Positions 1-64,000 of a stretch of DNA of 64,000 bases are shown piece by piece. The stretch's first letter is position 1. Each line of letters starts with the position of its first letter. Below the pieces are notes generated by a model. The model was not told where the DNA came from, ran no database searches, and worked only from the letters and a program-made list of their open reading frames with translations. The translations under genes and the position numbers were made by a program. Origin of the DNA: Halofilum ochraceum (GTDB taxonomy: Bacteria; Pseudomonadota; Gammaproteobacteria; XJ16; Halofilaceae); NCBI RefSeq assembly GCF_001614315.2, contig NZ_LVEG02000016.1:1-64000 (forward strand), in the 5' to 3' direction.

Positions 1-211
1 CGATCAGCACCGCGGTCTGGATGGTCATGTGCAGCGAACCCGCGATGCGGCAGCCGGCGAGCGGCTGCTCAGAGGCATAGCGCTCGCGCAGGGCCATCAG
101 CCCCGGCATCTCGGTCTCGGCGATGGCGATCTCGCGACGGCCCCAGGGGGCCTGCGTCGGGTCGGCGATGATGGATTCGGTGGGGATCTGTTCAGCGACA
201 GTTGCGTTCAT
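1..211 (-). CDS. ahcY: Adenosylhomocysteinase, N-terminal part (gene continues beyond window)
   Basis: The visible 70 residues begin [13 protein letters not shown], run through a [12 protein letters not shown] segment and end in a [17 protein letters not shown] stretch, typical of the N-terminal substrate domain of S-adenosylhomocysteine hydrolase. The enzyme splits SAH to adenosine and homocysteine in the cytosolic methyl cycle. The ATG at 211 follows a strong GAGAGGAG ribosome site. A SAH riboswitch lies just upstream, which independently supports both the identity and the start. The catalytic and NAD-binding regions lie outside the window, so they cannot be checked. Confidence 0.93.
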
Positions 212-240
212 CGGATCGATCTCCTCTCTTGAGAGTCGAA

Positions 241-341
241 CGAGCGCCGTTTGTTACGACCCCGGTGACCCGAGCCTGGCGAGGTGCCTGCACACCGGCG
301 TTGCGCCGGCCGACAGACCCCGTTGCAGCGCTCCTCGGGGC
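241..341 (-). ncRNA. S-adenosylhomocysteine riboswitch (ahcY RNA motif)
   Basis: Read on the minus strand, the leader holds the hallmark segments of the SAH riboswitch in order: GAGGAGCGCTGCAACG (near 337-321), CCAGGCTCGG (near 279-270) and AACGGCGCTC (near 251-242). GAGCGC pairs with GCGCTC to close the aptamer, and the internal segment GGTGTGCAGGCACC forms a variable hairpin. It ends about 30 nt before the ahcY start. Known members of this family turn the gene on when SAH accumulates. A possible -10 (TAAACT, 373-368) lies just upstream. Confidence 0.93.
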
Positions 342-729
342 GGGGGTTCATCCTGTTTCAGCCCCACAGTTTACACGCGATCCGCCTGCGACGTGCCACC
401 CTGGGGATTGCCCCGTGCCGTCACCGTCCCGTATCAGCCCCCTGAAATGGCGCCATGGCGCGGTTTACGCGCTGATCAGTGCGCTCCATAACCCGCGGCC
501 CGTACCCCGCTCGATCGGATCGACCGCGGGCGGTTCCAGACCGGATCCGGGGGGCGGTCGGTGCCGACCGGATGGCTCCAACCGGGCCCGACTGGCGCGC
601 AGCCGGGCGGCTGTCCACAATGGCGGGACTGCTGGCGGGCCCGCGTACGGGTTGGGGCACCAGCAGCACCGCACGGTGGCCGACGCAGCGCGCCGTTGCA
701 GGAACATCAATACGTCCAGGGGGCCCGCC
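342..729. other. Intergenic region between divergent ahcY and the ALS-like gene
   Basis: This stretch separates the riboswitch from the next plus-strand start. An open frame continues upstream of the ALS-like start at 730, but residues encoded there resemble no TPP enzyme, so I read it as non-coding. It must contain the ahcY promoter (candidate -10 near 373-368) and a promoter for the plus-strand gene. I see no confident terminator or operator here. Confidence 0.4.
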
Positions 730-2379
730 ATGAAGGCATCCGATCTGTTCGTCCAGTGCCTCGAACGCGAGGGCATCGAATACATCTTCGGGGTCACGGG
801 GGAGGAAAACGCCGATTTCGTCCACTCCCTGAAACACTCCGACCAGATCCGTTTCGTACTGACCCGGCATGAGCAGGGCGCGGCCTTCATGGCCGAGGCC
901 TACGGCAAGCTGACGGGCAACCCCGCCATCTGCCTCGGGACCCTCGGCCCCGGCGCGACCAACCTGATCACGGGCGTGGCCGATGCCGACATGGACCATG
1001 CCCCGCTGATCGTCCTGACCGGCCAGGGCGCCACCACGCGCCAGCACAAGGAAAGCCACCAGGTCATGGACGTGGTGCAGATGTACGAGCCCGTGACCAA
1101 ATGGGCGCAGTCCGTGCACCACCCCGACAGCATCCCGGAGATCGTGCGCAAATCGGTACGTACCGCCCGCGGCGAGAAGCCGGGCGCGGTCCATATCGAG
1201 CTGGCGGAGAACATCGCCAAGATGGAGACGGATGTCCGGCCGATGGAGCCGCGGCGCTTCCGCCGGCCCGGCGTCGACGACAAGGTCAGCGACCAGGCCT
1301 ATGAGCTGATCCGCAACGCCCGCGCCCCGATCATCATCGCCGGCAACGGCGCCGTGCGAAAACGCGCCTCCAACCAGCTCCGCCGACTCGCGGAACAGAC
1401 CGGCATCCCGGTGACGACCACGTTCATGGGCAAGGGCGCGGTCGATTTCGAGGCGGACTACGCGCTGTACACCATTGGTCTCGGCCAATGGGACCATGTG
1501 GCCGACGCGGTCCGCGATGCCGATGTGGTCATCACCGTCGGCTACGACCTCGTCGAGTATCCACCGCAGCTGTGGAACCCGGACGCGACCGAGACCATCG
1601 TCCATATCGACTTCGACCCGGCCGAGATCGACCGGGAGTACCACCCGGCCGTCGAACTGGTGGGCGACGTCGCGCATGCCCTGTGGCAACTGAACCGCCG
1701 CTTCGAGCGTGACGGTGCGCCGGCCTATGACTTCAGCGTCCAGCAGGCGGCACGGGCCCGCATGAAGGCGGACATGGAGGAGCACGCCGAGGACGACACC
1801 GAGGGCATCATCCGCCCGCAAAAGGCGATCTGGGATGTCCGCCAGGTGCTCGGGCCGGACGACGTCGTCCTGTCCGGGGTCGGCGCGCACAAGATGTGGC
1901 TCGGGCGCCATTACCACTGCCACGAGCCGAATACCTGCCTCATCCCGAATGGTTTCTGTTCGATGGGTATGCCCCTGCCCGGCGCCATCGGCGCCGCGCT
2001 GGTTGCCGACGGCCGCCGGATCGTCGGGATCGCCGGCGATGGCGATTTCATGATGAACGTGCAGGAGATGGAGACGGCCAAGCGGCTCGACTCCGATATC
2101 ACCATGCTGGTCTGGGAAGACGGCGGCTACGGCCTGATCTCCTGGAAGCAGGACGACCACTTCGGCAGCCACACCGATCTCGAATTCGGCAATCCCGACT
2201 GGCTCCACCTTGCCGAGGCGTTCGGCTGGCACGGCCAATACGTGAACAACGCCCGCGACCTGCGCGGCGCGCTGCAGAACGCGCTCGACCACGAGGGGCC
2301 GTCACTGGTGGTCATTCCGATCGACTACAGCGAGAACCAGAAGCTGTCGAAACGGTTGGGGGTGTTTACGGGCGAATGA
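730..2379 (+). CDS. Acetolactate-synthase-like thiamine-diphosphate enzyme, orphan
   Basis: 549 residues with the three-domain plan of the TPP-enzyme superfamily. The catalytic glutamate sits in RHEQGAAFMAEAYGKLTG (about residues 45-62), a FAD/ROSSMANN-like middle domain begins near residue 185, and the TPP/Mg motif GDGDFMMNVQEMET is near residue 435. The start MKASDLFVQCLEREGIEYIFG at 730 matches family N-termini. It is closer to the single-subunit catabolic AlsS/oxo-acid type than to IlvB. There is no regulatory subunit or acetolactate decarboxylase beside it, while a separate ilvB-ilvN pair is present at 20 kb. It probably condenses pyruvate to acetolactate, but another 2-oxo acid or an oxalyl/sulfoacetaldehyde-type substrate is possible. 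Confidence 0.85.
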   Translation: MKASDLFVQCLEREGIEYIFGVTGEENADFVHSLKHSDQIRFVLTRHEQGAAFMAEAYGKLTGNPAICLGTLGPGATNLITGVADADMDHAPLIVLTGQGATTRQHKESHQVMDVVQMYEPVTKWAQSVHHPDSIPEIVRKSVRTARGEKPGAVHIELAENIAKMETDVRPMEPRRFRRPGVDDKVSDQAYELIRNARAPIIIAGNGAVRKRASNQLRRLAEQTGIPVTTTFMGKGAVDFEADYALYTIGLGQWDHVADAVRDADVVITVGYDLVEYPPQLWNPDATETIVHIDFDPAEIDREYHPAVELVGDVAHALWQLNRRFERDGAPAYDFSVQQAARARMKADMEEHAEDDTEGIIRPQKAIWDVRQVLGPDDVVLSGVGAHKMWLGRHYHCHEPNTCLIPNGFCSMGMPLPGAIGAALVADGRRIVGIAGDGDFMMNVQEMETAKRLDSDITMLVWEDGGYGLISWKQDDHFGSHTDLEFGNPDWLHLAEAFGWHGQYVNNARDLRGALQNALDHEGPSLVVIPIDYSENQKLSKRLGVFTGE

Positions 2380-2492
2380 CCCGGGGCGCGGCTACCTTGC
2401 CGTGACCGCTCGCAGCGATGATGGATACACCCTCCGCCGGCTTGATCGCCGTGCGGGCGCTGATCGCTCCGATGAACCGGCGCCCGTCGGTC

Positions 2493-2610
2493 GTAGGCGC
2501 GTTTTCGCCGAAGGCGAACGCGCGCGTCAAGCGTCAAGCGAGAATTCGGCGCTTAGGGCGGGCTGCGCGCATTCGACCGGCGCGGTGGCGCCGGTCGAAG
2601 ACGCGCCTAC
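2493..2610. repeat. GTAG-type palindromic element between convergent genes
   Basis: The outer arms GTAGGCGCGT (2493-2502) and ACGCGCCTAC (2601-2610) are perfect inverted repeats. Inside lie a hairpin around 2500-2522 and a perfect 12-bp stem, TTCGACCGGCGC (2572-2583) with GCGCCGGTCGAA (2588-2599). It sits between the convergent ends of the ALS-like gene and the cytochrome c gene and may end transcription from both sides. The rest of 2380-2745 shows nothing else recognisable. Confidence 0.7.
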
Positions 2611-2745
2611 GGCGACGTGCACGCATGAACATCGCGTAGGCCGACCTTGCCCGGCAATGGACGAGGCGTTCGGCCGTTGAAGCGATCGGGCGCCGGGCAA
2701 TGCCGGCGCCCCGGAGCGTCGGGGGAGGCCGTAACGCCCCGCCTA

Positions 2746-4011
2746 TTATTCGGCGAGTCCGATCGTCGAGACCGGCGGCGCCTCGTTGCCCCAGCTCTGG
2801 CGGATATACGTCGCGACCGAGGCGATATCGCGGTCGCCATATTGCTGAAACGGTGGCATGCCGTGGGGGTACGGATTGCCCGGCGTGCTGGCCGGGAAAC
2901 CGCCCCGGCGGATCATGCGGACGATATTGGCCGGGTTCTCCATGGTCACGGCGCGATTGCCGGCCAGCGCGGCGACGCCGTCATCGCCCTCGCCCGCATC
3001 GCCATGGCAGTCGGCGCAGTCACGTCCGTACAGTCTCTCGCCCCGCTCCATCATGGCCTTGACCGTTTCCGGCGAAGGCCGCGGCCGGTAACCGGACGCC
3101 TCGATTTCGGCCGTCGGCAGCGCGCGCAGATACTCGGCCATCGCCCGGGCGTCGTCCGGCCGCAGGTACTGCAGACTGTCGAACACCACACCCGCCATCG
3201 GACCGACCATGGCCGAATCATTGCCCTTGCCGCTGCGCAGGAAGTCGGCGGCTTCGGCGGTGGACCACTGCTGGAGACCGGCCTCGTCGGGGCTGTTGAG
3301 CGAGGGGGCATACCAGCCATGGATCATGCCGCCCGGGGCGTCGACCGCCTCGCGCACCGCACCGAAGGTGCCGCGATCCCGGTGGCACTCGCTGCAGTGG
3401 CCGAGGCCCTCCACCAGATAGCGCCCCCGGTGCCACTGCTCATCCCGATCGCCTGCGTTGTCCAGGCTGGCCGGCTGGAAAAACGCCCATTGCCAGACAT
3501 TCACCAGACCGCGAATGCCGTACGGGAAATCGAGATCATGGTCGCGCGTCTCATGCGTAACGGGATCGATCGACTGGATCCAGGCGTGAATGGCATCGAT
3601 GTCCTCGACCCGGGTGTGCGTGAAACTCGGATAGGGACAGGCCGGGTACAGCGGCGCGCCGTCGGCGCGCTGTCCGCGCAGCATGGCGTCCCGGAACTGC
3701 TCGCGGGACCAGTCGCCGATCCCCGTGCTGCCATCCGGCGTGATGTTGGGCGTGCGGAAGGTGCCGAAGTCGGTCTCCAGCGCGAGCCCGCCCGCGAGCG
3801 GTTCGCCGCCGGGTTCGGTGTGGCAGCCGGTGCAGTTGCCGACGCGCGCGAGGTACCGGCCGCGCTCTACCCGCTCGGCGCTTGCCGGATCCGCGCGCTT
3901 GTCCACGCCGGCGGGGCGTTCCCCGCCGCCGGTCGTCATCACGGCCGTGACGGTCAGGGCACCGGCCAGCAATACGGCCGGGACGATCCACACGCGGATG
4001 GCGCGGCTCAT
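2746..4011 (-). CDS. Membrane-anchored triheme cytochrome c
   Basis: 421 residues starting with an uncleaved-looking hydrophobic segment (residues 7-25), so probably periplasmic and N-terminally anchored. Three heme c sites are visible: CTGCH (about 60), CSECH (about 207) and CADCH (about 333). The layout of three cytochrome c domains is that of the cytochrome subunit of alcohol/gluconate/sorbitol dehydrogenases (AdhB-like), which hand electrons to the quinone pool or an oxidase. No dehydrogenase subunit is adjacent. Its ATG overlaps the stop of the upstream diheme cytochrome (ATGA), so the two are translationally coupled and likely work in one electron-transfer chain. Confidence 0.85.
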   Translation of the reverse strand: MSRAIRVWIVPAVLLAGALTVTAVMTTGGGERPAGVDKRADPASAERVERGRYLARVGNCTGCHTEPGGEPLAGGLALETDFGTFRTPNITPDGSTGIGDWSREQFRDAMLRGQRADGAPLYPACPYPSFTHTRVEDIDAIHAWIQSIDPVTHETRDHDLDFPYGIRGLVNVWQWAFFQPASLDNAGDRDEQWHRGRYLVEGLGHCSECHRDRGTFGAVREAVDAPGGMIHGWYAPSLNSPDEAGLQQWSTAEAADFLRSGKGNDSAMVGPMAGVVFDSLQYLRPDDARAMAEYLRALPTAEIEASGYRPRPSPETVKAMMERGERLYGRDCADCHGDAGEGDDGVAALAGNRAVTMENPANIVRMIRRGGFPASTPGNPYPHGMPPFQQYGDRDIASVATYIRQSWGNEAPPVSTIGLAE

Positions 4012-4700
4012 GATCCCGGCCGCTCGACGCTGCCACAGCGCATGGGCAGATCCCTGGCGGGTCCGGTGGCGGGCCGGGTGTCAGCGGGCAGCGGACGCGA
4101 TGCGAGCCAGGCGGCGACCGCCTCGACATCGCGCTCGTCCAGGCGCTCGACAATCGTCGCCATGCAGTCGGGCTCCGAGGCCTGCCGATGGCCGACCCGC
4201 CAGGCGCCGAGCTGCCCGGCGATGTAGTGCTCCGGCAGGCCGATCAGGCCGGGTATATCGGGCCGCACGCCCGCCAGGCGCTCGCCGTGGCAGGCCTGGC
4301 ACGCGGGGATATCGCGCTCCGGATCGCCCGCGCGCACCAGTTGCTCACCGCGCTCGCGCAGGACCTCGCGCTCCGGTGGTGCGGCCGGATCGGGATACGG
4401 CGGCTGTTGGTCCCCGAACCAGTCGGCAATCGCCGCCATGTAGTCATCCGACATCCACTCGACCAGGTGATTCATGGTCGCGTTGGTACGCCGATGTTCG
4501 CGGAAATGGACCAGCTGGTTGAACAGATAGCCGGCCGGCTTGCCTTCGATGCGCGGGACGTAGCCCTCGTCGATCCGGATCCCCGTGGACTTGTGGCAGG
4601 CCGTGCAGGCGCGCATGCGCTCATCCATATCGGGTGGCGGAGCCGATACCGCAAACACGGGCCAGGACAGCAGCCCGATCAGGGCGGCGATCCGTGACAC
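4008..4700 (-). CDS. Periplasmic diheme cytochrome c (c4-like)
   Basis: From a GTG start at 4700 the product (230 residues) begins with a signal peptide ending near FAVSAPPP. Two heme sites follow, CTACH (about 39) and CQACH (about 132), each in a cytochrome c class I-like fold with a later Met-containing loop. This is the c4 pattern. The longer upstream frame would run into prfC and lose the signal peptide, so I chose the GTG. It lies 30 bp after prfC and overlaps the triheme cytochrome gene, suggesting a redox pair read through from the prfC operon or from its own promoter. Confidence 0.8.
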   Translation of the reverse strand: MSRIAALIGLLSWPVFAVSAPPPDMDERMRACTACHKSTGIRIDEGYVPRIEGKPAGYLFNQLVHFREHRRTNATMNHLVEWMSDDYMAAIADWFGDQQPPYPDPAAPPEREVLRERGEQLVRAGDPERDIPACQACHGERLAGVRPDIPGLIGLPEHYIAGQLGAWRVGHRQASEPDCMATIVERLDERDVEAVAAWLASRPLPADTRPATGPARDLPMRCGSVERPGS

Positions 4701-4705
4701 CCGGC

Positions 4706-4728
4706 GGGTGGGCCATGTGGGCCCACCC
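4706..4728 (-). terminator. Stem-loop between prfC and the cytochrome c pair
   Basis: GGGTGGGCC and GGCCCACCC form a perfect 9-bp stem around a 5-nt loop in the 29-bp gap after the prfC stop. There is no T-tract, so it may attenuate rather than fully stop transcription, or may protect an mRNA end. Confidence 0.45.
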
Positions 4729-4729
4729 C

Positions 4730-6322
<1,593 letters not shown>

Positions 6323-6394
6323 AGGGGTATCGGAACTGGTCAGTGGAACGGATCAGCGGCATCGGGCAGGCTCCCGATCGACCGCAGCCGGGTA

Positions 6395-6889
6395 TTATAA
6401 CTGCTGTGGGGCTTCCTCGTCCGGGTCCGCGAGTCCACGCGCCATGACCAGCGCGTCCTCGCGCCCGAACGGCGCCGGATAATAGTTCGGCCGGCGGCCG
6501 ACCTCGTGGAATCCGGCCCCCTGATAGAGCGCGATCGCACCATGGTTGGACGGACGGACCTCGAGGAAGGCGCAGTCGGCATTGGCCGTGACCGCGACCT
6601 CCAGCAGATTCGACAGCAGTGCACTGGCGACGCCCGAGCGGCGCATGCGGGCATCGACGCAGAGGTTGAGGATATGCGCCTCGCCGGCGCGGGCCATCAT
6701 GATGCCGTGGCCGTCGATACGACCGTCGCAGTCGGCCACCAGGCAGCAATAGCCCACCCGCAGGCAGTCCTCGAAGATCCGCTGCGACCACGGATACGGA
6801 TAGCCGCCGCGCTCGACGGCGAGCACGCCCGCGAGATCGGCGTTCTGCATCGGCCGAATCGTGAGAGCGGGGTCGACTACTGCGGCCAT
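6395..6889 (-). CDS. rimI: Ribosomal protein S18-alanine N-acetyltransferase
   Basis: A GNAT fold of about 164 residues. TIRPMQNADLAGVLAVE opens the fold, the acetyl-CoA loop is in LCVDARMRRSGVASALL (near 75-90), and FLEVRPSNHGAIALYQGAGF is the characteristic RimI signature. ATG at 6889 is preferred over the one at 6916 because a GGAA ribosome site precedes it and the fold starts right after. RimI acetylates the N-terminal alanine of ribosomal protein S18. It lies downstream of the uracil-DNA glycosylase gene, an arrangement seen in other proteobacteria. Confidence 0.9.
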   Translation of the reverse strand: MAAVVDPALTIRPMQNADLAGVLAVERGGYPYPWSQRIFEDCLRVGYCCLVADCDGRIDGHGIMMARAGEAHILNLCVDARMRRSGVASALLSNLLEVAVTANADCAFLEVRPSNHGAIALYQGAGFHEVGRRPNYYPAPFGREDALVMARGLADPDEEAPQQL

Positions 6890-7001
6890 GATCGTTCCGC
6901 GCGGGTAGACGGCCATAAATTACGCTCGCGCCGGGTGCCCGGGCAAGCGCGTGCGCGACGGCCGGACCGCACGGCACGATGGACGCGCACCAGCGGCCCC
7001 A

Positions 7002-7793
7002 TCAGTCGGCCAGCAGGGCCCGAACGGCCTTGAGATCCTCCCAGGACTTGCGCTTCTGTCCCGGGCTCCGCAGCAGGTAGGCCGGATGGTAGGTGACCCG
7101 CAGCGGCGTGCCGTTGGGGCCGAAGCGGTGCCAGCGCTCGCGCAGGCGGCCGATGGTCTGATCGGTTTCCAGCAGGCTCTGCGCCGAGATCCGCCCCACC
7201 GAGAGGATCACCTTCGGGTCGATCAGCTCGATCTGGCGCCGCAGGTAGCCGGCACAGGCCTGAACCTCGTCGACCTTCGGGTCGCGGTTGTTCGGCGGAC
7301 GGCATTTGAGGACATTGGTGATATAGACCGTTTGCCGGTCGAGACCGATGGCCGCCAGCATGCGATCGAGCAGCTGACCGGCACGACCGACGAAGGGTTC
7401 GCCGCGTCGGTCTTCCTCCTGGCCCGGTGCTTCCCCGATCACCAGCAGGTCGGCGGTCAGGCTGCCGACGCCCGGCACCGCCTGCGTGCGGGTCTCGCAC
7501 AGCCCGCAGGCGGTGCAGCCGAGGATGGTCTGGCGCAGGGTCTCGCCATCCATCGACGCCACATCGGTCCCTGACACGGCGTGATCGGCCGTCGTGACCG
7601 CCGCCTCGCGGTCCTCCGGCATGGACGCCGGAGCGGCGGCGGATTCCGCCGCCGCCGGATCGGGAGCGGGCACCTCGGCCAAGGTGTCGTCGCCCACCGT
7701 CTCGACGTCGGGAGAGGTCGTCCGCGATCCACGCGGCACCCAGACGGTCACGCCCATCGCTTCGAGGTAGGCCCGCCGTGTCGCCTCGTCCAT
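7002..7793 (-). CDS. Family 4 uracil-DNA glycosylase (Fe-S)
   Basis: 263 residues. The catalytic domain begins with [10 protein letters not shown], two of the four cysteines of the 4Fe-4S cluster; the others are in [11 protein letters not shown] and VQACAGYL. Active-site motif GEAPGQEED and the HPAYLLR motif are intact. The first 85 residues are a low-complexity Asp/Ala/Glu-rich extension with a conserved [15 protein letters not shown] start. The enzyme removes uracil from DNA in base-excision repair. It lies 26 bp after leuA and before rimI, probably co-transcribed. Confidence 0.92.
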
Positions 7794-7818
7794 CGCCGCG
7801 CTCCGGCCCGGGAGCCCT

Positions 7819-9372
7819 TCAGAGATCGGCCGCGGCGATCTGCGGATGCTCGCGGAAACCCTGCTGGCTGAGCTTGTTGAGCGCGTTCACGTACGACTTG
7901 GCCGAGGCGATGACGATGTCGGTATCGGCCGCCTGGCCGTTGACCACGCGATCGCCCTGCAGCAGCCGCACGGTGACCTCGCCCTGGGCATCGGTCCCGC
8001 CGGTGATGCTGTTCACCGAGTACAGGCGCAGTTCCGCGCCGCTCTCCACCAGCGACTCGATCGCCTTGAAGGCGGCGTCCACGGGGCCGTCGCCGGTCGC
8101 TTTGGCCTGCTTTTCCTCGCCGTCGATCAGCAGCGCGATCGAGGCCTCCGGCACGACGTCGCTCTCGCAGCAGACGTGCAGGCGCTTGAGCTGATAGCGC
8201 TCGTTGACCTCTTCCGTGTAGGCCTCGGTCACCAGCGCCTGCAGGTCTTCATCGAAGATCTCGTGCTTCTTGTCGGCCAGATCCTTGAAGCGGGCGAAGA
8301 CGTCGTCCAGCTCGCCCGCCGTCTCGAACGTGATGCCCAGTTCCTCGAGCTTGCTGCGGAAGGCGTTGCGGCCCGAGTGCTTGCCCATGACCATGCGGTT
8401 GTTGTTCCAGCCCACGTCCTGGGCCTTCATGATCTCGTAGGTCTCGCGCGCCTTCAGGACACCGTCCTGATGGATGCCGGACTCGTGGGCGAAGGCGTTG
8501 GCGCCGACGATCGCCTTGTTCGGCTGCACGTGGAAACCGGTGATGTTCGCCACCAGGCGCGAGGTGGGCAGGATCTCGGTGGTCTCGATGTCGGTATCGC
8601 AGGGGAACACGTCGCGGCGCGTGCGCACCGCCATGACGATCTCCTCCAGCGACGCGTTGCCGGCGCGCTCGCCCAGGCCATTGATGGTGCACTCAACCTG
8701 GCGGGCGCCGTTCTGGACACCGGCCAGCGAGTTGGCGACGGCCATGCCCAGGTCGTCGTGGCAGTGCACCGACCAGACCGCCTTGTCGGAATTCGGCACG
8801 CGCTCGCGCAGGCTGCGGATCAGCCCACCGTACTGCTCGGGCACGTTGTAACCGACCGTGTCCGGGATGTTCACGGTGCGGGCACCGGCGTCGATGGCCG
8901 CCTCGATGATACGGCAGAGGAAATCCGCCTCGGAGCGACCCGCGTCCTCGCAGGAGAACTCGACATCGTCGGTCCACTGCCGGGCGCGCTGGACGGCCGC
9001 GACGGCGCATTCCAGCACCGCATCCGGCTCCATCTTCAGCTTGGCCTGCATGTGGATCGGCGAGGTGCCGATGAAGGTATGCACACGGCTCTTGGGGGCG
9101 TCCTTGACCGCCTCCCCGGCGCGGTCGATATCGCTCTCTTTCGCCCGCGCGAGACCGGCGACCGTGCTGTATTTACAGGTCCGGGCGACCGCCTGGACGG
9201 CGTCGAAATCGCCCTTGCTGGCGGCCGGGAAACCGGCCTCGATGATATCGACCTTCATGCGGTCCAGCGCTTTCGCGATCCGGACCTTTTCTTCCTTCGT
9301 CATCGACGCGCCCGGGCTCTGTTCGCCGTCGCGCAGCGTCGTGTCGAATACGTACAGTTTGTCGTGGCTCAT
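7819..9372 (-). CDS. leuA: 2-Isopropylmalate synthase
   Basis: 517 residues from ATG 9372, preceded by GGAG. The catalytic TIM barrel opens with [17 protein letters not shown] and carries the metal-binding [16 protein letters not shown] and [14 protein letters not shown] motifs. The HESGIHQDG linker follows, and the C-terminal leucine-binding regulatory domain (residues about 390-517) is complete. It condenses acetyl-CoA with 2-oxoisovalerate, the first committed step to leucine. No leuBCD is beside it. An upstream promoter and candidate leader peptide suggest attenuation control. Confidence 0.96.
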
Positions 9373-9498
9373 GACGGGCTCCGTCTTCTGCCTGCGCCGC
9401 CTCGGCGGCACCGATGGTTCGGGCTCGCCGCATCCCGGCCCCTTGTGGGTCGGTGCGGAGTTTTCTGGTTGGGTGCGTTTCGCCTCGCCAGGTCATCT

Positions 9499-9518
9499 CT
9501 CCTGCCCTAGGGCAGGAG
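9499..9518 (-). promoter_or_regulatory. Hairpin spanning the stop codon of the candidate leu leader
   Basis: CTCCTGCCC-TA-GGGCAGGAG is a perfect 9-bp inverted repeat with the leader stop codon TAG in its apex. A ribosome held on the preceding Leu codons would keep it open. A second, 6-bp GC stem (GCCGCC/GGCGGC, 9396-9409) lies just before leuA. Neither has a T-tract, so the exact attenuation mechanism is unresolved. Confidence 0.5.
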
Positions 9519-9629
9519 GAGAAGCGCGAGCAGAAGCAGGAGGGAGCCGGACAGCAGGGCGTACGTCGGCCGTGCATCGCGGGAAACCGCGACGCGGGAA
9601 ACGACTTTGCGGCCGGAACGCGCCGTCAT
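9507..9629 (-). CDS. leuL: Candidate leucine leader peptide upstream of leuA
   Basis: A 40-codon frame starting at ATG 9629. Its C-terminal part reads LLSGSLLLLLALLLLP: 11 of the last 16 residues are Leu, mostly in one cluster right before the stop. It begins about 24 nt downstream of the inferred transcription start and stops 134 nt before leuA. This matches the layout of leucine-operon leader peptides, where ribosome stalling on Leu codons controls downstream folding. The ribosome site is weak. An alternative is a small membrane protein with an Arg-rich head and a Leu-rich anchor. Confidence 0.6.
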   Translation of the reverse strand: MTARSGRKVVSRVAVSRDARPTYALLSGSLLLLLALLLLP

Positions 9630-9659
9630 GAGGGCTATCCGTGAAGTGACTCGAAAGCG

Positions 9660-9688
9660 AATATAACGCGCGCGGCGGGTTGTGCCAA
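9660..9688 (-). promoter_or_regulatory. Sigma-70 promoter of the leu leader and leuA
   Basis: On the minus strand TTGGCA (9688-9683) and TATATT (9665-9660) are separated by 17 bp, a near-consensus sigma-70 promoter. The expected start near 9653 gives a leader of about 280 nt before leuA that contains the Leu-rich frame. Confidence 0.75.
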
Positions 9689-9722
9689 GCGCCGGTCTGG
9701 TTTCTCCAGACCCGCGGAATCT

Positions 9723-9909
9723 GGTTCTCGCCAAGGCGCAAAGAGCGCCAAGGCACGCAAAGGACAAGGGAAAAGAGCCAGTGCGCGTGTAGGTCGGACT
9801 TCCAGTCCGACACGCCGGAGCCTACGATCTGTCGGACTGGAAGTCCGACCTACGCCAGTTGGATACCATCTTCGCGTCCCTTGGCGCCCTCCGCGCCCTG
9901 GCGAGAACC
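9723..9909. repeat. Composite nested inverted-repeat element
   Basis: The outer imperfect arms (9723-9753 and 9879-9909, about 31 nt each, starting GGTTCTCGCCAAGGCGC) enclose an inner GTAG palindrome at 9789-9853. In the inner element GTAGGTCGGACTTCCAGTCCG is mirrored, with a conserved central unit. The inner 65 bp is homologous to 35786-35850. It lies between the leu promoter and the msrA stop. It looks like a small non-coding repeat rather than a terminator alone. Confidence 0.7.
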
Positions 9910-9938
9910 TATCCCGCGACGTCGTCGGTTATCGCGAG

Positions 9939-10406
9939 TCAGATCCCGCAGACGATCCCGTTTTTCTCGAAGTAGCGCTGGTGGTATTCCTCGGCGCGGT
10001 AGAACTCGCCTGCCGGGACGATTTCGGTCGCGATCTGCCCTTTCACCCGGCCCGACCACTGCAGGTCCTCCTTCGAGGCCTCGGCCGCCGCGCGCTGATT
10101 CTCATCGATATAGAAGATCGCGGAGCGGTACTGGCTGCCGATATCCGGTCCCTGGCGATTCACCTGGGTCGGATCGTGGCATTGCCAGAAGGTTTCGAGG
10201 AGTTGCTCATACGACACCTGCGCCGGGTCCCAGGTCACACGGACCGCCTCGGCGTGGCCGGTGTCCTCGCGGCATACCTGCTTATAGCCCGGATTCTCGA
10301 CGTGCCCGCCGATGAAGCCGGACTCGACCCCGCTCACGCCACGCACCTGGCGGAACGCATGCTCTACATGCCAGAAACAGCCAGCGGCGAAGATTGCAGT
10401 CGCCAT
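9939..10406 (-). CDS. msrA: Peptide-methionine (S)-S-oxide reductase
   Basis: 155 residues with the catalytic [10 protein letters not shown] motif at residues 9-18 and the [18 protein letters not shown] and QYRSAIFY segments of MsrA. It is a compact cytosolic form. It reduces methionine-S-sulfoxide in proteins. The C-terminal resolving Cys is present in NGIVCGI. It appears monocistronic: a repeat element lies downstream, and the binding-protein gene ends 73 bp upstream. Confidence 0.95.
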
Positions 10407-10479
10407 GGTCTCGATCTCCGATTGCCTGTGCCCATTATCACACGCCCCCCTGCGCGGGACCTACGGTCGCGCCGGCCCC

Positions 10480-11565
10480 CTACTCCGCCCCGGCCGCCAG
10501 CCAGGCGTCGAAGCGCTCGTCGAGTCGCTCGCGGGTGCGCGCGTACCAGGCCACGTCCTTCTCGATCGCCCGGTCCATGTGCAGGGGGTTGGTCGGCATG
10601 TGCGGGCGCATCAGCACGCCGGCCGTGGCGTGCTCACCGACGCGCCGGTTCGCCGATACCCGGGTCGGGCCGTAGGCGATATGGCGCGTCTGCTCCACCA
10701 GGGATTCGGTGCGGGTGGCAAAGCGGATGAACCGACGCGAGAGCTCGGGTCGCCCCGCGCCCCGGGGAACGCCCCAGACCTCGAGCTCATAGACCTGGGC
10801 ATCCCAGACGATCTCGATCGGTTGGTCGCGCACGACCGCGGCATCGAAGAACCGGCCGTTATAGCCCATGGCGAACGAGACGTCGGAGCGCAGCAGCAGT
10901 TCGACGGCCTCGGCCGGATCGCTCCACCAGACGATATCCTCGCGGATGCGGTCCAGCCGCTCGAACGCGAGCCGCATGCCGCGGTCGGTCGACAGCAGGC
11001 TGTAGAGATCCTCGGCCGGCACGCCGTAGGAGATCAGTGCCCATTCGAGCAGCGCATCGGGGCGACGATGGAACGCGCGCTGGCCCGGGAAGCGCTCCGG
11101 ATCGAAGAGGTGCTCGATCCGGTACGGCTGGGCGCCCGGAAAGGCCCGTTTGTCGAACGCGTAGACCACCGAGAACACGTTGTGGGCCACGCCGCAGCGG
11201 GTGAAACTGCCCTCGATGAAATCCCGTTCCGGCTGCGTACCATCCGGCGCCGCGGCCAGGCTGTTGCGATCGAACGGCTCCAGCAGCCCCTCCTCACAGG
11301 CCTGACGGTGGTCCGCCATGGTCATATCGGCGACATCCCACTCGGGGCGCCCGTTGGCCACCTGCTCGCGCAGCGGTTCGACGCCGCCCGCGTAGTCGGC
11401 GGTCTCGATCGGCACGCCGGTCTCCGCGGCGAACGGATCGAAATAGGCCTTGCGCTGGCTTTCCTCGTACACCCCGCCCCAGGTCGCGACGTGGAGCGGC
11501 TCGGGGTCGTCCTGGGCCAGCGCGGCCCCCCAGAAAAGCAGGCAGCAGAGCGCAACGGACCTCAT
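10480..11565 (-). CDS. Polyamine-type extracellular solute-binding protein, orphan
   Basis: 361 residues with a signal peptide (MRSVALCCLLFWGAALAQ) and then LHVATWGGVYEESQRKAYFDPF, the opening of PotD/PotF-type periplasmic binding proteins for spermidine or putrescine. The two-lobed fold continues to the C terminus. No ABC permease or ATPase is near. Its ATG overlaps the stop of the ClC gene upstream (ATGA), so it is translationally coupled to a chloride-channel homologue, an unexpected partner. The ligand could be a polyamine, another cationic or carboxylated small molecule, or it may act as a sensor. Confidence 0.8.
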   Translation of the reverse strand: MRSVALCCLLFWGAALAQDDPEPLHVATWGGVYEESQRKAYFDPFAAETGVPIETADYAGGVEPLREQVANGRPEWDVADMTMADHRQACEEGLLEPFDRNSLAAAPDGTQPERDFIEGSFTRCGVAHNVFSVVYAFDKRAFPGAQPYRIEHLFDPERFPGQRAFHRRPDALLEWALISYGVPAEDLYSLLSTDRGMRLAFERLDRIREDIVWWSDPAEAVELLLRSDVSFAMGYNGRFFDAAVVRDQPIEIVWDAQVYELEVWGVPRGAGRPELSRRFIRFATRTESLVEQTRHIAYGPTRVSANRRVGEHATAGVLMRPHMPTNPLHMDRAIEKDVAWYARTRERLDERFDAWLAAGAE

Positions 11566-13409
11566 GGCGCCGCGTGTTCCTCGCGTCGGATCCCGTACAT
11601 CGTATCCCGGTAGGCGCGCACGATGACCGACTGGGCGATCACGCCGACGATCCGGTTACTGTCGCCCTTTTCGAGCACCGGCAGCATCTCGCCGATATTC
11701 GATTCGGCGTGTTTCAGGGCCTCCCAGATCGACGTGTCGACCCGCAGGGCCTCATCGTCCCAGTCGGCGATGCTGTCGACGGTCGCGTTCGGCGCCCGCG
11801 CGATCGCGACCAGCAGGCGACTGAGGGTGATGGTGCCGAGATAGTTGCGTTCACGATCGATCAACTGCGCCTCCGTGGCCTCGGCGGCGATCAGCCGGTC
11901 GCGCAGCACGCCCAGCGATTCCCCGGGATGCGCCTCCACGAAATGCCGCGTGATGTATGCCTCGATCGTGCTGTGATCCAGCACGAGCTGATCACGTCCC
12001 ATGGTCAGGTCGCAGCCACGCGCCCGCAGGGCTTCGTCGAACATGGAACGGCCGAACAGGCGATAGGAGACGAGGTTGGCGAACACGACGCTGACCATGA
12101 CGGCCGTGGTCAATTCATAGTTCCGGGTCAGTTCGAACACGATCAGGATGGTGGTGATCGGCCCGCCGATGACCGGGCTGGTCACCGCCGCCATCCCGCA
12201 GATCGCGTAGACGCTGATCGAATCGGCGGCGCCCGGCACCAGCGGCGCCGCCACATAGCCGGCCAGCGCACCGTACAGCGCGCCAATGACCAGCGCCGGG
12301 CTGAAGCTGCCCCCGGCGAAGCCGAAGCCCAGGCAGAGCGCGGTGGCGATGATCTTCGCGACCAGCAGCAGACCCAGTTCACCCGCCGAGAAGGCCTCCG
12401 GGATGATCGCGAAGCGCAGGGTCTCCTTGCCGATCCCCAGCACCTCCGGCGTCCACAGCGCCATGATCCCGAGGGCGGCACCGGCCGCGGCCGGCCGGAA
12501 TGGCACCGGCAGGCGCGAGGCCCGGGCGAGACGCCCGGCCAGTATCACCGCGCGCATGAACGCGATGGCCACGAGTGCGCCGAGGATCCCGAGCACGATG
12601 AAGGCGCCGAACTCGGCCGGCGCGACCTCGGGCACCACGTTCACCCGGAACAGCGGCCGGGTCTCGAAGACGAAGTTGGTCAGGACGAAGCCGATGGTCG
12701 ACGCCACCGTGATCGGCGCGAAGGCCTTGAGCGAGTAATGCCTGAGGATGACCTCGTGGGCGAACAGGATCCCGGCGATGGGGGCATTGAACGCCGTCGA
12801 GATCGCCGAGGCCACGCCGCAGCCGATCCCGATCGTCCCGAGCGTGGCGCCGCCGGCGGGCATCCAGCGCGCGATCGCGGACCCCAGGGTTGCGCCGAGG
12901 TGGACCAGCGGCCCGTATTGGCCCACCGAGGCGCCGGCGCCGAGCGAGGCGATGGCCGCGCCGGCACTGGCGAGTCCCGCCCTTAGGCTCAAGCGGCCAT
13001 GACCACTCTGGGCGACCTCGATCACATCCGGCGGCCCATGCACGCGCCCGCCGGGCAGCACGTAGCGATTCAGCAGGCCGACCAGCAACCCGCCGGTGGC
13101 CAGAACCGCGACCGTCACCCAGGGCAGCCAACGCCAGTCACCATGGATCATGCGGCTGCGGGCCGAGACCCAGAGGACGTCATTGAGCCATTCGACGGCG
13201 AACACGAAACCGGTCGCGGCCAGCGACGCGAGACCACCGAGCACCAGGCCCAGCAGGCTGACCGCCAACGCGCGCCGCGCGACATTGGCCAGTCCCGCGG
13301 CCTGATCACGGAGGCGGACGAGGGCACTCACCCGCGACACCGCCATCCGGTTTGCCGATCGCGATCGAGTCTGCGCAATTCCCGGGTCCAGATCCTTGGC
13401 CGGCCACAT
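11562..13409 (-). CDS. ClC-family chloride transporter with CBS domains, lacking the gating glutamate
   Basis: 615 residues: a 10+ helix ClC membrane domain (about 45-455) followed by a tandem CBS region (about 475-610). The anion-site motifs are altered. The usual GREGP reads GQYGP (in GASVGQYGPLVHLG), so the gating/proton glutamate is Tyr, and the GSGIP position reads GRVHGPP. The GGSFSP motif is retained. In known ClC proteins loss of that Glu uncouples protons and gives ungated anion conduction, so this may be a chloride channel rather than an exchanger. It is followed by the overlapping binding-protein gene and preceded by a second, canonical ClC. An internal start at 13346 is also possible. 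Confidence 0.88.
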   Translation of the reverse strand: MWPAKDLDPGIAQTRSRSANRMAVSRVSALVRLRDQAAGLANVARRALAVSLLGLVLGGLASLAATGFVFAVEWLNDVLWVSARSRMIHGDWRWLPWVTVAVLATGGLLVGLLNRYVLPGGRVHGPPDVIEVAQSGHGRLSLRAGLASAGAAIASLGAGASVGQYGPLVHLGATLGSAIARWMPAGGATLGTIGIGCGVASAISTAFNAPIAGILFAHEVILRHYSLKAFAPITVASTIGFVLTNFVFETRPLFRVNVVPEVAPAEFGAFIVLGILGALVAIAFMRAVILAGRLARASRLPVPFRPAAAGAALGIMALWTPEVLGIGKETLRFAIIPEAFSAGELGLLLVAKIIATALCLGFGFAGGSFSPALVIGALYGALAGYVAAPLVPGAADSISVYAICGMAAVTSPVIGGPITTILIVFELTRNYELTTAVMVSVVFANLVSYRLFGRSMFDEALRARGCDLTMGRDQLVLDHSTIEAYITRHFVEAHPGESLGVLRDRLIAAEATEAQLIDRERNYLGTITLSRLLVAIARAPNATVDSIADWDDEALRVDTSIWEALKHAESNIGEMLPVLEKGDSNRIVGVIAQSVIVRAYRDTMYGIRREEHAAP

Positions 13410-13454
13410 TCTGCCACGATACCGCGGCGCGCGTTAGTAAGCGCACCGCCGCCG

Positions 13455-15227
13455 CTACTCCATCAGATCGGCGTTGTCTCGCGCTGCCCGAGCGATCTCC
13501 CGTGCGGTGATGACGCCGCGCAGGTCCTCGATCGCCAATGAACGCCCGACGATCACGATCTCGCTGCTGCTGGAGCGCAGCGCCCGCATCAGGACCGACC
13601 AGCGCATACCCGGCGGCACGAGCAGGAAATCGGTCCAGACGAGCTGCTCCGGGTCGTGATCGGCCAGCAGCCACGGCCGTTCCTCGTGCGCGAGGCCATG
13701 GATCTCGCCATCGCGTACGACGACGGCATAACGGGCCTCATGCTCGGCGGATCGGGTACGGCACCACTCGGTCAGGTGCTCGTACTCGACGATCTCGAAG
13801 TTGCGGCTCATGACCTTGCGCGCGTCCATGGTCACGGACATGGCCGCCTGCAGCCCCTGCGGAACCCCGCGCCCACGCCGCGCCAGTTTCAGCGTATAGA
13901 TGCTTTCGCTCACCAGGCGCACACGCACCACATAGGCGAGCGCCACCGTGGTGATAATCGGCAGGATCGCCGAGTAATCCAGCGTCTGCTCGAAGATCAT
14001 GGCGATGGCGGTGACGACCGCGGAGGTCGTCGCGCCGACCATACCGGCCATCCCGGCGACGGCGAACACGACCGGATCGACCTCGATGCCCGGCATCAGG
14101 AAGCCCGACAGTTCGGCCCAGGCGGCCCCGAGCGTCGCGCCCAGGAACAGCGACGGCGAGAACACCCCGCCCGAAGCCCCGGTCCCGAGGGTGAGCGCCG
14201 TTGCCAGCATCTTGGCGGCGAACAGCAGCAGCAGGAACAGGGGGTCCGTGAGGACGCCGCGCAACACATCGAGGATCGTGGCGTAACCGACTCCGGCGAC
14301 ATAGTACTCGCCGGTATACACCAGGAAGCCGTAGATCATGAGCCCGACGATGAACATCGCGCTCATGTGGCACAGGTAATCGTTATCGAACAGCCCGTTG
14401 AAGCGGTCTTCCATCCAGTAGATGGAGCGCACGAAGGCCGCAGCCGCCAACCCCGTCAGCAAACCGAACGGCACGCAAAGCAGCAGCTGGTACGTACCGA
14501 TCAGGTGGTCCGAGAACAGGTCGACGGAGGGGATCTCGAACGTCGGACCGATACCGGAATAGAGGCGCCCGATGAACGTGGCCGTCACGGTGGCGCTCGC
14601 GACCACGGCGATATTGAGCGCGCTGACCGAGACCAGCAGCAATTCGACCGCGAACGCGAGTCCGCCCAGCGGCGCGTTGAAGGTGGCGGCGATGCCGGCG
14701 GCCGCCCCGGCGCCGACCAGCACGATCCGCTGCCGGGCCGGCATCGCCCGGAAGCCGGCGGCCAGCGCCCCGAACGAGGAACCGATCTGGATAATCGGCC
14801 CTTCGCGCCCGACCGAGCCGCCGCTGCCGATGGATACCGCCGAGGCGAGCGCCTTCGCCACCACCGTGACGGGGCGGATACGACCCCCGTGGTAGTAAAT
14901 GGCGTGCATCACCTCGGGCACACCGCTCCCCCGCGACTCCGGCGACAGCGTATTGGTGATCCAGGTGACGATCGCCGCGCCGACGACAGGCACGAAGATG
15001 ACGCCCCAGCCCCACGGGCTCAGCGCCAAGTGTTCGTCGGGCTCGAAGTGAAAACCGAACTCGCCGTAGAACAGCAGGCTCTCGGAAAACGCGATCGTAC
15101 CCTGAAAGAGAATCGACCCGACGCCGGCGAGGATGCCGACGATCAGGGCCATGATGAACATGTCCCAGGCGGGCAGGAGGTCTTTTTCGTCGGTACGCGC
15201 GTACCGCTCTTTGTCCGGATCGCTCAT
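13455..15227 (-). CDS. ClC-family chloride/proton antiporter with C-terminal regulatory region
   Basis: 590 residues. The canonical selectivity motifs are GSGVPEV (about 118), GSVGREGPIIQIG (about 150, with the gating Glu) and GGVFSPSLF (about 360). Around 12 hydrophobic segments precede a cytosolic CBS-like tail (about 465-590, RKVMSRNFEIVEYEHL onward). It probably exchanges chloride for protons across the inner membrane. It lies 45 bp upstream of the atypical ClC on the same strand, giving a tandem pair of diverged paralogues. Confidence 0.92.
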   Translation of the reverse strand: MSDPDKERYARTDEKDLLPAWDMFIMALIVGILAGVGSILFQGTIAFSESLLFYGEFGFHFEPDEHLALSPWGWGVIFVPVVGAAIVTWITNTLSPESRGSGVPEVMHAIYYHGGRIRPVTVVAKALASAVSIGSGGSVGREGPIIQIGSSFGALAAGFRAMPARQRIVLVGAGAAAGIAATFNAPLGGLAFAVELLLVSVSALNIAVVASATVTATFIGRLYSGIGPTFEIPSVDLFSDHLIGTYQLLLCVPFGLLTGLAAAAFVRSIYWMEDRFNGLFDNDYLCHMSAMFIVGLMIYGFLVYTGEYYVAGVGYATILDVLRGVLTDPLFLLLLFAAKMLATALTLGTGASGGVFSPSLFLGATLGAAWAELSGFLMPGIEVDPVVFAVAGMAGMVGATTSAVVTAIAMIFEQTLDYSAILPIITTVALAYVVRVRLVSESIYTLKLARRGRGVPQGLQAAMSVTMDARKVMSRNFEIVEYEHLTEWCRTRSAEHEARYAVVVRDGEIHGLAHEERPWLLADHDPEQLVWTDFLLVPPGMRWSVLMRALRSSSSEIVIVGRSLAIEDLRGVITAREIARAARDNADLME

Positions 15228-15287
15228 GCGGGGGAGATGACGAAGGTTGCCCGTGACGGATGGAGGCCATCCGCCGGCCTGAATGAA

Positions 15288-15322
15288 ATCGCCCCGGCCC
15301 GCTGTGGGCGGACCGGGGCGAT
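15288..15322 (-). terminator. Stem-loop after the aldolase gene
   Basis: ATCGCCCCGG and CCGGGGCGAT form a perfect 10-bp stem, with a further GC-rich inner hairpin. On the minus strand it is followed by a short T-containing run. It lies 15 nt after the aldolase stop, so it probably ends that transcript before the ClC genes. Confidence 0.65.
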
Positions 15323-15337
15323 GGGGAAGTCAGCGGC

Positions 15338-16357
15338 TCAGGCCGCCTCTTCCATATCACTCGAGTAACGACCCAGCATCGCTTCGCTGTTGAGCTTCGC
15401 GCGCTGGAAGAGCGCGTTCTGCGCCGCCTCGGTGTTGCCGTCGTCGCCCCGCCAGGCCTGCATGACCGGTTCCTGCAGCGCGCGGGCGTAGGAGAAGCCG
15501 AGCTTCCAGGGCTGCTCGCCCAGGCGGTTCATGGCATCGAGATGCTGCGTGGCACGCACCGGCGACTGCCCACCGGAGAGGAAGACGATGCCGGGTACCG
15601 CGGCCGGCACAAGCTCGCGTGCCAGCGATACGGTTTCCTCGGCGACCTCTTCAACGCTCGCCTGCTCGGAACAGGCCTTGCCGGAGAGCACCATGCTGGC
15701 CTTGAGCAGCGAGCCCTCGAGCAGCACGTCCTGGCGGTGCATCTGGTTATACAGGTGATACCAGGTCTCGGCCGTGGCCTGGCGGCACTGTTCGATGGTG
15801 TGCTCGCCGTCGATCAAAACCTCAGGCTCGACGATCGGCACGATGTCCGCTTCCTGACAGAGCGCGGCGTAGCGGGCCAGCGCGTGCGCGTTCGCCTCCA
15901 TGCAGGCGGTGGTGGGCATGCCCTCGCCGATCGCGATGACGGACCGCCACTTGGCGAAGCGCGCGCCCAGCTCGTAGTACTCGGCGAGCCGCTCGCGCAG
16001 GCCATCCAGGCCCTCGGTGACCTTCTCCTCGCCAAACCCGGCGAGCGGCTTCGCGCCCTTGTCGACCTTGATCCCGGGCACCACGCCCTTGTCCGAAAGG
16101 ACCTTCGGCAGCGGCGTGCCGTCGCTCGCGCTCTGGCGAATGGTCTCGTCGAACAGGATGATACCGCTGAGGTAGCGCTCGATTTCGGGCGTGGTGAACA
16201 ACAGCCGGCGGTACGCCAGGCGGTTCTCCTCGGTCGATTCGACGTCGATTTCACGGAAACGCTTCGCGATCGTCGGCCCGCTCTCGTCGGCGGCAAGCAG
16301 CCCCTTGCCGGGCTCGACGAGCGCGTTGGCGACCGTGATCAGTTGACTGGTATTCAT
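15338..16357 (-). CDS. Class I fructose-bisphosphate aldolase
   Basis: 339 residues of the eukaryote-like class I aldolase family. GLLAADESGPTIAKRF lies near the N terminus, the Schiff-base lysine is in LEGSLLKASMV (about 220), and active-site residues are in EPEVLIDGEH and FLSGGQSPVRAT. It cleaves or forms fructose-1,6-bisphosphate without a metal ion. It appears to be a single gene with its own terminator. Class I enzymes of this type are patchily distributed in bacteria, often beside a class II enzyme elsewhere. Confidence 0.95.
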   Translation of the reverse strand: MNTSQLITVANALVEPGKGLLAADESGPTIAKRFREIDVESTEENRLAYRRLLFTTPEIERYLSGIILFDETIRQSASDGTPLPKVLSDKGVVPGIKVDKGAKPLAGFGEEKVTEGLDGLRERLAEYYELGARFAKWRSVIAIGEGMPTTACMEANAHALARYAALCQEADIVPIVEPEVLIDGEHTIEQCRQATAETWYHLYNQMHRQDVLLEGSLLKASMVLSGKACSEQASVEEVAEETVSLARELVPAAVPGIVFLSGGQSPVRATQHLDAMNRLGEQPWKLGFSYARALQEPVMQAWRGDDGNTEAAQNALFQRAKLNSEAMLGRYSSDMEEAA

Positions 16358-16562
16358 TGGAGAGGCCCTTCCCGTTTTATAGGTCTGAGATGCGCCGCCG
16401 CGGGCGCCTGGTGATCGCTGATCGGCTGCGGCGGATTATAGCAGCGGCCCAGCGGAACGGACTATGGCGCGACATGCCGCAGAAGGGCATCGGCCAGGCG
16501 GATCACTGGTGGGCCATACGGGGAGTCCGGTTACTCTCTGAGCGGACTGACCGCATGGCCCA

Positions 16563-16793
16563 CTAGGCGCCCTCGTCGTCCCACCACTCGGCGCGCGCGA
16601 GCCGCGCACGCAGTTCTTCGTCGCTGAAATCCGCGAGCATGGTCTGGGCTTCGGCGGCGTTGTCCGCCTCGAGCGCCAACCAGCAGACGCCGCTGTTGCC
16701 GGCGGCCGCGAACATCAGGGTGATCGCGCCATAGGAGCCCGCGGACACGGCGACCGTCCATTCCACGCCTTCGCCGTCATGGAAACGTCGCAT
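16563..16793 (-). CDS. Small conserved-looking protein of unknown function
   Basis: 76 residues starting MRRFHDGEGVEWTVAVSAGSYG, with a central hydrophobic strand region and an acidic C-terminal helix (SDEELRARLARAEWWDDEGA). There is no signal peptide, membrane anchor or metal motif. I do not recognise a named family. The codon composition matches that of its neighbours, it begins with ATG, and it lies 14 bp downstream of pssA, so it is probably co-transcribed with it. The 205 bp between this gene and aldolase holds no other visible feature. Confidence 0.65.
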   Translation of the reverse strand: MRRFHDGEGVEWTVAVSAGSYGAITLMFAAAGNSGVCWLALEADNAAEAQTMLADFSDEELRARLARAEWWDDEGA

Positions 16794-16807
16794 CCGCGGT
16801 CGCTCCC

Positions 16808-17671
16808 TCAGCGGCGACCGGCGCCGTCGTCGACATGCGGGCCGGGGTCGTTGCCGGCCCGTCCGTCCGAATCGTCAGCCGGCACGCCGGCCTCCGCTTC
16901 CGCGCCGGCGCCCGGATGGCGGCGTCCCCGGCGCCGCAGCCGCCGAAACGCCCACCACGCCGGCCCCGAAAGGGCGTACAGCGCGAAGCCGGCGAAGATC
17001 ACGACCGGCGGATCGATGGTCGCGAACACGAACAGCATGACCACGGCCAGCATGGTGATGAACGGCACGCGCCGGTGACCGCCGAGATCCTTGAAGCTGT
17101 AATACGGCAGGCTGGTGACCATCAGCAGTCCGGTGGCGAGGGTCACGACGAACGCGAGCGTCATCAGCTCCTGCCCGGAGATGCCGAAAGAGCGGGAAAC
17201 CCAGACCATGCCCACCATCACGGCGGCCGCCGAGGGGCTCGCCAGCCCCTGGAAAAAGCGCTTGTCGGCCTTGCCGACCTGGGTGTTGAAGCGGGCCAAG
17301 CGCAGCGCGCAGCAGGCCGTATAGATGAAGGCCACCAGCCATCCGAGCTGGCTCCAGCTCGCGGCGACATCGCCGACATTCTTGAGCGACCACTCGTAGA
17401 CGATCAGTGCCGGTGCCACGCCAAACGACACCATGTCCGACAGGCTGTCGTATTCGGCGCCGAAATCACTCTGGGTATCGGTCATGCGGGCGACGCGCCC
17501 ATCGAGCCCGTCGAGCACCATCGCGATGAGGATCGCGATCGCCGCCGGGGCGAAATTCCCCTGCAGGGCGGCCACGATGGCGAAGAAACCGGCGAACAGT
17601 GCGCCGGTCGTGAACAGGCTCGGCAACAGATAGATGCCGCGTCGGCGTTTGCGTTCATCCGCTGTATTCAA
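16808..17671 (-). CDS. pssA: CDP-diacylglycerol--serine O-phosphatidyltransferase
   Basis: 287 residues with the CDP-alcohol phosphotransferase signature DGLDGRVARM-TDTQSDFGAE-YDSLSD near residues 54-78 and about eight membrane segments. It makes phosphatidylserine from CDP-diacylglycerol and serine in the inner membrane. The C-terminal 55 residues are a low-complexity Arg/Gly/Asp tail. The TTG start at 17671 follows a GGGGAG ribosome site. The decarboxylase-like gene lies 18 bp upstream, the usual Psd-Pss pairing. Confidence 0.93.
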   Translation of the reverse strand: MNTADERKRRRGIYLLPSLFTTGALFAGFFAIVAALQGNFAPAAIAILIAMVLDGLDGRVARMTDTQSDFGAEYDSLSDMVSFGVAPALIVYEWSLKNVGDVAASWSQLGWLVAFIYTACCALRLARFNTQVGKADKRFFQGLASPSAAAVMVGMVWVSRSFGISGQELMTLAFVVTLATGLLMVTSLPYYSFKDLGGHRRVPFITMLAVVMLFVFATIDPPVVIFAGFALYALSGPAWWAFRRLRRRGRRHPGAGAEAEAGVPADDSDGRAGNDPGPHVDDGAGRR

Positions 17672-17689
17672 TGACGACTCCCCGGGGCA

Positions 17690-18307
17690 TCAGGCCCCGT
17701 GTACCAGTTGGCACAGCAGGGTCGCGCCCGCCTCCACCGACTCGCCCGATTGTACCGCGGGGGTACTGTCGGGCGGCAGATAGAGCGTGATGCGCCGGCC
17801 CCAGCCGGCCAATCCCCGCCGCTGCCCCTGACCGACCCGCTCGCCCGGCTGTACCGACCAGCGCAGCGGGCCGCGGGACAGGGGCGGACGGCTCACGGTG
17901 AAGACGACGTCATCGCCCTCGTCCGTGCGCAGATGGATGGCGAGGCGCTCGCCATCCACATGGCCCGGGATTTCGGGCCCGGCCCAGATCTGTACGATAC
18001 GGCCCTCGGCCGGACTGCAGAGGATGGCCGGGGCGATCCAGCCCTGCTGCACCACGACCGCGAGCGCGTCACGGCGCAGAAACGGGTCCTCGATCCGCTC
18101 CACCGCATCAATGCGGCCGTCCACCGGACTCACGATACCCAGCGGATGGGACGGCACACTGCGCTCCGGATCACGCCCGAGGACGTAGATGCCGGCACCG
18201 GCGAGGACCGCCAGAGCGACCAGCGCCGGCGAACCGCTGACCGCCGCGCCCAGACCGGCCAGGACCGCGATCCCGAACGGCAGGCGGAAGAGTGTCAGCA
18301 GGCGCAT
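17690..18307 (-). CDS. Phosphatidylserine decarboxylase-like protein lacking the pyruvoyl serine
   Basis: 205 residues with two N-terminal hydrophobic segments, then SPVDGRIDAVERI (conserved Asp loop) and the C-terminal LYLPPDSTPAVQSGESVEAG region of the short (type II) decarboxylases. These enzymes self-cleave at a Gly-Ser in an FGSRVDVYLP-type motif, and the Ser becomes pyruvoyl. Here the motif reads WGRRITLYLP, so Ser is Arg. The usual VHVNR segment with the catalytic His is replaced by IAPAI. It therefore should not self-process. It may be a non-catalytic paralogue, a scaffold for pssA or a decaying gene. The frame is intact and adjoins pssA and ilvC. Confidence 0.8.
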   Translation of the reverse strand: MRLLTLFRLPFGIAVLAGLGAAVSGSPALVALAVLAGAGIYVLGRDPERSVPSHPLGIVSPVDGRIDAVERIEDPFLRRDALAVVVQQGWIAPAILCSPAEGRIVQIWAGPEIPGHVDGERLAIHLRTDEGDDVVFTVSRPPLSRGPLRWSVQPGERVGQGQRRGLAGWGRRITLYLPPDSTPAVQSGESVEAGATLLCQLVHGA

Positions 18308-18335
18308 GGAGCTGGCCGCTGGCCGTTTCGTCCGC

Positions 18336-19517
<1,182 letters not shown>

Positions 19518-20009
19518 TCAGTACCTCAGGACCTTCTCGCCACGCGCGATGCCCGTCGCTCCGGACCGGGCCACCTCGAGGATCGTGTGCTCCCCGAGCG
19601 CGTTCATGAACGCGTCGATCTTCTGCCCGTCACCCGTCAGCTGGATGATGTAGCTCTTTTCCGTCACGTCGACGATCTGGCCGCGGAAGATGTCGACCAG
19701 GCTGCGGATCTCCTCGCGCCCGGTGCCCTCGGCGCGGACCTTGATCAACAGCAGCTCGCGCTCCACGTGGCTCGACTCGGTGAGATCGGACAGGCGCACC
19801 ACATCGACCAGCTTGTTCAGCTGTTTGGTGATCTGCTCGACGATCTCGTCCGTTCCGGAAGTCACGATCGTCATGCGCGAAAGCGAGCGATCGTTGGTCG
19901 GCGCGACCGTCACCGACTCGATGTTGTAGCCACGGGCGGAAAAAAGCCCGGACACGCGGGAAAGCGCGCCGGACTCGTTCTCCAGCAACAGGGATATGAT
20001 GTGCCGCAT
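19518..20009 (-). CDS. ilvN: Acetolactate synthase small (regulatory) subunit
   Basis: 163 residues with an N-terminal ACT domain (MRHIISLLLENESGALSRVSGLF) and the C-terminal domain of IlvN/IlvH proteins. It binds valine and activates and feedback-inhibits the large subunit. The gene starts 13 bp after the ilvB stop, so the two are co-expressed. Confidence 0.96.
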   Translation of the reverse strand: MRHIISLLLENESGALSRVSGLFSARGYNIESVTVAPTNDRSLSRMTIVTSGTDEIVEQITKQLNKLVDVVRLSDLTESSHVERELLLIKVRAEGTGREEIRSLVDIFRGQIVDVTEKSYIIQLTGDGQKIDAFMNALGEHTILEVARSGATGIARGEKVLRY

Positions 20010-20022
20010 TCGACGGGTTCCT

Positions 20023-21744
20023 TCAGGCCAGTTCGCGGTCGCTCGACAGGTGCATCTCGTGATGCCCCTTGCCGGCTGCGATCATCGGGTAGACGTTCTC
20101 CGTCTGGTCCGTGATGAAATCAAGGAACGTGACCTCACCCCGCCGTTCCAGCGCTTCGCGCAGGGCGCCCTCGACATCCGCCTTGTTCTCGACGCGCACG
20201 CCGCGATGCCCGTAGCTCTCGGCGAGGGCCACGAAGTCCGGCAGCGCGTCCACATAGGAATGGGAGTAGCGCTTGGAGTAGAAGAACTCCTGCCACTGAC
20301 GGACCATCCCCATGTAGCGGTTGTTCAGGTTGACGATGACCACCGGCAGATCGTACTGCTTCATGGTCGAGAGTTCCTGGATGCACATCTGGATGCTGGC
20401 CTCGCCCGTCACGCAGACGACCGTGGCATCCGGATGGGCCAGCTTGACCCCCATCGCCGAGGGCAGGCCGAAGCCCATGGTTCCGAGGCCGCCGGAGTTG
20501 ATCCAGCGCCGCGGCTTGTCGAACTTGTAGAACTGGGCGGCGAACATCTGGTGCTGGCCGACATCGGAGGTGACGTAGGTCTCGGAGTCCTTCGTCAGTT
20601 CGTACAGCTTCTCGACCACGTACTGCGGCTTGATGACATCGGCCTCGCGATCATAGGCGAGGCAGTCCGTCGCCGCCCAGCGGCGGATCTGGCCCCACCA
20701 GGTCTCGAGCGCCTGCGGATCCGGGCGCCGGTCGCTGGCGCGCACCACCTTGAGCATATCGTCCAGCACATGGCGGACGTCGCCGACGATCGGCACGTCG
20801 ACATGGACGTTCTTCGAGATCGACGCCGGGTCGACGTCGATGTGCACGATCCGGGCATGCGGGCAGAAGTGCTCGAGTTCACCGGTCACGCGGTCATCGA
20901 ACCGGGCGCCGATGGCGAACAGCACGTCGCATTCGTGCATCGCCATGTTCGCCTCGTAGGTCCCGTGCATGCCGAGCATGCCGACGAACTGCTCGTCCGT
21001 GGCCGGATAGGCGCCGAGCCCCATGAGGGTGTTCGTGATCGGATAGCCCAGCTCGCGGGTCAGCGCGGTCAATTCTTCCGAGGCGTCGGCGAGAATGACG
21101 CCGCCGCCGGAGTACACCATCGGGCGCTCGGCCGACAGCAGCAGATCCACGGCCTTGCGGATCTGGCCGGGATGCCCCTTCACGGTCGGGTTGTACGAGC
21201 GCATCCGGATCTGTTCCGGGTACTCGAACGGGACCTTGATATGCGGCGCGGTGATGTCCTTCGGGATGTCGACCAGCACCGGGCCGGGACGACCCGAGGT
21301 CGCCACGTAGAACGCCTTGGCCATGACCTCGGCCAGATCCTCGATCCGGTCGACCAGGAAGTTGTGCTTGACGCAGGGGCGCGTGATGCCGACCGCGTCG
21401 CACTCCTGGAACGCATCGGAACCGATCGCCTTCGTCGCCACCTGGCCGGAGAGGATCACCATCGGGATGGAGTCCATATTGGCGGTCGCGATCCCGGTCA
21501 CGCAGTTGGTGACACCGGGCCCCGAGGTGACGAGCACCACGCCGGGTTTGCCGGTCGAGCGCGCATAGCCGTCCGCCGCGTGTACGGCGCCCTGCTCGTG
21601 GCGTACGAGGATGTGCTCCACCGCGTCCTGCTGATACAGCGCATCATAGATATGAAGCGCCGCACCACCGGGATACCCGAAGATGTGTTCGACCCCCTCG
21701 CGCCGGAGGGCCTCCATCACGATTTCGCCGCCGGATAATTCCAC
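20023..21744 (-). CDS. ilvB: Acetolactate synthase large (catalytic) subunit
   Basis: 573 residues from a GTG start at 21744, which follows a GGGGGAG ribosome site; an in-frame TTG upstream gives an unlikely extension. It has the TPP activation Glu in [18 protein letters not shown]-binding middle-domain segments and the TPP motif [18 protein letters not shown]. Note GEAS where many homologues have GDGS/GDAS. It condenses pyruvate or pyruvate plus 2-oxobutyrate for branched-chain amino acids. It leads the ilvB-ilvN-ilvC cluster. Confidence 0.96.
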
Positions 21745-22089
21745 GGTACAACTCCCCCGAGAGTCGATGAGAATCGAAGCGACGGCCGGCCGTCGCTCCG
21801 CCGGTCGCAACGCGTCCGGCTGAACTGTCAAGTGTAATACGCCAGACCGCGGATTTCACGGGGATTGAGCGGCTTACTCGACCAGACCGGCGCTCCACCC
21901 GGGAATTCCCCGGGCGCATTGCCGCCCACGGGGTGTTTCTGGGCCTCGGGATTACGCAAGAGTAATGGGCAAGCGGCTGCAGCCGAGCCATAATCGGGAG
22001 GTCCGGGGCCCGGCCACGGGCTGCGGCACGGGTGTCGACCGGACACTGCCGCCGCCGCAGCCGGATCGTTGCATCCGGAGACCAATGCA
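21745..22089. promoter_or_regulatory. Divergent ilvB/bepA control region with a 20-bp perfect palindrome
   Basis: At 21778-21797 AGCGACGGCC is followed by its exact complement GGCCGTCGCT, giving a 20-bp palindrome about 35 nt upstream of the ilvB start. It could be an operator or an RNA hairpin in the ilvB leader. A TTGACA (minus, 21831-21826) is present without a good -10. I found no branched-chain-residue-rich leader peptide here. Confidence 0.45.
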
Positions 22090-23550
22090 TTGATTCGACG
22101 CATCGCGATCCTGTTGCTGCTGGCCACCGTAAGCGGTGCCCCGGCGGCCACCGCCAGCGAGCTCCCCGCAATGGGCGAGCCCGTGGACCAGGTACTGTCG
22201 CCCCGCCAGGAGGCCGAGATCGGCCGCGAGCTGATGGTGCAGGCGCGACGCACGCTCGACCTCAACCACGATCCCGAGATCGCCGCCTACCTCGATGGCG
22301 TCGGCCGCCGCCTCGCGGCCCACAGCGACTCGACCCCGGTGAACGGCTATACGTTCTTCGTGGTCCGCAATAATTCGATCAACGCCTTTGCCGGCCCGGG
22401 CGGCTATATCGGCGTGCACTCCGGGCTGATTCTCGAGGCCGACAGCGAGGCCCAGCTGGCCGGCGTGATCGCGCACGAAATCGCCCATGTGTCGCAACGC
22501 CACATCGCTCGCTCCTTCGCGCGCTCGCAGCGCGACAGCTACGCCACGCTGGCGGCGATCCTGGCGGGTATCGTGATCGGTTCCCAGAACCCCCAGGCGG
22601 GTCAGGCCGCGATTACCGGCGGTATCGCCGCCGAGCAGCAGCGCCGGATCAACTACACGCGCTCGAACGAGTACGAGGCCGACCGGATCGGGATTGAGCT
22701 GCTCGCGCGCGCCGGATACGCGCCGAGCGGCATGACGGAGTTTTTCGAAACGCTCATGCGCGCGTCGGGACCAGGCGGCAGCCAGGTCCCCGAATTCCTC
22801 CGCACGCACCCCCTGTCGCAGAACCGGATCGCGGAGGCGGCCTCCCGTGCCGGGGCCCTGGAGCGCTCCGATCAGCGCAGCGACACGCTGTCCTTCCAAC
22901 TCATGAAAGCGCGCATCGAGGCCGTATACAGCGACCAGCCTGGCCGGCTCCACGATCGGTGGCGGCTGCGCGAGCCGACCGACGACGCGGACCGCGCGGC
23001 CGCGCGGGAATACGGCCTCGCGGTGCTCGAACTGCGACTCGACCAGCCCGGGCGCGCACGCGAGCGCCTCGACGAACTGCACGCGGCCGCGCCCGACAAC
23101 CTGCATTACGGCCTTGCGCTGGCGCGGGCACTGCAGGCCAGCGGTGATGCCGACGCGGCGCTGGCAACCTGGGAGGATACCCGCGCCCTGCACCCGGAGA
23201 GCTACCCCGTAGTGGCGACCGGCCATCAGCTCCTGCTGGGGAACGATCAGGCCGATCAGGCAGTCGAACTGGTAACCGATTACCTGCGTGGCAACGGCCC
23301 GATCGAACCCGGTGCATGGCGCCTGCTCGCGGAGGCGGCCGACACCGCCGGGCGCCCCGGTCGCAGCCACGAAGCGCTGGGCGAATACTACGTGCGCGTG
23401 GATCGACTGGAACAGGCCCTGACGCAAATGGAGCTCGCCCTCGAGCATGCCGAGCCCGGGTCGACCGAGCATACCCGGCTGTCCACACGAGTCGAACAGG
23501 TGCGCGAACTGCGGCGGGAGCGGCTCGCCAGCAATCCCCTGGGCGGCTGA
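22090..23550 (+). CDS. bepA: BepA-like M48 metalloprotease/chaperone with TPR repeats
   Basis: 486 residues from TTG 22090, which has GGAG 9 nt upstream; the ATG at 22085 is closed at once by a stop. A signal peptide (ends about ATASELP) precedes an M48 peptidase domain with HEIAHVSQRH (zinc ligands) and EYEADRIG (third ligand). About 200 residues of TPR-like helices follow. In E. coli the homologue works with the BAM complex in the periplasm to assemble or degrade LptD and other outer-membrane proteins. It is divergent from ilvB. Confidence 0.9.
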   Translation: MIRRIAILLLLATVSGAPAATASELPAMGEPVDQVLSPRQEAEIGRELMVQARRTLDLNHDPEIAAYLDGVGRRLAAHSDSTPVNGYTFFVVRNNSINAFAGPGGYIGVHSGLILEADSEAQLAGVIAHEIAHVSQRHIARSFARSQRDSYATLAAILAGIVIGSQNPQAGQAAITGGIAAEQQRRINYTRSNEYEADRIGIELLARAGYAPSGMTEFFETLMRASGPGGSQVPEFLRTHPLSQNRIAEAASRAGALERSDQRSDTLSFQLMKARIEAVYSDQPGRLHDRWRLREPTDDADRAAAREYGLAVLELRLDQPGRARERLDELHAAAPDNLHYGLALARALQASGDADAALATWEDTRALHPESYPVVATGHQLLLGNDQADQAVELVTDYLRGNGPIEPGAWRLLAEAADTAGRPGRSHEALGEYYVRVDRLEQALTQMELALEHAEPGSTEHTRLSTRVEQVRELRRERLASNPLGG

Positions 23551-23689
23551 CAACGAATACGGATCACGAACGCGGGGAGTGCGCCGTTGCCATGGCGCGC
23601 CGCCCCCGGGTTAGTATCACGGAAACGCACGCACACCACTCGGCCCCACACGGGGCATAGCGAAAACAAGCGAAACAAGGAGTAGCACG

Positions 23690-24280
23690 ATGGTCCGACG
23701 CATGCTTGGCACGACCGTGGCCTTCGCCGCGCTGGCGATCGCACAGCCGGCACTGGCCGCCGAAACCTATGTCTTTGACAAGGCACACACGAATATCCAG
23801 TTCAGCTGGGATCATTTCGGGTTTTCGACCACCAGCGCCGAGTTCGAGGAGTTCTCGGGCGAGCTCCAGTTCGATCCCGAAGACCACGCCAACAGTTCCG
23901 TCGAGGTGACCATCGACCTTGACTCGGTGGATAGCGGTTTCGATACGTTCAACGGGCACCTCACGGAAAAACCGGAGTGGTTCAATACCGACGAGTACCC
24001 GGAGGCCACGTTTACCAGCACCGGGATCGAGCCGGTCGGTGACAACCGCCTGCACGTGACGGGCGACCTGACCCTCAAGGGCGTAACGAAAGAGGTCACC
24101 CTGGATACGACGATCAACAAGATCGGCCAGCACCCGGTAACGAATGCAAAGACCATCGGCTTTGACGCGACCACCACGGTCAGCCGGAGCGCGTTCAACA
24201 TGGGCAAATATGCGCCCAGCGTGAGTGACGAAGTCACCATCAGCATCTCCTCCGAGATGCAGCGCGAATCCGATCTCTGA
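23690..24280 (+). CDS. YceI-family periplasmic lipid-binding-like protein
   Basis: 196 residues with a clear signal peptide (cleavage after QPALAA) and the YceI lipocalin-like barrel starting ETYVFDKAHTNIQFSWDHFGFS. The family binds isoprenoid or other lipids, and several members sit beside cytochrome b561 genes. The ribosome site AAGGAG precedes ATG 23690. It is the first gene of a YceI-b561-YceI operon. Compared with the second copy it keeps the KAHTNIQFSWDHFG motif and is the more canonical family member. Confidence 0.93.
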   Translation: MVRRMLGTTVAFAALAIAQPALAAETYVFDKAHTNIQFSWDHFGFSTTSAEFEEFSGELQFDPEDHANSSVEVTIDLDSVDSGFDTFNGHLTEKPEWFNTDEYPEATFTSTGIEPVGDNRLHVTGDLTLKGVTKEVTLDTTINKIGQHPVTNAKTIGFDATTTVSRSAFNMGKYAPSVSDEVTISISSEMQRESDL

Positions 24281-24325
24281 CCAGGGGGAGCGCCGGGGCG
24301 GGCGCGCCCGCCCCGGCCGAATACG

Positions 24326-24907
24326 ATGCGCCTGCGCAATACATCGACCAACTGGGGCGCGATCGCCAAGACCTTCCACTGGCTGATCGCGCTTTTCATC
24401 ATCACCAACCTGGTGCTCGGTTACTGGGCCGAAGGCCTGCCCGTCTCGCCCACCAAGGTGGAAGCCTTTTACTGGCACAAGAGTATCGGTCTCACCGTCC
24501 TCTGGCTGGCGGTGCTGCGGCTGCTGTGGCGGTTCACCAACCCGAGTCCACGCCTGCCGAGCGATATGGCCGGCTGGGAGCGCGCCCTCGCCCACAGCAG
24601 CCACGTGCTGCTCTACGTGCTCATGATCGCCATGCCGCTGTCGGGCTGGGTGATCCACTCGGCGGCCAATTTCCCGCTCGACTTGTACGGCGTTTTCCCG
24701 GTTCCGGACATCATTCCGGCGAGCGCCGACGAATCCGCCATCGGCGACCTGGCGAAGATCGCCCACTACTGGATGTTCATTGCCATCTGCGCGCTGCTCG
24801 CGCTGCACGTCCTCGGCGCGCTCAAGCACCACATCGTCAATCGCGACGCCGTGCTCCGGCGGATGCTGCCGTTCAGTCGCGCGAGCGACCCGATTCGCGG
24901 AGAGTGA
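24326..24907 (+). CDS. Cytochrome b561
   Basis: 193 residues with four membrane helices. The likely b-heme His ligands are in KTFHWLIALF (residue about 18), YWHKSIGLTVLW (about 52), and HYWMFIAICALLALHVLGALKHH (about 145-163, two His). It is probably an inner-membrane electron carrier of the prokaryotic b561 family (CybB-like), moving electrons to or from quinone; some members act as superoxide:quinone reductases. It lies between two YceI genes and ends 1 nt before the second, so the three are co-translated. Confidence 0.92.
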   Translation: MRLRNTSTNWGAIAKTFHWLIALFIITNLVLGYWAEGLPVSPTKVEAFYWHKSIGLTVLWLAVLRLLWRFTNPSPRLPSDMAGWERALAHSSHVLLYVLMIAMPLSGWVIHSAANFPLDLYGVFPVPDIIPASADESAIGDLAKIAHYWMFIAICALLALHVLGALKHHIVNRDAVLRRMLPFSRASDPIRGE

Positions 24908-24908
24908 T

Positions 24909-25559
24909 ATGCGAGCCGATCAAGTAGCCTGCCCGAGCAACCCGGAGCCTACTGCGCACCTGCCGCAGCGGCATCTTTTCCTGACGGCCGTCCTGCTCCT
25001 TCTGTTGGTGGCGAGCCCGCTGGCCCACGCGGGCAACTGGTCGGTCATCCACGAGGAGAGCCGGCTCGGATTCACCGCGACCCAGACTGGCAGCGAGTTC
25101 AGCGGCCGGTTCCGGGATTTCGACGCCGACATGACCTTCCACGCCGACGACCTCGCCGCCAGCGCCTTTGACGTGAAGGTGGACGTGACCAGCGTGGACA
25201 CGGGCTCCAACGACCGCGACAGCACGCTTGCCGACAAGCCCTGGTTCTGGTTCGAGAAGTTCCCGCGGGCGCGGTTCCAGACGAAGCGGATCGTGCACAA
25301 AGGAGGCGACGAGTACGAAGCCGTCGCCGATCTGACCATCAAGTCGAATACCCACGAGGTCACCCTCCCGTTCACGTGGACGCGCCGGGGCGACAGCGCC
25401 CGTATCGAGGGCAAGGCCACGGCGATCATGCAGGGCGGGCTCAGCATGGACCGCACACGCTGGGAAGTCGGTACCGGCGAGTGGTCTTCCGGCGATACGG
25501 TGGGCCGGCAGGTGGATGTGGAGGTGGATCTGCTGTTGAAGCATGTGGGTGAGGGCTGA
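24909..25559 (+). CDS. Second YceI-family periplasmic protein
   Basis: 216 residues from ATG 24909 with GGAG upstream. A longer-than-usual N-region leads into a signal segment (LFLTAVLLLLLVASPLAHA), then a YceI barrel NWSVIHEESRLGFTATQTGSEF. It diverges from the first copy (the usual SxxxFxxxH strand is replaced by SRLGFTATQTG), so it likely binds a different lipid or partner. It closely follows cytochrome b561, matching the widespread b561-YceI pairing. The heptanucleotide repeat begins right at its stop codon. Confidence 0.9.
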   Translation: MRADQVACPSNPEPTAHLPQRHLFLTAVLLLLLVASPLAHAGNWSVIHEESRLGFTATQTGSEFSGRFRDFDADMTFHADDLAASAFDVKVDVTSVDTGSNDRDSTLADKPWFWFEKFPRARFQTKRIVHKGGDEYEAVADLTIKSNTHEVTLPFTWTRRGDSARIEGKATAIMQGGLSMDRTRWEVGTGEWSSGDTVGRQVDVEVDLLLKHVGEG

Positions 25560-25615
25560 GGGTCAAGGGCCAAGGGCCAAGGGCCAAGGGCCAAGGGCCA
25601 AGGGCCAAGGGCCAA
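25560..25615. repeat. Heptanucleotide tandem repeat (GGGCCAA)n
   Basis: One degenerate GGGTCAA unit is followed by seven perfect GGGCCAA units, starting directly after the TGA of the second YceI gene. Such an array is prone to slippage, and because seven is not a multiple of three, copy change would alter any read-through frame. Confidence 0.95.
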
Positions 25616-25664
25616 GGATTGTAAGCCGGATTCACGTCTGGCGGCGGCAGGCGGCAGACTGATT

Positions 25665-25800
25665 GTAGGAGCGGCCTTGGCCGCGAACCGGCTTCGGTCC
25701 GGCAGCGCATGTATCCCCTGAACCACGGTGTGGTCGCGTCTTGATGAATTTTGAGCTTGTGGGCACAAAGACACCGGTTCGCGAGCGAGCTCGCTCCTAC
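25665..25800. repeat. GTAG inverted repeat with widely spaced arms
   Basis: GTAGGAGCGGCCTTGGCCGC (opening a 27-nt arm, 25665-25691) is mirrored by a 27-nt arm at 25774-25800 ending CTCGCTCCTAC. The unit resembles the REP sequences widespread in Pseudomonas-like genomes. An 82-bp spacer separates the arms. The rest of 25560-25970 shows no gene. Confidence 0.75.
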
Positions 25801-25970
25801 AGGCGCTCCGATTCCATTGCGGCCGTGGGCGTTTCGCTTGCGGTGAGGCGGCGGAGCTGAGCATGCAGGGCCCGACCCTCCGCGTTCAGCGCTTGCAAGC
25901 GGGTATTCGGGCGTGGTTTTCTGGTTTTGGAACGGGAACCGATTCGATAGAGGTTCCGCGGAATGCCGTG

Positions 25971-26414
25971 ATGAGTATCACTTTACCCGAGATTACCGAA
26001 CTCGACGGTGCCCTGCGACGGGGTGACGGCGGCTGGTTCTGGGTGGATGGCCGCCCGGAGCCGCGGGTGCGCGATCTGCGGCTCGAGGAACTCGCCCCGG
26101 ACTGGCGCTGCGTGCGGCGCGGGCATCAGGCCTGGGTGGAAATCCCGACGGAATGGCGCACCCGGGTACACGACCCGGAACTCACGCGAGCGGTCACGGA
26201 ACTCGTCCGCCAGTACGCCGACATCGGCCCCATCCGCGACCAGGGCGCCGCGGCGGCGGTCGGCGAACGCGGCCAGTGGCGCTCCGGGTACCGGGTCCCG
26301 ATCGAGGCGTGGCGGGTCGTCATGCGCCAGCCCTGCGGGGCCACCTGGGATCCGGGCGACGATGCCGAGATTCGAGCAACGGCCCGCGCACAGCTGCGCC
26401 ACAAGGCGGACTGA
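25971..26414 (+). CDS. Hypothetical cytosolic protein
   Basis: 147 residues from ATG 25971 (MSITLPEITELDGALRRGDGGWFWVDG). The frame stays open for 36 more codons upstream, but that part looks non-coding. It is rich in Arg, Trp and Asp/Glu, with no signal peptide, membrane segment or metal motif. An alternating strand pattern over residues 20-60 suggests a small beta-rich domain followed by helices. I do not recognise the family. It is flanked by repeats on the left and a long structured leader on the right. Confidence 0.6.
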   Translation: MSITLPEITELDGALRRGDGGWFWVDGRPEPRVRDLRLEELAPDWRCVRRGHQAWVEIPTEWRTRVHDPELTRAVTELVRQYADIGPIRDQGAAAAVGERGQWRSGYRVPIEAWRVVMRQPCGATWDPGDDAEIRATARAQLRHKAD

Positions 26415-26418
26415 CGAG

Positions 26419-26437
26419 GGCGGGGATCGTCCCCGCC
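26419..26437 (+). terminator. Stem-loop after the hypothetical gene
   Basis: GGCGGGGA-TCG-TCCCCGCC, an 8-bp stem, starts 4 nt after the stop codon. It has no T-tract. A perfect 14-bp palindrome, GTCCGGTACCGGAC, follows at 26453-26466. Confidence 0.5.
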
Positions 26438-26977
26438 GGAGAGTCGCGCCAGGTCCGGTACCGGACTACAAGGCCCGTGCATGTGCCTCGCGGCCGGACG
26501 GCGCTCGTGTCGCCGTGCGATCCCTGAGCGTACCCCGGGGCTGCGCGCGCATCCGGGCTACGGTTGTGCACCCTGCCCGTATCGCGTTTCCGCCCCTCTC
26601 GACCGAAAGCGACGCCGAAGGTCCTGAACGCGCGTGAACGGATCCCGGCGCAATGCTGTCGAAAGATGAGGGTTGGGACCTACCGACAGCCGGTCGTGCG
26701 GTGCCGTCGAATGGTCGTTGCACACCCGCTGTACGGGGAGTCTAATAGAAGCGAGGGTGCAGGAAGCGCACGATAAAAGAGGGAGTGCGCTTCCGCATCG
26801 CCCACGGGTAACGGGAAACCGTGGGCGTGGCCGCCGTTTTCCATGGCCACCGTGGCCGGCCATCCAAAGGATGGATTCAAACGAATCATTCATTGTGCGG
26901 GGCCTAAACCGCCAGTCATTGAACGACTATAACCAGAAGAGGGAGAGACCAGACGCACAGACCATCGCGGAGAGACA
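26438..26977. other. Long structured region upstream of prkA
   Basis: No credible gene is found in 540 bp. Besides the 26453-26466 palindrome there are stems GCGCAC/GTGCGC (26766-26790) and CGCCCACGG/CCGTGGGCG (26799-26827), with further GGCC-rich pairing near 26844-26862. I searched for a sigma-54 -24/-12 pair and found none with correct spacing. A promoter for the prkA operon must lie here, possibly with a long 5' leader. Confidence 0.4.
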
Positions 26978-28924
26978 ATGAGCGAAACCAGCATTCTGGA
27001 TCTTGCGCAGAGCGAATACGGCGAACGCAGGACCGCCGTCGAGATGTCCTTCCAGGAATATCTCGAAGGATGCCGCAATGACCCGCTGATGTACGCGGGC
27101 CCGGCCGAGCGCATGCTCGACGCCATCGGCGAACCCGAGTTCATCGACACGTCCACCGACGAACGCCTCGGACGAATCTTCCAGAACCGGACCCTCAAGC
27201 ACTACCCGTACTTCACCGACTTCTTCGGCATGGAAGAGGTCATCGAACGGCTCGTCGGATTCCTGCGCCATGCGGCCCAGGGGCTCGAGGAGCGCAAACA
27301 GATCCTGTATCTGCTTGGCCCCGTCGGCGGCGGCAAGTCGTCTCTCGCGGAGCGCCTGAAACACCTCATGGAAGAGCGGCCGATCTATGTCCTCAAGGCC
27401 GGCGAGCAGCTGAGTCCACTGTACGAGAGTCCGCTCGGCCTGTTCGACGCCGAACGCTACGGAGAGCGGCTGGAACAGGAATACGGAATCCCGAAGCATC
27501 GCCTGCCGGGCATGTGCTCCGCGTGGGCGCTGAAACGCCTCGACGAATTCGGTGGTGACTTCACGCGTTTCTCGGTGGTGCGGATGCACCCTTCGAAGCT
27601 GCGCCAGATCGCCGTCGCCAAGACGGAACCGGGGGACGAAAACAACCAGGACATCTCCACGCTGGTCGGCAAGCCGGATATCCGCAAGCTCGAGTTCTAC
27701 AGCCAGGAAGACCCGGATGCCTACTCCTACTCCGGGGGCCTCAATCTCACGACCCAGGGCATTCTGGAATTCGTCGAGATGTTCAAGGCGCCGCAGAAGA
27801 TGCTCCATCCCCTGCTCACGGCCACCCAGGAGCGCAACTACGTGGGCTCGGAGAATCTCGGCGCCATGCCCTACCATGGCCTGATCCTGGCGCACTCGAA
27901 CGAGTCCGAGTGGCAGAGCTTCAAGGCCAATCGCAACAACGAGGCCTTCCTCGACCGTATCTGCGTCATCGAGGTGCCCTACTGCCTGCGCTACACCGAA
28001 GAGGCCATGATCTACGACAAGGTGCTGCGCGAGTCCGAGCTTGCCAACGCGCCGTGCGCGCCCGGGACCCTGAACATGCTCGCGAAGTTCTCGGTGCTCA
28101 CACGGCTGAAGGAGCACGAGAATTCATCGCTGTACACGAAGATGCTGGTCTACAACGGCGAAAGCCTGCGTGATTCCGATCCGACCGCGCGCACGGTGCA
28201 GGAATACCGCGATGTGGCCGGCGTGGACGAGGGCATGTCGGGCCTGTCGACCCGATTTGCCTACAAGGTCCTGTCCGAGACCTTCAATTTCGATACGAAG
28301 GAGGTCGCCGCCGATCCGGTTCACCTGATGTACGTACTCGAACGGGCGATCCGGCGCGAACAGTTCCCGGCCGACACCGAGGCAAACTACCTCTCGTTCG
28401 TGAAGGAAGAACTGGGTCCGCGCTACGCCGAACATATCGGCAAGGAGATCCAGAAGGCCTATCTCGAGTCCTACGACGACTACGGCCAGAACCTGTTCGA
28501 TCGTTATATCGCGTACGCGGACGCCTGGGTGGAGAACCAGGACTTCAAGGACCCGGACACCGGCCAGTTGATGGATCGCGAGACGCTCGATCATGAGTTG
28601 GCGAAGACGGAGAAACCCGCGGGGATCGCCAATCCCAAGGACTTCCGCAACGAGGTGGTCAAGTACGCGCTGCGCGAGCGCGCCCGTAACAATGGGCGCA
28701 ATCCCCGCTGGACCGCCTACGAGAAGATCCGCGAGGTGATCGAACAGCGCATGTTCGCCAACGTCGAGGAACTCCTCCCGGTGATCTCGTTCGGCGCCAA
28801 AAAGGACAGCGAAACCGAGAAGAAACACGAGGCATTCCTGGAGCGGATGGTCGAACGCGGCTACACGGAGCGCCAGGTCCGGCGCCTGGTCGACTGGTAT
28901 ATGCGCGTACGCAAGGCGGGCTGA
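26978..28924 (+). CDS. prkA: PrkA/YeaG serine protein kinase
   Basis: 648 residues. An AAA-like N-terminal domain has Walker A GPVGGGKSS (about residue 112), and a C-terminal PrkA domain ends VRRLVDWYMRVRKAG. The segment YSGGLNLTTQGILEFVEMFKAP is characteristic of the family. The E. coli homologue is a stress- and nitrogen-starvation-induced kinase working with YeaH. It is the first gene of prkA-yeaH-spoVR, with 3 bp before the next gene. Confidence 0.96.
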   Translation: MSETSILDLAQSEYGERRTAVEMSFQEYLEGCRNDPLMYAGPAERMLDAIGEPEFIDTSTDERLGRIFQNRTLKHYPYFTDFFGMEEVIERLVGFLRHAAQGLEERKQILYLLGPVGGGKSSLAERLKHLMEERPIYVLKAGEQLSPLYESPLGLFDAERYGERLEQEYGIPKHRLPGMCSAWALKRLDEFGGDFTRFSVVRMHPSKLRQIAVAKTEPGDENNQDISTLVGKPDIRKLEFYSQEDPDAYSYSGGLNLTTQGILEFVEMFKAPQKMLHPLLTATQERNYVGSENLGAMPYHGLILAHSNESEWQSFKANRNNEAFLDRICVIEVPYCLRYTEEAMIYDKVLRESELANAPCAPGTLNMLAKFSVLTRLKEHENSSLYTKMLVYNGESLRDSDPTARTVQEYRDVAGVDEGMSGLSTRFAYKVLSETFNFDTKEVAADPVHLMYVLERAIRREQFPADTEANYLSFVKEELGPRYAEHIGKEIQKAYLESYDDYGQNLFDRYIAYADAWVENQDFKDPDTGQLMDRETLDHELAKTEKPAGIANPKDFRNEVVKYALRERARNNGRNPRWTAYEKIREVIEQRMFANVEELLPVISFGAKKDSETEKKHEAFLERMVERGYTERQVRRLVDWYMRVRKAG

Positions 28925-28927
28925 GCC

Positions 28928-30247
28928 ATGGACGTCATCGTCGACCGCCGACAGCAGCCGAAGGGCAAGAACCTCGGCAACCGGCAGCGCTTCGTGCGCC
29001 GGGCACGCGAACAGATCCGCGGCGCGATCCGGGAGAACCTGAAGAACCGGGGCATCACCGACGCGGAGCGCGGCGAGACGGTCTCGATCCCGCGCGACGA
29101 CGTGCACGAGCCGCGGTTCGTGCCGGACCCGCGGGCCGGACGCCGTGAGCATGTCCTGCCGGGCAACCGGGAGTTCGTCGAGGGCGACCGGATCGCGCGG
29201 CCCGAGGGCGGCGGTGGCGGATCCGGCGCCGAGGGCAGCCCCGAGGGCGAAGGCGAAGACGCGTTCACGTTCCAGCTCTCGCGGGACGAGTTCCTCGATC
29301 TGTTCTTCGAGGACCTCGAACTCCCCGATCTCGTCAAGACGCGGGTCGCGTCGCAGACATCGACCGTACGGCAGCGGGCGGGGTTCACCACCGACGGACC
29401 ACCGGTGCGGATGAATCTCGAACGCACCATGCGCCACTCGATGGCGCGCCGGGTTGCACTGCGCCGCCCCACCCAGACCGCCATCGAAGCGCTCGAGCAC
29501 GAACTGGAACAGCTGCGCTCCGGGGCGATCACGCCAGCGGACGGCCGCTCCGCGGCCACCCGGATCGCCGAGATCGAGGACCAGCTCGCGCGGGCCCGCG
29601 AACGCCGCACCCGAGTCCCGTTCATCGATCCGATCGATCTGCGCTACAGCTTCTTCGACAGCGTCCCCCGCCCTGTCACCCAGGCCGTGATGTTCTGCCT
29701 GATGGATGTGTCCGCGTCCATGGACGAGGACATGAAGGACCTGGCCAAGCGTTTCTTCATGCTGCTGCACCTGTTCCTGGTGCGTCAGTACGAACGCGTC
29801 GAGGTGGTGTTCATACGCCACACCCAACAGGCCGAGGAAGTCGATGAAGAGACCTTCTTCCACGATCGGCTCACCGGGGGCACGATCGTATCGAGCGCGT
29901 TCGAGGAAATGCTGCGGATCGTCAAGGACCGGTTCCCGATCGAGGACTGGAATCTCTATCTCGCCCAGGCCTCCGATGGTGACGACTGGCGGGAAGATCT
30001 GCCGCGCTGCGTGGAACTGCTCGATCAGCGCGTACTCCCGATCTGTCAGTACGGCGCCTATGTCGAAGTGGCGCGCAACTCGGCGGTGGGACAGGACCCG
30101 CTCGCCGGCAACCCCAGCGCGCTCTGGAAGGCCTACGACGCCATCGCGGATCGCCACGCCCATTTCGCCCGCCGGAGTATCGCGCGGCCCGCCGATATCT
30201 ATCCGGTCTTCCGCGATCTGTTCCACCGAGCCGGGATCGAATCATGA
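28928..30247 (+). CDS. yeaH: YeaH/YhbH-family protein (DUF444, VWA-like)
   Basis: 439 residues opening MDVIVDRRQQPKGKNLGNRQRF. The N-terminal half carries a Gly/Glu-rich linker (PEGGGGGSGAEGS, about 95-107), and the C-terminal half is a von Willebrand A-like domain with the metal-site pattern DVSASMDE (about 258). It forms a functional unit with PrkA; the biochemical role is not well defined. The stop overlaps the spoVR start by 4 nt. Confidence 0.95.
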   Translation: MDVIVDRRQQPKGKNLGNRQRFVRRAREQIRGAIRENLKNRGITDAERGETVSIPRDDVHEPRFVPDPRAGRREHVLPGNREFVEGDRIARPEGGGGGSGAEGSPEGEGEDAFTFQLSRDEFLDLFFEDLELPDLVKTRVASQTSTVRQRAGFTTDGPPVRMNLERTMRHSMARRVALRRPTQTAIEALEHELEQLRSGAITPADGRSAATRIAEIEDQLARARERRTRVPFIDPIDLRYSFFDSVPRPVTQAVMFCLMDVSASMDEDMKDLAKRFFMLLHLFLVRQYERVEVVFIRHTQQAEEVDEETFFHDRLTGGTIVSSAFEEMLRIVKDRFPIEDWNLYLAQASDGDDWREDLPRCVELLDQRVLPICQYGAYVEVARNSAVGQDPLAGNPSALWKAYDAIADRHAHFARRSIARPADIYPVFRDLFHRAGIES

Positions 30248-31797
30248 GCACCGAGACACTACCGCCGAAAGAGCGCTCGGGGACGCCGCTTTTCACCAGC
30301 GGAGACTGGACCCTGAAAGACCTCGAGGCGATCCATGACGCCGTCACCGAGGTCGGCGTCGGTGAACTCGGACTGGAGCTCTATCGCAACCGCATCGAGG
30401 TCATCAGTTCGGAACAGATGCTGGACGCCTACGCCTCGCTCGGGTTGCCGCATATGTACCGGCACTGGTCATTCGGCAAGCACTTCGCCCACCAGGAGAT
30501 GCTCTACCGCAAGGGGCAGACCAGTCTCGCGCTGGAAATGATCGTCAATTCGAACCCGTCCGTGTGTTACCTCATGGAGGAGAACAACGCGACCGCCCAG
30601 ACGACGGTCCTCGCGCATGCCGCGATGGGCCACAACCACTTTTTCCGCAACAACCAGACGTTCCAGGAATGGACCGACGCCGACACCATCCTCGACTACG
30701 CGGAATTCGTGCGCAATTACGTCGCGCGCTGCGAGGACGAGTACGGCCAGAAGGCGGTGGAACGCACGCTCGACGCGGCGCATGCGCTCCAGGAGCAGGG
30801 TATCGATCGCCTGTCGCCGGCCCATCGACGCACGGTGGAGGAAGAACACCAGCGGGTGCTGGAACGCCGGCGCTACCAGCGGGAAACCGAACTCGAACTG
30901 TGGCGGGTGGTCGCCCACCACGAGCCCCCGACGGGACCGGGCGATACCGATGACGAAGCACTGCAGCGTTCGCTGACGCTGCCCGAGGAAAACCTGCTGC
31001 TGTTTCTCGAGAAACAGGCGCCCAATCTGAAACCCTGGCAGCGTGAACTGCTGCGGATCGTGCGTACCCTGTCGACCTATTTCGAGCCGCAGCGGCAGAC
31101 GAAGATGATGAACGAGGGCTGCGCCTGCTGGTGCCACTTCACCATCATGAGCCGCCTGCGCGAGCAGGGCCGACTCACCGACGGGGCGATGCTCGAATTC
31201 ATGCACCTGCACTCCTCGGTCGTCGCCCAGCCCCCGTTCGACCACCGCGGCTTCTCCGGCATCAATCCCTACGCACTGGGTTTCGCGATCTGCCAAGACA
31301 TCGAGCGCATCTGCAATGAGCCGGACGAAGAGGACCGTGAATGGTTTCCGGACTTCGCCGGCAACGGAGCGCCGCTGGCCACGCTCAAGCGCGCGTGGTC
31401 GGACTTCCGCGACGAGAGTTTTGTCCGACAGTTCCTGTCACCGCGGGTGATCCGCGACTTTCGCCTGTTCCGGCTGGACGATGACCCCGGCGCCGAGTAC
31501 CTCACTGTCGGTGCGATCCATGACGAACGCGGCTACCGGCGAGTCCGCAGCGCGCTGGCCGCCCAGTACGACCCGGGCGAGAGCCGCCCCCTGATCGAGG
31601 TGACCGATGCCGACCTGCGCGGCAGCCGCGAACTTCGGATCCGGCACACGGTGCGCCGCGGCCGGACGCTGGACGCGCTCGAGGCCCGGCGCACGCTGCG
31701 CCATCTCGGGTTCCTGTGGGGCTATCCGGTTGTCCTCGACGAAGTCGACGAGACCAGCGGCAAAACGGTCGCGACGCATCGTGAGGATCCGGCCTGA
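30244..31797 (+). CDS. SpoVR/YcgB-family protein
   Basis: 517 residues with the family segments YASLGLPHMYRHWSFGKHF, NEGCACWCHFTIM and GINPYALGFAICQDIERI. It is cytosolic. In Bacillus the homologue affects spore cortex formation; in proteobacteria it accompanies PrkA and YeaH in stationary-phase or stress operons. It is translationally coupled to yeaH (ATGA) and closes the three-gene operon. Function in non-spore-formers is unknown. Confidence 0.95.
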   Translation: MSTETLPPKERSGTPLFTSGDWTLKDLEAIHDAVTEVGVGELGLELYRNRIEVISSEQMLDAYASLGLPHMYRHWSFGKHFAHQEMLYRKGQTSLALEMIVNSNPSVCYLMEENNATAQTTVLAHAAMGHNHFFRNNQTFQEWTDADTILDYAEFVRNYVARCEDEYGQKAVERTLDAAHALQEQGIDRLSPAHRRTVEEEHQRVLERRRYQRETELELWRVVAHHEPPTGPGDTDDEALQRSLTLPEENLLLFLEKQAPNLKPWQRELLRIVRTLSTYFEPQRQTKMMNEGCACWCHFTIMSRLREQGRLTDGAMLEFMHLHSSVVAQPPFDHRGFSGINPYALGFAICQDIERICNEPDEEDREWFPDFAGNGAPLATLKRAWSDFRDESFVRQFLSPRVIRDFRLFRLDDDPGAEYLTVGAIHDERGYRRVRSALAAQYDPGESRPLIEVTDADLRGSRELRIRHTVRRGRTLDALEARRTLRHLGFLWGYPVVLDEVDETSGKTVATHREDPA

Positions 31798-31918
31798 GGG
31801 ACACGCCCGTTCTATTCGCACGACCACTCATGATCACGGCACTCGACCGCGGTGCTCTTGAGGCGGCGTCGCGGCTCGTCTATATCCGGCGGTATGAAGT
31901 GAAGGCCGGAACGGACTT

Positions 31919-32317
31919 ATGACCGCACGACTCACGCCCCAACAGACGGAGCGACTGGCCGCGGTCCTCGCCGGGCAACGGGCCGCACTCACCCGCACGA
32001 TTGATCACCACATCGCGCAACACGCACAGACCCGGTTCACCGATCTCGTGGGCCAGGTGGGCGACCTCGAGGATCACGCCCTGGCCGATCTGCTGGTCGA
32101 CGACGAACTGGCCGGTATCCAGCGCGAGATCGGCGAACTGCGCGAGATCCTCGCGGCCGAGGATCGGCTCGGGCGTGGCGCGTACGGTACCTGCATCGAT
32201 TGCGGTGAACCCGTGGTATTCGAACGCCTGCTCGCGCGGCCAACCGCGAGCCGCTGTCTGGCATGCCAGGAAAGACACGAGAAGGCACAAGCCCGCCCCG
32301 ACCACCCGACGCTCTAG
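31919..32317 (+). CDS. DksA/TraR-family zinc-finger protein
   Basis: 132 residues. An N-terminal coiled-coil-like helical hairpin (about 1-85) is followed by the four-Cys zinc finger CIDCG-(17 residues)-CLAC near residue 98. DksA-type proteins enter the RNA polymerase secondary channel. The acidic tip of true DksA (two Asp in DxxDxA) may correspond to VGDLEDHALADL (about 43-54), so ppGpp-type activity is possible. It is shorter than DksA (about 150). It follows the prkA operon by 120 bp. Confidence 0.88.
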   Translation: MTARLTPQQTERLAAVLAGQRAALTRTIDHHIAQHAQTRFTDLVGQVGDLEDHALADLLVDDELAGIQREIGELREILAAEDRLGRGAYGTCIDCGEPVVFERLLARPTASRCLACQERHEKAQARPDHPTL

Positions 32318-32564
32318 CAGGCTGTCCGGGACACCCCGACGGCCTCCTGGTGGGCCATTCCACAAGCCGCGCGACGTAGACGGATTCGGGCCACCTCCAT
32401 CGTGCGCGTTATAGGCCGCGACTTTTGCCTGCAAATGTCCTAGGCTGGGGGTAACCGGTTCGGACTTTCGGTATGCGGCATGCGGGCCGCGCGTCCGGAC
32501 CGACGACTCCATGGATCGGATGCGGCCGCCTGTGCCGCGGACACTCGGTACCCGGGGGGAATGG

Positions 32565-33887
<1,323 letters not shown>

Positions 33888-33976
33888 GACCAGCGGGATC
33901 CTGCCGGTCCCACACACCGTCCCTCATCCGGTAGCATCGACCCCAGCCTGATGGGCCCTGCGTGAGGAGGTTGTCG

Positions 33977-34339
33977 TTGGAACGCGAAATCCTGAAAGGC
34001 TCCTGCCTGTGCGGCGCGATCCAGTTCGAACTGAGCGCCGCTCCGAGCGAGATCATCCGTTGTCACTGCCGCATGTGCCAGAAGGCGCACGGTGCGTCGT
34101 TCGCCAGTTTTGCCCGTTTCCGACACGAGGAGTTCTCCCTCCTTGCAGGCGCGGACTCGTTGCAGACCTACCGGTCTTCGGACGTCGCTCAGCGCACTTT
34201 CTGCGGCCATTGCGGCTCGTCACTGCAGTTCATGCGCGACGGCCGGGATACCTTCGGCCTCGCCATTTCGGCGCTTGACACACCGCTGGAGCCAAGGCCG
34301 ATCCAGGATTATTACGCGGAATCGCGCAGCGGATGGTGA
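33977..34339 (+). CDS. GFA (CENP-V/GFA) family zinc protein
   Basis: 120 residues from TTG 33977, with GAGGAGG six nt upstream. The three zinc motifs are GSCLCGAIQF (CxC), CHCRMCQKAHGA and CGHCGSSL. The family includes glutathione-dependent formaldehyde-activating enzyme, but most small members have no proven activity. It is a single gene between the HD-GYP protein and glycerate kinase, and ends 73 bp before the latter. Confidence 0.85.
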   Translation: MEREILKGSCLCGAIQFELSAAPSEIIRCHCRMCQKAHGASFASFARFRHEEFSLLAGADSLQTYRSSDVAQRTFCGHCGSSLQFMRDGRDTFGLAISALDTPLEPRPIQDYYAESRSGW

Positions 34340-34412
34340 CCCTGTCACGCCCCGTGCACCGCTGCGCCGGGAGACGAGCCGCGGCCGCGCGTGGGCGAGC
34401 GGAAAATCGACA

Positions 34413-35708
34413 ATGACCCCGGTGAAACCCGCGGTATTCCTGCGCCAGCTGTTCGACCACGCGGTCGCCGCCGCCCAGCCCGGGCGCCACCTGGTCGATC
34501 ATCTGCCGCCGCCCCCACGGGCGCCGGGCCGGACCATCGTCGTGGGGGCCGGCAAGGCGACCGCCGGGATGGCCGAGGCACTGGAAGCCGCTCGCGGTGG
34601 CGAAGTCATCGGTACCATCGCGATCCCCGAAGGGACGCCGTGCGAGTGCCGCGCGATCGAGTGCCTCGTCTCCAGCCACCCGGTACCGGATGAGCGCAGC
34701 GTCGCCGCCGCCCGGCGAATGCGGGAACGGGTCACGGGCCTGACCGCGAACGATCAGGTCATCGCGCTGATCTCGGGCGGCGGCTCCGCGCTGCTCTGCG
34801 ACCCGGTCGAGGGATTCAGTCTGGAGGACAAGCGCGCGCTCACCGGTGCCCTGCTGAAAAGCGGCGCCACCATCCGCGAAATCAACTGTGTGCGCCAGGC
34901 CGTATCGCGCATCAAGGGCGGGCGCCTGGCGGCACTCGCGGCCCCCGCACCCGTATACACCCTGCTGGTTTCCGATGTGCCCGGCGACGACCCCGCCACG
35001 ATCGCTTCCGGACCGACCGTGGCTTCGCCGTTCCAGGCGGGAGATGCCGCACGCGTGCTGGAGCGCTACGGCGTCCCGGTGCCGGACGCCCTGCGCACGG
35101 CCGAGCGTGAGGATCCGCTGCCGAGCGCCACCGAACTCGGCGATCGTTGTCACCACGCGATCGTGTGTTCCCCCATGCACAGCCTCGAGGCCGCCGCGGC
35201 CACCGCCCGCGAGCACGGCGTCACGCCACTGATCCTCGGGGATGCGCTGGAGGGCGAAGCCGCGGATATGGGGACGATCTGCGCCGGCATCGCCCGCAGT
35301 GTCGCCCTGCATGGGCAGCCCGTGGCACCGCCGGCGGTGCTGCTGAGCGGCGGTGAGTCGAGCGTCACCATTTCCGGTCCGGCCGGCCGCGGTGGCCGCA
35401 ATACGGAACTGGCCCTGGCGATGGCCGTGGCGCTGGCGGGCCACGACCGGGTGCATGCGATCGCCTGCGATACGGACGGGATCGACGGCAGCGAACGCAA
35501 TGCCGGCGCGCTGATCGGGCCCGGCACGCTGGAACGCGGGCGCGCGGCCGGCCTCGATCCGCTGCAGTATCTCGCGGGCCACGACGCCTACACCTACTTC
35601 GAGTCCCTGGACGATCTCGTGATCACCGGCCCGACCGGCACGAACGTCAATGACTTCCGGGCGATCCTGATCGAAGCCGCCTCCACGACAGGCGTCGACC
35701 GAGGGTAG
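34413..35708 (+). CDS. Glycerate 2-kinase (GckA/TtuD family, MOFRL)
   Basis: 431 residues starting MTPVKPAVFLRQLFDHAV. VVGAGKATAGMAEALE (about 43-58), LISGGGSALL (about 115) and a C-terminal MOFRL domain (GGRNTELALAMA, DTDGIDGSE) define the family. It phosphorylates D-glycerate to 2-phosphoglycerate; older annotations call it hydroxypyruvate reductase. It would feed serine-cycle, glyoxylate or tartrate-derived glycerate into glycolysis. No tartronate or hydroxypyruvate genes adjoin it. Confidence 0.92.
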   Translation: MTPVKPAVFLRQLFDHAVAAAQPGRHLVDHLPPPPRAPGRTIVVGAGKATAGMAEALEAARGGEVIGTIAIPEGTPCECRAIECLVSSHPVPDERSVAAARRMRERVTGLTANDQVIALISGGGSALLCDPVEGFSLEDKRALTGALLKSGATIREINCVRQAVSRIKGGRLAALAAPAPVYTLLVSDVPGDDPATIASGPTVASPFQAGDAARVLERYGVPVPDALRTAEREDPLPSATELGDRCHHAIVCSPMHSLEAAAATAREHGVTPLILGDALEGEAADMGTICAGIARSVALHGQPVAPPAVLLSGGESSVTISGPAGRGGRNTELALAMAVALAGHDRVHAIACDTDGIDGSERNAGALIGPGTLERGRAAGLDPLQYLAGHDAYTYFESLDDLVITGPTGTNVNDFRAILIEAASTTGVDRG

Positions 35709-35785
35709 CGGAACGCCCCGCGACGTCCCGGGAAGGCCCACCGGGGAAACCCTGCCAACAACCGCGCAGCGCGTTAGGGGACGAT

Positions 35786-35850
35786 GTAGGTCGGGCTTAC
35801 AGCCCGACAGATCGGAGGCTTACGAGTGTCGGGCTGGAAGCCCGATCTAC
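35786..35850. repeat. 65-bp GTAG palindrome, homologue of 9789-9853
   Basis: GTAGGTCGGGCTTACAGCCCG opens the element and CGGGCTGGAAGCCCGATCTAC closes it, with the same internal CGGAGGCTTACGA-type core and the same 65-bp length as the copy at 9789. It lies between the convergent glycerate kinase and P5C-reductase-like genes. Confidence 0.85.
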
Positions 35851-35875
35851 AGGACTCCCTGGAATCAGCACTCGC

Positions 35876-36649
35876 TTACCCGGAGTTCCCCTGACTCCTC
35901 ACGCGATCGTAAAGCGCGTCGAGCCCGGCCCGGAGCTCGTCATAGTGCCCCGAACCCTCGATGCGATCGCGCAGCGTCGCGTTGAGACCGCCGCCGATCG
36001 AGAGATCCTGGAGCGCGGTGTCGAGGCGTCCGGCGGTCTCCGTCTGCAGGTCGGACAACTGCGCACCGAACAGATGGGTCACATACCGCTCGGCGGCATC
36101 CGCATCGCCGATCCGTTCCCCGAGCCACGCAGAGACCGTCCGCAGTTCTTCGAGCACGCTCGCCATGGTCCCGCTCACGGCCCAGAAGGGCTCAAGCGCC
36201 GACTCGTTGGCCACGGGGATCACCGGGTTGCGTGGTCCATACAGCGTTTCCAGAGCCTGCGAAGCGGGATACACCGGCAACGGGCATCCACCCTGCTCGA
36301 TCACCGGCATCGGGATCGTCACGCCAACTTCAGTCGCCGGCGACACCGCGGACCGCAGTTCCGCAAGCGGGAAACCCGCCATGACACTGATCACGGCGTG
36401 GCCGGGCGAGAACGAAACGCCGGGAAGCACCTCGCGCGCCACATCCGCCGCGAGGCAGACAAAAACGACCTCACTGCGATTGACGACCTCCTGCGCCGTC
36501 TGCGCGACCTCGATGGCCGGATCCTCCGCCACCAGTTCACTCGACACCGACTCGCTGCGCCGGGTGATGGTGATCGGATGTTCCCGGTGGTCCAGCCCCC
36601 GGACGAGCCGCCGGGTAATCCGGCCAGTGCCAATGAAACCGACGTTCAC
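35876..36649 (-). CDS. Pyrroline-5-carboxylate reductase-like NAD(P)-binding protein
   Basis: 257 residues from GTG 36649, with GGGAGGG upstream. The N-terminal Rossmann motif MNVGFIGTGRITRRLVRGL and the middle segment VISVMAGFPLAELRSAV follow the ProC plan, and the C-terminal helical dimer domain retains GGLNATLRD. It diverges from canonical ProC, so substrate could be P5C, P2C or another imine. It is transcribed with or near the LysR gene upstream (76 bp). The catabolic island 3 kb away handles proline-like compounds, which makes an imine-reductase role attractive but unproven. Confidence 0.72.
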   Translation of the reverse strand: MNVGFIGTGRITRRLVRGLDHREHPITITRRSESVSSELVAEDPAIEVAQTAQEVVNRSEVVFVCLAADVAREVLPGVSFSPGHAVISVMAGFPLAELRSAVSPATEVGVTIPMPVIEQGGCPLPVYPASQALETLYGPRNPVIPVANESALEPFWAVSGTMASVLEELRTVSAWLGERIGDADAAERYVTHLFGAQLSDLQTETAGRLDTALQDLSIGGGLNATLRDRIEGSGHYDELRAGLDALYDRVRSQGNSG

Positions 36650-36725
36650 TTTCCCTCCCGATGCCGCATATACGATTCAATCATCAGGGTAACGCAACCC
36701 TGGCCCGGACGCCCCGTAGCAGCGA

Positions 36726-37592
36726 TCAGCCCTCGCGCCACTGATCCTGGATCAGCCCGGCGAGCCAGCGTGCCGGCTCCGAAGGGCGTCCAGGCGGGCG
36801 GTGCAACGAAATCTCCACGGATGGCAGGACCGGCAGGCCGCTCGACTCATCGAGGATACGCAGATCGGGTGTAACCATGTACCGCGCCACGACGGCAACG
36901 GCCAGTCCGGCGTCCACGGCCGGACGAATCCCGGTCAGGCTCTGGCTGGTGCACGCGATCCGCCAACTGCGCCCCGCCGTCTCCAGCCGGGCGAGCGCCA
37001 GTTCACGGAACACATCCTCACCGGCGGAAAACAGTGCGAGCGGGACCGGATCGTCCAGCACCGGCTCATGGACACGGCTCGCCACCCAGACCAGTGGCTC
37101 GCGGCGCAGGACCTCGCCCCCGGGGCTATTGCGCTGGCGCGTGGTGATCGCGATGTCGAGTTCGCCGGCGCGCACCTGACGGACCAGCTGCACGCTCAAT
37201 GCGCAGTGGATCTCGAGCTGTACCGATGGATAGACCTGCTGGAAATACGCCAGCGTCGGTGACAGCAGGGGCGCGTAATCATCCGGTATCCCGATCCGGA
37301 GGACACCGGTGACCGGGCCGGATCGCAGGTCCGTCCAGGCCTCATCGTTGAGCGCGAGAATACGGCGCGCGTAGTTCAGCAGGCGCTGACCTTCCGAAGT
37401 GAGTACCAGCCTCCGGCCCTCGCGACGAACCAGTTCCACCTCGACGGCGCTTTCCAGACGCCGCAGCTGCATCGAGACCGCGGACTGCGTGTACGCGAGA
37501 CGCTCCGCTACTCCGGTCACGGTGCCGACATCCGCCAGGGCCACGAAGGTCCTCAGGAGACTCAGTTCAAGGTTGCGGCGACGCAGCGACAT
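36726..37592 (-). CDS. LysR-family transcriptional regulator
   Basis: 288 residues. The winged helix-turn-helix (ADVGTVTGVAERLAYTQSAVSMQLRRLE, residues about 20-47; written in two parts it spans the usual LysR signature) is followed by the two-lobed effector domain starting GVLRIGIPDDYAPLL. It is divergent from a DMT-family transporter across 106 bp that contains a T-N11-A type LysR box. It probably controls that exporter and perhaps itself; the ligand is unknown. Confidence 0.93.
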   Translation of the reverse strand: MSLRRRNLELSLLRTFVALADVGTVTGVAERLAYTQSAVSMQLRRLESAVEVELVRREGRRLVLTSEGQRLLNYARRILALNDEAWTDLRSGPVTGVLRIGIPDDYAPLLSPTLAYFQQVYPSVQLEIHCALSVQLVRQVRAGELDIAITTRQRNSPGGEVLRREPLVWVASRVHEPVLDDPVPLALFSAGEDVFRELALARLETAGRSWRIACTSQSLTGIRPAVDAGLAVAVVARYMVTPDLRILDESSGLPVLPSVEISLHRPPGRPSEPARWLAGLIQDQWREG

Positions 37593-37601
37593 ATCAACAA
37601 A

Positions 37602-37619
37602 ATTGAAGGTTTACTCAAT
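37602..37619. promoter_or_regulatory. Candidate LysR operator
   Basis: ATTGA-N8-TCAAT, an inverted repeat containing T-N11-A, lies 10 nt upstream of the lysR start and 80 nt before the divergent transporter. Its position suits autoregulation and activation of the transporter. Confidence 0.5.
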
Positions 37620-37698
37620 AAGAATTCGTTGGATTGATAGAGATGCTGTTGGAAGAATGCGCCGCAGTCAACGAACGCAACCCGGGAGGATGTTTCAG

Positions 37699-38613
37699 AT
37701 GCAGGGCCGGTTCCGCCGCAGATATCCATTCCACGCGCCCGTCGGAGGCGTGGTACCGGCCGCGGTCGCGGTGGTGCTGTGGAGCCTCGCGCCCGTGCTC
37801 GCCGAACTCGCCAGGGCCGTGCCACCGTTGCAACTCGCGGCGATGGTCGCCGGCGTCGCCACCCTGGCGACCTGGCCGGTGGGCCGTGTTACGGGTCGCC
37901 GCGATGGCGACCCGGTCGCCGTACCGTTGCGCGTATGGCTGAGCGGTCCGCTGCTCGTGCTCGGTGCGATCGGATTCTACTTCGTGGCCCTGCGGCTCGC
38001 ACCGGCCGCGGAGGTGGCGCTCGTCACCTATACGTGGCCGGTGCTGTTCGTGATCGCCGCGGAGCTGATCCAGGTGCGCCGTGTGCACATCAACTCGCTC
38101 GGCGGCACGCTCGTGGCGTTCAGCGGTGCCGCACTGGTACTGCTGGACCCATCCGGGTCCGCGGATGAAGCGGCGTGGGGCGGTTATGCGCTCGCCTTCG
38201 CGAGCGGTACGTGCTGGGCGGCTTTCTCGCTGCTGGCGCGCCAGCAGCCGATCCCGTTGTCAGGGATCATGCCACGGCTGTTCGGGCTCGCGACTCTCTG
38301 GGCGGTTGCCGGCCACCTGCTTTTCGAGACGACGCTGCTATCGATCGCGACCGGCGAGGTTGCCTCGATCGTATTCATCGGCTTCGGCCCCTATGGGCTC
38401 GCCTTCGTGGCCTGGGACACCGCGCTCCGCCAGGGTCGCAGCGCGACGGTCGGGACGCTCGCCTACGCCGTACCGGTGCTGTCCGCCCTGCTGCTGATCG
38501 CCGCGGGCATGGCGCGTGTCGACTGGCGTCTTGTGGTCGCTGCGGTGGCGGTCGTGGCCGGCTGCGCGCTGGCTTCGCGGCCGCGAGCGGAACCCGCCAG
38601 CGTCACGGCCTGA
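37699..38613 (+). CDS. DMT-superfamily (EamA) transporter
   Basis: 304 residues with ten predicted helices in two EamA repeats. LAPAAEVALVTYTWPVLFVI and GTLAYAVPVLSALLLIAAG are the conserved loop/helix signatures. ATG 37699 has GGGAGG nine nt upstream. Family members mostly export amino acids or metabolites, or import nucleotide-like compounds. It is divergent from lysR and likely regulated by it, and ends 54 bp from the convergent gntR gene. Confidence 0.9.
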   Translation: MQGRFRRRYPFHAPVGGVVPAAVAVVLWSLAPVLAELARAVPPLQLAAMVAGVATLATWPVGRVTGRRDGDPVAVPLRVWLSGPLLVLGAIGFYFVALRLAPAAEVALVTYTWPVLFVIAAELIQVRRVHINSLGGTLVAFSGAALVLLDPSGSADEAAWGGYALAFASGTCWAAFSLLARQQPIPLSGIMPRLFGLATLWAVAGHLLFETTLLSIATGEVASIVFIGFGPYGLAFVAWDTALRQGRSATVGTLAYAVPVLSALLLIAAGMARVDWRLVVAAVAVVAGCALASRPRAEPASVTA

Positions 38614-38666
38614 AGGTCGAGGATGTTCCGGGGCGGGTCTTTGGACCCGCCTGCGGCAGCAGCGAT

Positions 38667-39356
38667 TCAGGTTTCGAGGGATACGTCCGCGAGCACTTCG
38701 CCGGAGCGTTCCAGGACGTGGCGCAGCGTGTCTGCCGCCCGGTTCAGATGCTCTTCGATCACGCGCTCCGCCGTAGCGGTATCGCCGGCGGCGATCGCGT
38801 CATAGAGTGCCCGATGCTCACGCCGCGTCAGGTCCTTGTTGTCTTCCGCCCGGACCTCGTTCTCATAGCCGTACGTGAGCTCGGCAATGCGCGCATGGTC
38901 CGCGAGGATGCGGCTGTAGGAGGCGTACAGATAGGGGTTACGCGCGGCCTGACCGATCAGATCATGGAAACGCTCGTTGGCGAGGACCATGCCGGTGCCG
39001 TCTTCCACGGCCATGGCCTGCTCGAGTTCCTCCATCGCGCCGCGGATCGCATCGAGGTCCTCCTGCCGCCGGCGGTACGCCGCCAGTCGGACCACGGCCC
39101 GGTGGATCATGGGCCCCGCCTCGAACCAGCACTGCAGGGTTCCGACGTCGAGCGGGGCCACCGAAACGCCGCGATTCCGCCGGGCGACGACCAGACCATC
39201 GCTCTGCAACCGGATCAGCGTCTCCCGCACGGGCGTGCGTGACATGCCGTAGGCACCGGTCAACTCGACCTCATCGAGATCCGTGCCGGGCGGCAGGTCC
39301 AGGGTCACGATGCGCCGCCGCAGCTCGTGATACAGCGCTTCTTTGGTTATCGCCAA
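38667..39356 (-). CDS. GntR-family (FCD) transcriptional regulator
   Basis: 229 residues. The N-terminal winged helix has EVELTGAYGMSRTPVRETLIRLQSDGLV (about 28-55; the core MSRTPVRE is the GntR signature), followed by an all-helical FCD ligand domain with metal-type His/Asp residues (NERFHDLIG, HRALYDAI, EEHL). TTG 39356 follows AAAGGAG. It is divergent from the dapA-like operon. The shared GTATAC-N5-GTATAC operators at 39412 and 46319 are probably its sites, making it the local repressor of the catabolic island, with the substrate or an intermediate as inducer. Confidence 0.93.
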   Translation of the reverse strand: MAITKEALYHELRRRIVTLDLPPGTDLDEVELTGAYGMSRTPVRETLIRLQSDGLVVARRNRGVSVAPLDVGTLQCWFEAGPMIHRAVVRLAAYRRRQEDLDAIRGAMEELEQAMAVEDGTGMVLANERFHDLIGQAARNPYLYASYSRILADHARIAELTYGYENEVRAEDNKDLTRREHRALYDAIAAGDTATAERVIEEHLNRAADTLRHVLERSGEVLADVSLET

Positions 39357-39391
39357 TGATGGACTCCTTTGTTACCGGCAGCGGGCGTGCG

Positions 39392-39420
39392 TTGACACCG
39401 CCTGACCGATTGTATACGTT
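39392..39420 (+). promoter_or_regulatory. Promoter of the dapA-like operon
   Basis: TTGACA (39392-39397) with 17 bp to a weak -10 TACGTT (39415-39420) on the plus strand. On the minus strand TACAAT (39414-39409) could serve as the gntR -10. Both overlap the operator. Confidence 0.5.
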
Positions 39421-39428
39421 AAGTATAC
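39412..39428. promoter_or_regulatory. GTATAC-N5-GTATAC operator (site 1)
   Basis: Two GTATAC half-palindromes, centres 11 bp apart, flanked as ATTGTATAC...GTATACAT. It covers the -10 region of the dapA-like operon and of divergent gntR. The same architecture recurs at 46319-46335. FCD-type GntR proteins typically bind short GT...AC palindromes, so GntR at 38667 is the likely binder. Confidence 0.75.
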
Positions 39429-39453
39429 ATCAACTGAGCGAGACGGTCGCGTT

Positions 39454-40404
39454 ATGCGCTTCGAGGGAATTTACACCCCGGTAATCACGCCGTTCCACAG
39501 CGACGCCACGATCGACCGCGAGGCCTTCACGCGCCTCCTCGATCACCTGATCGACGCCGGGGTACACGGCCTGGTGCTGGGCGGCACCACGGGCGAGTAC
39601 TACGCCCAGACCACCGAGGAACGCGTCGACATGATGCACCTCGCGGTGGAGCACATTGCCGGGCGCGTGCCGCTGGTGGTCGGCGTGAGCGCGCTGCGCA
39701 CCGAGGACGCGGCGATGTATGCCGGTCACGCCCGCGAGGCGGGCGCCGACGCGATCCTGATCGGGTCACCGTACTACGCGGTGCCGACCGAGCGCGAGAT
39801 CGCCCTGCACTGTCTCGAGGTCGAGCGCGCCGCCGACCTGCCGGTGATGCTCTACAACTTCCCCTCGCGCACGGGCGTGATGATGGGCGACGAGTTCCTC
39901 GACCGCGTCGGCCGCAACCCGAACTTCTGCGCGATCAAGGAATCCAGCGGTGACATCAACCGCCTGCACGCACTGGCACGCGATTACCCGCACATCCAGG
40001 CCTGCTGCGGCATGGACGATCAGGCGCTCGAGTACTTCGCCTGGGGCGCCCGCGCCTGGGTATGTGCCGGTTCCAACTTCCTGCCGGCCGAGCATATCGC
40101 GCTGTATCAGGCCTGCGTGGTCGACGGCGATTTCAGCCGCGGCCGGCGCATCATGTCGGCGATGCTGCCGTTGATGCGCACCCTTGAGCAGGGCGGCAAG
40201 TTCCTGCAGAGCATCAAGCACGGGGCGCGCTACGTCGGCCTGCCGGCCGGCCCCGTGCGCAAGCCATTGCGCGAGCTCAACAAGGATGAGGCGCGCGCAC
40301 TGGAAACCACGATCCGCACGCTCCAGACGGCCGTTCGCCAGATCGAGCGGACCACCAGCGCGACCAACCGGGAAGCCGAGAATGTCCGAACTGCTCACGC
40401 GTGA
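39454..40404 (+). CDS. DapA-family lyase/deaminase (candidate hydroxy-pyrroline-carboxylate deaminase)
   Basis: 316 residues with a TIM-barrel DapA fold. GGTTGEYYAQT (about 44), YNFPSRTG (about 131) and the Schiff-base lysine in CAIKESSGD (about 158) are intact. Diaminopimelate genes are absent here; instead the neighbours are an aldehyde dehydrogenase, a D-amino-acid-type oxidase and a betaine epimerase-like enolase. In hydroxyproline degradation a DapA-family deaminase turns pyrroline-4-hydroxy-2-carboxylate into 2-oxoglutarate semialdehyde, and that role fits. A KDG-type aldolase is the alternative. Its end overlaps the ALDH start by 23 nt. Confidence 0.8.
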   Translation: MRFEGIYTPVITPFHSDATIDREAFTRLLDHLIDAGVHGLVLGGTTGEYYAQTTEERVDMMHLAVEHIAGRVPLVVGVSALRTEDAAMYAGHAREAGADAILIGSPYYAVPTEREIALHCLEVERAADLPVMLYNFPSRTGVMMGDEFLDRVGRNPNFCAIKESSGDINRLHALARDYPHIQACCGMDDQALEYFAWGARAWVCAGSNFLPAEHIALYQACVVDGDFSRGRRIMSAMLPLMRTLEQGGKFLQSIKHGARYVGLPAGPVRKPLRELNKDEARALETTIRTLQTAVRQIERTTSATNREAENVRTAHA

Positions 40405-41905
40405 AGAATACGCCGCGATCGCGGCGGAACTGTCCTTCCCGACCGACGCCTTCATCGACGGCGCCTACCGTCCGGCGCAATCGGGCCGCACGATCGAGAC
40501 GCGCAACCCCGCCACCGGCGAGCTGCTCGGCCACCTCGCCGCGTGCGAGGCGGACGATGTCGATCTGGCCGTGCGCCGCTCGCGCGAGGCCTTCGACCGC
40601 GGCGACTGGTCGCGCATGCACCCGGGCGACCGCAAGCGCGTCATGATCCGCCTGGGCAAACTGATGCAGCGCAATCGGCGGGAACTGGCCGTGCTCGAGA
40701 GCCTGGATTCGGGCAAGCCGATCCGCGACTGCGCGGAGGTCGACGTACCGGAAACGATCCAGTGCCTGCTGTGGCACGCCGAGGCGATCGACAAGATCTA
40801 CGACGAGAGCGCGCCGGTCGGCGACGACGCCATGGCGATGATCGTGCGCGAGCCCGTCGGCGTAGTGGGTGCGGTGCTGCCCTGGAACTTTCCCCTGATG
40901 ATGCTGGCGTGGAAGCTCGGGCCCGCCCTGGCGGCCGGCAACAGCGTGCTCGTGAAGCCGGCCGAGCAGACGTCGATGACCGCGCTGCGTGTGGCCGAAC
41001 TCGCCCATGAGGCCGGCGTGCCGCGAGGCGTGTTCAACGTGATCACCGGCGACGGGCCGGGCACGGGCGAGCCGCTTGGGCGCCACCCGGACGTCGACAT
41101 GATCTCGTTCACCGGCTCGACCGACATCGGCCGCGCGTTCCTGCGCTACTCCTCGGAGAGCAACCTCAAGCGGATCGTGCTCGAGTGCGGCGGCAAGAAC
41201 CCCTGCGTGGTGCTCGAGGACGCCGAGGATCTCGACCTCGCCGCCGACCACGTCCTCAACGCGGCGTTCTGGAACATGGGCGAGAACTGCTCGGCCAACT
41301 CGCGCCTGATCGTGCACGAATCGGTCAAGGACGCACTGGTCGAACGCATCCTCGCCCGTGCCCGCGAGTGGCGCACGGGGGACCCGCTCGACCCGGCCAA
41401 CCATCTGGGCGCCATGATCGATCAGGGTCACTACGACAAGGTGCGCGAATACATTGACACCGCTCGCGCGGACGGGGCCAAGGCCATCCTCGGTGGCGAC
41501 GCGCCCGGCAATGACAACGGTTTGTTCATCACGCCGACGATCTTCGACGTCGAGCCCTCCGCGCGGGTCGCGCGCGAAGAGATCTTCGGCCCGGTACTGT
41601 CGATGATCACCGTCCAGAGCACCGAACAGGCGATCTCGATTGCCAACGACACGCCCTACGGGCTCGCGGCGTCCGTGTTCACGCGCGACATCAAGCGCGC
41701 CCTGCGGGCTGCGCGCGCGATCCGCGCGGGCACGGTCACCATCAACTGCTACGGCGAGGGCGACATCACCACGCCGTTCGGCGGCTACAAGCAGTCGGGC
41801 TTCGGCGGGCGCGACAATTCGCTGCACGCCCACGACCAGTACACCGAAATGAAGACCATCTGGATCGATCTCGCCGACCGCGGGGTCGAGGAATCGCTCG
41901 ACTGA
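40382..41905 (+). CDS. Aldehyde dehydrogenase (PuuC-like; candidate oxoglutarate-semialdehyde dehydrogenase)
   Basis: 507 residues. NAD-binding FTGSTDIGRAF, the general base in LECGGKNP and the catalytic Cys in GENCSANSRL are all present, as is the EEIFGPVLS motif. By sequence style it is nearest to the gamma-glutamyl-aminobutyraldehyde dehydrogenase group. In this operon it would oxidise the semialdehyde released by the DapA-family enzyme, for example 2-oxoglutarate semialdehyde to 2-oxoglutarate. Substrate is inference. One base separates its stop from the next start. Confidence 0.88.
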   Translation: MSELLTREEYAAIAAELSFPTDAFIDGAYRPAQSGRTIETRNPATGELLGHLAACEADDVDLAVRRSREAFDRGDWSRMHPGDRKRVMIRLGKLMQRNRRELAVLESLDSGKPIRDCAEVDVPETIQCLLWHAEAIDKIYDESAPVGDDAMAMIVREPVGVVGAVLPWNFPLMMLAWKLGPALAAGNSVLVKPAEQTSMTALRVAELAHEAGVPRGVFNVITGDGPGTGEPLGRHPDVDMISFTGSTDIGRAFLRYSSESNLKRIVLECGGKNPCVVLEDAEDLDLAADHVLNAAFWNMGENCSANSRLIVHESVKDALVERILARAREWRTGDPLDPANHLGAMIDQGHYDKVREYIDTARADGAKAILGGDAPGNDNGLFITPTIFDVEPSARVAREEIFGPVLSMITVQSTEQAISIANDTPYGLAASVFTRDIKRALRAARAIRAGTVTINCYGEGDITTPFGGYKQSGFGGRDNSLHAHDQYTEMKTIWIDLADRGVEESLD

Positions 41906-41906
41906 G

Positions 41907-43235
41907 ATGCGGTCGGTCGACGCCACACGGCTGCCGGTCGATCCGGGCCCGGCGGGATGGAACGAGATCCTGCCCGCGCCCGGGCCGGCCCGCGAACTCG
42001 AGGGTGCGGTCACCGCCGACTGGCTGGTCATCGGCGGTGGCTTCGCCGGCCTCTCGGCCGCCCGGCGCCTGAAGCAGCTGCGCCCCGACGACCGGGTCGC
42101 GGTGCTCGAGGCCAGCCGCGTCGGCGAAGGGCCGGCCGGGCGCAACTCCGGGTTCATGATCGACCTGCCCCACGACCTCGACAGCGATACCTACGCCGGG
42201 GCGGCCGACGAGGATCTCAACCACATCCGCCTGAACCGTTCCGGCATCGAGTTCGCGCAGGAGGCGGCGCAGACCTATGGGCTCACGGGCACGGCCTTCC
42301 AGGCGCGCGGCAAGCACCACTTCGCCGCTACCGAACGCGGCGTGGAACACCTGAGCGCGTTCGTCAATCATCTCAATGCGCTGGGCGAGCCGTACGAATG
42401 GCTCGACGCGCGCGCCATGAAAGAACTCACCGGCCTCGACTACTACCGCGCCGGCCTGTTCGCACCCGGTGCGGCCATCCTGCAGCCGGCGGCCTATATC
42501 CGTGGACTCGCACGCGGCCTCGAAGCGGAAGGCGTCGAGATCTACGAACAGTCGCCGGTCACGCGCATCGACTTCGGCCCGGACCATGTCGCGCACACGC
42601 CGCGCGGGCGCATTACCGCCCCGAGGATCATCCTCGGGGTGAACGGGCACGCCGAGTCGTTCGGCTTCTACCGCCGGCGACTCATGCACGTGTTCACCTA
42701 CGCCAGCATGACGCGCGAGCTGAGCGCGGACGAGGTGAAGCGGCTGGGCGGCGAGCCGGAGTGGCACTCCGTATCGGCCGAACCGATGGGCACCTCCGTA
42801 CGCCGCATCCGCGAAAACCGGATCGTGGTGCGTACCCGCTTCACATACGACCCGTCCATGGAAGTCGGCACAGGGCGCATCCGGCATGTCGGCCGGCAAC
42901 ACCAGCAGGCGTTCGCGCAGCGCTTTCCCATGCTGCCGAACGTGGAGCTGGAATGCTGCTGGGGTGGACGTCTGTGCCTTTCGCGCAACGGTGTGCCCGC
43001 CTTCGGCGAGGTCGAGGAAGGCGTGTATTCGGCGGTGTGCCAGAACGGTCTCGGCACCGCCAAGGGCACGCTCGCCGGCATGGCGGCCGCGGAGTTGGCC
43101 ACGCGGACGGAATCCTGGCGGGCCGACGCGCTGCTCGCGCACGACCAACCGTCGAAACTGCCGCCGGAACCGTTCATGTACGTGGGCGCGAACGCCTACC
43201 TGCGCTGGCACGAGTACCGCGCACGGGGCGAGTAG
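41907..43235 (+). CDS. FAD-dependent amine/imino-acid oxidoreductase (DadA/PuuB-like)
   Basis: 442 residues with the FAD dinucleotide fold DWLVIGGGFAGLSAARRL (about 31-48) and a C-terminal substrate domain ending in QNGLGTAKGTLAGMAAAEL. It belongs to the DAO family (PuuB, sarcosine/D-amino-acid/hydroxyproline oxidases). In the proposed pathway it would oxidise the demethylated cis-hydroxy-D-proline to a pyrroline carboxylate. A PuuB-PuuC polyamine role is the alternative, but no PuuA ligase or PuuD hydrolase is present. A 308-bp gap containing a MITE-like element separates it from the epimerase-like gene. Confidence 0.88.
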   Translation: MRSVDATRLPVDPGPAGWNEILPAPGPARELEGAVTADWLVIGGGFAGLSAARRLKQLRPDDRVAVLEASRVGEGPAGRNSGFMIDLPHDLDSDTYAGAADEDLNHIRLNRSGIEFAQEAAQTYGLTGTAFQARGKHHFAATERGVEHLSAFVNHLNALGEPYEWLDARAMKELTGLDYYRAGLFAPGAAILQPAAYIRGLARGLEAEGVEIYEQSPVTRIDFGPDHVAHTPRGRITAPRIILGVNGHAESFGFYRRRLMHVFTYASMTRELSADEVKRLGGEPEWHSVSAEPMGTSVRRIRENRIVVRTRFTYDPSMEVGTGRIRHVGRQHQQAFAQRFPMLPNVELECCWGGRLCLSRNGVPAFGEVEEGVYSAVCQNGLGTAKGTLAGMAAAELATRTESWRADALLAHDQPSKLPPEPFMYVGANAYLRWHEYRARGE

Positions 43236-43288
43236 CACCGGCTCTCGGCGAATGCTCCCATTGATGTAACGCAGTGTGATAGCGCGTT

Positions 43289-43481
43289 TGAGAACCACGA
43301 ATGAACACGAATGGGTTTTCGGGGTGGTCAGGCTTCAGGGAGCTACGCTGATGTCTAGTCGTGCCGTGAATCTTTAAAGGCGAACCACGGATCGGACATC
43401 GAACACCTTTCAGCGACGCTCCCTCGGCATTACCACTCCAAAGACCCATTCGTGTTCATTCGTGTTCATTCGTGGTTCTCA
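43289..43481. repeat. MITE-like 193-bp hairpin element inside the catabolic operon
   Basis: Long imperfect inverted arms of about 60 nt: the left starts TGAGAACCACGAATGAACAC (43289) and the right ends GTGGTTCTCA (43481). The outer 26 nt are near-perfect; the right arm carries an extra TTCATTCGTG unit. The inner parts (AGCGTAGCTCCCT versus AGCGACGCTCCCT) also pair. It contains no gene and sits between the oxidase and epimerase genes. No clear target duplication is visible. Confidence 0.8.
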
Positions 43482-43543
43482 ATAAATGGGTTATTCGGCT
43501 GACGACGGTTCTGATGACCCCGAAGCGCCGATGAAGGATCAAC

Positions 43544-44656
43544 ATGCGGATCTCGACGATTGAGGTGTACCAGCGCGACCTGCCGGTAGCCGGCGGTCCA
43601 TACCGCATGGCGCGCACATCGGTCGACGCGCTGGATACGACCATCGTCCGCATCATCGCGGACAACGGCCTGATCGGCTGGGGCGAGACCTGTCCGGTCG
43701 GGCCGGTCTATCAGCCGCATCACGCGGGCGGTGCCCGCGCCGCGCTCGCCGAGGTGGCACCCGGCCTGGTCGGGCTCGACCCGCTGGGCATCGAGCCGGC
43801 GCGCGAGGCCATGGACGCACGTCTCAACGGCCACGGCTACGCCAAGGCGGCGCTCGATATGGCGCTGTGGGACCTCGCGGGCAGGCATTACGGTGCGAGG
43901 GTCTGCGATCTGCTCGGCGGCGCCCGGCGCGACCGCGTGCCGTCGTACTACGCCACCGGGGTCGGCGAGCCGGCGGAGACCGCGCGGGTCGCCGCCGAAA
44001 AGGCCGCCGAGGGCTTCACCCGCCTGCAGATCAAGCTCGGCGGGCGCTCGGTCGAGGCCGACATAGAGACCCTGCACGCCATCGCCGACGCAGTGCCGCG
44101 CGAAGTACGTCTGGTGGCCGATGCCAACCGGGGGTGGACCGCGCGAGACGCGCTGCTGATCTCCAACGCCTGTGCCAGCCTCCCGCTGACGCTCGAACAG
44201 CCCTGCAACACGATCGAAGAAACGGTGAGCATCCGTTCGCAGTTGCGACATCCGATATTCCTCGATGAGAGCGCCGAGGATCTGTCGGCCGTGCTGCATG
44301 CGATCAACGCGAATGCCTGCGATGGTTTCGGCCTCAAACTCACCCGCCTAGGCGGCATCGGCGCCCTGCGCGCGATCCGCGACGTATGCGCCGCCCGATC
44401 GCTCCCCCACACCTGCGATGACGCCTGGGGCGGCGACATCGTCGCCGCCGCCTGCGTTCAGGTCGCCGCCACGGTCTCGCCTGCCCTGCTCGACGGCGTG
44501 TGGATCGCCGCACCCTACATCGACGGGCATTATGATGCGAAGAATGGAATCAGCATCCGCGGCGGATTCATCGACGTGCCCCAGGGGACCGGGCTCGGCA
44601 TTGAGGTCGACCCGGCGATGTTCGGCGCACCGGTCGCAACCTACCCGCATTCGTAG
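43544..44656 (+). CDS. Enolase-superfamily protein resembling hydroxyproline-betaine 2-epimerase
   Basis: 370 residues of the muconate-lactonising subgroup. WGETCPVGPVYQPHH lies in the capping domain, the catalytic LQIKLGG (KxK type) near 163, metal ligands at DANRG, EQPCNT and DESAED, and the second catalytic lysine in FGLKLTRLGG. The C-terminal THTCDDAWGGDI-type motif (PHTCDDAWGGDI) is characteristic of 4-hydroxyproline/proline betaine 2-epimerases (HpbD) and the related cis-3-hydroxyproline dehydratase. It likely epimerises an N,N-dimethyl-(hydroxy)proline at C2 as the first step. Its stop codon forms part of the GTAG hairpin at 44653. Confidence 0.85.
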   Translation: MRISTIEVYQRDLPVAGGPYRMARTSVDALDTTIVRIIADNGLIGWGETCPVGPVYQPHHAGGARAALAEVAPGLVGLDPLGIEPAREAMDARLNGHGYAKAALDMALWDLAGRHYGARVCDLLGGARRDRVPSYYATGVGEPAETARVAAEKAAEGFTRLQIKLGGRSVEADIETLHAIADAVPREVRLVADANRGWTARDALLISNACASLPLTLEQPCNTIEETVSIRSQLRHPIFLDESAEDLSAVLHAINANACDGFGLKLTRLGGIGALRAIRDVCAARSLPHTCDDAWGGDIVAAACVQVAATVSPALLDGVWIAAPYIDGHYDAKNGISIRGGFIDVPQGTGLGIEVDPAMFGAPVATYPHS

Positions 44657-44685
44657 GTTGGGTTTCCTGCGTCAACCCAACCTAC
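44653..44685. terminator. GTAG hairpin between convergent operons
   Basis: GTAGGTTGGGTT and AACCCAACCTAC are perfect 12-bp arms around a 9-nt loop; the epimerase-like gene's TAG stop lies within the first arm. It is placed to end both the plus-strand operon and the minus-strand methyltransferase transcript. Confidence 0.75.
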
Positions 44686-44720
44686 GGACGGCGACAAGCC
44701 GGAGAGACCGCAGGCGAGGA

Positions 44721-46256
44721 TCAGACTTCGTTCGGGTCGATCTCCCGTTCACGACGCGCGATGTAGTCACGCAGTGCCTCATCGACCGCCGGGTCGAGCG
44801 CGGGCTGTTCGTACTCGTTCAGCTGGTTGCGGGCATAGTTCAGCGCGCGGGCAGTGATCTCCTGCTCGCCGTTGGCAGCCCACTGCTCGTAGTTGTCGTT
44901 GTCGAACCGGTTCGGGATAAAAAAGGCCCGCTGGAAATTCTTCTGGGTGTACTCCGTGCCGAGGAAATGGCCACCCGGCCCAACGTCGTCGATGGTCGCA
45001 AGCGCCTCCTCGAAGTCGTCCCATTCCGCGCCGCGTCCAAGCTTGTGCGCCATCGCGCACTGCTCGGCGTCGACCACGAACTTCGCCATCGAGCAGTGCA
45101 TGCCGGCCTCGTTCCAGCCCGCCGCGTGCCAGACATAATTCGCCCCGGCGAGGATGGTCGCCGTGAGCGTCGATGCGGATTCGTAACCGGCCTGGGCGTC
45201 GAACGTCTTGGCCCCGCCGAGCGATCCCGAGGTCCGCCACGGCACGCCGTAATACCGCGCCATCTGGCCGACCAGGAAATTCATCTGCGAGATCTCGGGC
45301 GTGCCCGCCATCGGGGCGCCGGAGCGCATCGACACCGTGGACAGATAGTGCCCGTAAATCGCCGGCGCCCCCGGGCGCACGATCTGCGTATAAGCCAGCG
45401 CCGCGACCGCCTCGGCATTCAGCTGCGCAACCGAGGCGAGCGTGTGCGCCGGGGTATTGGCGCCGCCCAGCACGAACGGCGAGCACAGCACCGGCTGGTT
45501 GTGCCGGCTGAACGCACGCAGCGCGCCAAGCATCGACTCGTCCCAGACCAGCGGCGAGTTGCCGTTGATGTTGCCGGTCACGACGGGATGGTCTTCGACG
45601 TAGTCGGCGCCGAACAGGATCTTGACCATCTCCATGACGTCCTCGGCCCGCGTGCGGGTCGTGGACATGCCCATGAAGGTCTTGTCCGAGTGCGCCATCG
45701 AGGAATACGTGATCCACAGATGACGATGGCCGACCGGGATGTCCATCGGCTCGCAGATCACGTGCGCGCTCGAGTGCAGACCGGATTCCATGTGGGCCAG
45801 GCGGTGGAAGTTGTTGAGGTCTGCGATCGTCCCGGACCGGCGTTTGTCATCGAGGTCACGGATGAACGGCGCCCCGGTCATCGGCACGAAGATGCTCGAG
45901 TTGCCGCCGAGTTCGACCGACTTGGCGGGATCCCGCGCGTGCAGGCGGATCCGTTCCGGGACCGTACGGAGTTTCTCCATGATCAGGCCACGCGGTATCC
46001 GCACGCGCTGGCCGTCCACCTCGGCGCCGGCCTGACGCCAATCCTCCAGCGCGACGGGATCGCGGAAATCGATGCCGGTATTTTCCAGCACCCGCATCGA
46101 GGCGTCGTGCAGGCGCTCGACGCCCTCGTCCGAAAGGGCATCCACGGTAGGCAGCTGGCGCTCCAGCGCCGGCAGCATCGGCTCCCGCTGTTCCGTCCGC
46201 GCGCTGCGCCTGGCGGCGCGGCCGCCCCGCCGCGATCGTACGGCCTGTTCAGTCAT
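44721..46256 (-). CDS. MttB-family (non-pyrrolysine) methyltransferase
   Basis: 511 residues from ATG 46256 with GAGGAG upstream. The basic N-terminal tail (SRRGGRAARRSAR) precedes a COG5598 TIM barrel with segments such as VLENTGIDFRDP, GAPFIRDLDDKRRSG and GGHFLGTEYTQKNF. True trimethylamine MttB carries pyrrolysine at an in-frame UAG; here the frame is uninterrupted, as in the glycine- and proline-betaine methyltransferases (MtgB, MtpB). It could demethylate an N-methylated proline, passing methyl to a corrinoid protein. No corrinoid protein or partner methyltransferase is in the window. Its promoter contains the second GTATAC operator. Confidence 0.88.
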   Translation of the reverse strand: MTEQAVRSRRGGRAARRSARTEQREPMLPALERQLPTVDALSDEGVERLHDASMRVLENTGIDFRDPVALEDWRQAGAEVDGQRVRIPRGLIMEKLRTVPERIRLHARDPAKSVELGGNSSIFVPMTGAPFIRDLDDKRRSGTIADLNNFHRLAHMESGLHSSAHVICEPMDIPVGHRHLWITYSSMAHSDKTFMGMSTTRTRAEDVMEMVKILFGADYVEDHPVVTGNINGNSPLVWDESMLGALRAFSRHNQPVLCSPFVLGGANTPAHTLASVAQLNAEAVAALAYTQIVRPGAPAIYGHYLSTVSMRSGAPMAGTPEISQMNFLVGQMARYYGVPWRTSGSLGGAKTFDAQAGYESASTLTATILAGANYVWHAAGWNEAGMHCSMAKFVVDAEQCAMAHKLGRGAEWDDFEEALATIDDVGPGGHFLGTEYTQKNFQRAFFIPNRFDNDNYEQWAANGEQEITARALNYARNQLNEYEQPALDPAVDEALRDYIARREREIDPNEV

Positions 46257-46315
46257 CGTGCTCTCCTCATGGCGCGCCCGTGAGGCGGTGTCCGGTATCA
46301 TCCAGTATCGAAATT

Positions 46316-46344
46316 ATTGTATACAGATTGTATACTACAAGCAA
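46316..46344 (-). promoter_or_regulatory. Promoter of the MttB-family gene
   Basis: On the minus strand TTGCTT (46344-46339), a 17-bp spacer and TACAAT (46321-46316) form a sigma-70-like promoter. The operator fills the spacer and reaches the -10, a classic repressor position. The untranslated leader would be about 50 nt. Confidence 0.6.
46319..46335. promoter_or_regulatory. GTATAC-N5-GTATAC operator (site 2)
   Basis: Same two GTATAC palindromes at 11-bp centre spacing as site 1, with shared ATTGTATAC flank. Located between the divergent MttB-family and MDR dehydrogenase genes, it links both to the GntR regulator 7 kb away. Confidence 0.75.
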
Positions 46345-46502
46345 GACACGCGTGACGGGCGCGGCGCCTCCAGTCCCGATGGGCTCGCGCTCTGCCACGG
46401 GGTTGCCGCCACGATGACCTCGGACCAGGCTGACCGCCGGTGCCCTGCGGCACGATTGCCTGTCGATTCCGGGATCAAGCCACTGAACCACTGAGGAGAT
46501 TC

Positions 46503-47609
46503 ATGCCCGCACAGCTACCCGACACGATGGCCGCCGTTCAACTGACCGGACACGGGGGGATGGACAAGCTGGCCTATCGCGAAGACATTCCAGTCCCGCG
46601 GCCCGGCGCTGGCGAGATCCTGATCCGTGTTGCCGCCGCCGGCGTGAACAACACCGACATCAATACGCGCATCGGCTGGTACTCGAAGCGTGTTCGCGGC
46701 GATACGAATACCGGCAGCGCAGCGGGCTTCGAGGAGGCCGAGACCGAGGACGCGACCTGGTCCGGCGTACCGCTCCAGTTCCCGCGTATCCAGGGGACCG
46801 ATTGCTGCGGACGCATCGTGGCCGTCGGCGACGGTGTCGATCCTTCACGGGTCGGCGAGCGCGTGCTCGTCCGCAACATGCTGCGGGCGCCCGTGGACTT
46901 TCGCCCTTACGAGTGCTGGTCGCTGGGATCCGAATGCGACGGCGGCTTCGCCCAGTACACGAAGGCCCCGGCGGCGGATACCTGGACGGTGGACTGTGAC
47001 TGGAGCGACACCGACCTCGCCTCCATCCCCTGCGCCTGGTCGACCGCCGAGAACATGCTGCACCGGGCACGGGTCGGCCCGGGGGATCGCGTGATCATCA
47101 CCGGCGCGAGCGGCGGAGTAGGCTCGGCAGCCGTCCAGCTCGCGAAGTGCCGCGGCGCCGAGGTGATCGGCGTGGCGGGTGCGGCGAAGAGTGAGGAGAT
47201 CCTTGCCCTGGGCGCCGATCGCGTGTTGCCACGCGGGGAGAACCTCGTCGAGGCCCTGGGCGCGGGCAGCGTCAACGTCGCCATCGATCTCGTGGTGGGT
47301 GAGCAGTGGGCCGAACTGATCGAAGTCCTCGACCGGGGCGGCCGGTATGCCACGGCCGGTGCCATCGCGGGCCCGGTCGTCGAACTCGACGTGCGCACGC
47401 TCTACCTCAAGGACCTGACCTTCTACGGCTGCACGTTCCAGGAGGACGTCGTGTTCGATAACGTCGTGCGGTACATCGAGCAGGGTCGGGTCCGCCCATT
47501 CGTCGCGCGGACTTACCCGCTGTCCGACATCGCCCAGGCGCAGGAGGATTTCATCGCCAAGAGATACGCGGGCAAGCTTGTGCTAGTGCCACCGCAGTCG
47601 CCCTGCTGA
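46503..47609 (+). CDS. MDR-family alcohol/quinone dehydrogenase
   Basis: 368 residues from ATG 46503, preceded by GAGGAGATT. A medium-chain reductase fold with GTDCCGRIVAVGDGV in the catalytic domain and the NAD(P) motif GASGGVGSAAVQLAK (about 196-210). The GHE zinc-ligand motif of classical alcohol dehydrogenases is missing, but two Cys (TDCCG) and further Cys near residue 140 leave metal binding open. It is divergent from the MttB-family gene with the shared operator, so it probably serves the same pathway, for example reducing or oxidising a hydroxy/oxo intermediate. Confidence 0.82.
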   Translation: MPAQLPDTMAAVQLTGHGGMDKLAYREDIPVPRPGAGEILIRVAAAGVNNTDINTRIGWYSKRVRGDTNTGSAAGFEEAETEDATWSGVPLQFPRIQGTDCCGRIVAVGDGVDPSRVGERVLVRNMLRAPVDFRPYECWSLGSECDGGFAQYTKAPAADTWTVDCDWSDTDLASIPCAWSTAENMLHRARVGPGDRVIITGASGGVGSAAVQLAKCRGAEVIGVAGAAKSEEILALGADRVLPRGENLVEALGAGSVNVAIDLVVGEQWAELIEVLDRGGRYATAGAIAGPVVELDVRTLYLKDLTFYGCTFQEDVVFDNVVRYIEQGRVRPFVARTYPLSDIAQAQEDFIAKRYAGKLVLVPPQSPC

Positions 47610-47701
47610 GCTTTCACGCGGGGCAATCGCCGCATGCAGCGTCTCACAGGCGCTCGGTGGCTTTGAGGAACGGGGCGATGGGATCGCGGGGTAAAGGGAA
47701 A

Positions 47702-47777
47702 TGGTGGGCCGTGCTGGGTTCGAACCAGCGACTCACGGATTAAAAGTCCGGTGCTCTACCAGCTGAGCTAACGGCCC
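47702..47777 (-). tRNA. tRNA-Lys (anticodon UUU)
   Basis: A 76-nt cloverleaf on the minus strand. Acceptor GGGCCGT pairs with ACGGCCC, with CCA encoded after it. The D-arm is GCTCAGCTGGTAGAGC, the anticodon loop CTTTTAA (TTT) and the T-arm GGTTCGAACC. It sits after queC, as in other gammaproteobacteria; the UUU anticodon fits lysine. Confidence 0.97.
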
Positions 47778-47842
47778 CTGCAGGCGCGCATGATACCGGC
47801 GATAACGCCATTTTCCCAGTATTTCGAGACGATTCGCCGGGG

Positions 47843-48523
47843 TCAGGCGCCCGGCTGGTAGCGGGTAGGGTCCGCGACGCCGGCGTCGGCGAAGCCCTGG
47901 GCCCGGAGCCGGCAGGAATCGCAGACGCCACAGCCGCGGCCCTCGCCGTCGGCCTGGTAGCAGGAAACGGTGTGGACGTAGTCGACACCCAGTTCGGTGC
48001 CACGCTGGATGATTTCGGCCTTGCTCCAGTCGATGAGCGGCGCTTCGATTGTGACCGGTTCCCCTTCGACTCCGCGGCGCGTGGCGAGGTTCGCCATGCG
48101 TTCGAAGGCGGCTATGTACTCGGGACGGCAGTCGGGGTAGCCCGAATAGTCGACGGCGTTGACGCCGACGTAGATGGCGTCGGCCGCCAGCACCTCCGCC
48201 CAGGCCAGCGCGTAGGCGAGGAAGATGGTGTTGCGCGCCGGGACGTAGGTGACCGGGATACCGTCCGATGGGGTCTCGGGTACGTCGATATCCGGGTCCG
48301 TGAGCGCGGAACCGCCGAATGCGGCGAGGTCGATATCGGCGATGCGGTGCTCGGCCACGCCGCGGTCGCGGGCGACGGCGGCCGCCGCTTCGAGTTCGAT
48401 ATCGTGGCGCTGGCCGTAGCGGAAACTCATCGCGAAGACCTCGTGGCCGTCGGCCTGGGCCATGGCGAGCGCGGTCGCGGAATCGAGGCCGCCGGAGAGG
48501 AGGACTACGGCTTTTGGGGGCAT
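47843..48523 (-). CDS. queC: 7-cyano-7-deazaguanine synthase
   Basis: 226 residues with the N-type ATP pyrophosphatase P-loop [14 protein letters not shown] (residues 6-19) and the C-terminal zinc cluster [10 protein letters not shown] with an upstream Cys (SCYQ). It converts carboxy-deazaguanine, made by QueE, to preQ0 for queuosine. It lies downstream of queE on the same strand, separated by about 260 bp holding REP-like sequence. Confidence 0.96.
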
Positions 48524-48637
48524 GATCGACGGTTATTCCGGTCGTGGTCTGGAGCGGGTCATTATGGCGATTGGCGCGATCGTGTGCAGTGGATGGCGCT
48601 CCCCGCGGCGGGCACGATCCGGTGGTTGCCCTGCCCG

Positions 48638-48753
48638 TCGGCGCGTCTTCGACCGGCGCGTTGGTCTTGCTCGAACGCGCGCCTGCGAAGTGTGCGCGCG
48701 TTAACGCACCCGGCCCCTCGTGCGGGAACCATCGCGAGCAAGCTCGCTCCTAC
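48638..48753. repeat. REP-like sequences between queE and queC
   Basis: The first part (48638-48693) shares TTCGACCGGCGCG with the element at 2572 and is partly palindromic. The second (48731-48753), read on the minus strand as GTAGGAGCGAGCTTGCTCGC, is the single-unit version of the 25665-25800 repeat. No gene is seen in this 262-bp gap. Confidence 0.65.
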
Positions 48754-48785
48754 AGGTATGGGCAGAGCGCGCCGGGCTGGAGCGT

Positions 48786-49463
48786 TCAGCGGCCGGGTTC
48801 GTCGCCCCAGATGATCTTGTGGAGCTGGAGCTGCATGCGCACCGGCGGCTGTTCGGCGGCGATCCAGTCGGCGAGATCGCGCGGGCTCAGGCTTTCCCAC
48901 ACCGGTGAAAACCAGATCGTGCAGATCCCGCCGAGCCGGCGCTGGTGGATCTGATCCACGGCCCATTCGAAGTCGTTGCGGTCACAGAGAACGAACTTGA
49001 TCTGATCGCGGGCCGTCAGCTGCCCGATGTTTTCCCAGAGGTTGCGTTCGCACTCGCCGGACCCCGGCGTCTTGAGGTCAAGCACCCGGGAGACGCGCCG
49101 GTCCACGCCGGATATATCCAAGGCACCAGAGGTCTCGAGGCTGACTTCGTGGCCGGCATCGCACAGGCGCGTCAGCAGCGACAGACACCCGGGCTGCGCC
49201 AGTGGCTCGCCGCCGGTCACACACACATGGTGGCTGCCGAGTTCGGCGACGGTACCGAGGACGTCATCAACGGAGTGACTTTCACCACCGTGGAATGCGT
49301 AAGCGGTGTCGCAGTACACGCAACGCAGCGGACAGCCGGTCAGGCGCACGAACACGGTCGGCGCGCCCGTGGTCGCACCCTCGCCCTGCAGGGAGCGGAA
49401 AATCTCCGTGATCCGCACCCGCTCGGTGGCGGGGAGATCGCGCACGGCGGCCGACGCTTCCAT
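48786..49463 (-). CDS. queE: 7-carboxy-7-deazaguanine synthase (radical SAM)
   Basis: 225 residues. The radical-SAM cluster motif is the QueE form, CPLRCVYCDT, with the EIFRSLQGEG opening and CVTGGEPLAQ for SAM binding. It rearranges carboxy-tetrahydropterin to carboxy-deazaguanine in queuosine synthesis. ATG 49463 is preferred over a TTG one codon earlier. It starts 8 bp after the cpoB stop, continuing the tol-pal operon into queuosine genes as in many gammaproteobacteria. Confidence 0.96.
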   Translation of the reverse strand: MEASAAVRDLPATERVRITEIFRSLQGEGATTGAPTVFVRLTGCPLRCVYCDTAYAFHGGESHSVDDVLGTVAELGSHHVCVTGGEPLAQPGCLSLLTRLCDAGHEVSLETSGALDISGVDRRVSRVLDLKTPGSGECERNLWENIGQLTARDQIKFVLCDRNDFEWAVDQIHQRRLGGICTIWFSPVWESLSPRDLADWIAAEQPPVRMQLQLHKIIWGDEPGR

Positions 49464-49471
49464 CAACGCAC

Positions 49472-50329
49472 CTATCCGGACTCTTCCTTGATCTTCAGCA
49501 GGCGTTCCTCCGCCAGCCGCGCCACGGCGCTGTTGGCGTGCTCCTGCGTGACCTTCTCCAGCGCCTCGCGCGCCTCGTCCAGGCGGTCGAGTTCATACAG
49601 CGAATAACCGATCTTCAGGCGCGCGTCCGGCACCTTCGCGCTGTCCGGGTAGTTGGACACCACTTTGCGGAAGGCCTCCAGCGCCGCCGCGAAGTCCCGC
49701 GTGACATAACGCGACTCGCCAAGCCAGTACTGCGCGTTGTCGGAGTACGGCCCCTCCGGGTACTTCTCGACGAAATCACCGAAGGCCGACGCGGCCTCAC
49801 TGTAGCGGCCATCCTTGAGCAGGCTGAAGGCCGCGTCATAGGCTTCCCGCTGGGCGTTCTGATTGGTGCCCGTCTCGCTTCCCGAACCCGCGTCGGGCGA
49901 GTCGCCTTCCGCGCCCGAGGTGGCCGAACCGGCAGCGGCGCCACTGCCGCCGCTGTCCGCACCACCGGAATCGCCGCCGCCTGAACCGCCGCCATTGCTG
50001 TCGGCCTCCTCGGCTTCGGCACCGGCCACTTCCAGCTCGCGGATCCGCCGGTCGAGATCCCCGTAGAGGTTGCGCTGGCGCTCGCGCAGTTCATCCATGC
50101 GATGGCCCTGGGTCTCGAGTTCACCCCGCAGTTCCCGGATCTCCCGTTCCAGCTCGCTCGTGCGCTGGATCAGGTCGGCGATCTGGCCACTGTCGAGGAT
50201 GTTCTCCATGCGGCGCATGCGCCGGTCGAGTTCTTCCACAGTCGGCTCAGCCGCGGCCACTATGGGCGCGGACAGCGCCAAAGCGACGCCCAGAGCGATA
50301 GCGGTCTGTACTGCGCGAACGCGGGCCAT
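49472..50329 (-). CDS. cpoB: Cell division coordinator CpoB (YbgF)
   Basis: 285 residues: a signal peptide (to about IVAAAEP), a trimerising coiled coil (residues about 30-100), a Gly/Ser/Asp-rich linker (about 107-155), and a C-terminal TPR domain (AYDAAFSLLKDGRYSEAASAF onward). It is periplasmic and links Tol-Pal outer-membrane constriction to peptidoglycan synthesis at division. It follows pal by 11 bp, the standard place. Confidence 0.94.
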   Translation of the reverse strand: MARVRAVQTAIALGVALALSAPIVAAAEPTVEELDRRMRRMENILDSGQIADLIQRTSELEREIRELRGELETQGHRMDELRERQRNLYGDLDRRIRELEVAGAEAEEADSNGGGSGGGDSGGADSGGSGAAAGSATSGAEGDSPDAGSGSETGTNQNAQREAYDAAFSLLKDGRYSEAASAFGDFVEKYPEGPYSDNAQYWLGESRYVTRDFAAALEAFRKVVSNYPDSAKVPDARLKIGYSLYELDRLDEAREALEKVTQEHANSAVARLAEERLLKIKEESG

Positions 50330-50340
50330 GGGACCTCCCG

Positions 50341-50934
50341 TCAGTTACTGCCGCCGGAGGCGGGATAGACGATCTCGACGCGGCGATTCTTCGCCCAGGC
50401 CTCTTCGTTGTGGCCTTCCACGGCGGGGACTTCCTCGCCATAGCTGATCGTTTCGATCTGCCGGTTCGAGGCGCCGTACGCCTGCAGCAGTCGGCTGACG
50501 GCATCCGCGCGACGAGCGCCCAGACCGACGTTGTACTCGCGCGAGCCCCGTTCGTCCGTGTGCCCTTCGAGACGCACCTCGACATCCGAGTATTCCGCGA
50601 GATACGCGGCATGGCGACGGATCGTGTCCATGAACTTTTCCTGCACTGAACTGGAGTCGAACTCGAAGTAGATCGTCCGGTCGGCGAGCAGACCACTCGA
50701 ATCTTCGATGGCGTCACGGCTAAAGGGGCAGTCCGGCGGGCACTCTTCCGCGGTCAGCCTGCGGGCGCCTTCTCCGTCCTCCATGCCATCGGTCTCGGCA
50801 GACGTCCCGGTATCGGTGTCCGCGGCAGCGTCGGTCTCCTCGGTGGTGGTGTCCGTCGGATCCTGGGGCGCCGTGGCACAGCCCGCCAGAACCAGGAACA
50901 GCGACAGGGCGAAGGCCCGGATCATGCTCTGCAT
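50341..50934 (-). CDS. pal: Peptidoglycan-associated lipoprotein Pal
   Basis: 197 residues from ATG 50934 with GAGGAG upstream. The lipobox is LVLAGCATAP, followed by an acidic Thr/Asp/Glu-rich linker and an OmpA-like peptidoglycan-binding domain (IYFEFDSSSVQ, LEGHTDERGSREYNVGLGARRA). It anchors the outer membrane to peptidoglycan and binds TolB. The acidic linker is longer than in E. coli Pal, in keeping with a salt-adapted proteome. Confidence 0.96.
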   Translation of the reverse strand: MQSMIRAFALSLFLVLAGCATAPQDPTDTTTEETDAAADTDTGTSAETDGMEDGEGARRLTAEECPPDCPFSRDAIEDSSGLLADRTIYFEFDSSSVQEKFMDTIRRHAAYLAEYSDVEVRLEGHTDERGSREYNVGLGARRADAVSRLLQAYGASNRQIETISYGEEVPAVEGHNEEAWAKNRRVEIVYPASGGSN

Positions 50935-50994
50935 GGTGTTACTCCTCATTATGATGACAGCCCCTCAGCGGACTGCGCATTGTGTTGTGCCCAC

Positions 50995-52305
50995 TCAGTC
51001 ACGAAACGGTCCCCAGGCGGGTTCACGTACGTCTCCCTGCGACTGCGACAGGCGTGCGGCCGCACGGCCGTCCGTCGAAACCGATCCCAGCACACCACGC
51101 CCTCGGTGATCCGTAGCGAACAGGATCATGCCGCCATTGGGCGCGAAGGTCGGCGACTCGTCGAGCTGTCCCTCGCTGACCACGCGCATCAGTTCGGAAC
51201 CACGATCGAGTACCGCGATCCGGAAACGGCCATTCTGCATACGGTGAACGAAAGTCAGACGCTCGCCATCCGGAGAGATATCGGGATCGGCGTTGTAGTT
51301 GCCCTCGAACGTGAGCCGCCGCGCGCGCTCGGAGCGATCCACCGGAATACTGTAGATCTGCGGCCCGCCGGAGCGGTCCGAAGTGAATATCAGGTTCTCG
51401 CCATCCGGCGTCCAGACCGGAGACGTATCGATGCCGCCGCTGCGCGTGACGCGCCGGGCCTCGTTGCTCGCGAGGTCGAGCACGTAGATTTCGGGGTTGC
51501 CTTCGTGCGACAGCGTAACCGCCAGCCGATCGCCCCCGGGGGACCACGCCGGCGCGCCGTTGATCCCGGCGCGTGAAGACACCTTCTTGCGCCCGCCGGA
51601 GGCAACGCGCTGCACGTAGATGGCGGGCCGACCCTCCTCGAAAGAGACATAGGCGAGGCGTTCGCCGTCCGGCCCCCAGGCGGGCGACATAATCGGTTCG
51701 CGCGAGGTCAGGATCGTGCGCGGATTGTAGCCATCGTAGTCCGAGACCTGGAGCGTGTAGCGCCGCTGATCGCCCGAACCCTGCACGGCGACATAGGCGA
51801 TGCGGGTGGAAAACGCGCCCCGCTCACCGGTGATTTCCTCGTACACCACGTCGCTGATCTCGTGGGCGAGGCTGCGCACGCCGTTGCGCCCCACCTCGTA
51901 GCTGTAGCCGACCATCTGCTCCTGGCGGGCCACGTCGAACAGCTGGAAGCGCACGTTGTAACCGGGACCGTCATCGAGCGGCTGCACGCGGCCGATCACC
52001 ACATGATCGACCCCCAGCGTGCGCCAGTTGCCGAAGCGGACCTCATCCGCCCGGGTCGGCTGCGAGACATGGTCCTGCCGATCCATCGGCTCGAACTCGC
52101 CGCTGCGGGTCAGGTCATTGGAGATCAGGCCGGCAATATCCTCGGGCGGATTGCCCTCACCGGCCCAACCGAACGGCACCACGGCGATCGGCCGTGCGCC
52201 GGCGGCGCCCTCGGTGATCTCGATCTGCAGCACCGCGGCGGCCGGCGTCGACAGCGCCATCAGGGCGAGCGCGGCAAGCGCGTGGAATATACGGGCGGAC
52301 GGCAT
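50995..52305 (-). CDS. tolB: Tol-Pal system beta-propeller protein TolB
   Basis: 436 residues with a signal peptide (ends near TPAAAV), an N-terminal alpha/beta domain and six-bladed WD40-like TolB repeats (for example SPAWGPDGERLAYVSFE and SPVWTPDGENLIFTSDR). It is periplasmic and binds Pal and TolA. Its ATG overlaps the tolA stop by one base. Confidence 0.97.
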   Translation of the reverse strand: MPSARIFHALAALALMALSTPAAAVLQIEITEGAAGARPIAVVPFGWAGEGNPPEDIAGLISNDLTRSGEFEPMDRQDHVSQPTRADEVRFGNWRTLGVDHVVIGRVQPLDDGPGYNVRFQLFDVARQEQMVGYSYEVGRNGVRSLAHEISDVVYEEITGERGAFSTRIAYVAVQGSGDQRRYTLQVSDYDGYNPRTILTSREPIMSPAWGPDGERLAYVSFEEGRPAIYVQRVASGGRKKVSSRAGINGAPAWSPGGDRLAVTLSHEGNPEIYVLDLASNEARRVTRSGGIDTSPVWTPDGENLIFTSDRSGGPQIYSIPVDRSERARRLTFEGNYNADPDISPDGERLTFVHRMQNGRFRIAVLDRGSELMRVVSEGQLDESPTFAPNGGMILFATDHRGRGVLGSVSTDGRAAARLSQSQGDVREPAWGPFRD

Positions 52306-53354
52306 CAGGAGGCTTCCGGTCTGAAGTTGAACTGGAGCACGCGTTCGAACACCTCCGGCTCCGGGGCCTGAGGCAACGGCGAGGCTCTGCGCACCGCGGA
52401 CACCACGGAGTCACAGAATGCGGAGCCGCCGGAACACGAGAGTAGTCTAACATCCGTGACATCGCCGCTCGGGATCTGGGTCACCTGTACCTCGGCGCGA
52501 TCCCCTTCGCTGAAGCCGCTCGGCTGGCGCCAGTTGCTCTGCACCCGGCGTTTGATCGCGTTCTTGTACTGGTCGAGCAGCTCGGCGAGACGCTCCTGAC
52601 GCGCTTCCTCGGCGGCTGCCGCCTGCTCGCGCGCCTTGCGCTCGGCCTCCTCCTGCGCCTTGCGGGCGGCCTCGCGCTCGGCCGCTTCCTCGGCCTCCTG
52701 CGCCTCCTGGCGCGCGCGTTCGGCCTCTTCCCGGGCCGCCGCCTGCGCGGCCTCGGCCTCGCGGCGCTCCTGTTCGAGCTCCTCCAGCCGCTTGCGCTCT
52801 TCTTCTCGCGCCTCGGCCAGCTTCTGCTGTTGCTGTTCGAGTTCCTCGAGCTCCTGGCGTTCCTGCTCGCGCTGCTGGGCCAGCCGCTCCTGCTCTTCGG
52901 CCAATTCTTTACGCTGCTGCTCAAGCTGTTCGCGTTCCGAGCGCAGGCGCTTGAGTTCCTCTGAGACCTGTTCGGACTCCTGGCGCTGCTGCTGCTCCGA
53001 GGTCTCGAGTTCCGCCAGCTCCTCGGCCTGTTTCTCGCGCTGGCGTTCGAACTTCTCCAGCATCTCGGCCTGCTGCTGTTTCTGCTGTTCCAGTTCATCG
53101 ACCTGCTCGCGCAGCTGCCGCTGACGCTTGATCGCCTCGCGCTCCTCGGCCTTTTCCTGGGCCTCGAGCTGGCGCATGGTCTCCTGGACCTCCTGCTCGT
53201 CGACCGCGACCGCATTCACCGGTTCACCGCCCGGATCAGGCGTCTGCGGCGCCGAACCAATGCTCACGCCGAGCACCAGCCCGCCGACGAGGGCGATATG
53301 CCCCACGGCCGCGACCACGAGCGATTCCGGATATTCGCGCAGGACCTCCGACAT
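52305..53354 (-). CDS. tolA: Tol-Pal system protein TolA
   Basis: 349 residues: one N-terminal inner-membrane helix (AVGHIALVGGLVLGVSIG), a very long Glu/Gln/Lys/Arg/Ala helical region (about 50-265) spanning the periplasm, and a C-terminal TonB-like domain with a Cys pair (SCSGGSAFC). It transmits force from TolQR to TolB-Pal. The rod is dominated by Q/E/R rather than the K/A repeats of E. coli. A 3-bp gap separates it from tolR. Confidence 0.95.
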   Translation of the reverse strand: MSEVLREYPESLVVAAVGHIALVGGLVLGVSIGSAPQTPDPGGEPVNAVAVDEQEVQETMRQLEAQEKAEEREAIKRQRQLREQVDELEQQKQQQAEMLEKFERQREKQAEELAELETSEQQQRQESEQVSEELKRLRSEREQLEQQRKELAEEQERLAQQREQERQELEELEQQQQKLAEAREEERKRLEELEQERREAEAAQAAAREEAERARQEAQEAEEAAEREAARKAQEEAERKAREQAAAAEEARQERLAELLDQYKNAIKRRVQSNWRQPSGFSEGDRAEVQVTQIPSGDVTDVRLLSCSGGSAFCDSVVSAVRRASPLPQAPEPEVFERVLQFNFRPEAS

Positions 53355-53357
53355 GAT

Positions 53358-53774
53358 TTATTGCGCTTCCGCGACGAGGCCGACCTGGGGCACACCGGAA
53401 CGCTGCAACAGCGCCATCGCCCTGACGACCTTCTGGTAATTGACGCCCTGATCTCCCCGCACGAGTACCCGGCGATCACCATCCCGGCGCATCGCCGCGG
53501 TCGCCAGGGTCACGAGCTGTTCCTCACCGATCGGCGACTCCGGGTTCTCGCCGATATTGATGAAAAACCGCCCTTCGCCATCCACCGTGACGATGAGGGG
53601 CTCGGACTGCGTCTGCTCCATCGGCTTCGCATCGGCCTTGGGCAGGGTCACTTCGACGCCGGTTTTAAGCAGCGGTGCGGTGATCATGAAGATCACCAGC
53701 AGCACGAGCATGACGTCGATGTAGGGAACGACGTTGATCTCCGCGATCGGTCGCCGCCGGCTGCGCCTGTCCAT
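53358..53774 (-). CDS. tolR: Tol-Pal system protein TolR
   Basis: 138 residues with the ExbD/TolR helix EINVVPYIDVMLVLLVIFMI, including the essential Asp in the membrane segment, and a periplasmic domain. With TolQ it forms the proton-driven motor. It starts 2 bp after the tolQ stop. Confidence 0.97.
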   Translation of the reverse strand: MDRRSRRRPIAEINVVPYIDVMLVLLVIFMITAPLLKTGVEVTLPKADAKPMEQTQSEPLIVTVDGEGRFFINIGENPESPIGEEQLVTLATAAMRRDGDRRVLVRGDQGVNYQKVVRAMALLQRSGVPQVGLVAEAQ

Positions 53775-53776
53775 CT

Positions 53777-54463
53777 TCAGGCCTCCGCCGTCCGCGCGTG
53801 GACCTGCCGGTGCAGCAGCGCCGTGAATTCTTCGATGAAGTTGTCGAAGCGGTTCTCGATCCTGCCGAGATCGTGGCTCAGGCGGTTGTAGGCGATCACG
53901 GCGGGGATCGCGGCGAACAGGCCGATCGCGGTCGCGACCAGCGCCTCGGCGATGCCGGGTGCGACCAGCGCGAGCGTGGCCTGGGAGACGTTCGACAGCG
54001 ACTGGAAGGCGTTCATGATGCCCCAGACGGTACCGAACAGCCCGACATAGGGGCTGACCGAGCCGACCGTCGCCAGGAACGCGAGATTGCCTTCGAGGCG
54101 GTCGGTCTCGCGCGACATCGCGATGCGCATCGAGCGCTGGGCGCCGTCGAGCACGTGCTTCGGTTCATGTCCCTGCTTCTGCAGCCGGGCATATTCCCCG
54201 AAACCGGCGGCGAACAGGCGCTCGGAACCGTCCGGCGTGGAGTCGCGATTCTGGACCTCACGGTAGAGTTCGGCTACCGAGCCGCCGGACCAGAAGCGTG
54301 CCTCGAAGTCGCCGGAGCGCCGGCGGGAAGCCCGGAACTGGCGCACTTTGGCGTAGATCAGGGCCCAGGAGAACACGGACGCGAGAACCAGGATCAGCAT
54401 GACGAGCTGAACCACGATGCTCGCTTCCGCGATCAGGTGGATCAGGGAAAGATCAGTCGTCAC
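53777..54463 (-). CDS. tolQ: Tol-Pal system protein TolQ
   Basis: 228 residues with three membrane helices of the MotA/TolQ/ExbB family. FLATVGSVSPYVGLFGTVWG and LALVAPGIAEALVATAIGLF are the conserved second and third helices. It is the inner-membrane proton-channel subunit with TolR. It overlaps the end of ybgC by 11 nt. Confidence 0.97.
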   Translation of the reverse strand: MTTDLSLIHLIAEASIVVQLVMLILVLASVFSWALIYAKVRQFRASRRRSGDFEARFWSGGSVAELYREVQNRDSTPDGSERLFAAGFGEYARLQKQGHEPKHVLDGAQRSMRIAMSRETDRLEGNLAFLATVGSVSPYVGLFGTVWGIMNAFQSLSNVSQATLALVAPGIAEALVATAIGLFAAIPAVIAYNRLSHDLGRIENRFDNFIEEFTALLHRQVHARTAEA

Positions 54464-54884
54464 CGGCGAAAACCTCCTTCATATCATCGGGCAGCGGGCG
54501 TGGGCGGAACGTGGCCGCGTCCAGGCACGCAATGCGTACCCGGCCGCTGCACAGGGCCTTGCCGTCGCGCAGCACCCGCTGTGCGAAATCGATCCGGGCG
54601 CGGCCGAGCTCGGCGATCCGCGCCTCGACCTCGAGCGCATCGTCGAGCCGGGCCGGCCCGTGGTAGTCCAGCTCGATCGAGCGCACCGCGAACAGGATTC
54701 CCCGGTCGCTGACGAGGGCCGTCTGGCCCCAGCCGGCCGCCCGCAACCATTCCGTGCGGGCGCGCTCGAGGTACTTGAGATAATTGGCGTAGTAGACCAC
54801 GCCACCGGCATCCGTATCTTCATAGTAAACACGGACGGGCAGGCGAAAACACGCACCACTGTCACTCGGTCCCGCTTTGGTCAT
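54453..54884 (-). CDS. ybgC: Tol-Pal-associated acyl-CoA thioesterase YbgC
   Basis: 143 residues of the hot-dog fold. The 4-hydroxybenzoyl-CoA-thioesterase motif [28 protein letters not shown] carries the active-site Asp in YEDTDAGG. It hydrolyses short- or medium-chain acyl-CoA and is associated with phospholipid enzymes at the inner membrane. It overlaps ruvB by 4 nt upstream and tolQ downstream, the conserved order. Confidence 0.95.
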
Positions 54885-55918
54885 GGCGCTTCGAAAAGAT
54901 CGCTGCCGCCCTGCGCGCGCGGGGCCGCCAGACCGAAATGGATGAACGCCGACTGCGTGGCCACGCGACCACGCGGTGTGCGCATCAACAACCCTTCCTG
55001 AATCAGGTACGGTTCGATGACCTCCTCGATCGTACCCGCCGACTCGCCGATCGCGGCGGCGACATTGTCCAGCCCCACCGGGCCACCGCCGAATTTGTCG
55101 ATGATCGAGCGCAGCAGCCGGTTATCGAGTCCGTCCAGTCCCAGCGTATCCACCTTCAGGAGATCCAGCGCCTCGTCCGCGATCCTGGCGTCGATCACGC
55201 CGTTGCCACGCACCTGGGCGTAGTCGCGCACCCGGCGCAGCAGTCGATTCGCGATCCGCGGAGTCCCCCGCGAGCGCCGGGCGATTTCATGCGCACCGTC
55301 CCCCTCGAGGCGGACATTCATGATGCTGGCCGAGCGCTCGACAATACGCCCGAGATCCGCCGCATTGTAGAACTCCAGACGCTGCACGATGCCGAACCGG
55401 TCACGCAATGGCGATGTCAGCAGACCGGCCCGCGTGGTCGCGCCGATCAGCGTGAACGGCGGCACATCGAGTTTCACCGAACGCGCGGCCGGGCCCTCGC
55501 CGATGACGATATCGAGCTGGTAATCCTCCATTGCCGGGTAAAGCACCTCTTCCACGACCGGGGAGAGGCGATGGATCTCGTCGACGAACAGGACGTCGTG
55601 GGCCTCGATATTGGTCAGGATCGCGGCGAGATCACCGGGGCGTTCGAGCACCGGCCCCGCCGTCTGACGCAGGTTGACACCCATCTCGTGGGCGATGATC
55701 GACGCCAGCGTCGTCTTGCCGAGCCCGGGCGGTCCGAAGATGAGCGTGTGATCCAGCGGTTCGCCGCGCTCGCGCGCCGCGCGCACGAAGATGCCGAGCT
55801 GCTCGTGGACGGTCGGCTGACCGAGATACTCGCCCAGGGTGCGCGGGCGGATAGCGCGATCGGTCGCCTCCTCCTCCGGCATCGACTCGGCGTTCGTCAG
55901 CCGTTCGGGCGTATTCAT
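54881..55918 (-). CDS. ruvB: Holliday junction helicase motor RuvB
   Basis: 345 residues. Walker [10 protein letters not shown] (about 60), Walker B FVDEIHRL, sensor GATTRAGLL and the C-terminal winged helix with PRGRVAT are all intact. It drives branch migration with RuvA. Here it leads the tol-pal operon and is separated from ruvA-ruvC by nearly 6 kb, whereas many relatives keep ruvCAB together. Confidence 0.97.
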
Positions 55919-56055
55919 CGGGCGGCGGTTTCCAGCGCGTCGTTCGGGGGCCCGGGCGATATCCGGGCGACAGCCGGATGCAAACTACCATGGACGTGGG
56001 CGCGATTATACCGGCGCGCCGGCCTTCTGGTGGGCCATGCGCGACGGTCCTGCAT

Positions 56056-56085
56056 AAAAAAAAAGCCCCGTCGGGGGGACGGGGC
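56056..56085 (-). terminator. Rho-independent terminator after EF-hand gene A
   Basis: On the minus strand GCCCCGTC/GACGGGGC arms (8 bp, 5-nt loop) are followed by nine Ts. It ends the transcript of the EF-hand gene at 56217 and insulates ruvB. Confidence 0.92.
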
Positions 56086-56216
56086 ACCAATGGCTGGCCT
56101 GGGATCGTGGGTGCGGGCCACGACCGGGGGAGTCAGGCCAGTGCCAGAGGGGGCACGGCGTTGCCGTCGATTCCCGCGTCGGCGTCGTACGCCCGCGTCA
56201 TCGGCGGAACCCTTGT

Positions 56217-56507
56217 TCAATTGTTCGTGGTTCGAACTCCGGATGCGCTCAACTCCTCATGCCGCAGGAATTCATCCCACACCAGTGTATCATCAGAATC
56301 ACGGTCAAACTTGGCAAAATGTGTTGCCAGTCCCGGATTCGCCTGCGCTTCGCGCCGGCTGATCCGATCATCGGCATTGCGATCGAGGCGCTCGAATTCG
56401 GCCCTGGCGCGGCTCTCCAGATCACCGGTGGGCGTGGCCGTAGCGGCCAGCAGTGCACCCGAGATCAGGATCAGGCCCAGTGTCGTCGTGGCCGAGGCCG
56501 CTTTCAT
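56217..56507 (-). CDS. Small exported EF-hand protein A
   Basis: 96 residues from ATG 56507 with GGAG upstream. A signal peptide (ends near LLAATATP) precedes two EF-hand loops, DRNADDRISRRE (about 43) and DRDSDDTLVWDE (about 69). Calcium-type ligands are mostly kept, but the usual Gly at loop position 6 is Asp in both, which may lower affinity. It is probably periplasmic. A sigma-54 promoter and two TGTC-N10-GACA sites lie upstream, and a strong terminator downstream, so it is a single-gene unit likely controlled by GlrR. Confidence 0.82.
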   Translation of the reverse strand: MKAASATTTLGLILISGALLAATATPTGDLESRARAEFERLDRNADDRISRREAQANPGLATHFAKFDRDSDDTLVWDEFLRHEELSASGVRTTNN

Positions 56508-56585
56508 GCATCGATCTCCAGCGCCGAATCGTTGCGGTCTGTCGCTTTGCCAGCGCCCGGCCCACCCGGCGCGCAATCAGTGCAA

Positions 56586-56601
56586 TGCAGGCGTCGTGCC
56601 A
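56586..56601 (-). promoter_or_regulatory. Sigma-54 promoter of EF-hand gene A
   Basis: TGGCACG-ACGC-CTGCA on the minus strand. GG and GC are 12 bp apart, and it matches the -24/-12 consensus TGGCACG-N4-TTGCA except for one base. The start would be near 56575, about 68 nt before the ATG. Confidence 0.75.
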
Positions 56602-56705
56602 ACTTTATAAAGGCCCTTTTTTCAGGTAGTTATAGACACCTTCAGCGTCAAGGGCCGGAATCGAGCGGCACCGCGACCGGCACAGGCCATCGACAGCGCC
56701 ACAAC

Positions 56706-56723
56706 TGTCGCCGATTGGCGACA
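56706..56723. promoter_or_regulatory. GlrR-type enhancer site 1 (TGTC-N10-GACA)
   Basis: TGTCGCC-GATT-GGCGACA, a perfect palindrome with the exact TGTC-N10-GACA recognition pattern of GlrR/QseF. It is centred about 140 bp upstream of the sigma-54 start of EF-hand gene A. Confidence 0.75.
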
Positions 56724-56772
56724 CCCTGACGGTGCGGAATCCGCAGGTTATTGATTTTTGGGATTATTGATC

Positions 56773-56790
56773 TGTCGCCTGACGACGACA
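56773..56790. promoter_or_regulatory. GlrR-type enhancer site 2 (TGTC-N10-GACA)
   Basis: A second exact TGTC-N10-GACA, 67 bp from site 1 and 34 bp before the divergent GNAT start. An A/T-rich stretch lies between the two sites. It could act on EF-hand gene A and perhaps on the acetyltransferase. Confidence 0.7.
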
Positions 56791-56823
56791 GGGCGACTCG
56801 CCACGGGGCAAATGGAGACCAGA

Positions 56824-57570
56824 ATGACGCAATCGGGCCGTGGGCTACAGGGAACAGCGACGGCGGGAGAACCGGTGCCGGAGCGGCGCCCCATGGACCG
56901 CCCCACCCGCTCGCCGCTCGAGGGCACCGCCGTGACCGTGCGCCCCCTCGCTCCGGCGGAGGACCTGCCGGCGCTGTACAGCGCATCCCATGGCGATCCG
57001 GAGACCGAGGCCCTGTGGGCATGGATGCCCTATGGCCCGTTCGCCGACCGGGATGCGATGGGGGCATGGCTGGAGACCTGCGCGGCAAGCACGGATCCGG
57101 CGTTCCGCGCGGTGGTCGACCATGCCAGCGGCCGCCCGGTCGGGATGGTGAGCTACCTGAACATCGAACCGCCCCACCGGCGGCTGGAACTCGGCCACAT
57201 CTGGTATGCGCCATCCGTGCAGCGCACGCGCACGAACACCGAGGTGATCCGCCTCCTGCTGGGCGAGGCATTCGACCGGCTTGGCTGCCGCAGGGTGGAG
57301 TGGAAATGCGACGCCCTGAACGCGCGCTCGCGGGCTGCCGCCCTGCGTCTGGGATTCCGCTTCGAGGGCGTGTTCCGCCAGCATATGATCGTCAAGGGCC
57401 GTAATCGGGACACGGCGTGGTTCGCGCTGATGGACGGGGATTGGCCCACGGTACGCGGCCATATGGATCGCTGGCTGGCCGCGGACGGAGCCGGGCTCTC
57501 ACTGACCGCCCTGAACCGGCCGCTGGTCGAGTACGATCCGGCGGCCAGCGAGCAGCCCCCGGGTGGCTGA
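56824..57570 (+). CDS. GNAT-family N-acetyltransferase (RimJ/RimL-like)
   Basis: 248 residues from ATG 56824 (GGAG upstream). After a 35-residue Arg/Pro-rich lead, the fold begins AVTVRPLAPAEDLPALY; the GMVSYLNIEPPHRRLELGHIWY and ALRLGFRFEGVFRQHMIVKGRNRDTAWFAL segments (both well known from this group, acetyl-CoA site between) place it with YJDJ/RimL-type transferases that act on small molecules or protein N termini. Substrate unknown. It is divergent from EF-hand gene A across the GlrR-type sites and convergent with EF-hand gene B. Confidence 0.85.
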   Translation: MTQSGRGLQGTATAGEPVPERRPMDRPTRSPLEGTAVTVRPLAPAEDLPALYSASHGDPETEALWAWMPYGPFADRDAMGAWLETCAASTDPAFRAVVDHASGRPVGMVSYLNIEPPHRRLELGHIWYAPSVQRTRTNTEVIRLLLGEAFDRLGCRRVEWKCDALNARSRAAALRLGFRFEGVFRQHMIVKGRNRDTAWFALMDGDWPTVRGHMDRWLAADGAGLSLTALNRPLVEYDPAASEQPPGG

Positions 57571-57674
57571 TCGACCAGTCGCTGATTTGCCGCCGGGGGA
57601 GCATGGACACCGCCGTCCCGGCATCGCCGGAGACGGCCCCGGCGGCGAGGTTCCGTCCGCGCTGGACCGCCCAC

Positions 57675-57703
57675 AAAAAAAGCCCCGCTCTGAAGAGCGG
57701 GGC
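57675..57703 (-). terminator. Rho-independent terminator after EF-hand gene B
   Basis: On the minus strand GCCCCGCTC/GAGCGGGGC (9-bp stem, 4-nt loop) is followed by seven Ts. It lies 52 nt past the EF-hand B stop. It may also hinder read-through from the convergent GNAT gene. Confidence 0.9.
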
Positions 57704-57754
57704 CACACCAGGGGGATCACCCTGTCACTTCACGACCGCATCGGTCGCCCGTGA

Positions 57755-58060
57755 TCAATAGTCCGTTTCACCTTCGGACTCTTCATCCATCGCCGGATCC
57801 GACTCGGACTCTTCGCCCGCGTCCGGACCGCCGACGCCAACCTCGCTCTCGTCGAGCACGCCATCGGCGTTCGCATCGAGGGAGTCGAAGCTTTCCGCCA
57901 GGCCCGGCGCCGTTTCGGCTTCATCGCGGGTGACGATGCCGTCACCGTTCGCGTCGATTTCGCTGAATGACATGTCGGTCGCGCCTTCCTCGGTGGCGGC
58001 AAACACCGTACCGCTCGCCACCAGAAGCATCATCGGGAACAGCAGTTTCGTGTATTTCAT
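57755..58060 (-). CDS. Small exported EF-hand protein B
   Basis: 101 residues with a signal peptide (MKYTKLLFPMMLLVASGTVFA) and two EF-hand loops, DANGDGIVTRDE (about 37) and DANADGVLDESE (about 62). The first is fully canonical for calcium. The tail after residue 75 is Asp/Glu/Ser/Gly-rich. It is probably a secreted or periplasmic calcium-binding protein. It has a near-perfect sigma-54 promoter and an upstream TGTC-N10-GACA site and ends at its own terminator, mirroring EF-hand gene A. It lies directly downstream of glrR. Confidence 0.85.
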   Translation of the reverse strand: MKYTKLLFPMMLLVASGTVFAATEEGATDMSFSEIDANGDGIVTRDEAETAPGLAESFDSLDANADGVLDESEVGVGGPDAGEESESDPAMDEESEGETDY

Positions 58061-58136
58061 GGCTGATTACCTCGGAAACCGCAAACTGCGGATACTCATA
58101 TCGAGTCGGCGGGATCGCCGCTCTGCCGGATGGGAT

Positions 58137-58152
58137 TGCAAGCGCCGTGCCG
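58137..58152 (-). promoter_or_regulatory. Sigma-54 promoter of EF-hand gene B
   Basis: CGGCACG-GCGC-TTGCA on the minus strand matches TGGCACG-N4-TTGCA except at the first base, with correct 12-bp GG/GC spacing. The start near 58126 gives a leader of about 65 nt, almost the same as for EF-hand gene A. Confidence 0.8.
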
Positions 58153-58247
58153 CCTCCGACAATTTGTTCCCGATCAAGCACTTGCGGACATCCGACCGCT
58201 CGAGCGACAACTGCATGAACCACCCCGCGGGCGCGGGACGCGAAAGC

Positions 58248-58265
58248 TGTCGTCTGCCGCCGACA
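58248..58265. promoter_or_regulatory. GlrR-type enhancer site 3 (TGTC-N10-GACA)
   Basis: An exact TGTC-N10-GACA centred about 130 bp upstream of the EF-hand B start, between that promoter and the glrR stop codon. A degenerate half-site (CCGA-N10-GACA) lies at about 58192-58209. Confidence 0.75.
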
Positions 58266-58290
58266 TCACCCCCGCGATCCATCCCATGGA

Positions 58291-59628
58291 TCAGCCGGCG
58301 CTCTTGAAATCACCCGGGTCGATGTCGTGACGCGAGAGCAGTTTGTAGAACTCCGACCGGTTGCGCTGGGCCACGCGGGCGGCCTCGCTGACATTGCCCT
58401 CGGTCAGTTTCAGCAGGCGTACGAGGTAATCGCGCGTGAACTGGGCCCGGGCATCGGCGACCGAGGGGAACGCGGTAACCTCATCGCCGAGGCTCCGCCG
58501 TACCTGCTCGGCGGTGATTACCGTCCCCGGCGCGAGGGCGACGTGCTGCTCGACGACATTGTCGAGCTGGCGCACGTTGCCCGGCCAGCGCGCGGCGACC
58601 ATGCGTTCCATCGCCTCGGGCGCATAGACCTTGACCCGCTCCCGGTCGCGCTCGGCCAGCGCGCGCAGGCGCCGGTTGATGAGCAGGGGGATGTCTTCGG
58701 GTCGTTCGCGCAGCGGTGGCAGCTGCAGCTCGATCACGTTCAGGCGGTAGAACAGGTCTTCGCGGAACTCGCCGGCGGCGATCGCCTCACTGAGCTGGCG
58801 GTGGGTGGCCGACAGGATGCGCACGTCGACCGGGAAATCGCGCGTGCCGCCGACCGGACGCACGCGCCGTTCCTGCAGGACCCGTAACAGCTTGACCTGC
58901 AGGGGCAGCGGCATATCGCCGATCTCGTCCAGCAGGAGGGTGCCACCGTCGGCCGAACGGATCAGGCCGGTCGTGGCCTGCTGAGCGCCGGTGAACGCAC
59001 CGCGTTCATGCCCCATCAGTTCGGATTCCAGCAGGCCCTCGGGCATGGCGCCGCAGTTGATGGCCACGAAGGGTCCGTCGCGCCGCGGGCTCGCGCGATG
59101 CATGGCGCGCGCCAGCAGTTCCTTGCCGGTCCCGCTCTCGCCCCGGATGAGGACGCTGGTGCCGGTGGCCGCGACACGACGTGCCTGCTCCAGCAGTTCC
59201 TCCATGCGCGGACTGCGGGTGACCATCCCCGAGCGCCAGTCATCGGGTACGTCGGCGTGAGCGGTCAGATTCAGGGCCCGCTCGAGTTCGGACATCAACT
59301 CTTCGCGGTCGACCGGCTTCGTGAGGAAGGCAACCGCGCCATGCTGGGTCGCGCTGACGGCGTCGGGGATCGTCCCGTGCGCGGTCAACAACAGGACCGG
59401 CACACCCGGCTGTCGGCGCTGCAGTTCCCGCAGCAGACCCAGGCCGTCCATACCGTCCATGCGCAGATCGGTGATCACGGCATCGGGCACCGATTGCTCC
59501 ACGCGGGCCAACGCCGCGTTGGCCGAATCAGCGGTCTGGACGGTGTAACCCGCCGACTGCAACCGGATGTCGAGCAGGCGCAGCAGCGAGGGGTCGTCAT
59601 CGACGACCAGGATGTGTCCCGCTTTCAT
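58291..59628 (-). CDS. glrR: Sigma-54-dependent response regulator GlrR (QseF)
   Basis: 445 residues. The receiver domain has ILVVDDDPSLLRLL with phospho-Asp in VITDLRMDG (about 53). The AAA+ domain has Walker A GESGTGKELLA, the sigma-54 contact GAFTGA and Walker B GGTLLLDEIGD. A C-terminal Fis-type helix-turn-helix (EGNVSEAARVAQRNRSEFYKLL) follows. It is activated by the histidine kinase GlrK and opens sigma-54 promoters; in E. coli it drives glmY and contributes to rpoE. Its stop is near a GlrR-type site and a sigma-54 promoter for EF-hand gene B. It overlaps qseG by 4 nt. Confidence 0.95.
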   Translation of the reverse strand: MKAGHILVVDDDPSLLRLLDIRLQSAGYTVQTADSANAALARVEQSVPDAVITDLRMDGMDGLGLLRELQRRQPGVPVLLLTAHGTIPDAVSATQHGAVAFLTKPVDREELMSELERALNLTAHADVPDDWRSGMVTRSPRMEELLEQARRVAATGTSVLIRGESGTGKELLARAMHRASPRRDGPFVAINCGAMPEGLLESELMGHERGAFTGAQQATTGLIRSADGGTLLLDEIGDMPLPLQVKLLRVLQERRVRPVGGTRDFPVDVRILSATHRQLSEAIAAGEFREDLFYRLNVIELQLPPLRERPEDIPLLINRRLRALAERDRERVKVYAPEAMERMVAARWPGNVRQLDNVVEQHVALAPGTVITAEQVRRSLGDEVTAFPSVADARAQFTRDYLVRLLKLTEGNVSEAARVAQRNRSEFYKLLSRHDIDPGDFKSAG

Positions 59629-60176
59629 TCGCTGCCCCCTTCAGTGCCAGTCGAGCCACCACCACCGGCCCCGCGGCCGGAGTCGCCCTGTTCTCCATCC
59701 GGGCCATTGCCCCCCATCTGCCGCTCCAGCGCCGTCAGTTCCTGGATCTGCTGCTGCAGCTGGCGATTTTGGGCGGCCAGGCCCACCGTCTCCTGCCGCA
59801 GTTCCAGCTGCGTACGCAGGTGGCGCAGGTGCAGGCGGACCAGCGCACGCGTCGGCGCATCGAGCGCGGTCGAGCGGGTCGCCAGGGCCTCCAGCGCGTC
59901 ACGGGCGCCAGACGGATCATGGCCCTCGTGCCCCGGGGTGGCCAGCCACATGGCATGACGCAGCAGCGCGCCCGGCTCGTCGAGCGGCGCCGGCCGCCGC
60001 GCCGGCATGGTGGCCAGTTCGTCCGCCGGGGCGACCGCGAGGCGATCCGCGAAATACAGCAACTCCGCCACACGCGGATCCGATCGCGTGTCGTTGCGGA
60101 TGGACTGCTCCGCGCCGAAACGGACGCAGCCCGTCAGCGCAACCACCGCGATGACCAGCATGGGCCCTGCCTTCAT
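59625..60176 (-). CDS. qseG: QseG-like lipoprotein between kinase and regulator
   Basis: 183 residues with a lipobox (IAVVALTGC, Cys 17), an alpha-helical middle with a coiled coil (LELRQETVGLAAQNRQLQQQ, about 123-142) and a Gly/Ser-rich tail. Position between glrK and glrR and size match QseG, the outer-membrane lipoprotein that activates the kinase QseE/GlrK in the periplasm. Sequence similarity to QseG is loose, so the name rests mainly on context. Confidence 0.78.
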   Translation of the reverse strand: MKAGPMLVIAVVALTGCVRFGAEQSIRNDTRSDPRVAELLYFADRLAVAPADELATMPARRPAPLDEPGALLRHAMWLATPGHEGHDPSGARDALEALATRSTALDAPTRALVRLHLRHLRTQLELRQETVGLAAQNRQLQQQIQELTALERQMGGNGPDGEQGDSGRGAGGGGSTGTEGGSE

Positions 60177-61621
60177 TCGATTCCCCCGATACGTGGCCGT
60201 TGCTGGGCGTGCAGTGTTATACGGATATGGGCCCCGGGATACTCGCCGTCAACAATTTCGACCCGCCCATCGTGTGCCCGGACACAGTCGCGCACGACCG
60301 ACAGGCCGACACCGGTCCCGCGTACGTGCCCCTGGGGCGACGCCTCGCCCTGGAAAAAAGGCTCGAAGACATGGGGCCGTTCAGCGGCCGGGATTCCCGG
60401 CCCCTCGTCGGCGACCTCGATGATCAGGCGCTGGCCGCGCCGCCTGGCCCGCACGTAGAGCGCTCCCCCCTCGGGCGAGAAACGGATGGCGTTGCCGATC
60501 AGATTCGATACCGCGCTCTGCAGCACGGAGCGGAAGCCGTCGAAGCCGCGCCCGTCGACCTGACGCTCCACCTCGAGCCGGGCACTGCTGATGGCGAGCC
60601 GATGGCGTGAGATGGCCTCGTCGATGAGGGCGGCCGGATCGATGTGCTCCGGTTTGCGGGACAGGTCCCGGGCACTCAGGACCAGCAGGTTCTCGATCAG
60701 CTGCTGGAGTTCGACACTGGAGCTGCGCAGGATGTCGACGATCTCGCGGTGCGCCGGGGTGTCCACGCCGACCGAGCCATCGGCGATCAGCTCCGTGCCC
60801 TCGCGGATCGCCGACAACGGGGTCTTCAGTTCGTGCGACATGTGCCGCAGGAAACGGTTCTTCTCCGCCTCCGAGCGATCCAGACGCACCCGCAGGCGCT
60901 CGAGTTCTTCGCCCAGATCGCGGATCTCCGGCGGCCCACCGACGGCGATGGGCGCCGGCGGCTCGACCGCACCGAGACTGCGGATCGCGCGACCCAGGCG
61001 CCCGATCGGCCGCAGGATCAGCCAGGCGAAAAGCGCGGTGAGGGCCAGCGTGATCGGGACCAGGGTGACCGTCAGCCAGAACAGGAACTCGCGCACCCGG
61101 GCCGACTGGCGCTCCAGCGCATCGAGTTCCGCGCGGATCGCGGTATCGGCGGCGCGGGCGATCCCCGTGGCCAGGTCCCGCATGCGGGCGAATCGTTCCA
61201 GTGCCGCGACCAGCGATTCGCTCGACGGGTCCGCCTCGGCGATGGCGCCCGACACCGACTCCGCTATGCCCCGGAGTTCCATGCGTGCGTCCGCGGCCCC
61301 TGGATCGAGGCTCACGGAGCCCAGCGAATCCAGCGTCTCCGTGAGTTGCGTGTGGCGCTCCTGGTAGAGACCCACCAGCTCGTCGCGTCCGAGGATCCGG
61401 TACTGGCGGGCGTTGCGTTCCATCTGCAGAAGCTGCGTCTCCAGCGTCTGCCCCTGGCGCGACAGCATGACGCCATCACGAACCAGCTGCTCGCTGCGCC
61501 GTGTCAGGCGATCCAGGTAGACCGAGCCACCGACCACGGCCACCAGCAACGGCAGTGCGACCAGCGCGAAGCCGGCCACCACCAGCATGACCATGGAGTA
61601 GAGCCGACGCCTCCCCCTCAA
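60173..61621 (-). CDS. glrK: Sensor histidine kinase GlrK (QseE)
   Basis: 482 residues: two membrane helices (about 9-33 and 180-202) around a helical periplasmic domain, a HAMP region, the H-box HMSHELKTPL (His about 264) and N, G1 and G2 boxes (NLIGNAIRF, DEGPGIP, GTGVGLSVV). It phosphorylates GlrR in response to envelope signals. I use TTG 61621, which overlaps the ruvA stop (TTGA) and keeps the basic N-tail; ATG 61594 is the alternative. This fuses the two-component system to the ruvCA operon. Confidence 0.9.
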   Translation of the reverse strand: MRGRRRLYSMVMLVVAGFALVALPLLVAVVGGSVYLDRLTRRSEQLVRDGVMLSRQGQTLETQLLQMERNARQYRILGRDELVGLYQERHTQLTETLDSLGSVSLDPGAADARMELRGIAESVSGAIAEADPSSESLVAALERFARMRDLATGIARAADTAIRAELDALERQSARVREFLFWLTVTLVPITLALTALFAWLILRPIGRLGRAIRSLGAVEPPAPIAVGGPPEIRDLGEELERLRVRLDRSEAEKNRFLRHMSHELKTPLSAIREGTELIADGSVGVDTPAHREIVDILRSSSVELQQLIENLLVLSARDLSRKPEHIDPAALIDEAISRHRLAISSARLEVERQVDGRGFDGFRSVLQSAVSNLIGNAIRFSPEGGALYVRARRRGQRLIIEVADEGPGIPAAERPHVFEPFFQGEASPQGHVRGTGVGLSVVRDCVRAHDGRVEIVDGEYPGAHIRITLHAQQRPRIGGIE

Positions 61622-62232
61622 CGCGCCGCCGCCTGGAGGGCACGGCGGATGATGTCCTCCGTGGACAGACCGTTGGTGTCGATCCCCCGGATCATCTTCG
61701 CCGCTTCCGCCTGGCGGTACCCCAGTGCCACCAGCGCGCTGGCGGCGTCGTTCACCGGATCGGCCGGCGCGTCGCCGTCGGCCGCCGGGGCCTGGCCCGC
61801 CGCGGCGGGCAGCGCGTCACGCAGATCGGTATCGCTGAGGCGATCGCGCATCTCGACGATCAGGCGCTCGGCCGTCTTCTTGCCGATGCCCGGCAGCTTC
61901 GTCAGGGCCGTGACATCGTCGGTCTCGATGCAGCGCGCGAAGGCGTCCGCGCTCATGCCGGACAGGACCGCCAGCGCCATCTTGGCGCCCACGCCGGAGA
62001 CCTTGAGCAGTGCGCGGAACAGACGCCGTTCGGACTCGCGCGCGAAGGCGAACAGAAGCTGCGCATCCTCGCGCACGACGTGATGGGTGAACAGCGTGAC
62101 CGTCTCCCCCACCGCCGGCAGGTCGTAGAACGTGGACAGCGGCGCCTCGAGTTCATAGCCGACGCCGCCGACGTCGATCATCAGGCCCGGAGGCTGTTTC
62201 GACACCAGCGTGCCGCGGAGTCTGCCGATCAT
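61618..62232 (-). CDS. ruvA: Holliday junction branch migration protein RuvA
   Basis: 204 residues from ATG 62232, overlapping the ruvC stop (ATGA). [20 protein letters not shown] opens the OB fold; the HhH motifs are [17 protein letters not shown] and [19 protein letters not shown]; the C-terminal RuvB-binding domain ([18 protein letters not shown]) is complete. It binds four-way junctions. The frame remains open upstream, but that part is ruvC on another frame. Confidence 0.96.
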
Positions 62233-62759
62233 TTCCAGCGTACCGATTTGCGTCGGCGGCCGGCGTTGAGCACCGGGGCCGGACGCGTGCGTGCATGGGC
62301 GTGGCAGAGCGCGATGCCGAGCGCATCGGCCGCATCCGCCTGCAGTTTGCCGTTGAGGCCGAGCAGCACCTTGACCATGTGCTGCACCTGCTCCTTGCCG
62401 GCGCCGCCGACGCCGACCAGCGTCTGTTTGACCAGCCGCGCCGGATACTCGCCCACCGGCAGCTCCGCGGCGACGCCGGCACAGATCGCGGCGCCGCGCG
62501 CCTGGCCGAGCTTGAGCGCGGACATGGCGTTGCGGGCGACGAACACCTCCTCGATACCCATCTCGGCGGGCCCGTGTTCCAGGATTACGGCGGCGACCTC
62601 GCGCTGGATCACGCCCAGGCGCTCGGGCAGCGAACCACTGCCCGTGGCGATGGCGCCGTGGGCGACGTGGTGGCTGCTGCGGCCATCGCTGTCGATCACG
62701 CCCCACCCGGTCGTGACCGAACCGGGATCGATACCGATAATGCGAACGGATTCGGCCAC
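62229..62759 (-). CDS. ruvC: Crossover junction endodeoxyribonuclease RuvC
   Basis: 176 residues from GTG 62759. The RNase H-like active site is present: [13 protein letters not shown] (Asp about 10), [10 protein letters not shown] (Glu about 69), and [15 protein letters not shown] (two Asp). It resolves Holliday junctions. It starts 15 bp after yebC and overlaps ruvA. Confidence 0.96.
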
Positions 62760-62774
62760 GCGCGGTTCGCCCGT

Positions 62775-63521
62775 TCAGCCAGTCGCGGCGACGGATTCGT
62801 CCGCGAACGAGGCGTTCGTGTAGACGTTCTGGACGTCGTCGAGGTCATCCAGCATCTCGAGCAGCTTGAGCGTGCGCTCGGCGTCCTCGCCGGTCAGTTC
62901 GGCCGTATTCTGCGGGCGCATGGTCACCTCGGCCGCCTCGGGTTCGAGCCCGGCCTCGATCAGGCCATCCCGCACCGCCGAGAACGACTCGGGGTCGACA
63001 AGGACGTCCATCGAGCCGTCGTCGTTCGTCTCGAGTTCGTCGGCGCCCGCCTCCAGCGCGGCCTCCATCAGTGCGTCCTCGTCGGTCCCCGCCGGATAGC
63101 TGATCACGCCGGTATAGGTGAACAGGAAAGACACCGAACCATCCGTACCCAGATTGCCGCCGTGCTTCGAGAACGCATGCCGTACCTCGGCCACGGTGCG
63201 GTTGCGGTTGTCGGTCATGCAGTCGACCATGATGGCCGCACCGCCCGGACCGTAGCCCTCGAAGCGCGCCTCTTCGTAGGCCTCTCCCTCGAGCTCGCCG
63301 GCGCCCTTCTGGCGCACCCGCTCGACGTTGTCCTTGGGCATGTTGGCCGCGTAGGCCTTGTCGATCGCCAGGCGCAGGCGCGGATTCCAGTCGGGGTCGG
63401 GACTACCGGTGCGTGCGGCCACCATGATCTCGCGGCTCAGGCGCGAGAAGATCTTGCCGCGTTTCTTGTCTTCCGCGGCCTTCTTGTGCTTGATGTTCGC
63501 CCACTTGCTGTGTCCGGCCAT
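62775..63521 (-). CDS. yebC: YebC/PmpR-family regulator
   Basis: 248 residues starting [20 protein letters not shown] at ATG 63521, the family hallmark. [22 protein letters not shown] and the three-domain length agree with TACO1/YebC proteins. They act as transcriptional regulators or in relieving ribosome stalling at prolines, depending on the member. It heads the yebC-ruvC-ruvA-glrK-qseG-glrR string. Confidence 0.96.
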
Positions 63522-63638
63522 TCCGCGCAAACCTCTTCGGGATCGGGGTCGATCAGTGTAGCAGGCCGGCCATCGCGCGAGCAGCCGCGCGGCGGGACGA
63601 AACCCTCGTGATGAGCGTCCCGATCGGCACCATTCACC

Positions 63639-63783
63639 GTAGGCCGGCTTGCGACCGAAGGCATCGCTGCGAGGAGCCGAAGGCGACGCGGCAGGAGCCA
63701 GCCGGCGGATCAGTCGTCGAGGGCGGCACCTCGGGCCGTGCACGCGCACGCCGGCTGTTGCCTGCCGGCAAAAGCCGGCCTAC
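63639..63783. repeat. GTAG inverted repeat upstream of yebC
   Basis: GTAGGCCGGC (63639-63648) and GCCGGCCTAC (63774-63783) are perfect arms 125 bp apart, with a further GCCGGC palindrome just inside the right arm. The surrounding 63522-63847 region has no other recognisable feature besides space for the yebC promoter. Confidence 0.65.
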
Positions 63784-63847
63784 GCCCGGACCTCAGCGCG
63801 CACTCGGAGCCAACCCCGACATACGAGGGTGGCGCCCGCGGCGGGCG

Positions 63848-64000
63848 CTACGCAGTGCCCTCGCGATGTGACGGCAGGACACCGTCGCGCAGGTAGACGG
63901 CGGTCATTCGGGCTACCCGCCGTGAGAGCAGCAGGCCCAGGTGCGTGGTCCGCGCGAGACGCACGGGTCCGCCCGGGCCCCGGATGTCTTCGAGAGCAAC
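63848..64000 (-). CDS. C-terminal end of an unidentified gene (continues beyond window)
   Basis: The last 50 codons of an open frame that enters from the right edge and stops with TAG at 63848-63850, reading ...RTTHLGLLLSRRVARMTAVY... and ending SHREGTA. Codon third positions are GC-rich like the neighbouring genes. I do not recognise the family from this tail. Confidence 0.35.
   Translation of the reverse strand, partial: VALEDIRGPGGPVRLARTTHLGLLLSRRVARMTAVYLRDGVLPSHREGTA

Follow-up and report, generated by a model that had tools for sequence, protein, structure and literature searches.

The sensor kinase GlrK and its response regulator GlrR (QseE/QseF) have, in the accessible papers, been studied mainly in enterobacteria, and their known direct sigma-54 targets there are glmY and rpoE. 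Upstream of glmY, QseF binds to three sites with the consensus TGTN12ACA (PMC6075780), which a Proteus paper gives as TGTCN10GACA (PMC8745638), and the P2 promoter of E. coli rpoE is likewise a sigma-54 promoter with QseF-type sites upstream (PMC6075780). We found three exact copies of TGTC-N10-GACA at E. coli glmY, including TGTCGCTTTCTGGCGACA, at 107-203 nt upstream of the -24 box. As for the operon itself, the accessible text of a survey of QseEGF across Pseudomonadota states that qseG is consistently present between qseE and qseF, and treats the manner in which the QseEGF signal is switched off as an open question (PMC12691602). Bacterial EF-hand proteins are on record from elsewhere: in the available portions of two papers, EfhP from Pseudomonas aeruginosa is reported to bind Ca2+, and CaBP from Caulobacter is periplasmic and displays a Ca2+-dependent mobility shift; these portions make no mention of GlrR/sigma-54 control (PMC9132961, PMC13171946).

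Here, we analysed a window of 64,000 nucleotides from Halofilum ochraceum (the window being the whole stretch of DNA under study), in which two small genes for predicted exported EF-hand proteins, A and B, lie downstream of a glr operon, each behind its own candidate control region:

56065-56085, minus strand: intrinsic terminator 3' of gene A.
56217-56507, minus strand: gene A, a 96-aa exported EF-hand protein (export predicted), with its ATG and length kept in the congener G001 (86% identity).
56586-56601, minus strand: sigma-54 promoter of A, TGGCACG-N4-CTGCA (TGGCACGACGCCTGCA), with 12 of 12 specified bases kept in G001.
56706-56723, no strand assigned: candidate GlrR site A1 (TGTCGCCGATTGGCGACA), a 7-bp inverted repeat with its core kept in G001 and an extension nearly as in an E. 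coli glmY site.
56773-56790, no strand assigned: candidate GlrR site A2, 67 bp from A1, with core and spacing kept in G001.
57681-57704, minus strand: intrinsic terminator 3' of gene B, which in G001 is directly 3' of glrR.
57755-58060, minus strand: gene B, a 101-aa exported EF-hand protein (export predicted), with a Pfam EF-hand above cut-off.
58137-58152, minus strand: sigma-54 promoter of B, CGGCACG-N4-TTGCA (CGGCACGGCGCTTGCA).
58172-58184, plus strand: possible IHF site (GATCAAGCACTTG) matching 8 of 9 consensus positions, a weak call given three further 8-of-9 matches upstream of A.
58248-58265, no strand assigned: candidate GlrR site B1 (TGTCGTCTGCCGCCGACA); B is absent from G001.
58291-59628, minus strand: glrR, a response regulator and sigma-54 activator with receiver and sigma-54 domains.
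59625-60176, minus strand: lipoprotein-like gene, in qseG position by location only.
60173-61621, minus strand: glrK, a sensor kinase with 32% identity to E. coli GlrK.

The regulator encoded here shares 59% identity with E. coli GlrR. Its best NCBIfam model is PRK15115 with 627.6 bits, which is under the equivalog cut-off of 763, and so the orthology rests on the best model, the sequence identity, and the operon context. Moreover, the recognition helix in the Fis-type HTH is nearly the same in the two proteins (RNRSEFYKLL here and RNRTEFYKLL in E. coli), the pattern RNR[TS]EFYKLL being conserved. The order of glrK, a small lipoprotein gene, and glrR is that expected of the operon. The initial annotation had placed glrR-qseG-glrK directly beside gene B, and this stands for glrR and glrK. 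For the middle gene, position and a lipobox-like start agree with qseG, but its product has no significant BLAST similarity to E. coli QseG, and the name therefore rests on position. This lipoprotein is 75% identical to its G001 counterpart, versus 96% for GlrR. A gene for RpoN is present in the source genome.

Exact TGTC-N10-GACA occurs four times in the 64-kb window, against 0.77 copies expected, and four copies were reached in none of 100 shuffles. Three of these are intergenic, two of them upstream of A and one upstream of B, just where they had been annotated, and the fourth is at 49642. A second, degenerate site for B was searched for and not found. That this sequence is the GlrR/QseF recognition site, as had been proposed, agrees well with the three exact copies at glmY and the nearly identical recognition helix. 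The near-consensus -24/-12 elements claimed for both genes were also found, and these two 16-nt elements are the sole exact pattern matches in the window, so that A and B alike have TGTC-N10-GACA upstream of a GG-N10-GC promoter. The distances given earlier need to be read with care. A promoter 65-70 nt before the ATG holds for the predicted transcription start, but the -24 box starts 94 nt (A) or 92 nt (B) before the ATG and the -12 element ends at about 77-79 nt. Similarly, placing the sites at -130 to -210 fits when counted from the transcription start; the distance from the start of a site down to the -24 box is 189 and 122 nt for A and 113 nt for B.

Across the whole genome (3.64 Mb), the motif count is at background (31 versus 33 for the reversed control). 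What is unusual is thus the clustering of three copies beside glrR, each before a near-perfect -24/-12 element aimed at an EF-hand gene. When all 31 exact genomic sites were checked for a downstream sigma-54 promoter, one borderline candidate emerged beyond A and B (L011). At this locus (G000:C4:522957), a 122-aa ORF with a signal-like start is preceded by a strong sigma-54-like box, TGGCACGGCGTTTGCG, and, 70 nt further upstream, by an exact TGTC-N10-GACA with a weak extension (2/6). The L011 gene is possibly a third regulon member in the source genome, judging by this arrangement.

Compared with the glmY-glrK-qseG-glrR locus of E. coli, the likeness extends to the regulator, the recognition helix, the type of site with its GC-rich extension, and a target by the operon, as well as to sites located some 100-200 nt upstream of a sigma-54 promoter. 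In contrast, the E. coli target is a small RNA upstream of glrK, and not an exported EF-hand protein downstream of glrR. The site layouts are also different, with three sites spaced 33 and 63 bp at glmY, as opposed to two (67 bp) for A and one for B. E. coli rpoE P2 is alike in that sigma-54 and QseF-type sites precede a gene for envelope homeostasis, although there the target is a sigma factor rather than an exported protein. A search of 55500-62500 with the Rfam GlmY model gave no match.

In both A and B, a signal-like N-terminal stretch and two EF-hand loops are predicted. Each of the paired 12-residue loops in the two proteins has acidic or amide ligands at positions 1, 3, and 5 and a Glu at position 12. 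Gene B scores above the Pfam cut-offs for EF-hand_5, EF-hand_1, and EF-hand_6, whereas A reaches 21.9 bits for EF-hand_6, under the 25-bit cut-off, and has Gly6 replaced by Asp in both loops. The earlier description of two signal-peptide EF-hand genes is consequently sound as to the signal-like stretch and the loops, with A falling short at Pfam. Ca2+ binding is predicted from these ligand patterns for both proteins, and more weakly for A. The structure model of B is an EF-hand pair (approximately residues 30-76) with a block pLDDT of 84-90, the mean over the whole chain being 67, and a Foldseek search with this model returned EF-hand proteins as the best matches, none of them at E < 0.001, a result of little weight. 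With EfhP and CaBP, A and B have in common that they are bacterial EF-hand proteins, a likeness in the EF-hand. Lanmodulin, of which a Pro at loop position 2 is a feature, resembles them as an exported EF-hand protein with a weak NCBIfam match; it differs since A and B have two loops only and no Pro at that position. Lanmodulin identity was rejected, as the scores of 21.6 and 28.3 bits compare with a LanM equivalog cut-off of 135. Gene B had no match in the plasmid collection. Each of the two genes is followed by its own terminator, which suggests that A and B are transcribed separately. Elsewhere in the genome, search hits alone point to an open frame of 202 aa in which several segments resemble EF-hands (L188, G000:C4:114000-118500).

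Two congeners, G001 and G002, were available for comparison (three Halofilum genomes including the source). In G001, GlrR is 96% identical, and gene A (86% identical) keeps both sites, the 67-bp spacing, and the sigma-54 box, so the sites have not been lost from this close relative. Upstream of A, 323 bases were aligned between the two genomes. No change was seen at any of the 28 core positions that make up the promoter and the pair of sites, whereas 167 of the remaining 295 positions agree (57%; Fisher p=5e-7). Gene B is absent from G001, and the terminator seen after B here directly trails glrR there. B and its entire control region (57681-58290) sit between the glrR stop and what in G001 is the terminator adjoining glrR (L030). 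From this alignment, B with its control elements would be a single cassette that was cleanly gained or lost between the two genomes. An orthologue of GlrR is missing from G002, where the best match is partial, at 46% identity; in keeping with the annotated link to GlrR, G002 lacks A and B as well, with unrelated genes between ruvA and ruvB. The pattern is consistent with a module gained or lost as a whole, although a set of three genomes is small.

To place the locus more widely, GlrR homologues (E <= 1e-120) were sought and found in 94 of 369 gammaproteobacterial genomes. The survey set of 102 GlrR loci, including the window, was picked by the GlrR protein alone, and took in most neighbourhoods of the 94 genomes plus 13 named GlrR-like loci (among the 80 matches listed). 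As controls, we used 67 loci around other sigma-54 activators from the same 80 matches listed. Here, TGTC-N10-GACA was counted 98 times in the GlrR loci versus 13 for the reversed motif, and six times versus six in the controls, which cover a wider bacterial range than the GlrR loci. The density peaks in the first 130 nt past the glrR stop (28 versus 2 reversed), with a second peak upstream of glrK, and 20 of the 35 site pairs within 300 bp are spaced 66-67 bp. Of the 94 GlrR-positive genomes, 16 contain the extended palindrome TGTCGCC-N4-GGCGACA, versus 3 of the 275 GlrR-negative ones (p=5e-8, the survey p-values treating loci as independent, which those of related genomes are not). One of these three GlrR-negative genomes, G066, does carry a truncated GlrR, which shares a contig with the palindrome and adjoins an EF-hand gene that has paired sites.

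When searched with an EF-hand-pair profile, 30 of the 102 GlrR loci yielded a total of 36 small ORFs and the 67 control loci yielded none (p=4e-8), a result in which the contrast with the controls weighs more than the raw count, because the profile was built from members met earlier in these same loci. Pfam EF-hand_1 matched 30 of the 32 members scanned, and 33 of the 36 ORFs have two loops fitting the ligand pattern. Exact sites precede 19 of the 36 EF-hand genes versus 63 of 3033 other ORFs (p=9e-22), and 22 of 36 versus 19 of 3033 are preceded by both a GlrR-type site and a sigma-54 element, the latter scored by a matrix hand-set from the known consensus. Of the 14 EF-hand genes with no detectable site plus sigma-54 element, some come second or later in a tandem (L114, L152, and L207), and others may be driven by different promoters. 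Linkage is loose at two of the 30 loci, with the EF-hand gene 2.3 kb off (L034) or 1.9 kb off on the opposite strand (L079). In Neptuniibacter marinus (L207:3153-3821), glrK is immediately preceded by two tandem exported EF-hand genes, for which there is a single exact GlrR-type site but no sigma-54 box above threshold. The scan of related genomes that had been suggested thus shows co-recurrence of sites, sigma-54 promoters, and EF-hand genes, and the label of a local regulon has to be given up, as the arrangement is not peculiar to the source genome and recurs in some 20 families (19 families plus Neptuniibacter and Wenzhouxiangella, the latter represented by W. sediminis, L209). Mapped onto the GlrR tree, the EF-hand linkage takes 16 changes, of which well-supported branches force at least 11, versus 26 for shuffled labels; it is scattered, yet less so than under shuffling. 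In about 70% of GlrR loci, there is no EF-hand gene nearby, and so EF-hand proteins are not a universal output.

We consider it very probable that phosphorylated GlrR, together with sigma-54, switches on the exported EF-hand proteins A and B, and that this is a recurrent output of the regulon. The basis is sequence anatomy, conservation, co-occurrence, and statistics, from which we infer GlrR binding, transcription, export, and Ca2+ binding. Against this stands the thought that another sigma-54 activator uses the sites and GlrR is a mere neighbour. Several such activators are probable in the genome (57 first-look candidates with a GlrR query, not all of them true), but site density follows GlrR loci and not those of other activators (98:13 versus 6:6), the extended palindrome follows GlrR presence, and the site is that of E. 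coli QseF with the recognition helix conserved, which leaves this option very unlikely. Also, since the two sites of A lie between it and a divergent acetyltransferase gene (56824-57570, plus strand) that is kept in G001 (81% identity), they might serve the latter; to this we give even less credence, as the promoter and sites are paired so as to aim at A only and no sigma-54 element toward the acetyltransferase passed the threshold. As for chance, by which GC-rich intergenic DNA would yield motif and promoters and synteny accidents the EF-hand neighbours, the short motif is indeed at background genome-wide, but the G001 conservation, the pair spacing, and the contrasts of EF-hand with other ORFs and of GlrR with control loci contradict it, and we regard it as negligible.

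An alternative that leaves GlrR control unchanged concerns what the proteins do. CpxP is a small periplasmic product that is induced by the envelope two-component system beside its gene and acts on CpxA. By functional analogy with it, and by analogy only, as the fold differs from that of A and B, the EF-hand proteins could associate in the periplasm, in a Ca2+-dependent way, with GlrK or the qseG-position lipoprotein and so turn the system down or tune it. The product is predicted to be exported, and its gene is located by the sensor operon in some 20 families under that operon's own regulator. Then again, many GlrR loci have no EF-hand gene, L114, L152, and L207 have two or three copies, and the CpxP/CpxA parallel is known biology used as an analogy. 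We thus see this role as rather unlikely. Its wider form, with the EF-hand proteins as the missing periplasmic feedback arm of GlrK/QseG/GlrR that makes the switch Ca2+-responsive across much of the gammaproteobacteria, and glmY as one alternative among several, appears slightly more doubtful again.

In the preferred reading, control of A and B by GlrR, phosphorylated GlrR would activate RNA polymerase with sigma-54 from TGTC(GCC)-N4-(GGC)GACA sites to which it binds some 95-190 nt ahead of the -24 box. Two short units would then be transcribed, A from two sites and B from one, each up to its own terminator. Once in the periplasm or at the envelope, the products would most likely act as binders of divalent cations, with Ca2+ as the probable ligand. 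Their role is the least certain step, for which our best guess is that they may buffer Ca2+ or stabilise the envelope during the GlrK response. The combination of GlrR sites, a sigma-54 promoter, and an EF-hand gene by the glr operon would recur across gammaproteobacteria, in parallel to glmY in enterobacteria. That gene and site go together in some 20 families points to a widespread output, so far undescribed, of a switch familiar mainly from gut bacteria. The system is of a known kind, and it is the output of the known regulator that is new. Our literature search, which took in few of the subscription papers and no bioRxiv preprints, found no account of GlrR/QseF with EF-hand proteins or opgG, and the initial annotation's statement that no such regulon had been described stands within that scope; the accessible text of the QseEGF survey does not contain 'EF-hand' and does not treat such targets (PMC12691602).

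If the EF-hand output recurs in some 20 families, it would show what GlrK/GlrR controls outside enterobacteria, and it would link the EF-hand proteins of bacteria to a defined regulator of the envelope. For the question of how QseEGF is switched off, as raised in the available part of that survey (PMC12691602), the EF-hand proteins would offer a concrete candidate. Moreover, the site model (TGTCGCC-N4-GGCGACA, pairs at 66-67 bp, and about 93 nt between the nearer site and the sigma-54 box) is usable for GlrR regulon prediction.

EF-hand genes are, from their sequence context, seemingly one of several envelope-related outputs by glrR, along with opgG/opgH, BON-domain genes, and glmY. The common theme of genes under GlrR-type sites is the envelope, which fits glmY and rpoE as targets in E. 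coli. Among nine loci tried, the Rfam GlmY model matched in Arsenophonus only. GlrR-type sites and sigma-54 boxes precede opgG in L116 (MdoG by Pfam), and in L031 sites and a sigma-54 box precede an unnamed small gene that comes before an opgG-like gene. In Comamonadaceae, opgH-like genes, named from sequence features, are under such sites (L206, L210, and L212). BON-domain genes are found under GlrR-type sites in L035 and L114, and an EF-hand pair fused to a BON domain is similarly placed in L085:4429-4986 and L095. Further genes under sites with sigma-54 boxes include one for a sugar transferase (L148) and an acyltransferase-like one (L104).
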